From: a virus
Direction: 5' to 3' (one strand)
Length of the DNA: 29,370 bases
IMG/VR virus record: IMGVR_UViG_3300021197_000371
Span: 1 to 29,370 of that record
Position 1 is the first letter of the stretch; each line of letters begins with the position of its first letter. The translations under genes were made by a program, and so were the position numbers. Positions 1 to 29,370 of the stretch are shown piece by piece. The notes under the pieces are model-generated. The model made no database searches and was not told the DNA's origin. It saw nothing but the letters and a program-made list of their open reading frames with translations.

Positions 1-1089
1 CTAGACCGTGACGATGACGTTATGAGATACCAAGGTCAGGCCTTTAACTGGATTGGCTTTGACGAACTTACACAGTGGCCTACTCCATACCCTTGGAACT
101 ACATGAGGTCACGACTTAGAACAACTAGAGCTAGTGGCTTACCGCTCTACATGAGAGCTACTAGCAACCCTGGAGGTCCAGGACATCAGTGGGTCAAGAA
201 GACCTTTATTGATCCTAGCACTCCTAGTGAAGCATTTTGGGCAACGGATACAGACAGTGGTGAAGTTATATGCTGGCCGAAAGGTCACACTAGAGAAGGT
301 GAACCACTGTTTAAACGTAGGTTTATACCTGCTACCTTATTCGATAATCCTTACCTAGCAGACGATGGCATGTATGAGGCTAATCTTCTGTCGTTACCTG
401 AGCATCAGCGAAGACAACTGCTAGAGGGTGACTGGGACATTAATGAGGGTGCAGCCTTTCCAGAGTTTAACCGTAAAGAACACGTAGTAGAACCCTTTGA
501 TATACCTAATAGCTGGGTAAAGTTTAGAGCTTGTGACTATGGTTATGGATCTGCTACAGGGGTACTTTGGTTTACCGTAAGTCCGTCTGAACAATTAATT
601 GTTTATAGAGAAATGTATGTATCTAAGGTTACAGCTTCAGATTTAGCTGACCTTATATTGGAAGCTGAAGATGGGGAAAAAATGCGCTATGGTGTTTTGG
701 ATTCTAGTTTATGGCATAACCGTGGTGATACTGGGCCATCATTGGCTGAACAGATGAACATGAAAGGTTGCCGTTGGCGTCCTTCAGACAGATCAAGAGG
801 CTCTCGTGTAGCTGGTAAGAACGAAATACACAGACGCTTACAAGTAGATGAGTTTACAGAAGAGCCTCAACTGGTATTTTTTAATAACTGCACTAACACT
901 ATTTCCCAAATACCTGCAATACCTTTAGATAAAAATAATCCTGAAGATGTAGATACACATGCAGAAGATCACTTGTACGATGCCCTAAGGTACGGTATAA
1001 TGACTAGACCAAGAAGTAGTCTATTTGATTTTGATCCTAACAATCACAGAACAGGGTTTCAAGCTGCAGACGCAACCTTTGGCTATTAA
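1..1089 (+). CDS. terL: Terminase large subunit, 5' end missing
   Basis: DNA-packaging motor ATPase and nuclease that drives DNA through the portal and cuts the concatemer. The frame is open to base 1, so the gene starts outside the window and the Walker A region is missing; the ATG at 22 is internal. Numbering from base 1, residues 15-22 (FNWIGFDE) are the Walker B strand with catalytic Asp21-Glu22. ATSNPGG, about residues 55-61, fits the coupling motif after it. The C-terminal half looks like the RNase H-like nuclease: Asp179 in FRACDYG, Asp234 in GVLDSS, and Asp323/Asp327 in DHLYDALRY supply the expected acidic residues. About 362 residues are present. The portal gene follows after 9 bp, the usual terminase-portal order. 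Function is confident from motifs; the subfamily is not assigned. Confidence 0.93.
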   Translation, partial: LDRDDDVMRYQGQAFNWIGFDELTQWPTPYPWNYMRSRLRTTRASGLPLYMRATSNPGGPGHQWVKKTFIDPSTPSEAFWATDTDSGEVICWPKGHTREGEPLFKRRFIPATLFDNPYLADDGMYEANLLSLPEHQRRQLLEGDWDINEGAAFPEFNRKEHVVEPFDIPNSWVKFRACDYGYGSATGVLWFTVSPSEQLIVYREMYVSKVTASDLADLILEAEDGEKMRYGVLDSSLWHNRGDTGPSLAEQMNMKGCRWRPSDRSRGSRVAGKNEIHRRLQVDEFTEEPQLVFFNNCTNTISQIPAIPLDKNNPEDVDTHAEDHLYDALRYGIMTRPRSSLFDFDPNNHRTGFQAADATFGY

Positions 1090-1098
1090 GGATAAAAC

Positions 1099-3198
1099 AT
1101 GGAAGAAGAATTTGAAGACATGATGATGGATATGGAGGAAACTTCATCCATTAAAGATGTTAAAAAGGAAGAATACTCAGACCCTGCTGCAGGACAGATT
1201 GTTCATTTTGTACGAGAAAAATTTTCTAAGGCTGAAACTGCAAGAGAGCTTGACGAACAGCGTTGGATTCAAGCTTATCGTAACTATCGTGGTATCTATG
1301 GTTCTGATGTTCAATTCACTTCTACAGAAAAATCAAAAGTTTTTGTTAAGGTTACTAAAACAAAAGTACTAGCTGCTTATGGTCAAATTGCAGAGGTGTT
1401 ATTTGGTGGTAATAGATTTCCTATTAGTATTGATCCCACCGTTCTCCCAGACGGTGTAGAGGAAACAGTTAGTTTTGAAACAAATGCAGAACAACGTAAG
1501 GCGGCTGAAGGATTGCCTGACTTACTTCCTGGTGAAACTTATCCAGAGCTTCTTGAACGTGCAGCTGGACTTAAGGCTAGTCTAACACCAGTAGAAGACA
1601 TCTTAAAACCAGGCCCAGCTAAAACTCCTACTTCTCCACAGTTTCATCCTGCAGATGTAGCTGCAAAGAAGATGGAAAAGAAAATTCATGATCAGTTAGA
1701 AGAGTCTCACGCCAAGAAGCATCTCCGTGCTGCGGCATTTGAAACAGCTCTATTTGGTACTGGCATTATGAAAGGTCCATTTGCTGTAGATAAAGAGTAT
1801 GCTAACTGGGACGAAGAAGGCAACTATTCACCAGTATTCAAAACTATCCCACAAACTACTTCTGTTTCCATTTGGAACTTCTACCCTGACCCAGATGCTG
1901 CTACTATGGAAGAGGCAGAGTACATTGTAGAACGTCATAAGATGTCACGCTCACAGTTACGAGCGTTAAAGAACCGTCCTTATTTCCGTGAGAATACTAT
2001 CGACAATGCTTTACGTCTTGGCGAATCCTACAACAAAGAGTGGTGGGAACATGCTATGGAAGATAACTCAGAGCAAGATCAAGCTCAACGATTTGAGGTT
2101 CTTGAGTTCTGGGGTTTTGTAGATACAGAGATTTTAGAAGAACAAGACATAGACATTCCTAGTGAATTAAAAGACTCAGAACAACTTAGTGTAAATGCAT
2201 GGATTTGTAATGGACAAGTGTTACGTTTAGTAATGAATCCGTTTACTCCTGCTTACATACCTTACTTTGCCGCACCTTATGAGATGAATCCCTACAGTAT
2301 TTTTGGTGTAGGTATTGCGGAAAACATGGATGATACTCAAACCCTTATGAACGGGTTTATGCGTATGGCAGTAGATAATGCTGCACTATCAGGTAATTTG
2401 CTGATTGAGATTGACGAGACTAACCTCGTCCCAGGGCAAGACCTCTCCGTGTATCCAGGGAAGGTGTTTCGGAGACAGGGAGGGGCACCTGGTCAAGCAA
2501 TCTTTGGCACCAAGTTTCCTAACGTATCTAATGAAAACATGCAGATGTTTGACAAAGCAAGGGTATTATCTGATGAATCAACGGGCTTCCCATCTTTCGC
2601 ACACGGACAAACTGGAGTATCAGGAGTGGGAAGGACTGCTTCTGGCATTAGTATGCTTATGTCTGCAGCTAACGGCAGTATACGAAATGTTGTCAAGAAC
2701 ATAGATGACTACTTACTAGCACCATTAGGCAAAGCATTTTTTAACTTTAATATGCAGTTTAACTTTGACTCAGATATTAAAGGTGACTTAGAAATCAAAG
2801 CTCGTGGTACTGAAAGCCTAATGGCTAATGAAGTACGTAGCCAACGACTAATGCAGTTCTTGCAAGTTGTACAAAATCCTGCACTAGCACCGTTTGCACG
2901 TATGGACTATATTGTACGTGAGATTGCTAAGTCTATGGATCTTGATCCTGATAAGGTTGGCAACAACATGGCACAAGCAGCAGTACAAGCTGAAATTCTT
3001 AAAAAGTTCCAAGAGGCTAATCCCCCTGAGCCAGAACCTGGTGTACCACCACAAGGTGGTCCTGAGGGCGCTCCAGCTGGCGCACAGGTACAGGATACTC
3101 AAGGTAGCGGGGGTGGTACCATAGGTACTGGTACAGCTCCTACACCAGGAGAACAGGGCTTCTCAGGTAACACTGGCGAACAACAACAGGTACAATGA
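1099..3198 (+). CDS. Portal protein (head-tail connector)
   Basis: Forms the dodecameric ring at the capsid vertex through which DNA enters and leaves. It is 699 aa. The N-terminus is very acidic and Met-rich (residues 1-25), followed by a mixed helical body containing WNFYPDPDA near residue 256, a hallmark-like stretch in portals of this size, and SGVGRTASGISMLMSAA at about residues 508-524, resembling the portal crown/wing region of marine podovirus portals. The last 60 residues are Pro/Gly/Gln-rich and probably disordered. The length exceeds the T7 portal (about 535 aa) and is nearer P22-sized portals. The start is supported by AAGGAT at 1088-1093, overlapping the terminase stop. The call rests on family resemblance plus position directly after terminase; no catalytic motif exists to prove it. 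Confidence 0.88.
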   Translation: MEEEFEDMMMDMEETSSIKDVKKEEYSDPAAGQIVHFVREKFSKAETARELDEQRWIQAYRNYRGIYGSDVQFTSTEKSKVFVKVTKTKVLAAYGQIAEVLFGGNRFPISIDPTVLPDGVEETVSFETNAEQRKAAEGLPDLLPGETYPELLERAAGLKASLTPVEDILKPGPAKTPTSPQFHPADVAAKKMEKKIHDQLEESHAKKHLRAAAFETALFGTGIMKGPFAVDKEYANWDEEGNYSPVFKTIPQTTSVSIWNFYPDPDAATMEEAEYIVERHKMSRSQLRALKNRPYFRENTIDNALRLGESYNKEWWEHAMEDNSEQDQAQRFEVLEFWGFVDTEILEEQDIDIPSELKDSEQLSVNAWICNGQVLRLVMNPFTPAYIPYFAAPYEMNPYSIFGVGIAENMDDTQTLMNGFMRMAVDNAALSGNLLIEIDETNLVPGQDLSVYPGKVFRRQGGAPGQAIFGTKFPNVSNENMQMFDKARVLSDESTGFPSFAHGQTGVSGVGRTASGISMLMSAANGSIRNVVKNIDDYLLAPLGKAFFNFNMQFNFDSDIKGDLEIKARGTESLMANEVRSQRLMQFLQVVQNPALAPFARMDYIVREIAKSMDLDPDKVGNNMAQAAVQAEILKKFQEANPPEPEPGVPPQGGPEGAPAGAQVQDTQGSGGGTIGTGTAPTPGEQGFSGNTGEQQQVQ

Positions 3199-3401
3199 AA
3201 CTAGTCGTGAACAATACACTAAAGCCTTTTGTAAATAACCCTGAGTTATACACTCCGTTTATCGAAGAGATTGCTGAACGGATCGCCTTTACACATGTAA
3301 CACTAGAACAGTCTAGGGAGATTGATGAGATCTATAGACTGCAAGGTGAGATACGTGCACTAAGATCACTACTAAAGTTAAGGGATAAAGTTAATGCCTG
3401 A
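3195..3401 (+). CDS. Small protein of unknown function, coupled to portal
   Basis: A 68-aa protein starting in an ATGA overlap with the portal stop and ending 8 bp inside the next gene, so all three are probably translationally coupled. The N-terminal half has a short polar strand (KLVVNNTLKPF), and the C-terminal half is a charged helix (EIDEIYRLQGEIRALRSLLKLRDK) with heptad-like hydrophobic spacing, suggesting a small coiled-coil or helical hairpin. I do not recognise a family. The position between portal and a giant virion-type protein suggests a head-assembly or packaging accessory role, but that is inference only. Confidence 0.7.
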   Translation: MKLVVNNTLKPFVNNPELYTPFIEEIAERIAFTHVTLEQSREIDEIYRLQGEIRALRSLLKLRDKVNA

Positions 3402-6400
3402 GCAGCCTATAAGACCAAAGCCTAGACCTATTTTAACTAGAAGGTTATCTGATCAGATGTCAGATATGGTTTTAGGGGAAAGTGAAACTCAAAATAACCA
3501 ACCTGTTTTATCTCCAAATATACAAAAAAGTTTAGGTGCCCCAGAAAAAGTTTCTGCAGAAAAGATAGAAAACTATGTTGAAACTGTAAATCAAACTGAA
3601 GATCCACTTCAAGCTGTTCTTTATGCTAGTATGCTTACTAGTGAAAAAGAACCTGATGAATCTGGTTACAGACCAACAGAATTAAATTTAGATGAAAATG
3701 ACGAAGAGCAAAGGAGAACTATATACTCTTTTTTTAAGAATGCTTTAGGGAGCTTAATAGGTGAAGACTATGACCCTAGAGATAAAGCTTGGTGTGCTGC
3801 TTTTGTAGATGCAACTTTAACTAAAATAGGTGCAGATAGATTAGATTCCTGGTCTAGGATAAGGGCAAATGACTACACTAAGTATGGAGTAGAAGTAGAC
3901 ATTGAAGATATTAGACCAGGTGATATTGTGATATTTGATTGGTCTAAAGATGGTAAACGAGACGGAAGAGGAGACCATGTAACTTTTTATGCTGGAGATC
4001 TAGTAGATGGTGTAACTAGTAGAACAGATAGTATTAGGGTACTTGGAGGAAATCAAGGAGATCGCCGTGCTATTATAGGTACTGATCAGTACGGCAATCC
4101 TGATCGTAATAAACAAGGTGTAGTTTCAGTTAAAAATTATAGTAAGGAGGATATTCTTGCGGTTAGAAGAATTACTAGAGATAGTAAACCTTGGGAACGA
4201 ATAAAAGATCAAAACCCTTTATTCTTCTATTCTAATAAAACAAATCCAAGTTATGGGTTTAATAAAGGTGGTGATGTAGCAGCTCAGATGGATCTTATGC
4301 TACCATCTGCTGATGATGACATTCGTCCAGAAGATTACACCCAATATAAACCTGACAACTTCACTGGTAGAAGTTTTGCAGCTGACTCCTTTCAAGAAAC
4401 TAAAGATAGGTTTATGGATGCAGGTAATATTGATGTAGACCCTGATGATCCTGCTATCTTTACCGCATATAAACGTGCTGTAGATTATCTTAAAGACACA
4501 GGACTTGCAGGTTTAGGTCTAGCTGATACTGCATTTAAATATGCTGTAGGTTCTGTAGCTCAGGTTATGCCAACAGAGCAGCTAGAAAAACGTATGGCTA
4601 GGGATCTTTACTCTCTGCCAGAAGCCTTTGGTGGAGCTGCAGGTGCTAAAAGTATAACTCAACTTGATGATGCAGCTGATGCATTTCTTGCAGGATCTAA
4701 ACAAGTAGCGCAAAAGTTAAAGACAGAGTATGACCCTACGATGGTTAGAAGCTTTGTTGGTGCTACTCCTCCTACTTACCAAGAACGTGAGACTCCTTTA
4801 TCATCCCCATTACTTTCAAAAAATTTAATGGCTACTGAAACTTATCCTAATACTGCAAGATTGTTACAACAAGAACTTGGTGATAACTTTACGTCTATTC
4901 CTGATGAAGTTTTAGACATTTATAATATGGGCCTTTTAATCTTTAGAGAGCCTGTTGTAGAGTTTGCAGAGACTTTAGATATTCCTAAAAAAGGTTTATT
5001 AGGTTCAGAGTTTTTAAACCGAGTAAAAAAGAACCCATCTATTCCAGAAACTTCTTTGCAAGAAAGTGTTATAGAACCTTCTAGAAGGTACACTAAAGAT
5101 GAGTTACTTAGAGCCTTAGGCGTAAATGCAAACACTCAAGGAACTTTTAGATCAGTTGCAAATATTTCTCCCGCAAGAATAAAACAATTTGAACAGTATC
5201 AACGACAGCGTAGAGATGCAGGTTTTGTAGGGGGAACTGAAATTGATTACTTTGATATACCTATAGATGTAACTATTGGGTATCCTGGCAAGAAATTTAA
5301 AGCTCATTCTCAACATTATCAAGACGAAACTCTAGTTCATGTTAGGGGGTCTATTATAGATAGTAGCGTTCCTTTCTCTGAATTTAACACTGGCCCTTCT
5401 GGCGAAATAGTTATTGATTCAACTAGGAAGTTTATAGCCTTTGATACCATAATTGACAATGATAACTTTTTACTTGTAGAAGAAATTCAATCTGATCTTC
5501 TTACTAAGGGTTATGTAAAACCTAAAAGTCCTTTTGACGCAGCTTTCTCTGAGGCTATTGATAAGTATAATTTTGAAAATCCTGTTAAATACCAAGAAGC
5601 TTATGGAGATATTTCTACTGACATACAAAAGATTTTTAAAGAGCTAGATGAAGAAGGGATATATTCTCCTGAACTTCCTATCCAGTTAGAACCATTTAGC
5701 TCTAACCCATTTTTTAGCCCTGAAACAGAAACTGCTTTTACTAATAAGATTTTAGATAAAGGTTACACAACCTTTGAAGAACTTAAAGACTATATTAAAA
5801 GTCAAAATACAAATTCTGAGCAGATTTGGGGTATTCTTAGTAGACTAAAACGTGAAGTTCCAGGTGTTTCTATAGTTAATGATGCGTTAGGTGGAAAAAC
5901 TTATACTAATATATCTTTAGACTTAGATGATCCTGCTTTTGATGATTTTTTAGAAACTTTTTATGAGTCTGTAAAGGGTAGTGAGATTGATCATGAAATT
6001 CATATGCATAGATATGAAGATTTTATAGATGATTATAATAGGGTAATACTAAAAAAGATAAAAGAAAAAGGCCTCAGTAAAGAATTAGACCTAAACGACT
6101 TACAAAGACTAAGAGAAAAATACGAGGGTGCTGGATCTAAAGGCACCTTAAGCGTAGGACTACCACCAATACGAAAGAATAAACAAGCTGTAGATGAGGC
6201 ACTTAAAGTTCTTATAGCTAAAGCAGCACAACAGGGTGTAGATAAGATTGTTATTCCGCCAGCAGAGCGTATAGCTATGGCTAGAGGTAGAGAGCTTAAG
6301 AAGGATAAAGGTGATAGGTTTTACAGAACTTATGTAACTGACTTAAACAAATCTTTAAAGGAACTTGAAGATAATTACCCTGTAATAGTACATAGAGATG

Positions 6401-8295
6401 TTGAGTTGCCATACCTTAAAGAGTCTGACCCTGACATTGGAGACTTTGAGGATCTTGATATGGAAGCTGCCTTACAAGCTGCAATAGATGCAGGGGATCC
6501 AGAAGCAGCCGGAGACATAGCAGAACTAATCCAAACTGATGGTAAAAGACTTGATGCTGACAACAAAGGTACAATCTTAGACATCTCAGAGTTAATTGAT
6601 AAGTACAAAATAGAACAACCAAGACAGTTTGCCGAAGGGGGCGTAGCAATGAACGAACAAATGGAAATGGCCTTTATGAACCAAGGTGGACTAAAAGACG
6701 ACGGCATGAAGCGAGACCCAGTGTCAGGTAATGAAATACCTAATGGTTCTATGGCTAAAGAGGTACGGGATGATATATCTGCTCAACTATCTGAAGGTGA
6801 GTATGTGGTACCTGCTGATGTCGTAAGATACCTTGGTGTAAAACATTTTGAAGATTTACGAGATAAAGCAAAACAGGGCTTGCAAAGCATGGAAGCTAAT
6901 GGTAGAATCGGTGGTGAGCCTGTTCCTGTTGGTGGACCACAAGCTGCCCCTATGATGCAGCAACCTCAACAAATGCAGCCACCGATGCCTCAAGCTCCTA
7001 CACCATACAGCCCACAACCTGCACCACCTCAGATGGCTATGGGTGGTGATCTATCTCCAGAAGAGATGAACGAGATCAACAGCATTATGATGGCTCAAGG
7101 TGGTATGGTTCCAGCAGACCCATATCAACAACAGCAGATGCAATATGCTCAGCCAAATATGGCTATGGGCGCAGCTGAAGGTACAGATGTAACCTCTAAC
7201 AGTTTTATGAATCCAGGTGGAGGTATAACTCCTGGGCAAGCTATAACTATGCCTACTAATTATAGTTTTGGTTTTAGTAATGAACCTCCTGGCCCAAGCT
7301 TAGTTCCCCGTAGTGTAACACTTTATGGACCTAATGGAGAACAAGAACAGTTAGTTTTACCAGCTCAACAAGCTAGATACGATGAACTGATTGGACAAGG
7401 GTATACAACAACAAATCCAACTGATGTAGAGGGAAGTACAGGTTCAACCCCCTCAGAGTTTTCTGATGACAGTGATGATCCTATTATGCCTCCAGCAACT
7501 CCAGGTGCTCCTGGGACTACCTTCACTGGCTTTAAGAACTGGGGTGCAGAGGTAGACTGGGCTGATCCAGAGTCAGTTGAAAAGTTTGTTAATCAGCAGT
7601 ACAATATGCCTGACCCTGCCTTAAGAAAAGGTGCAGGTGTAGCAGGTTTACTTGGTGCAGGTCCACTTGCTGCTGTAGGTACTATAGGTAGTTTATTCAT
7701 GGCAGGTCAAGTTTTAGATACTGTAGCTGACTTAAGAAGTTCTGTAATGATTGCTAAAGCTTATGGAAATACAGAAGGTGCAGCAATGGCCCAAGCTAAA
7801 CTTGATTTAGCTTTAAAAGGTGCTCCAAGTTACGTAACATCTATGGTTGGTGATACGCTTGCAGGTGGAACAATGCAATTTGCTGGTCATGTTAGTGGTG
7901 CTTCTGGTTTAGATGATTTACCTTCTAATATTGATGAGTGGACAAAAAATGATTTCACAAGATTTCAAAATGCTACAGGTAAGAAAGCTCCTGTTGAACC
8001 AGCGGCAGATAAACAAAAAACTACTACTCCTTCTTCTTATGACACAACCACAAAAGAACAAATACAACAAAGGCAAAGTGATCGTAGTGAAAGAAGTTCT
8101 CAAATAACTGCAGGTCAAAAAATTGCAAGTCAAGACATGTCAGGTAAATCAGATCAATATAAAACAGAAGCAGTTAAACAAGCAACAAAAGGTACAACTG
8201 AGGAAGAAAGAAAAGGTGGTGCAGAGTTAGATGCATCAATGGGTATTTCAGGCTTAAATAAAGGCGGCTTGATGAAGAAGAAACGTAAAAAATAA
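3394..8295 (+). CDS. Giant multidomain protein with N-terminal CHAP/NlpC-P60-type hydrolase
   Basis: A 1633-aa modular protein, probably virion-associated. Residues 130-260 form a cysteine amidase/peptidase domain of the TIGR02594 or CHAP type: WCAAFV with nucleophile Cys134, GRGDHVTFYAG with His195, and VLGGNQGDR with Asn220. Residues 640-965 resemble a region of phage polyvalent proteins: LVHVRGS (647-653), LLVEEIQSDLL (693-703), then a helix and strand (930-963, ending VDKIVIPPAERIAMARG). Residues 1105-1150 carry DPVSGNEIP and GEYVVPADVVRYLG, a stretch I associate with marine phage structural proteins. The rest is Pro/Gln/Met-rich, with a hydrophobic Gly/Ala segment near 1410-1435 and a basic tail KKKRKK. 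Six short GG motifs occur (about 289, 1079, 1094, 1214, 1233, 1621). A start SD (AAGGGAT) lies near 3377. The virion role is inferred. Confidence 0.8.
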   Translation: MPEQPIRPKPRPILTRRLSDQMSDMVLGESETQNNQPVLSPNIQKSLGAPEKVSAEKIENYVETVNQTEDPLQAVLYASMLTSEKEPDESGYRPTELNLDENDEEQRRTIYSFFKNALGSLIGEDYDPRDKAWCAAFVDATLTKIGADRLDSWSRIRANDYTKYGVEVDIEDIRPGDIVIFDWSKDGKRDGRGDHVTFYAGDLVDGVTSRTDSIRVLGGNQGDRRAIIGTDQYGNPDRNKQGVVSVKNYSKEDILAVRRITRDSKPWERIKDQNPLFFYSNKTNPSYGFNKGGDVAAQMDLMLPSADDDIRPEDYTQYKPDNFTGRSFAADSFQETKDRFMDAGNIDVDPDDPAIFTAYKRAVDYLKDTGLAGLGLADTAFKYAVGSVAQVMPTEQLEKRMARDLYSLPEAFGGAAGAKSITQLDDAADAFLAGSKQVAQKLKTEYDPTMVRSFVGATPPTYQERETPLSSPLLSKNLMATETYPNTARLLQQELGDNFTSIPDEVLDIYNMGLLIFREPVVEFAETLDIPKKGLLGSEFLNRVKKNPSIPETSLQESVIEPSRRYTKDELLRALGVNANTQGTFRSVANISPARIKQFEQYQRQRRDAGFVGGTEIDYFDIPIDVTIGYPGKKFKAHSQHYQDETLVHVRGSIIDSSVPFSEFNTGPSGEIVIDSTRKFIAFDTIIDNDNFLLVEEIQSDLLTKGYVKPKSPFDAAFSEAIDKYNFENPVKYQEAYGDISTDIQKIFKELDEEGIYSPELPIQLEPFSSNPFFSPETETAFTNKILDKGYTTFEELKDYIKSQNTNSEQIWGILSRLKREVPGVSIVNDALGGKTYTNISLDLDDPAFDDFLETFYESVKGSEIDHEIHMHRYEDFIDDYNRVILKKIKEKGLSKELDLNDLQRLREKYEGAGSKGTLSVGLPPIRKNKQAVDEALKVLIAKAAQQGVDKIVIPPAERIAMARGRELKKDKGDRFYRTYVTDLNKSLKELEDNYPVIVHRDVELPYLKESDPDIGDFEDLDMEAALQAAIDAGDPEAAGDIAELIQTDGKRLDADNKGTILDISELIDKYKIEQPRQFAEGGVAMNEQMEMAFMNQGGLKDDGMKRDPVSGNEIPNGSMAKEVRDDISAQLSEGEYVVPADVVRYLGVKHFEDLRDKAKQGLQSMEANGRIGGEPVPVGGPQAAPMMQQPQQMQPPMPQAPTPYSPQPAPPQMAMGGDLSPEEMNEINSIMMAQGGMVPADPYQQQQMQYAQPNMAMGAAEGTDVTSNSFMNPGGGITPGQAITMPTNYSFGFSNEPPGPSLVPRSVTLYGPNGEQEQLVLPAQQARYDELIGQGYTTTNPTDVEGSTGSTPSEFSDDSDDPIMPPATPGAPGTTFTGFKNWGAEVDWADPESVEKFVNQQYNMPDPALRKGAGVAGLLGAGPLAAVGTIGSLFMAGQVLDTVADLRSSVMIAKAYGNTEGAAMAQAKLDLALKGAPSYVTSMVGDTLAGGTMQFAGHVSGASGLDDLPSNIDEWTKNDFTRFQNATGKKAPVEPAADKQKTTTPSSYDTTTKEQIQQRQSDRSERSSQITAGQKIASQDMSGKSDQYKTEAVKQATKGTTEEERKGGAELDASMGISGLNKGGLMKKKRKK

Positions 8296-8339
8296 TAAGG
8301 CTACTCGGCTACGGCTGACCCCAACATAAGGAGAATAAT

Positions 8340-9233
8340 ATGCCTGAACTAGCAGAAGTGGAAACACAAAAAACTGCAGGATTCGTTGATCGTGGATATA
8401 ATCACGCAAAGCGTAAACAACGAATGGAAGATGAAGCAAAGGAGATTGCAGAACTTGAAGCTCAACAACGTGGAGAATCAACTGAAGACACAGAACAAGA
8501 AGTTGTCGAAGAAGAAACGCCCGATACAGAAGTTGAAGAAACAACGCTATCTGCAGAAGAAAAATCTTTTAAAAAACGGTATGGTGATCTAAGACGCCAT
8601 ATGCAGCAGAAGGAAAAAGAGTGGGACGAAAAGTTAGAGAACCTACAAAAAGCTTCCTCTAAAGCTGGCATTATTCCACCTAAGTCCGATGAAGATATTG
8701 AGGAATGGGCTAAAGAATATCCTGATGTAGCTGGTATTGTAGAAACAATTGCAGCTAAGAAAGCACAGGAGATGTTTGATAAGGCCGATACTCGACTCAA
8801 ACAACTTGATGAAGCTCATGCAGAAGCTCATCGAGTCAAGTCAGAGAATGAAATTCGTAAGTCACACTCAGACTTTGATGAGCTACGTGAGGCAGATGAA
8901 TTTCATGACTGGGCTGATGAACAACCTAAGTGGGTTAAAGATGCGCTATATGAGAATGCAGATGACCCAGCTTCAGTAGTTCGTGTTATTGACCTGTATA
9001 AGTCAGATAAAGGACTAACTAACACAGCTAAGAAAGCAAAGAAAAAAGCAGCAGCTTCACCAGTCTCTCGACGTAGTAAGACTGAAGTAGATGTAGCTGA
9101 TGCTAGTGATATGATTCGTGAGTCAGATGTTGCTAAAATGTCTAACAAAGAATTTGAAGAACGTTCAGATGAAATTAACAAAGCAATGCGCAACGGTAAA
9201 TTTGTCTATGACGTATCTGGTAATGCCAGATAA
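8340..9233 (+). CDS. Capsid scaffolding protein
   Basis: A 297-aa highly charged, mostly helical protein directly upstream of the capsid gene, the classic scaffold position. Residues 30-75 are strongly acidic (ESTEDTEQEVVEEETPDTEV), residues 76-105 form a charged coiled-coil, the middle is helical, and there is a lysine-rich patch at about 223-235 (AKKAKKKAAASP). A basic or short helical C-terminus that contacts the coat protein is typical of scaffolds; here the last residues are less basic than usual. A consensus SD (TAAGGAG, 8327-8333) precedes the ATG. Arginine codons are mostly CGN, as in the capsid gene and unlike the upstream giant gene, consistent with high expression. Function is inferred from composition and neighbours. 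Confidence 0.82.
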   Translation: MPELAEVETQKTAGFVDRGYNHAKRKQRMEDEAKEIAELEAQQRGESTEDTEQEVVEEETPDTEVEETTLSAEEKSFKKRYGDLRRHMQQKEKEWDEKLENLQKASSKAGIIPPKSDEDIEEWAKEYPDVAGIVETIAAKKAQEMFDKADTRLKQLDEAHAEAHRVKSENEIRKSHSDFDELREADEFHDWADEQPKWVKDALYENADDPASVVRVIDLYKSDKGLTNTAKKAKKKAAASPVSRRSKTEVDVADASDMIRESDVAKMSNKEFEERSDEINKAMRNGKFVYDVSGNAR

Positions 9234-9260
9234 ACTATTGACAAACAATAAATCAATAGT
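9234..9260. promoter_or_regulatory. Inverted repeat spanning the promoter spacer (possible operator)
   Basis: ACTATTGA (9234-9241) and TCAATAGT (9253-9260) are perfect 8-bp inverted repeats separated by 11 bp. The arms overlap the -35 box and the first base of the -10 box. The geometry suits a dimeric regulator binding over the promoter, but it could equally be an AT-rich hairpin or chance. The regulator, if any, is not in the window. Confidence 0.35.
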
Positions 9261-9265
9261 ATAAC
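9238..9265 (+). promoter_or_regulatory. Sigma70-type promoter before the capsid gene
   Basis: A perfect -35 box TTGACA (9238-9243) is followed after 16 bp by TATAAC (9260-9265, 5 of 6 matches to TATAAT). It begins 4 bp after the scaffold stop and would start RNA near 9272, giving a leader of about 200 nt before the capsid ATG. It is the best-matching promoter I see in the plus-strand late region. Confidence 0.65.
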
Positions 9266-9273
9266 TAGGGACA

Positions 9274-9309
9274 TAGAACAAAAGCCTCTTATGACTACCT
9301 TTTGTTCTA
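9274..9309 (+). promoter_or_regulatory. 11-bp perfect stem-loop at the predicted 5' end of capsid mRNA
   Basis: TAGAACAAAAG (9274-9284) pairs perfectly with CTTTTGTTCTA (9299-9309), leaving a 14-nt loop. The stem begins within about 2 nt of the transcription start expected from the promoter just upstream. A 5'-terminal stem-loop is a known way to protect bacterial mRNAs from decay. No T-run follows the hairpin, so an intrinsic terminator is unlikely. Confidence 0.5.
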
Positions 9310-9344
9310 ACCCAATTTCCACAAGTCTAAACTATAAAGAACCA

Positions 9345-9451
9345 CCTGTTCAAGTACAGGCCCGTAAACTAACGGTTGGCCGACTGTTAAATTTACGCAC
9401 CCTAGAAAATGTAACAGCCTCTTATTGGTATTAGCTTTGTAACGAAGCCAA
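9345..9451 (+). promoter_or_regulatory. Structured leader RNA between promoter and capsid start
   Basis: Three further pairings can be drawn. First, CCTGT/ACAGG (9345-9349/9356-9360). Second, a two-part stem with CGTAAA/TTTACG (9363-9368/9392-9397) outside and AACGGTT/GACTGTT with two wobble pairs (9371-9377/9382-9388) closed by GGCC inside. Third, TTGG/CCAA (9425-9428/9448-9451) with an inner CTTTG/CGAAG. The last ends 5 bp before the Shine-Dalgarno sequence. No open frame of useful length is present. The fold was drawn by eye without an energy calculation. Confidence 0.4.
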
Positions 9452-9456
9452 CTATC

Positions 9457-9462
9457 AGGAGG
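9457..9462 (+). promoter_or_regulatory. Consensus Shine-Dalgarno of the capsid gene
   Basis: AGGAGG, the full consensus, sits 7 bp before the ATG at 9470. It is the strongest ribosome binding site in the window and fixes the capsid start. Confidence 0.85.
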
Positions 9463-9469
9463 ATTTATT

Positions 9470-10543
9470 ATGGCTTTTTCAACAGCAGGGGGATACGGTA
9501 ACTTACCTAACGGTAACTTTAGTTCCGTAATCTACTCTAAAAAAGTACAGCTTGCTTTCCGCAAGAGTACAGTATGTGGTGACATCACCAACTCTGATTA
9601 TTTTGGGGAGATTTCTGCCCAAGGTGATACAGTTAAAATTATTAAAGAACCTGAGATTTCCGTAAGCTCATACGCTCGTGGTACTAACATCTCAGCACAA
9701 GATCTTGACGATGAGGATTTCTCATTAGTCGTTGATAAAGCTAACTATTTTGCTTTCAAAATCGACGATATTGAAGAAGCTCACTCACATGTGAACTTCA
9801 TGGATCTTGCAACCAACCGTGCAGCTTATCGTTTGGCTGACCAGCACGATCAAGAAGTTCTTGGTTACTTGGCTGGCTACAAGCAATCAGCTTTGCATAC
9901 AGATGCCGATACAGTAAATACTACTGTAAATGGTTCTAAAGCAGTATCTACTGCTGGTTCAGACGAATTGTTGACATCTATGAAACTCCGCAAGGATTCA
10001 TTTGGCAACATTACAACAACTTCAGCAGGTGATCATTCGATTCCAGTTGCAGCACGTTTGCCTGGTGCCACAGCCCTTCCAACTGCTACAGCTTCACCAG
10101 CAATGGTTGTTGCTCGTATGGCTCGCCTCTTGGATCAACAACAAGTTGATACTCAAGGACGCTGGCTGGTTGTTGACCCAGTATTTATGGAAGTACTTCG
10201 TGACGAGGATTCACGCCTCTTCAATGCAGACTTCGGTGAATCAGGTGGACTACGCAATGGTTTGATCTTGAATAACTTCCACGGTTTCCGTGTATATACT
10301 TCAAGCAACCTACCTTCAGTTGGTACTGGTTCAGGAACTACAGGTTCTGCAAACCAAAATGCTAACTTTGGTGTTATCGTAGCTGGTCATGATTCTGCTG
10401 TAGCAACTGCTGAGCAAATCAACAAGACTGAAACTTATCGTGACCCTGACAGCTTTGCTGACATTGTTCGTGGTATGCATCTATATGGCCGCAAGATCCT
10501 TCGTCCAGAAGCTCTTGTTAACGCCAAGTATAACTTGGCATAA
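9470..10543 (+). CDS. Major capsid protein
   Basis: A 357-aa coat protein that builds the icosahedral shell. The N-terminal region (LAFRKSTVCGDITNSDYFGEI, about residues 29-49), the following GDTVKI and the later YFAFKIDDIEEAHSHVNF resemble the E-loop and core of HK97-fold coat proteins of the podovirus/P22-like broad group; no full family assignment is possible by eye. It follows scaffold and a dedicated promoter/leader, has the best SD in the window, and all 17 arginines use CGT or CGC, with no AGA/AGG, unlike the giant upstream gene. This codon selection fits the most abundant virion protein. Position, size and expression signals agree. Confidence 0.9.
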   Translation: MAFSTAGGYGNLPNGNFSSVIYSKKVQLAFRKSTVCGDITNSDYFGEISAQGDTVKIIKEPEISVSSYARGTNISAQDLDDEDFSLVVDKANYFAFKIDDIEEAHSHVNFMDLATNRAAYRLADQHDQEVLGYLAGYKQSALHTDADTVNTTVNGSKAVSTAGSDELLTSMKLRKDSFGNITTTSAGDHSIPVAARLPGATALPTATASPAMVVARMARLLDQQQVDTQGRWLVVDPVFMEVLRDEDSRLFNADFGESGGLRNGLILNNFHGFRVYTSSNLPSVGTGSGTTGSANQNANFGVIVAGHDSAVATAEQINKTETYRDPDSFADIVRGMHLYGRKILRPEALVNAKYNLA

Positions 10544-10556
10544 GGGGGGATAAAAA

Positions 10557-11060
10557 ATGGCTAATTTAGCAACTGCAGATCATGCTGCTCAAGGTAATTC
10601 AGCACGTGGTCGTTCTCCTTATTTAGTTCAAAACACTATTGACATTGCTGCTGCAATTGTTCTTAAAGGTAGTGATTTTGCTGCTAACGATACTATGGAA
10701 GTACTTAACGTTCCTGCTGGGACCGTTATTCTTTCTGCAGGTATTGAAATTATCACTCAACTTGACGGTACTTGTACCCTCGACATGGGCTTTACAGGAG
10801 CATCACCTGCTGCTGTAGATCTTTTTGTTGATGGTCTTGATGTTGTTGGTGGAGCCGTAGGTGCTTATGGTACAACACCAGCCACCGAAGCTGCACAGGT
10901 TCAGGTGATTTCTTCAGACGATACAATTGACGTTAAGTTTGCAACTGAAACTGATGTTACATCAGGCAAACTTCGTTTCTGGGCACTCCTTATGGATGTA
11001 TCAGATATGGGTAGTCATGATATGATTGCTGCTGAAGTTGATCGTGATTTACTTGCGTAA
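10557..11060 (+). CDS. Probable capsid decoration/head stabilisation protein
   Basis: A 167-aa, cysteine-poor, beta-rich protein 13 bp after the capsid gene. A Gly-rich SD (AGGGGG, 10543-10548) overlaps the capsid stop. It has alternating hydrophobic strands with Asp/Gly/Thr turns (for example GTVILSAGIEIITQLDGT, about 55-72) and a compact single-domain size, matching head decoration proteins that are commonly encoded right after the coat gene. All four arginines are CGT, as in the capsid gene, implying high expression. No family was recognised from motif alone, so decoration is inferred from position, size and codon use. Confidence 0.6.
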   Translation: MANLATADHAAQGNSARGRSPYLVQNTIDIAAAIVLKGSDFAANDTMEVLNVPAGTVILSAGIEIITQLDGTCTLDMGFTGASPAAVDLFVDGLDVVGGAVGAYGTTPATEAAQVQVISSDDTIDVKFATETDVTSGKLRFWALLMDVSDMGSHDMIAAEVDRDLLA

Positions 11061-11069
11061 CTAAACTGT

Positions 11070-11099
11070 TAGGTGGGCTGCTTAACTGTGGCCTACCTA
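11070..11099 (+). promoter_or_regulatory. Stem-loop between decoration gene and next gene
   Basis: TAGGTGGGC (11070-11078) pairs with GCCTACCTA (11091-11099), 9 bp with one G-U pair, leaving a 12-nt loop. No T-run follows, so it is not a classic terminator; a processing or mRNA-stability element at the end of the capsid transcript is possible. Five bp later there is a 10-bp perfect palindrome TATGTACATA (11104-11113). Confidence 0.4.
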
Positions 11100-11127
11100 C
11101 ACTTATGTACATATAAAGGAATAGACT

Positions 11128-11565
11128 ATGGGTATCACTACAGCAATGTGTACAAGCTTTAAGCAAGAACTGCTTGGTGGTATACATGATCTTGACTCAG
11201 ACTCAATTAAACTAGCTCTTATTAAACCTAGTAACAGTGGCACATACAATGCAGCTACAACAAATTATTCAGATGTAACAGGTAACTCAGACGAGGCTTC
11301 TGGTACAAATTACTCTGCAGGTGGGCAAGTTTTAGATAGCCCCTCTATTACAGTTAGTGGAACTACAGCTATGGTAGATTTTGCAGATGAAGTTTTTTCA
11401 AACGTATCCACATCAGCAGATGGATGTATTATTTATAATGCAGGGCAATCTAATAAAGCTATTTGTGTAATTGACTTTGGTGGCACAGTAACAGCAGTAG
11501 CTGGAGATTTAACTATTGAGTTTCCTGCTGTTGGGGCAAGCACTACTATAATTAGAATAGCTTAA
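11128..11565 (+). CDS. Small beta-rich virion protein, function unknown
   Basis: A 145-aa protein with a short N-terminal helix (CTSFKQELLGGIHDL) and then mainly beta strands separated by Gly/Thr/Ser turns: SIKLALIKPS, NYSAGGQVLDS, AMVDFADEVF, GCIIYNAGQSNKAICVIDF. The pattern of an IKLAL strand, a YSAGG turn, a V-DFAD strand and a final KAICVIDFGG strand recurs, from memory, in many marine phage structural proteins of unassigned role. An AAGGAA SD precedes the ATG. Placement in the head region suggests a head or head-tail surface protein. I cannot be more specific. Confidence 0.6.
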   Translation: MGITTAMCTSFKQELLGGIHDLDSDSIKLALIKPSNSGTYNAATTNYSDVTGNSDEASGTNYSAGGQVLDSPSITVSGTTAMVDFADEVFSNVSTSADGCIIYNAGQSNKAICVIDFGGTVTAVAGDLTIEFPAVGASTTIIRIA

Positions 11566-11568
11566 ACT

Positions 11569-12102
11569 ATGGCTACGTATGGTGCTAATGACGCCATATA
11601 TGGCAAAGGTACTTTTGGTACAGCTAGATTTGGCAGGGTTACACCTGTAATATCTTTAACGGGTGTTACAGGTACAGGCCAAATAGAGCCACCTGAAATT
11701 GGTGGTTTTGAAGTTGACATTGGCGTAAGGCTTACTGCGACTACTCTAGGTACAGGTAGTCTAGGATCGTTTCAAGTAAATGTAGGGGCTGGTCTAACTG
11801 GTGTAACGTCTACTGTAAGTATCGGTCAAGTATCTATCTCTAATCAGCATAGTTTACTTTCTGTATCTGGTACTAGTAGTATAGGTTCTGTTGGGGCAGG
11901 TGTTACTCCAAATATAATAGGTACAACCGCTATAGGTCAAGTAGGTTCTATTGATAAAATACACGTATCAGAAACTATAGTATCTGCAGGTATGACTTCT
12001 ACTATTGGATCAATAACAACAACTGCAGTAGTATTTAACTTTGAAGCAGTAAAGAACTTGTACAGTAAAAGACGTACTGTTATTATACCAAGGGCGGCAT
12101 AA
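11569..12102 (+). CDS. Beta-repeat structural protein, function unknown
   Basis: A 177-aa protein with a short YG/FG-rich N-terminus (YGANDAIYGKGTFGTARFG, residues 4-22) followed by about six imperfect repeats of roughly 20 residues with a GT-x-x-IG-x-V core: TGTGQIE, LGTGSLGSF, STVSIGQV, GTSSIGSV, GTTAIGQV, STIGSI. Such repeats suggest a beta-solenoid or fibrous fold. The C-terminus is basic (YSKRRTVIIPRAA). It starts 3 bp after the previous stop with no obvious SD, so translation is probably coupled. It resembles fibre-like accessory structural proteins; the real role is unknown. Confidence 0.6.
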   Translation: MATYGANDAIYGKGTFGTARFGRVTPVISLTGVTGTGQIEPPEIGGFEVDIGVRLTATTLGTGSLGSFQVNVGAGLTGVTSTVSIGQVSISNQHSLLSVSGTSSIGSVGAGVTPNIIGTTAIGQVGSIDKIHVSETIVSAGMTSTIGSITTTAVVFNFEAVKNLYSKRRTVIIPRAA

Positions 12103-12278
12103 TGAGTACTTCAGCAGAAAGAACAGCAAGAGTACCGCAAGAAAACAGAATAGTGTTTGTTTATAAATCATCTACTTCTTCTGATAGGATTGCTAGAGTA
12201 CCAGAACAAAATAGAACAGTTTTTGTAGAAAGACGACCCACTACTGCAGAAAGAACTGTATATGCAACTGAGGATTAA
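12102..12278 (+). CDS. 58-aa repeat protein
   Basis: A short gene starting in a TAATG overlap (1 bp) with the previous stop and ending 2 bp before the next ATG. The product is a near-perfect internal repeat: ERTARVPQENRIVFVYKSST (residues 6-25), DRIARVPEQNRTVFVERRPT (28-47), then a degenerate ERTVYATED at the C-terminus. Each unit alternates charged and beta-branched residues, so an extended beta hairpin or ladder is likely. The conserved repeat and the exact start/stop fit show it is a real gene. Similar ERTVYV-type short proteins are, from memory, frequent in marine phage tail regions; no function is known to me. Confidence 0.72.
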   Translation: MSTSAERTARVPQENRIVFVYKSSTSSDRIARVPEQNRTVFVERRPTTAERTVYATED

Positions 12279-12280
12279 AC

Positions 12281-12601
12281 ATGAGCTTTCGTTGGCCTAA
12301 TAAAGACCCTGATGAACAACTAGACTACAGCATTGACTGGTCTAGGTTTTTAGGTGATAGCATTACCATTACAGGTGTTCTATGGTCTGTAGATGCTGCT
12401 GATGGCACAAAGACAACTATTGCAGGTGGAGCTACAGTAAACGGTATACAAAACGTATCGCAAAGCCACACTAATACAGTAGCTACAATTAATATTGGAT
12501 CTGGAACTAATAACGTAGAGTATAAATTCTACTGTAGAATTACAGACAGTTCAGGTAGTCAAGCAGAACGTGTAGTTAAACTACGAGTAAAGGAACGCTA
12601 G
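12281..12601 (+). CDS. Small Ig-like-fold structural protein
   Basis: A 106-aa protein. It begins FRWPNKDPDEQLDYSIDWSRFLGD (residues 3-26), a segment I recall in marine phage structural proteins, followed by regularly spaced strands (ITITGVLWSV, TVATINIGS, VEYKFYCRITDS, ERVVKLRVKER) that fit an Ig-like beta sandwich ending in a basic strand. GAGG at 12270-12273 serves as SD and lies inside the end of the previous gene. It sits immediately before the adaptor gene, suggesting a role at the head-tail junction or on the capsid surface. This is inference from fold pattern and place. Confidence 0.6.
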   Translation: MSFRWPNKDPDEQLDYSIDWSRFLGDSITITGVLWSVDAADGTKTTIAGGATVNGIQNVSQSHTNTVATINIGSGTNNVEYKFYCRITDSSGSQAERVVKLRVKER

Positions 12602-13315
12602 ATGGCATATGATTATTTAGGTTTAGTAAATGATGTCAACAGACGTTTAAACGAAGTGGAGCTTACTGCAGATAACTTTGCATCTGCTATTGGTTTTTAT
12701 TCTGCCACTAAAGAAAGTGTAAACTCTTCAATTCGTTTTATCAATCAAGAACAGTTTGAGTGGCCCTACAATCATGTAGAGCAAGAAGATACTCTTACTC
12801 CTGGTGAAGTACGTTATGCTTATCCTGCAGATGCTAAGACAATTGACTTTGATAGTTTCCGTATAAAAAGAAATACTACTTTTAATAATACTACCCAAAG
12901 ATTAACTACCCTTTCCTATGAAGAGTACCTTGACAAGTTTATTGACCTTGAATATAATTCCGACGAAACCGTTAGAACTTTACCTAACCGTATTTTTAGA
13001 ACTCCAAGTCAGGAATATGGTGTAGTACCTTCTCCCGATAAAGCTTATGAGTTAGTGTATGAGTATTATAGATTACCTGTAGATTTAATTAGTGCAACAG
13101 ATGTACCTACAGTGCCTGAACAGTTTAGGCATGTAATTGTAGATGGTGCTATGTACTATGCCTACTTGTTTAGGGGTAATTCTCAAGATGCTACTATAGT
13201 TTACCAAAAGTATATTGAAGGTATAAAGAACATGAAAACTCTTTACATCAATAGGTATGATTACTTAAGGAGCACTGTTATAACTTCAAATAGTAAATTA
13301 GTGAGAGCTTTATAA
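12602..13315 (+). CDS. Head-to-tail adaptor (tail tubular protein A-like)
   Basis: A 237-aa protein. The N-terminal helices carry a phrase typical of podovirus adaptors (DVNRRLNEVEL at 11-21, SVNSSIRFINQEQFEWPYN at 39-57), then a beta-rich middle (GEVRYAYPADAKTIDFDSF) and C-terminal helices (FRHVIVDGAMYYAYLFRGN). Adaptors of the T7 gp11/P22 gp4 class sit between portal and nozzle and are about 170-230 aa. The ATG directly abuts the preceding TAG, with AAGGAA at about 12590. The nozzle gene follows after 1 bp, the expected partner. Confidence 0.8.
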   Translation: MAYDYLGLVNDVNRRLNEVELTADNFASAIGFYSATKESVNSSIRFINQEQFEWPYNHVEQEDTLTPGEVRYAYPADAKTIDFDSFRIKRNTTFNNTTQRLTTLSYEEYLDKFIDLEYNSDETVRTLPNRIFRTPSQEYGVVPSPDKAYELVYEYYRLPVDLISATDVPTVPEQFRHVIVDGAMYYAYLFRGNSQDATIVYQKYIEGIKNMKTLYINRYDYLRSTVITSNSKLVRAL

Positions 13316-13316
13316 T

Positions 13317-15308
13317 ATGCCCACTGCTTGGCAGACATTTCCAGTAGAATTTCGTGGGGGTCTGATTACTAATGTCAGTCCACTACAGCAAGGTATTAAT
13401 GCTGTAGGATCTGCGAGAGAGCTACGTAACTTTGAGCCATCTATTGAAGGTGGCTACAGACGTATACAAGGTTACACAAAGTATAACTCTACTGCTGTAC
13501 CTTCTTATGGTGCAACTAAAGTACAAGGTGGTAGTCAATCTGGTACTACCCTAAACATGGCTAGTATCTTTGTTACTGCTGCAGTGGGCGATAAGTTTAC
13601 TATAGCAGGAGATGCCACAGAGTATACTATATCTAATATTGCAGTTGGATCGTCAGGCTATAACGACACAAATAAAACACTCACTGCTACAATTACACCT
13701 GCCCTTGCAGCTACACCAGCAGATCAAGCAGCTATTACTTTTGTAAATAATACTAATTTAATTCAAGGTGTAGGATATTTTAACTCAGAAGTATTTGCTT
13801 ATCGTGATGGTGCTATTTGGAGCAATGACACAGCAGGTGCATGGTCACAAATTAATGTACCTAACTACGGAACTGTTTTAGTAAATGGTGGAAGTCAGAC
13901 AGGTGGTACAGTTGCTATAGATGGTTTAACGGGTGTACCGTATATTGGAGACACCTTTACTATTGCTGGCATTGCTAAAGTATATACAGTTACAGCAGAG
14001 CCTACAGTCACTAGCGGTGGAGCTACAGTAACTATTACACCTAACTTAGCAAGTAGCCCTGCGGATGATGCAGCTATTACTTTCCTAGCTACAGATAGAG
14101 GCAGTAATAACAAGCTACGGTATAGCCGTTACAATATTACTGGTACACCTACTATTATGTTTGTAGATGGTGCTAACTATCCAGCTAAGTACGATGGTAC
14201 AACTTTTACTACACTCAATGAAGCGCCTACAGATTTAATTGCTGCACAGTTTGTAGTAAACTTTAAGAATCAACTATTTTTTGGTAAAGATAATTTAATA
14301 GTATTTAGTGCGCCTTATACAGATACTGACTTTACTGCTGCTGCAGGTGCAGGAACAATTAATGTTGGAGAAGATCTAACAGGACTTATTGTTTATCGTG
14401 ATCAGCTTATTATCTTTACTCGTCGCAGAATATTTAGATTAACTGGCGATACTATTGCAAACTTTGTGCTTGCACCTATTACACTAGACATTGGTTGTGT
14501 CAGTGAAGACACTATTCAGGAAATAGGTGGTGACGTAATGTTTATGGCACCTGATGGTCTTAGGCTACTAAGTGCTACAGATCGTATTGGTGACTTTGGA
14601 TTATCTACTGCATCTAAGCCAATTCAAGATGTAATGACTAGCTTTACTTCTGGAAATACAAGTTTTGCTTCTTGTGTTATTCGTGGCAAAAGTCAGTATA
14701 GAGTTTTTGGATATGCAGCTAGTGTTTCTAAAACATCTGCTAGTGGTATCTTAGGTACACAGTTTGCTGATCAATCTGCTCAAGGAATGGCATGGGCACG
14801 ACTACGTGGAATTAAAGCTTATGTAGTTGATAGCTACTATGACGATAATATTGAAGAGCTTGTATCTTTTGCATTTAATGATGGCATAGTGTATCAAATG
14901 GAACAAGGTAGTTCTTTTGATGGTGATAATATTAGAGCTACTTTTAGTACTCCACACTTTGTAATTAATGATCCAAGAATACGTAAAACATTGTATAAAC
15001 TAACTACTTACGTAGATCCACGAGGGTCTGTAACTGGTCAAGCAGCATTGAAGTTAGACTTTGACCAACCTAATTCAATTGAACCAACACCAGTTACCTT
15101 TAGTAATGGTGCAACATCAACAGCATCTTTTTATGGAGATGCAATATTTGGAACAGCTACCTTTGGTGGTAAATTAGTAAATGTATTTACCAATCAAATA
15201 GTAGGCGCAGGAAGATCTGTCTCATTACAGTACGTATTTGACAGCACAGATCCAGAGTTTTCGCTGGATGCTTTAGCATTAGAATTTGCTACTAACGACA
15301 GACAATAA
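13317..15308 (+). CDS. Tail nozzle (tail tubular protein B-like)
   Basis: A 663-aa beta-propeller-type tail protein that forms the tip of the short tail. The N-terminus FRGGLITNVSPLQQGINAVGSARELRNFEP (residues 12-41) followed by a YRRIQGYTKY strand is typical of podovirus nozzles, which start with a GG(L/I)-x-x-x-SP-x-Q and a LRN-x-x-P motif. Residues 69-142 and 189-256 are two copies of an inserted module, each with GGSQ-(S/T)-G, GD-(K/T)-FTIAG, an ITP-x-L-A turn and a PAD-x-AAITF ending. Near the C-terminus, FYGDAIFGTATFGG (605-618) echoes the N-terminus of the 177-aa protein at 11569. It has close spacing to the adaptor upstream and fibre downstream. Confidence 0.85.
   Translation: MPTAWQTFPVEFRGGLITNVSPLQQGINAVGSARELRNFEPSIEGGYRRIQGYTKYNSTAVPSYGATKVQGGSQSGTTLNMASIFVTAAVGDKFTIAGDATEYTISNIAVGSSGYNDTNKTLTATITPALAATPADQAAITFVNNTNLIQGVGYFNSEVFAYRDGAIWSNDTAGAWSQINVPNYGTVLVNGGSQTGGTVAIDGLTGVPYIGDTFTIAGIAKVYTVTAEPTVTSGGATVTITPNLASSPADDAAITFLATDRGSNNKLRYSRYNITGTPTIMFVDGANYPAKYDGTTFTTLNEAPTDLIAAQFVVNFKNQLFFGKDNLIVFSAPYTDTDFTAAAGAGTINVGEDLTGLIVYRDQLIIFTRRRIFRLTGDTIANFVLAPITLDIGCVSEDTIQEIGGDVMFMAPDGLRLLSATDRIGDFGLSTASKPIQDVMTSFTSGNTSFASCVIRGKSQYRVFGYAASVSKTSASGILGTQFADQSAQGMAWARLRGIKAYVVDSYYDDNIEELVSFAFNDGIVYQMEQGSSFDGDNIRATFSTPHFVINDPRIRKTLYKLTTYVDPRGSVTGQAALKLDFDQPNSIEPTPVTFSNGATSTASFYGDAIFGTATFGGKLVNVFTNQIVGAGRSVSLQYVFDSTDPEFSLDALALEFATNDRQ
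13521..14084 (+). repeat. Duplicated nozzle module (protein-level repeat)
   Basis: Two homologous modules encoded at about 13521-13742 and 13881-14084, 120 codons apart. Both have GGSQ-x-G at the start, a GD-x-FTIAG strand, TITP-x-LA, and PAD-x-AAITF at the end. Sequence divergence between copies is large, so the duplication is old. Confidence 0.7.
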
Positions 15309-15319
15309 GGAACAGAGAA

Positions 15320-18300
15320 ATGGGAACAGGTTACACACGTAACGATACCGCAGACAACATTGCAGACGGTAACATCATTAACGCTTCAGATCTTGACGGT
15401 GAATTTGACGCACTGCAATCTGCCTTTGATAATAGTACAGGACATACACATGATGGTACTGCTGGTGAAGGTGCGCCCATTGAAAAGGTAGGACCAAACC
15501 AAGAAGTTGTTGTAACAGCTACTGTGTTACGTCCTGCAGCAAATAATACTATTGACCTTGGTGTGGAAACTAGCAACGAGTTTAAAAACTTGTACATCGA
15601 CGGTACAGCCTATCTTGACGCTGTTGATATTGATGGCGGTACTATTGACGGTCTGTCTGTCCTTACAGTAGATAACTTATCACTTAACGGTAATACAATT
15701 ACTTCTACTGACACGAATGGTAATTTAAATCTTCGTGCTAATGGCACTGGTATTATTTCTGTAGATGCTACAGATGTAAACTTTGGTGATAGTGATAAAG
15801 CTACTTTTGGTGACGGGTCTGACCTACAGATTTATCATGATGGGTCTAATAGTTATATTGATGACGCTGGTACAGGTAATCTTCAAATAAGGGCAAGTTC
15901 TCAGATTAAGCTGCAAAAATACACTGGTGAAAATATGTTCGTCGGCATAGCTGACGGTGCAGCATCAATGTACTATGATAATCAGCAAAAACTCGCCACC
16001 ACCAACACAGGCATTGCCGTAACTGGTGACGTAGATGCATCAGATGACTTGATCTTGTCTAGTGATAGTTCAAAGATTACTTTTGGTGCTGATGGTGATG
16101 TTGAATTAGAGCACATACATAACGTTGGGCTTACTTTAAAAACTACGGGCACTGGTGATGATGCTTTTCCAAAGTTTATATTACAATCTAATGAAGATAC
16201 TATTATTGCTGGTGAAGTAATTGGTCGTATTGATTTCGGCACTAACTCTAGTGCTGGTGGTGTATCTGTAGGTACTCAGGCTCGTATTACGGTTGATGCT
16301 ACGGACACATATTCTAGTACTGTAGCTGGTTCTAGGCTGGAATTTTACACTACCGAATCAGGTGGTGCCTTAAATAAGGCAATGGTAATTGATCCAGATC
16401 AAAGTATTAGGTTTACTGGTGGTACTGACGTTAAACTAGATGCAACTAATGACACATTAGACTTCCCAGATAACTTTAAGATTATGATGGGTGCGGGTGA
16501 TGATCTACAGATTTATCATGATGGGACAAACAGCCGTATTGAGGATATTAACGGCGCAAACTTGATTTTGCGTAGTAGTGCTGATGTTCGGATTGATAAA
16601 TATACAGGCGAAAACATGGGCGTTTTTAACGCCGACGGCTCTGTTGATTTGTATTATGACAACAGCAAAAAACTCGCCACCACCAACACAGGTGTAGATA
16701 TCACAGGTGGTTTTACTGCTACTGATGGATCTACTATTACTGTAGATGATAACTCTGTTGCTTTAGACCTTATTTGTACAGACACAGATGCATCTTCTGG
16801 ACCAGTACTTAGACTATCTAGAGATGTTGCTGGTGCAGCAAGTGATGTTATTGGTACAGTCCAATATTATGGACAAGATGTAGCTGGAAACGATAATCAG
16901 TATGCTGAAATTAAAGGTAAAATAGGAGATGCAACTAATGGTGCTGAAGACGGTGAACTAGTTCTTAGCACTATGGTTGCAGGAACTATTCGGTCACGTT
17001 TAAATTTTAGCTCTACAGAAGCTGTATTTAACGATGGGTCACAAGACATTAACTTTCGGGTTGAGTCTAATGGCAATGCAAACATGTTATTTGTTGATGG
17101 CGGCAATGATCGGGTGAGCATTGGACATGCTACACCAGATGGCTTATTGCACCTAAAAAATTCAGATTCTACAGCATACTCTGCTACAGCAACCGATGGT
17201 CAAGTTGGGGTTGGACCAACTATTTATTTAGAAAATCCAGCTAATTCTAATACTACTGTTGGCGGTCAAATTCTTTTTGGAATGCGTGACACTGAAGAAC
17301 AGGCACGAATTGGTGCAACAGGAGGCACTGCACCAGCCTTGACGTTTGGGACTGGTGATGTTGAACGTATGAGGTTGCATAGTGCAGGATATCTGTCATT
17401 AGGTAATAACCTAACCAATCCTGATAACTCACTGTTACATCTTACAGCAAATAGTACTGATAACTTCAGTCTTTTGCAATTGGAAAGTAACGATGGCGGT
17501 TCATCTACAGCACCTGATATAGCACTTTATCGTAACTCTGCATCACCTGCGGATAGTGATAATATTGGAGCTATACACTTCTATGGAAACAATAGTGCTG
17601 GTGATCGTACATTATTTGGAAATCTTTACCATCGAATAACAGATGTTACTGACGGTAATGAAGATTCAAAGTTTGAAATGTATGCCACGCAATCTGGATC
17701 ACTTATTAATTACTTAAGTGTAGGATCAAATGCAAGTGGTACTGGCGAAGTTGTCGTTAATGAAGGTTCAGCAGACATAAACTTTAGAGTTGAAAGTAAT
17801 GCTCAAACAAACGCCTTTGTAGTAGATGCGGGTACTGATTTTATTGGTATGCATGTAGGTAGTGCCTTAGCACCTGACGGATACACAGAACGAGTACGAA
17901 TTGCGTCGGACGGAGATAACCTTGGCGGGTCACTTGTTATGTCTGCTAATAATGCCGGTAGAATTGGTAGTGCCGCCGAAAATGATATTGTCTTTTATGA
18001 TAACGATACGGCCACAGCAAACAGTCAAGCTATAGGAAATATACGTTGGTACGGCCTAGATGCCTCTGGTGCTGGTGCAGGGTTTAAAATGGGTATTAAA
18101 GGTAGAGCACAGGCTAATGGGAGTGCTTTTCTTGAGTTTTTTTCGTCAAGTGACAGTGCAAATTATGAAAGAACACTTACAACATCAGCCTCATCTTGCA
18201 CGGCGGGTTCAGATAATGTAAGGGATCTTGGTTCTTCTGGAACTCGTTGGGATGATGTGTTTGCTACCAACGGCACAATTAACACATCAGATGAACGTTT

Positions 18301-18718
18301 AAAACAACAAGTTGCAGCACTTAGCACCAACGAAATTAATGCAGCTAAAGCAATTAGTGCATTGTTTAAAACATATAAGTGGAACGATAAGGTTGCAGAA
18401 AAAGGTGACAATGCTCGTATTCACTCAGGCGTAATTGCACAACAGGTTAAAGCTGCAATGGAAGCTAATAGCCTTGATCCAATGAAGTATGCCTTCATGT
18501 GTTGGAATGAGTTTTACGAAATAGAAATGTCAGGTGAGGACATTGTAACGCCTTACATGGAAACCTTTGAGGTTGGCGATCCAGAGATTCCAGAGGGTGC
18601 TACATATGTAGACAGGTACTCTATTCGTTATAGTGAACTAATGTCGTTTATTCATGCAGCAACAGAGCAAAGACTTGCAAGTATTGAGTCACGGCTAGAT
18701 GCACTGGAAGCTGAATGA
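15320..18718 (+). CDS. Tail fibre with C-terminal S74 intramolecular chaperone
   Basis: A 1132-aa host-recognition fibre. The N-terminus (GTGYTRNDTADNIADGNIINASDLDGEFD) looks like a tail-attachment segment. The middle consists of beta-repeat modules: DLQIYHDG-(S/T)-NS at about 168 and 395, YYDN-x-x-KLATTNTG at about 217 and 444, and DINFRVESN at 576-584 and 819-827. Residues 988-1132 are a Peptidase_S74-type chaperone: NTSDERLKQQV (988-998) with Ser990 and the usual DERLK core, then SGVIAQQV and a helical tail (ELMSFIHAATEQRLASIESRLDALEAE). In this family the chaperone trimerises the fibre and cuts itself off just before the Ser. An AAGGAA SD precedes the ATG. The receptor is unknown. Confidence 0.92.
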   Translation: MGTGYTRNDTADNIADGNIINASDLDGEFDALQSAFDNSTGHTHDGTAGEGAPIEKVGPNQEVVVTATVLRPAANNTIDLGVETSNEFKNLYIDGTAYLDAVDIDGGTIDGLSVLTVDNLSLNGNTITSTDTNGNLNLRANGTGIISVDATDVNFGDSDKATFGDGSDLQIYHDGSNSYIDDAGTGNLQIRASSQIKLQKYTGENMFVGIADGAASMYYDNQQKLATTNTGIAVTGDVDASDDLILSSDSSKITFGADGDVELEHIHNVGLTLKTTGTGDDAFPKFILQSNEDTIIAGEVIGRIDFGTNSSAGGVSVGTQARITVDATDTYSSTVAGSRLEFYTTESGGALNKAMVIDPDQSIRFTGGTDVKLDATNDTLDFPDNFKIMMGAGDDLQIYHDGTNSRIEDINGANLILRSSADVRIDKYTGENMGVFNADGSVDLYYDNSKKLATTNTGVDITGGFTATDGSTITVDDNSVALDLICTDTDASSGPVLRLSRDVAGAASDVIGTVQYYGQDVAGNDNQYAEIKGKIGDATNGAEDGELVLSTMVAGTIRSRLNFSSTEAVFNDGSQDINFRVESNGNANMLFVDGGNDRVSIGHATPDGLLHLKNSDSTAYSATATDGQVGVGPTIYLENPANSNTTVGGQILFGMRDTEEQARIGATGGTAPALTFGTGDVERMRLHSAGYLSLGNNLTNPDNSLLHLTANSTDNFSLLQLESNDGGSSTAPDIALYRNSASPADSDNIGAIHFYGNNSAGDRTLFGNLYHRITDVTDGNEDSKFEMYATQSGSLINYLSVGSNASGTGEVVVNEGSADINFRVESNAQTNAFVVDAGTDFIGMHVGSALAPDGYTERVRIASDGDNLGGSLVMSANNAGRIGSAAENDIVFYDNDTATANSQAIGNIRWYGLDASGAGAGFKMGIKGRAQANGSAFLEFFSSSDSANYERTLTTSASSCTAGSDNVRDLGSSGTRWDDVFATNGTINTSDERLKQQVAALSTNEINAAKAISALFKTYKWNDKVAEKGDNARIHSGVIAQQVKAAMEANSLDPMKYAFMCWNEFYEIEMSGEDIVTPYMETFEVGDPEIPEGATYVDRYSIRYSELMSFIHAATEQRLASIESRLDALEAE
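15824..16692 (+). repeat. In-register DNA repeats inside the fibre gene
   Basis: Two exact DNA matches recur 681 bp (227 codons) apart: a 21-bp block at 15824-15844 and 16505-16525, and a 25-bp block at 15987-16011 and 16668-16692. Between them the protein modules are similar but less identical at DNA level. The 25-bp block contains CTCGCCACCACC, GC-rich codons that differ from the AT-rich codons around it. Equal spacing of both blocks indicates a duplicated 80-85-residue module kept similar at its ends. Confidence 0.75.
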
Positions 18719-18984
18719 TGTCTGAAGATAGCTGGCACTTGAGCAAGTCTGTACCGATTACACTAATCTTTGGCTTACTTGTTCAGGGAGCAGCTATCGT
18801 ATGGACAGTTAGTATGATGATGTCTGACATAGAAGCTAACAGAGATGACATCATGTCCTTACAACAACGCATGGCCCGTATAGAAACTTCGGTACATGAA
18901 CAAGCAATATCACTTGCACGTATAGACGAAAACATAAAAGCAATAAGATCATCAGTAGAAAAGATGGCAGACAGAAATGAATAA
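18715..18984 (+). CDS. Small membrane protein, holin-like candidate
   Basis: An 89-aa protein starting in an ATGA overlap with the fibre stop (an adjacent ATG at 18718 is the alternative start). One transmembrane segment at about residues 13-35 (VPITLIFGLLVQGAAIVWTV) follows a short polar N-terminus. The rest is a charged coiled-coil (DIEANRDDIMSLQQRMARIETSV...ARIDENIKAIRSSVEKM). The single membrane span plus coiled-coil and placement after the fibre fit a class III holin or holin accessory, but a spanin-like or structural role is also possible. The segment ARIDENIKAIR recurs, from memory, in small marine phage membrane proteins. Confidence 0.6.
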   Translation: MMSEDSWHLSKSVPITLIFGLLVQGAAIVWTVSMMMSDIEANRDDIMSLQQRMARIETSVHEQAISLARIDENIKAIRSSVEKMADRNE

Positions 18985-18998
18985 GAAGGTTTGCCATA

Positions 18999-19466
18999 AT
19001 GATAGAAGTATTAGCTTTAGCAGGTGCAGTTACTAAGATAGCTGGTGCAGTTAGTTCTGCAGTTAAAGCTGGTAGTGATGTAGCAGACTTACTGCCTCAC
19101 TTTGGTAAGTTAGCTAAGTTAGATAGTGAGATTCAACTAGCTGAAAAGGGTGCACATAAAGGCCCACTAGGTAGGTTAAGTTCGTCTGAAGAAGAAGGCT
19201 TTGCAATTGCACAAGCTAAGATGAAACACAAAGAGTGTATGGATGAGTTAAGGTCAGCTTGTCAACTTTATGGACCACCAGGAATGTGGGATCTGGTTGT
19301 AAAAGAACAAGCAGCAGCTAGACAAAGACACAAAGAAGCGTTAGAATTACAAGCAAAGCAAAGAGACAGGTTATTCTGGGGCATATCACTAGTAGTCGGA
19401 GTAGTAATATTCTTAGGTGGTTTAGTCTTAATGATCTGGGGTCTTAACGAAGTAGTGAACGGATAA
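18999..19466 (+). CDS. Membrane-anchored protein of the lysis/tail region, unknown function
   Basis: A 155-aa protein. The N-terminus is an Ala/Gly/Val-rich amphipathic helix (residues 1-30), the middle is helical and contains SEEEGFAIAQAKMKHKECMDELR and YGPPGMWD (91-98), and a clear transmembrane span near the C-terminus (about 125-149, LFWGISLVVGVVIFLGGLVL) is preceded by basic residues. The YGP-x-GMW motif and the EEE-x-x-AI-x-QAK-x-KH pattern recall a widespread marine phage family without assigned role. AAGAAGG upstream is a suitable SD. With the previous gene it makes a membrane-protein pair beside muralytic genes, so a lysis role (holin or spanin component) is a reasonable guess. Confidence 0.6.
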   Translation: MIEVLALAGAVTKIAGAVSSAVKAGSDVADLLPHFGKLAKLDSEIQLAEKGAHKGPLGRLSSSEEEGFAIAQAKMKHKECMDELRSACQLYGPPGMWDLVVKEQAAARQRHKEALELQAKQRDRLFWGISLVVGVVIFLGGLVLMIWGLNEVVNG

Positions 19467-19476
19467 AGGACTTTTT

Positions 19477-22400
19477 ATGGCGTATAGTATGATTTCAAAT
19501 AACGATGGCACGTATAGTATGCCTTCTTCTGCACAACAAAAAGAACAAAGAGAAAGTGGTGAATACGCTGCTAATGCAGCTAAAAATACAGCTAATAATT
19601 CTTCTAGTAATAGTGGAAGAAGTGGTTCTAGTTCTAATAGAAGCTCTACTACTCAAACTACTGGCTATTCTGTAGCACAAGATTATGATTGGGAAGCCCT
19701 AACAAAAGACCCAGGAAGGTGGACTTGGTTTGAGAATCGTTACAACCCAAATAAACCATATATGCAAGCTGCTCACTGGAAGAATACAGTTACTGGTGAG
19801 AAGAAGCTAACTGAGTTCCGTGATATTCGTAATGATAAAGGTAAGATACAAAAAAGTTTATTGCACCCTTACGGTAAAGCTTTTGGTGCAGATCTTAATA
19901 AACCCCACACAGAGTGGAAAGCACGTAAAAAGAAGTACGACACTTTTAGTTCTTATTTAGATGAAGCAGGTAAAGATTCAGTAAGTTTTGCAGACTACCT
20001 AAAAGGTCAGCAAGCTTATGATTCTGAGATGAAAATCTATAATGATGATTTAGCAGCTAAAGCAGCAGCGGCTGAAAGAGCTGCAGAAGAAGCAGCTAAA
20101 GAAGCGGCAGCGAGGGCTAAAAAACTTGAAGAAGAAGCTGCTGCTGAAGCTGTTAGAAAAGCCGCAGAGGCTGAAAGAATTAGACTAGAGGAAGAGTTAG
20201 CAGCAGCTCAGGCTGAAGCTACAAGGCTTCGCCTTAAAGCTGAACAAGAGGCTCAAGAGGAAGCTGAACGAATTAGATTAGAAGAAGAAGCTGAGCTTGA
20301 GCGTATTAGGTTAGCTGAAGAAGAAGCTGAAAAAGCTCGTTTAGCAGAAGAAGAAAGATTACGACTTGAGGCTGAAGCAGCTAAAAAAGCTCGCATAGAG
20401 GCAGCTCAAGGAGTGGCTCAAAACCGTATAGATTCAAGAGGTTCTGCAGATTATACTTCAGCTTTTACTGGTGAAGGTGCTTCTGTATATAACCCCCCTG
20501 GTTTTGAAGTAGGTAAAGCAGCACCAATGGTAGGCCCAACAAGTGTTGCTTCTGACTCAGCTAATCTCACCTCCGAAGTTTATTCTCCTAATTATATTCA
20601 AGGTGCAATACCCCAAACGGTAGAGCTACCTTCAGTCTCACCAGCAGGAATGAGTAGCACAGCTATGTATGAAAATGATTTGGGTCAACAAATACCCGTA
20701 ACAATTGTGGATGGAAGACCTGTAACTTATGTACCCCCAGGATTTACTGCAATGGCAGAAGGTGGGTCTGTAGGCTATGCTGAAGGTGGTGACGTAGATG
20801 CACAATATCAACTAGCTACGAAATTTCTTGGTTATAAAGGGCCAAAAACTGAGGCTGGTTTAAATGATTTTGCAAAAGCTAATCCTGCAGTAGGTGCTCG
20901 TTTAGGTATGTATCGTCAGGCTATGTCCCAAGGTGGCATGGCAAGAGGTTTTAATGACGGTGGTTATAGTTATAAAGAAGACACCTTGCCGATGTTTCAA
21001 AATACTTTGAGACAAACTATGCAACCTATGCAATCTCAAGTGTCTTATATGACACCTACAAAAAATCAATTTATATCTCCAACAGCGGGTCAAGTGTATG
21101 GTCAAGCACCTACAACTCGTGCGGCCACTGTTGGTAGAACTTATACAGCACAGACACCAACCTACGTACCAGCTTCAACTTATCAAGCAGGTAGCATAAG
21201 CCCTTTTGTACAAGACTATACGCAACGTATGGATGGTGTCCAAGGGGAGCTATCTGAGGACGCTCAAGTTGATGCAGCACAAGGTAGTTCTAGCTTAAAT
21301 ATCAATGCGGCTCAAGGTGAAGCTACAATGATGGAGAATCCTGTAACTAGAGAGATACAGGATGGAGAACTTATAAGTGGTGTAGCAGACGCTGAGAAAG
21401 CCGCTAAGTTTGCAGAACAAATTGAAGCAGCAAGTGCAAGCCCAAGTAAAAAGGCTACTGTACAAGGCCAGTTAGAAGGCCTTATGCAACAGTTTGAGGG
21501 TGGTGAAACACCTGCTTGGGCCGCTGGTGCTATGAGATCTGCTATGGGGCAAATGGCTGCTAGAGGCTTAGGTGCTTCGTCTATGGCAGGTCAAGCACTT
21601 GTTCAGTCAGCTATGGAGTCAGCATTACCAGTAGCTATGGCAGATGCTCAAACTCAGTCACAATTTGAACAACAGAACTTGTCAAACCGTCAACAACGTG
21701 CTATGCTTGCAGCACAACAACGTGCTCAGTTTATTGGTCAAGAGTTCGATCAAGCTTTCCAAGCTCGTGTTATGAACTCTGCCCGTATTAATGACATAGC
21801 TAATATGAACTTTACAGCAGAGCAAAACATTGCTTTGGAAAACTCTCGTGCTGCTAATAGTATGAACTTAGCAAACCTGAGTAATCGTCAAGCTGGAGTT
21901 ATGGCTGAAGCTGCAGCAATTGCCAACATGGATATGGCTAACCTTGACAACAGACAACAAGCTGCTGTACAAAACGCTCAAAATTTCTTAGCTATGGATA
22001 TGTCTAACTTAGATAGGGCGCAGCAGACAACTATATTTAAGGCACAGCAAAATATTCAAGCTTTGTTTACAGATCAAGCTGCTGAGAATGCTGCAGCACA
22101 GTTTAATGCTACAAGTGAAAATCAAACCAAACAGTTTTTTTCTTCACTAGCTTCACAAACTTCTCAGTTTAATTCTTCACAAAGAAATGCTACTGAGCAA
22201 TTTAATGTAAACTCGATAAACTCTATTCGTCAATTTAACTCTAACTTGCAACAGCAGAGAGATACTTTTAATGCCTCGAATAGTTTAGTTGTAGCTCAAG
22301 CTAATGCTCAGTGGAGGCAGAACATTGCAACGTTAAATACTGCTGCACAGAACCAAAGTAATTCAGATTTTGCCTCTGCTATAAATGATCTGACAGCCTC

Positions 22401-22605
22401 TAACATGGATAAAATTTGGCAGACAGAACGAGATCTTATGGATATGAACTATAAGTCTGTTGAAAATGCTAAAGATCGTGCAATGCAAATGTTATTAGGT
22501 GAGCAAAGCTTAGAAGCTCTTAGAGAAAAAATTGGTTATGAAGAAGATAAATCTAAATCCGAATTGTTTTTTAGATTTTTATTCGGAAATGACTTTAAAC
22601 TTTAA
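19477..22605 (+). CDS. Large helical virion protein (internal/ejection type)
   Basis: A 1042-aa protein. Order: Ser/Asn-rich low complexity (residues 25-62); a mixed domain with aromatic residues (68-185); an uninterrupted Ala/Glu/Arg helix of about 120 residues (189-310); a Pro-rich linker; four GG motifs (426-438 and 483-496); then a C-terminal half of about 480 residues, mostly helix, with MAARGLGASSMAGQALVQSA (about 687-706), QRAQFIGQEFDQAFQARV and repeated NLDNRQQAAVQNAQNFLAMD-like units. The latter half strongly recalls a virion structural protein found in T4-like cyanophages and other marine phages. An AAAGGA SD precedes the ATG. The gene order before lysozyme and ejection-type genes suggests a protein delivered with DNA, but a tail-surface role cannot be excluded. 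Confidence 0.75.
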   Translation: MAYSMISNNDGTYSMPSSAQQKEQRESGEYAANAAKNTANNSSSNSGRSGSSSNRSSTTQTTGYSVAQDYDWEALTKDPGRWTWFENRYNPNKPYMQAAHWKNTVTGEKKLTEFRDIRNDKGKIQKSLLHPYGKAFGADLNKPHTEWKARKKKYDTFSSYLDEAGKDSVSFADYLKGQQAYDSEMKIYNDDLAAKAAAAERAAEEAAKEAAARAKKLEEEAAAEAVRKAAEAERIRLEEELAAAQAEATRLRLKAEQEAQEEAERIRLEEEAELERIRLAEEEAEKARLAEEERLRLEAEAAKKARIEAAQGVAQNRIDSRGSADYTSAFTGEGASVYNPPGFEVGKAAPMVGPTSVASDSANLTSEVYSPNYIQGAIPQTVELPSVSPAGMSSTAMYENDLGQQIPVTIVDGRPVTYVPPGFTAMAEGGSVGYAEGGDVDAQYQLATKFLGYKGPKTEAGLNDFAKANPAVGARLGMYRQAMSQGGMARGFNDGGYSYKEDTLPMFQNTLRQTMQPMQSQVSYMTPTKNQFISPTAGQVYGQAPTTRAATVGRTYTAQTPTYVPASTYQAGSISPFVQDYTQRMDGVQGELSEDAQVDAAQGSSSLNINAAQGEATMMENPVTREIQDGELISGVADAEKAAKFAEQIEAASASPSKKATVQGQLEGLMQQFEGGETPAWAAGAMRSAMGQMAARGLGASSMAGQALVQSAMESALPVAMADAQTQSQFEQQNLSNRQQRAMLAAQQRAQFIGQEFDQAFQARVMNSARINDIANMNFTAEQNIALENSRAANSMNLANLSNRQAGVMAEAAAIANMDMANLDNRQQAAVQNAQNFLAMDMSNLDRAQQTTIFKAQQNIQALFTDQAAENAAAQFNATSENQTKQFFSSLASQTSQFNSSQRNATEQFNVNSINSIRQFNSNLQQQRDTFNASNSLVVAQANAQWRQNIATLNTAAQNQSNSDFASAINDLTASNMDKIWQTERDLMDMNYKSVENAKDRAMQMLLGEQSLEALREKIGYEEDKSKSELFFRFLFGNDFKL

Positions 22606-22620
22606 TAGGAAAACGTAGAC

Positions 22621-23376
22621 ATGGTAACGAGAGCAAACTATAAAACAGGTTACGATAATTATTCAAAAGAAGCTGAAAAAGAAGCTGAAAGCTTAGAACG
22701 TAAAGCTTCCATACAGCAATCTGGAATGATGGCTAGACGAAAGTTAGCTGATACAACAGCTAATTTAGATCCCAGTGAGGGTTTAGATCCAGCTCCTGAG
22801 TTAGCTAGTAGGTTTAAAAAATACAGAGAGTATGCTAATAACTACTCTTCAGCGAGAGAGTCAATGATCTCTAAGATCAATGCTGAAAAGGGGTTGCTGT
22901 CTAAGAGTCCTACAGAGAGCTTGATGGCTAAACAAGCTAGTGGAGAGAATGTAGGACAAAGACTTGTAGGAGATATATCAGACGCCTTAGGTCTAACAGA
23001 TGTTCAAGCTGCAGGTATTGCAGGTAACTTTGACCATGAGACAGGTGGATTTAAATTCATGCAAGAACTAAAACCTGTTGTCCCTGGATCTAAAGGTGGT
23101 CTTGGTTTTGCTCAATGGACTGGACCTCGAAGAAAAGCATTTGAATCTTGGGCTAAAGAAAACAATTTAGACACGAATACTTACGAAGCTAACTTTGGAT
23201 TCTTTATCCACGAAGTTCAGAACACTAATGAAGGTAGATTCTTAGAGGATTTACAAGAAGCTAAAACTGTTGAGGAGTCAACCCGAATAGTGTCTGAACA
23301 ATACCTAAGGCCAGGAAAACCTATGATGAAAAGTAGGTTGACTAGGGCTAATACTTATCTTCCTGGAGGACAATAA
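22621..23376 (+). CDS. Muralytic protein with tail-lysozyme (Phage_lysozyme2-type) domain
   Basis: A 251-aa protein that probably cleaves peptidoglycan glycan strands. The N-terminal 95 residues are charged and helical, a likely virion-docking or linker part. Residues 118-245 match the tail-lysozyme fold: LTDVQAAGIAGNFDHETGGF (125-144) with candidate catalytic Glu140, and GLGFAQWTGPRRKAFESWA (160-178), then IHEV (about 201) and a C-terminal helix. In this family the enzyme usually rides in the virion to open the wall during infection. It could also act as the endolysin, because no separate soluble endolysin is seen elsewhere in the window. AGGA upstream is the SD. Confidence 0.85.
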   Translation: MVTRANYKTGYDNYSKEAEKEAESLERKASIQQSGMMARRKLADTTANLDPSEGLDPAPELASRFKKYREYANNYSSARESMISKINAEKGLLSKSPTESLMAKQASGENVGQRLVGDISDALGLTDVQAAGIAGNFDHETGGFKFMQELKPVVPGSKGGLGFAQWTGPRRKAFESWAKENNLDTNTYEANFGFFIHEVQNTNEGRFLEDLQEAKTVEESTRIVSEQYLRPGKPMMKSRLTRANTYLPGGQ

Positions 23377-23915
23377 TGAGCGTTATATTTGCAGCACCTA
23401 TTCCAGGTCAATCACTTACTTCTGAACCTAAGTCCAGACCTTTTGAAAGACCACCACAAATAGTTGACCCTGTTGATGCATTAGATATGCACATCGAAAA
23501 CATTACTAACGTTGAAGCTTTAGAAGATGCCTTTCACTTTCTTGAAATGGGTCTAACTTTAACAGCCTTAGTGCAAGGTGTACTACGCAGTGCTGTAATG
23601 GAGGGGTTACATAGTATTGATGTAAGTCTTGCTATTGCACCAGTCCTACATGAGTACATAAAAGGCTTAGCACTAGAAGCTGATGTAGAGTTTGATGAGG
23701 GTTTTGAGAACAAGGAAGAAAAAGTAGCTCTGTCTTATAACAGAGAACGTGGAAAAGCTGTAAAGATGCTTGAAAAGCTACGTGAAGAAACAGGTGAACC
23801 AGCCTTAGAAGTACCTCAAAAAGATACTCAAGAAGAAGTTGAAGAACAAGAACCTCAAGAAGCTCCTGAAGAACCTATGCCAGAAGCTCCACAAGGTTTA
23901 ATGGCAAGGAGATAA
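23376..23915 (+). CDS. Acidic helical protein of unknown function
   Basis: A 179-aa protein overlapping the lysozyme stop by 1 bp (TAATG). The N-terminus is Pro-rich (AAPIPGQSLT, ERPPQIVDP). The middle is a helical domain (about 35-100) with EALEDAFHFLEMGLTLTALVQGVLRSAVMEGLHSIDVSLAIAP-like hydrophobic helices (key stretch 48-91), then YDEGF-like FDEGFEN. The C-terminus is a disordered Glu/Pro tail (about 145-172) ending QGLMARR. The APIPGQSLT and GLHSIDVSLAIAPVLHEYI pattern recurs, from memory, in marine phages as an unassigned protein. Gene order suggests a virion or ejection component. Confidence 0.6.
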   Translation: MSVIFAAPIPGQSLTSEPKSRPFERPPQIVDPVDALDMHIENITNVEALEDAFHFLEMGLTLTALVQGVLRSAVMEGLHSIDVSLAIAPVLHEYIKGLALEADVEFDEGFENKEEKVALSYNRERGKAVKMLEKLREETGEPALEVPQKDTQEEVEEQEPQEAPEEPMPEAPQGLMARR

Positions 23916-23918
23916 TAC

Positions 23919-24884
23919 ATGGCATTTAGTTTTGCAGGAGCCTTAAGTGGCATGGATAAAGTGCAAGCTAGGAAAGATAGAGAAGAAGAACTGGCTCAAG
24001 CTCGTGAGCAAAGTCTCTTTCAAATCTACCTAAATAAGCTTGAAAAACAAACTGCTTATAAAAGCAGTGATGCTTACTTAGAGGCAGCTCAAGCTTCTTT
24101 AGACCTACAAAAAATGGTAGATGATGCAGATATTGATGATGAAGAAGCACTATCATTTCTTAACAGTGCTATACAAGATCCCTTTGCTGCTCAAGATATA
24201 TTAAAATTTCAAAGGACGTTGGAAGAGGATGGGCGATCTGTGCCCTTATCTCAGATACGTTCTATGATGATTATATCTCAAGCAAAAGCTCCTGTTCAAG
24301 ACAAGATGGATTATATTAGTCAGATTACTGGTAAAGATTTTACGGATGAAAAAGAGTTCTACAGGATGGCTCAAGAATTATCTAAGATTACTACAACTCC
24401 AGGTCGTACCTTTACAGTGACTCCAAAACCTGGTGTCTTAACTGCTTATGAACCGCAAGAAAAACGTCAAAAAGCTATGTTAGATATTGTTTTGCAGAGT
24501 ACAATACCTCTAGCTAAAGCTAGTGTTGAGGAGATGCTTAACGACCCTAGCAAAGCAACAGAACGTAGTCAGATAGAAAATCTTCTACAGCAAATACAAA
24601 GTGGCGGTGACCAGGCTGATAGAGCTGCACAATTTCTTATAGATGAATTTATGACACCTGTGGTGTTCCGAGAAAATCTTCTTGAGATGTTTCCTAGTAA
24701 GTTTGAAGGTCATGATAAAAACCCGTATCTACCACCGCAGTTAAGGAATTTAAATACTGAACCTGAGCCTGAGCCTAGTAGTATTCCAGTGGGTGCTACA
24801 GCTACTAACCCTGATACTGGTGTAGTGATAACTTGGGATGGTACCAACTGGAAAGATCCACAGGGAAATATTGTAAACCTATAA
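23919..24884 (+). CDS. Ejection-region protein of unknown function
   Basis: A 321-aa protein with a strong SD (AAGGAGA, inside the end of the previous gene). It has an N-terminal charged coiled-coil (residues 12-50), helical middle segments (60-230) and a Pro/Glu linker (EPEPEPSS), then a small C-terminal beta motif (GATATNPDTGVVITWDGTNW, about 290-309) that looks like the short NP-x-TG-x-x-x-x-WDG-x-x-W unit seen at the ends of phage virion proteins. I do not recognise the whole. Lying between lysozyme and the largest ejection-type gene, it is probably an internal virion component of the kind corresponding in position to T7 gp15, but there is no sequence basis for calling it that. Confidence 0.6.
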   Translation: MAFSFAGALSGMDKVQARKDREEELAQAREQSLFQIYLNKLEKQTAYKSSDAYLEAAQASLDLQKMVDDADIDDEEALSFLNSAIQDPFAAQDILKFQRTLEEDGRSVPLSQIRSMMIISQAKAPVQDKMDYISQITGKDFTDEKEFYRMAQELSKITTTPGRTFTVTPKPGVLTAYEPQEKRQKAMLDIVLQSTIPLAKASVEEMLNDPSKATERSQIENLLQQIQSGGDQADRAAQFLIDEFMTPVVFRENLLEMFPSKFEGHDKNPYLPPQLRNLNTEPEPEPSSIPVGATATNPDTGVVITWDGTNWKDPQGNIVNL

Positions 24885-24893
24885 GGGGTAAAG

Positions 24894-27800
24894 ATGACTA
24901 ACATACCTGAGGGGTTTACTTTAGATAAGCCTACAAATATAAGTGTACCAGAAGGTTTTACTCTAACTGACCCAAATGTTTTAGTTGAACCTGAGAAGGT
25001 TGAACCTGCGTTACCTGAGGCTGGTACATACACTCAAAATGACTTAGCAGAGAATGACTATGCCTACTCTATAGCTGAAGGCTATATGCGTGATAGGTTT
25101 GGTGATGAAGAAGTAGATGGTAAATCTAGAGAGGATGTTATTGATAGCTTCTTGAACAATCGTCGTGGTGTTGTATCAGGTAATACTATGCGTGGTCTAG
25201 CTGAGATAGACTACATCAACGACATACAAGATGATGAAGCTAAGAAGACTAGAGCTGCTGCTGCATATAAACTGTACGAGAATATGGCTGGCATCTTTAG
25301 TAAAGAAACAACAGTAGGTGAAAAAGCTGAAGGTGTGATGGATTTTACTAGGAGTGTGCTTCTTGATCCAGCAAACCTCCTTGGAGGATTTATAGGTAAG
25401 GCTGCAGCTAATGGTTCTATTCGTGTAGGTACATCAGTTGCAAAGAAGGCTGCTCTGCAGTCTATGCAAAAAGAAGGCACAAAAAAGACAGCTGAAAAAG
25501 TTGGTACCAAGTTGTTTACAGATGGAATGCAAGCTTCACGTACAGCTACTAAGGCTAAGATAGGTTCTTATGTACAGCAGACTTTAGGTAAGACTGCTGC
25601 TCAACGTCTAGCTACCAAGAAAGCTATTACAGAAATAGGTATTACCACTGGTATAGATGCTGCAATAGGTACAGGTATGGAATACTTGTATCAAGATGGT
25701 CTAGTAAATGTAGATGCACAGGAAGATATTAACTACCTAGCTGTGGGCATAGCTGCTGCTGGTGGTATTATTATGGGTGGTGTTCAAGCTGGCTTAATTG
25801 CAAGACGTGGTATGTCAGGTACAGCAGTGCCTACAATGGAATTACCTACACCAGATGCTACAGGCTTTTTGTCAGAAGCTTCTCAAGCTATAGATAAATA
25901 TATAAAGCAAGACAAAGTAGAAATTGGTAGGGACTGGAAGACAAAACTAGAAGGCGGAGCAGAGTTATCTAAAGGTAGCAAAGACTTTAGCCATGATTTC
26001 TTTAAAGTTCTTATACTGGGACATAACGAAGGTGATGAAGTTATCTTTAAGGGTATGACTCAGACTGCCTTTGAAAGAGGGTTTGTTTGGGCTAAACGTT
26101 TTGAGGATGATAAGTTTACCAACTGGATGGCTGATATTATTGCCGATGTTAGCGACAAAGAAGCTCAAGGGTTTATAAAAGCTATTGAAAAAGCTACTGG
26201 CAACAAGATTAAAGTACGTGACAATGATGGCAACATCATCCCAAGATCTCAAGTTACTGGTAAAGATATAGGTGACATACTATCATACAAGATGTCTGAG
26301 GCTGGTGCGACTCTTGGTCTTATGGGTCAGTCAGCTAAACAGCTAGGTCTTTCTCTTACTGATATGGAACTAAAGGATCTATATCAGTCTGCCTTAGATG
26401 CTGGATTTATTCGTGGTGATGCGACTGTTAAAACAATAGAAGTTGGCGACAGGGTATCTTCAGTAGGTACAAAAAGAATTGGTGAAGTAAAGGAGATAGA
26501 TGGAGATCTGGCAACAGTAGTCTATCGTAGCAGGAAAGGCAAAGTTACTACTAAGAAGTTACGGCTGTCTGTTCTAAAGGATACTGAGCCTAAGGCTGCT
26601 AAAGATTTTGACCCAACTGTAGCTGCCATGACCTTAGAAGCTTTCGAGAAAAACCAAGATCGTTTAATTAGATTACTTGTTGCTCATCCTTCTACAAGTG
26701 CACTTAATGTAGTTGGTTGGGGTACTAATGCTGCCTTGCAAAGTACTACTGATATGTCTATAGCATTAGTGAATGCTGGATATGGTACACTACAAAAGTT
26801 AGCTGGTCAGGTAGAAAAAGGTGCTGAAACTCAGAGGTTAGCTAAGATTCTTATGGAATCTAATATGCAAAGGGTCAAGTTCCTACTCGATCCTGACATG
26901 ACTTATACAGCTTTTGAATCTGCACTGCAAAGAAACTCTGAAGCACTTCAAAGATTAAACAGTGTACTTCCTGGTGGTGTAGAAGGTACCAATACCTTAC
27001 TAACAGGCGGTAAGTTTAGCCCAGGTATGAAACTACTTGGGTTAAAAACAGATAACTATATTGATATGGTGCAGAAACTTACCTTAGTACAAGCACAGGA
27101 TGGATTTACTAAGTCGCAAGAATTTTTATTTCAGATGGATAAGAAGCTTAGAGTTGCTACAGGTAAAGGTTGGAACGAATTTTATAGGTCTGAAAAGATA
27201 GGTGATATGTCTCTTCAAAAATATATGGGCAGTAGGGAGTATCGTACTATAGAAGCTAATGCTGTTGAGGATACCTTGGAGGCAATCTTTTCTAAATCTT
27301 ATAAGGGTGAAGGTTTAGTAGGTACAATTGCAGGGGGTATAGAAAACGCTAGGAAGCTTCCTGTTATAGGTATGGCAGTTCCCTTTGGTAGATTCTTTAA
27401 TGCCACAGTAGCATTCACAGGAAAGAATGCTCCTGGAGTAAACATGATTGCAAAGGGTATGGGTTTCTACGACAACATGACTATGAAGGAAGCATTTGCT
27501 AGAACTACGATATCTGCTGGTGCTCTTTGGGTAGTATCTAATGAAGAAATTGATAACGTTAAAAAAGGTTTACCTTTATATGCAACAGCTACTGCAGGTG
27601 GAGAAGTTATAAACCAACAGTTTGACTTTCCTATATCTGCATACAGAGCTGGGGGTAGAATCTGGGCGTTGATGCGGATGGGTGAAAAGCAACAAGCTAT
27701 GGAAGCTTTTAAGCAGTTTAGGCTGGACTTTGGTTTAAGTGGTTTATTAAGAAACCTAGATAAAACTCAAAGGGATACACTAGAGTCTATTACGCTTATG

Positions 27801-28586
27801 ATTGACCCTGAAAGACGTGATGTTGCTGGTGCTTTAAATATAGCTGGCAACACCTTAGCTAGTCAGTTTGTAAATCCTATATTCAGGGCTGCAGAACCTT
27901 TGAACATTGTCGCTGGTCTTGCTAGAGGTGAAGATGCTGCACCTATAGATAGAAAACAAAACAACAAGCTAGTAAATAATGCCTTTCGTTACATAGACAA
28001 TATCATACCTTTGTTTATGGGAGAACCTTTAGCCGAAGCTAGAAAGACTGCTGCAGGTGGTACAGTCGATATACAATCTACTAAGATGTTAGGTATTAGA
28101 AACATCAGGCTTACTGATACTCAACGTGTTATGAATAGGGTAGGTATACCAGACTATAAACTTGATACTATGATTGGAAACAGTAAGAAAGTTAAAGACC
28201 AAGCACCTCAAGCTGGTAATGCTTTGAGTGGAATCTTTTTTGATATAATAGAGTCAGAGTCAAGCTTGCTGCTAGAGTCCAGTTGGTTTGATAAGCTAAC
28301 TCAAGAAGAAAAGTTACAACATTGGAAGGGTGATGTTGTACCCAGAGCAAAAGATTTAGCTAAGACTTTCTTGCGTATGCAATACTCTGGACCTGAAGAT
28401 GTAACTGCGCTACAGTACGACATAACTAGCAAGTTTCCTAAGTCAGGTGTTCAGAAAGGTCTAAAGGAATTAAACTTGGGAGACCTAGAAGACTTAGAGC
28501 CGAACGAACTCTTCATACTTCAACGGTATCTAGAAACTGAAGAGTCCTTACGTAGCTTACGTATCTTTAAAAAGCAAACAGAATAA
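24894..28586 (+). CDS. Large ejection-type internal virion protein
   Basis: A 1230-aa protein. Residues 3-13 and 17-27 are a direct repeat, IPEGFTLDKP / VPEGFTLTDP, a type of leader found at the start of phage virion proteins. Then long helical regions follow with Gly/Ala-rich hydrophobic segments (about 250-305, including LAVGIAAAGGIIMGGVQAGL) that could enter membranes, a small beta barrel-like stretch (517-562, VGDRVSSVGTKRIGEV...RKGKVTTKKLR) resembling SH3/KOW folds, and a helical C-terminal half. The length and place match the last and largest ejection protein of podoviruses (T7 gp16 is about 1318 aa), but no transglycosylase motif is seen at the N-terminus. AAGGGG is the SD. The gene ends 5 bp before a terminator. 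Confidence 0.72.
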   Translation: MTNIPEGFTLDKPTNISVPEGFTLTDPNVLVEPEKVEPALPEAGTYTQNDLAENDYAYSIAEGYMRDRFGDEEVDGKSREDVIDSFLNNRRGVVSGNTMRGLAEIDYINDIQDDEAKKTRAAAAYKLYENMAGIFSKETTVGEKAEGVMDFTRSVLLDPANLLGGFIGKAAANGSIRVGTSVAKKAALQSMQKEGTKKTAEKVGTKLFTDGMQASRTATKAKIGSYVQQTLGKTAAQRLATKKAITEIGITTGIDAAIGTGMEYLYQDGLVNVDAQEDINYLAVGIAAAGGIIMGGVQAGLIARRGMSGTAVPTMELPTPDATGFLSEASQAIDKYIKQDKVEIGRDWKTKLEGGAELSKGSKDFSHDFFKVLILGHNEGDEVIFKGMTQTAFERGFVWAKRFEDDKFTNWMADIIADVSDKEAQGFIKAIEKATGNKIKVRDNDGNIIPRSQVTGKDIGDILSYKMSEAGATLGLMGQSAKQLGLSLTDMELKDLYQSALDAGFIRGDATVKTIEVGDRVSSVGTKRIGEVKEIDGDLATVVYRSRKGKVTTKKLRLSVLKDTEPKAAKDFDPTVAAMTLEAFEKNQDRLIRLLVAHPSTSALNVVGWGTNAALQSTTDMSIALVNAGYGTLQKLAGQVEKGAETQRLAKILMESNMQRVKFLLDPDMTYTAFESALQRNSEALQRLNSVLPGGVEGTNTLLTGGKFSPGMKLLGLKTDNYIDMVQKLTLVQAQDGFTKSQEFLFQMDKKLRVATGKGWNEFYRSEKIGDMSLQKYMGSREYRTIEANAVEDTLEAIFSKSYKGEGLVGTIAGGIENARKLPVIGMAVPFGRFFNATVAFTGKNAPGVNMIAKGMGFYDNMTMKEAFARTTISAGALWVVSNEEIDNVKKGLPLYATATAGGEVINQQFDFPISAYRAGGRIWALMRMGEKQQAMEAFKQFRLDFGLSGLLRNLDKTQRDTLESITLMIDPERRDVAGALNIAGNTLASQFVNPIFRAAEPLNIVAGLARGEDAAPIDRKQNNKLVNNAFRYIDNIIPLFMGEPLAEARKTAAGGTVDIQSTKMLGIRNIRLTDTQRVMNRVGIPDYKLDTMIGNSKKVKDQAPQAGNALSGIFFDIIESESSLLLESSWFDKLTQEEKLQHWKGDVVPRAKDLAKTFLRMQYSGPEDVTALQYDITSKFPKSGVQKGLKELNLGDLEDLEPNELFILQRYLETEESLRSLRIFKKQTE

Positions 28587-28591
28587 ACTTA

Positions 28592-28620
28592 GGGGGGCCA
28601 CTTGAAGCCCCCCCTTTTTT
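28592..28620 (+). terminator. Intrinsic terminator of the late operon
   Basis: GGGGGGC (28592-28598) pairs with GCCCCCC (28607-28613), seven G-C pairs with an 8-nt loop, then C and six T (28615-28620). It starts 5 bp after the stop at 28586. On the minus strand the stem is followed by CTAAGTTT, a poor T-run, so strong termination is expected mainly for plus-strand transcripts, although the stem also lies just past the last minus-strand gene. Confidence 0.93.
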
Positions 28621-28843
28621 ACTGTTCATCATCGTCCTCTAACATGAAGTCGGCCCAATCATATGACTCACGCTTTATATCTCCCCTATGAACATGGCCA
28701 GGAGATCTTGATAACAACGCAGCCATCGCTTGACCAGCTAAGTACCTACGAGAAGTAAGTGCTTTGTTTTTAAGCGGTGGCTTTATCTTTTTCTGCCTAT
28801 AACTTTTGGCCTCTTCTTCAAGACTCTTTTTGTTTTTGTTCAT
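28619..28843 (-). CDS. Small phage protein of unknown function
   Basis: A 74-aa minus-strand protein with a basic N-terminal half (KNKKS, RQKKIKPPLKNK), then YLAGQAMAALLSRSPGHVHRGDIKRESYDWADFMLEDDDE. The pattern Y-x-A-x-x-AM-x-ALL followed by Y-x-x-AD-x-ML-x-x recalls small conserved proteins of unknown function in many phages (helix-turn-helix-length accessory proteins); this is a pattern resemblance only. It overlaps the preceding gene (stop at 28818) by 26 bp, a long overlap that suggests coupling. Its TAA at 28619-28621 lies in the T-run of the plus-strand terminator. Confidence 0.62.
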   Translation of the reverse strand: MNKNKKSLEEEAKSYRQKKIKPPLKNKALTSRRYLAGQAMAALLSRSPGHVHRGDIKRESYDWADFMLEDDDEQ

Positions 28844-28985
28844 TCAGCTTAACCCTTTCAAGGTTACGGAAGTAGGCTTTGTTAAAGCCCATCTCCCACT
28901 CCCTGCCCTGCTTGGTACTTGGCTTATGAGGGTTACCTAAGTTACCTTCCCTAAAAGCCTTTAGACCTTCTTCGTATGGTTTCAT
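28818..28985 (-). CDS. 55-aa protein, weakly RMF-like pattern
   Basis: Start taken at 28985, where ATGA overlaps the stop of the upstream gene and GGAGG (28996-29000 on the plus coordinate, read in reverse) lies 10 bp before. A longer frame from 29030 would overlap DUF3310 by 49 bp, lacks this signal and is rejected. The product has YEEGLKAFREG (4-14), GNPHKP, and REWEMGFNKAY (28-38): a G-x-x-AF/A-x-x-x-G, then NP-x, then W-x-x-GF pattern. It loosely resembles ribosome modulation factor-type small proteins, which carry CPY at the middle; here NPH replaces it, so ribosome binding is only a guess. Confidence 0.6.
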   Translation of the reverse strand: MKPYEEGLKAFREGNLGNPHKPSTKQGREWEMGFNKAYFRNLERVKLNEQKQKES

Positions 28986-29215
28986 TTGTGCTTTTCCTCC
29001 ATTGCCTCTAGCATCTTGTTTAAATACCATTCTGCTTTCTCCATATCCTGAACAGGGTTACCCTTGTACATGTACCTGTGTTGGTACTTGATCATATTAC
29101 CGTGGCAGTAACCTATGAACTGCTCAAGGGTTAGTACTTGTTTGATATAATCAATGCACTCTATACCACCACTTAACTTGTAATGTGCTGGGCTGTTTAC
29201 TGGGTCGTATTTCAT
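28982..29215 (-). CDS. DUF3310 family protein
   Basis: A 77-aa protein with the characteristic pattern of the DUF3310 family: NSPAHYKLSGGIECIDYI (8-25), GYCHGNMIKYQHRY (35-48) and MEKAEWYLNKML (58-69). The family is common in phage genomes; some members are described as related to the T7 gene 1.7 nucleotide kinase, so a role in nucleotide metabolism is possible, but this short form is not shown to be active. The ATG directly abuts the stop codon of the partial gene upstream (29216-29218). Confidence 0.92.
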   Translation of the reverse strand: MKYDPVNSPAHYKLSGGIECIDYIKQVLTLEQFIGYCHGNMIKYQHRYMYKGNPVQDMEKAEWYLNKMLEAMEEKHK

Positions 29216-29370
29216 TTAAACCTCTTTAGGGATTTCAAAACAATAGTATTTTACATTAGAGTTAGGTGAAGGTCTAGTGTCCATAAGTCTTTTTTTAAGT
29301 GGAGCTGCAAACTCATGACAAGCAACTTGACTTGGAAAGAACGTATGATGACCTTGGATCTTATACCTAT
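29216..29370 (-). CDS. Partial protein of unknown function, start outside window
   Basis: An open frame on the minus strand runs from the window edge (first full codon ends at 29368) to a TAA at 29216-29218, immediately before the DUF3310 start. About 50 residues are visible: RYKIQGHHTFFPSQVACHEF, then APLKKRLMDTRPS, then KYYCFEIPKEV. It is a short polar, beta-like protein end with two cysteines and no recognised motif. Exact junction with the next start supports it as a real gene in the same operon. Confidence 0.6.
   Translation of the reverse strand, partial: RYKIQGHHTFFPSQVACHEFAAPLKKRLMDTRPSPNSNVKYYCFEIPKEV

What the first reader, a model, noticed from the sequence alone, without database searches (positions are those of the whole stretch)
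3394..8295. 4.9-kb modular gene between portal and scaffold, with hydrolase and polyvalent-type regions
In T7-like phages the ejection proteins lie downstream of the nozzle. Here a 1633-aa protein is placed between portal and scaffold, coupled to both portal and a 68-aa gene. It joins an N-terminal Cys-His-Asn amidase domain (Cys134, His195, Asn220) to a region with VEEIQSDLL (695-703), similar to domains described in polyvalent proteins that are injected with phage DNA, and a marine-phage GEYVVPADVVRYLG segment. This could be a single virion cargo that opens the wall and then acts in the cytoplasm.
Basis: partly seen in the sequence, partly recalled or inferred. Interest (0 to 1): 0.68.

Follow-up and report, generated by a model that had tools for sequence, protein, structure and literature searches.

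The report
Modular phage head protein carrying enzymes
This marine virus gene encodes a large protein, always sitting between the head portal and scaffold genes in its virus group, that joins a constant carrier segment to swappable enzyme modules (here a cell-wall cutter and an acetyltransferase-like domain), so it probably rides in the virus head and is delivered into the bacterium on infection.

Summary
An intact 1633-aa ORF (3394-8295) lies between portal, a 68-aa gene and scaffold in an HMO-2011-type marine podovirus. Residues 100-265 are a TIGR02594/CHAP-type peptidase with Cys134/His195/Asn220 conserved in relatives. The VEEIQSDLL region belongs to a very large, Pfam-less phage family (motif EEIQSDWHQ in at least 120 viral contigs). 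An AlphaFold2 model of a compact relative (pLDDT 85) matches almost only GNAT acetyltransferases. Residues 1079-1180 (GEYVVPADVV) are a near-invariant core found in more than 570 viral loci, in the same slot: scaffold downstream in 96/96 testable loci, portal upstream in 90/93. Everything N-terminal to the core is interchangeable: nothing, CHAP, SleB hydrolase, GNAT-like, methyltransferase and others. Most proteins end in a 'GG...lysine-rich' tail (87/105, against 11/486 control ORFs). Best reading: a portal-proximal minor head protein carrying optional effectors into the host, analogous in position and logic to MuF/polyvalent proteins but with an undescribed carrier core. Virion packaging, cleavage and acetylation are inferred, not shown.

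The parts
3394..8295 (+). 1633-aa modular protein, whole ORF
   Evidence: same slot in 96/96 (scaffold downstream) and 90/93 (portal upstream) testable relatives
3195..3401 (+). 68-aa gene between portal and the large ORF, overlapping both; conserved partner in the same place
   Evidence: found upstream in 91 of 93 testable relatives, usually overlapping by 4-16 nt
3691..4188 (+). CHAP/TIGR02594-type cysteine peptidase or amidase domain (residues about 100-265; Cys134, His195, Asn220)
4255..4305 (+). inter-module linker GFNKGGDVAAQMDLMLP (residues 288-304); stand-alone relatives start here
   Evidence: homology breakpoints at 278/298; L003-L009 start at this point
5101..6621 (+). EEIQSD module, GNAT-like fold (residues about 570-1076; conserved His641, His649, Arg651, Glu697, Gln699, Ser700, Asp701, Tyr980), with a long family-specific insert between the EEIQSD and GLPPI blocks
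6625..6690 (+). inter-module linker QFAEGGVAMNEQMEMAFMNQGG (residues 1078-1099); gene fission point in relatives
6628..6936 (+). constant core with DPVSGN...EVRDDI.A.LSEGEYVVPADVVRYLG (residues 1079-1181)
7648..7704 (+). Gly/Ala-rich hydrophobic segment (residues 1419-1437), possible membrane-inserting helix
   Evidence: weak: mean best 19-residue hydropathy 1.28 against 1.00 in shuffles
8251..8292 (+). C-terminal tail GLNKGGLMKKKRKK (residues 1620-1633)
   Evidence: GG plus K/R-rich tail in 87/105 3'-complete relatives, 11/486 control ORFs

Best explanation
It is the head-cargo (carrier) protein of HMO-2011-type podoviruses. The constant part, the GEYVVPADVV core plus a C-terminal region of usually 400-500 aa ending in a GG...lysine-rich tail, is most likely incorporated in the head next to the portal during assembly (inferred from the invariant portal - 68 aa - carrier - scaffold - capsid order). 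During infection the protein leaves through the portal with the DNA (inferred). In this phage it brings two enzyme modules: a CHAP/TIGR02594-type cysteine peptidase that would cut peptidoglycan during entry, and a GNAT-like domain that would acylate a host or defence target early in infection (fold supported by prediction, activity inferred). Modules are exchanged between phages at GG linkers; in some phages they are separate genes just upstream of the core gene.
For: Gene slot conserved; core near-invariant while N-termini vary from 0 to about 1600 aa; exchange of CHAP, SleB (PF07486 E=6e-16), methyltransferase, GNAT-like, LPD23 and DUF6782 metallopeptidase matches, plus a weak ART-PolyVal match; gene split at the linker with the core in the next gene; catalytic triad conserved; GNAT-like fold; best viral structure match annotated as a large polyvalent protein; isolate relatives encode a separate endolysin or phage lysozyme; purifying selection; shared tail.
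Against: No virion proteomics was found for this group, so packaging is inferred. The window's CHAP scores are below the curated cut-offs (20.1 vs 26 bits; 43.6 vs 70.55). The marine branch lacks the [QR]xxG acetyl-CoA loop seen in 110/121 canonical members (0/36), so it may not be an active acyltransferase. Separate large proteins downstream in this genome could be the ejection machinery. 21 of 101 relatives have almost no N-terminal cargo.
Confidence: 0.6

Rival explanations
1. Assembly factor: the core is a portal/scaffold-associated morphogenesis protein that is not ejected; the fused enzymes act late, in the producing cell or the prohead.
For: Position between portal and scaffold; core-only versions of 377-450 aa exist, so the essential function needs no enzyme.
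Against: Wall hydrolases and polyvalent-type domains make little sense as assembly factors; isolate relatives encode a separate endolysin or lysozyme.
Confidence: 0.2
2. Late lysis enzyme fused to a structural protein: the CHAP domain is the endolysin of the phage.
For: A homologous domain is a solo gene at a lysis-like position in Autographiviridae phage CRP-403 (gp39); PHROG endolysin matches.
Against: Most relatives lack it; isolates have a separate endolysin or phage lysozyme gene.
Confidence: 0.07
3. Polyprotein: the GG linkers are cleavage sites and the modules are released as separate proteins after delivery or during head maturation.
For: GG motifs lie at module borders; homology breakpoints are enriched near them (22% vs 8% expected); some modules are separate genes ending right at the motif.
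Against: No protease is implicated; the same motif is at the protein's own C-terminus, so it may be a binding tag; the linkers may simply be recombination points; breakpoint pairs are not independent.
Confidence: 0.1

Closest known systems
Phage polyvalent proteins (Iyer et al. 2017, PMC5512222)
   Same: Large multidomain phage proteins with unrelated enzymatic domains on one chain, predicted to be packaged and injected; relatives here match LPD23, DUF6782 metallopeptidase and weakly ART-PolyVal.
   Different: A constant GEYVVPADVV core with an invariant gene slot and C-terminal tail, which I did not find described; the EEIQSD domain gave no credible Pfam match in 36 members.
MuF / SPP1 gp7 minor head proteins with fused effectors
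   Same: Same slot (portal - X - scaffold - capsid) and same logic of a structural domain fused to variable enzymes (established knowledge; PMC5512222).
   Different: No match to the MuF domain in Pfam scans; in MuF proteins effectors are typically C-terminal (my recollection), here they are N-terminal.
T7 gp16-type ejection proteins (PMC8954989)
   Same: Peptidoglycan hydrolase at the N-terminus of a large podoviral protein; the hydrolase can swap between proteins.
   Different: Gene lies between portal and scaffold; no sequence match seen; carries a GNAT-like domain.
GNAT acetyltransferases
   Same: Predicted fold of the EEIQSD module; conserved Glu697 and Tyr980 in plausible places.
   Different: No sequence match to any Pfam GNAT family; long insert; the marine branch lacks the usual acetyl-CoA loop.
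TIGR02594 / CHAP amidases
   Same: Cys-His-Asn triad and sequence family.
   Different: Part of a much larger protein that is probably not a lysis enzyme; window member is below curated cut-offs.

Membership tests
CHAP/TIGR02594 peptidoglycan hydrolase | Catalytic Cys-His-Asn/Glu triad | tested here: met
   Cys and His invariant, Asn in 12 of 13 with Glu in the other
CHAP/TIGR02594 peptidoglycan hydrolase | Profile match above curated cut-off | tested here: inconclusive
   Window 43.6 bits vs 70.55 (E=3.4e-11); all 13 relatives match, best 8.7e-30; Pfam CHAP 20.1 vs 26
CHAP/TIGR02594 peptidoglycan hydrolase | Cleaves peptidoglycan | not testable with these tools
   needs assay
GNAT superfamily | GNAT fold | tested here: met
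   AF2 model of compact relative L171, pLDDT 84.6, pTM 0.84; nearly all top PDB rows are GNAT-type acyltransferases, Foldseek best E 2.5e-3, VIA Z up to 8.7. Modelled on a relative, not on the window protein itself, whose own model was poor
GNAT superfamily | Acetyl-CoA loop [QR]xxGx[GA] | tested here: not met
   Full pattern in 23/121 canonical and 0/36 marine members; [QR]xxG in 110/121 canonical. Hence 'GNAT-like fold', not filed as an active GNAT
GNAT superfamily | Acyltransferase activity | not testable with these tools
   needs assay
Polyvalent proteins | Several disparate enzymatic domains on one polypeptide | tested here: met
   CHAP plus GNAT-like plus core in one intact ORF
Polyvalent proteins | Encoded in phages with portal-terminase packaging, beside head genes | tested here: met
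Polyvalent proteins | Packaged in virion and injected | not testable with these tools
   no proteomics found
MuF | MuF domain | tested here: inconclusive
   No match in Pfam scans of window and relatives; remote structural similarity not tested
T7 gp16-type ejection protein | Membrane-spanning segments | tested here: inconclusive
   Gly/Ala-rich hydrophobic segment, only mildly above shuffles

The most novel reading that the evidence does not exclude
A previously undescribed virion delivery module: in one of the most abundant marine phage groups a constant portal-proximal carrier (GEYVVPADVV core, GG/lysine tail) brings interchangeable enzymes into the host, including members of a very large, unclassified GNAT-like family (EEIQSD) used by many phages.
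Probability: 0.45. Interest if true: 0.78.

Novelty: new variant of a known kind. Interest (0 to 1): 0.62.

Why it matters
HMO-2011-type phages are reported among the most abundant known marine virus groups (PMC6918029), yet this gene is annotated only as hypothetical. A fixed carrier with swappable payloads would show how such phages equip virions for entry and early take-over, and would give a handle (the core and tail) for finding unknown effectors by gene position. The EEIQSD family, present in at least 120 viral contigs and without a Pfam entry that I could find, would gain its first fold assignment.

Tried and rejected
AF2 with 12 close relatives gave a useless model (pLDDT 43); a deeper alignment on compact relative L171 worked. 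Tblastn of the EEIQSD module against phages found nothing, a diverged relative only one weak hit, and two genome-contig scans confirmed no relatives, so spread in prophages is not established. Pfam on five large EEIQSDWHQ ORFs gave nothing, so co-occurrence with named polyvalent domains could not be shown that way. PDB sequence search with the EEIQSD profiles gave nothing credible. Sigma70_r1_1 and RpoD matches to residues 788-831 are weak, below cut-off and lie in the variable insert: rejected as chance. Literature search for the motif found nothing relevant. A weak similarity of the core to a 362-aa protein in Rhizobium phage RHph_TM3_14A (E about 2e-3; 4e-5 to 4e-3 the other way), beside an annotated N-acyltransferase gene, is suggestive only.

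Full report
What is there. The window is a 29,370-base viral record whose genes run terminase large subunit, portal, 68-aa gene, the 1633-aa ORF, scaffold-position protein, major capsid protein, tail genes and large unknown proteins. Closest named relatives are HMO-2011-type podoviruses.

N-terminal domain. The full protein gives only weak hits (CHAP E=9e-4 below cut-off), but the isolated region matches TIGR02594 (E=3.4e-11), phrog_1259 baseplate hub/tail lysozyme (E=1e-14) and PDB 7cfl (profile E=6e-6). In an alignment of 13 relatives Cys and His are invariant and Asn is in 12, Glu in one. A solo version lies at a lysis-like position in roseophage CRP-403. Isolate relatives have another gene annotated as endolysin or phage lysozyme, which argues against a lysis role here.

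Central domain. Marine relatives down to 26-35% identity share HYxxxTLxHxRGS, EEIQSDLL, PPIxKNxxxV, GVDKIVIPP and GDxFYRTYV. No Pfam family matched the 36 members scanned, apart from two single chance-level hits. From the sequence pattern I noted a GNAT-like arrangement before the model was available. The AlphaFold2 model of compact relative L171 (285 aa, 124 sequences) has pLDDT 84.6 and pTM 0.84; all but one of the top 50 Foldseek PDB rows are acyltransferases or acyl-synthases of GNAT-type fold (best E 2.5e-3, prob 0.89; the exception is DNase I), VIA Z reaches 8.7 with GNAT-like entries throughout, and the best viral match is annotated as a large polyvalent protein (E=1.5e-6). The E-values are modest and each Z alone would be borderline; it is the uniformity of the list that supports the fold. 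Conserved residues map to window His641, His649, Arg651, Glu697, Gln699, Ser700, Asp701, Tyr980. The usual acetyl-CoA loop is incomplete in canonical members and missing in the marine branch, so activity is open.

Core and gene slot. In fetched loci the core ORF has scaffold downstream in 96/96, capsid in 74/74, portal upstream in 90/93 and the 68-aa gene upstream in 91/93 testable cases. The part before the core ranges from about 0 to 1600 aa. Of 101 5'-complete proteins, 21 have almost none; CHAP, EEIQSD and L5-gp82-like modules occur in 19 each, alone or combined, SleB in 2, methyltransferase in 3, and 28 have other N-termini (the sample is biased by the query and partly redundant). Other relatives match LPD23, DUF6782 and weakly ART-PolyVal.

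Linkers and tail. Modules meet at GG motifs (GFNKGGDVAAQM, QFAEGGVAMNEQMEMAF). Several phages have the upstream module as a separate gene that ends at or just after this motif, followed by the core gene (L159, L179, L183-L188; CRP-738 is also split into two genes). Homology breakpoints are near GG motifs in 65 of 297 cases against 8% expected, with non-independent pairs. The C-terminus is a GG plus lysine-rich tail in 87 of 105 complete proteins and 11 of 486 control ORFs. Its function is unknown; a capsid, DNA or portal binding tag is my guess.

Mechanism. Shown: an intact, selected, modular protein with conserved slot, hydrolase triad and, by prediction on a relative, a GNAT-like fold. Inferred: incorporation near the portal, exit with DNA, wall cleavage, acylation of a host target. 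The MuF/SPP1 gp7 position and the T7 gp16 hydrolase give precedents (established knowledge; PMC5512222, PMC8954989). No proteomic data for this group were found.

Verdict. A real and interesting feature, best filed as a new variant of polyvalent/MuF-like effector carriers, with a carrier core and a GNAT-like family that I could not find described.

Noticed in passing
L200-L318: The EEIQSDWHQ motif is very widely repeated in viral contigs, yet I found no Pfam entry for the domain; the five large ORFs tested (1577-2474 aa) show no Pfam domain at all.
   Followed up: partly
L049, L051, L054, L159: Some relatives end instead in a cysteine-containing C-terminus (such as CCFIMLEARYGNGTMDEVVRRYRDEHM), in several cases followed by a small methyltransferase gene.
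   Followed up: no
L058 1972-3505: Rhizobium phage RHph_TM3_14A has an annotated N-acyltransferase gene directly before a protein with a GEFVIPEDVV segment similar to the core, followed by large proteins.
   Followed up: partly
window 19477-22605 and 24894-28586: Two large ORFs (1042 and 1230 aa) without any PHROG match; candidates for separate ejection proteins.
   Followed up: no
window 13317-15308: 663-aa protein matching phrog_5107 (amidase, E=2e-45) and partly an internal virion protein family; a second possible wall-acting virion protein.
   Followed up: no
L044, L050, L072: A domain weakly matching Mycobacterium phage L5 gp82 (PF25735) is as common before the core as the GNAT-like module in the sampled loci.
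   Followed up: partly
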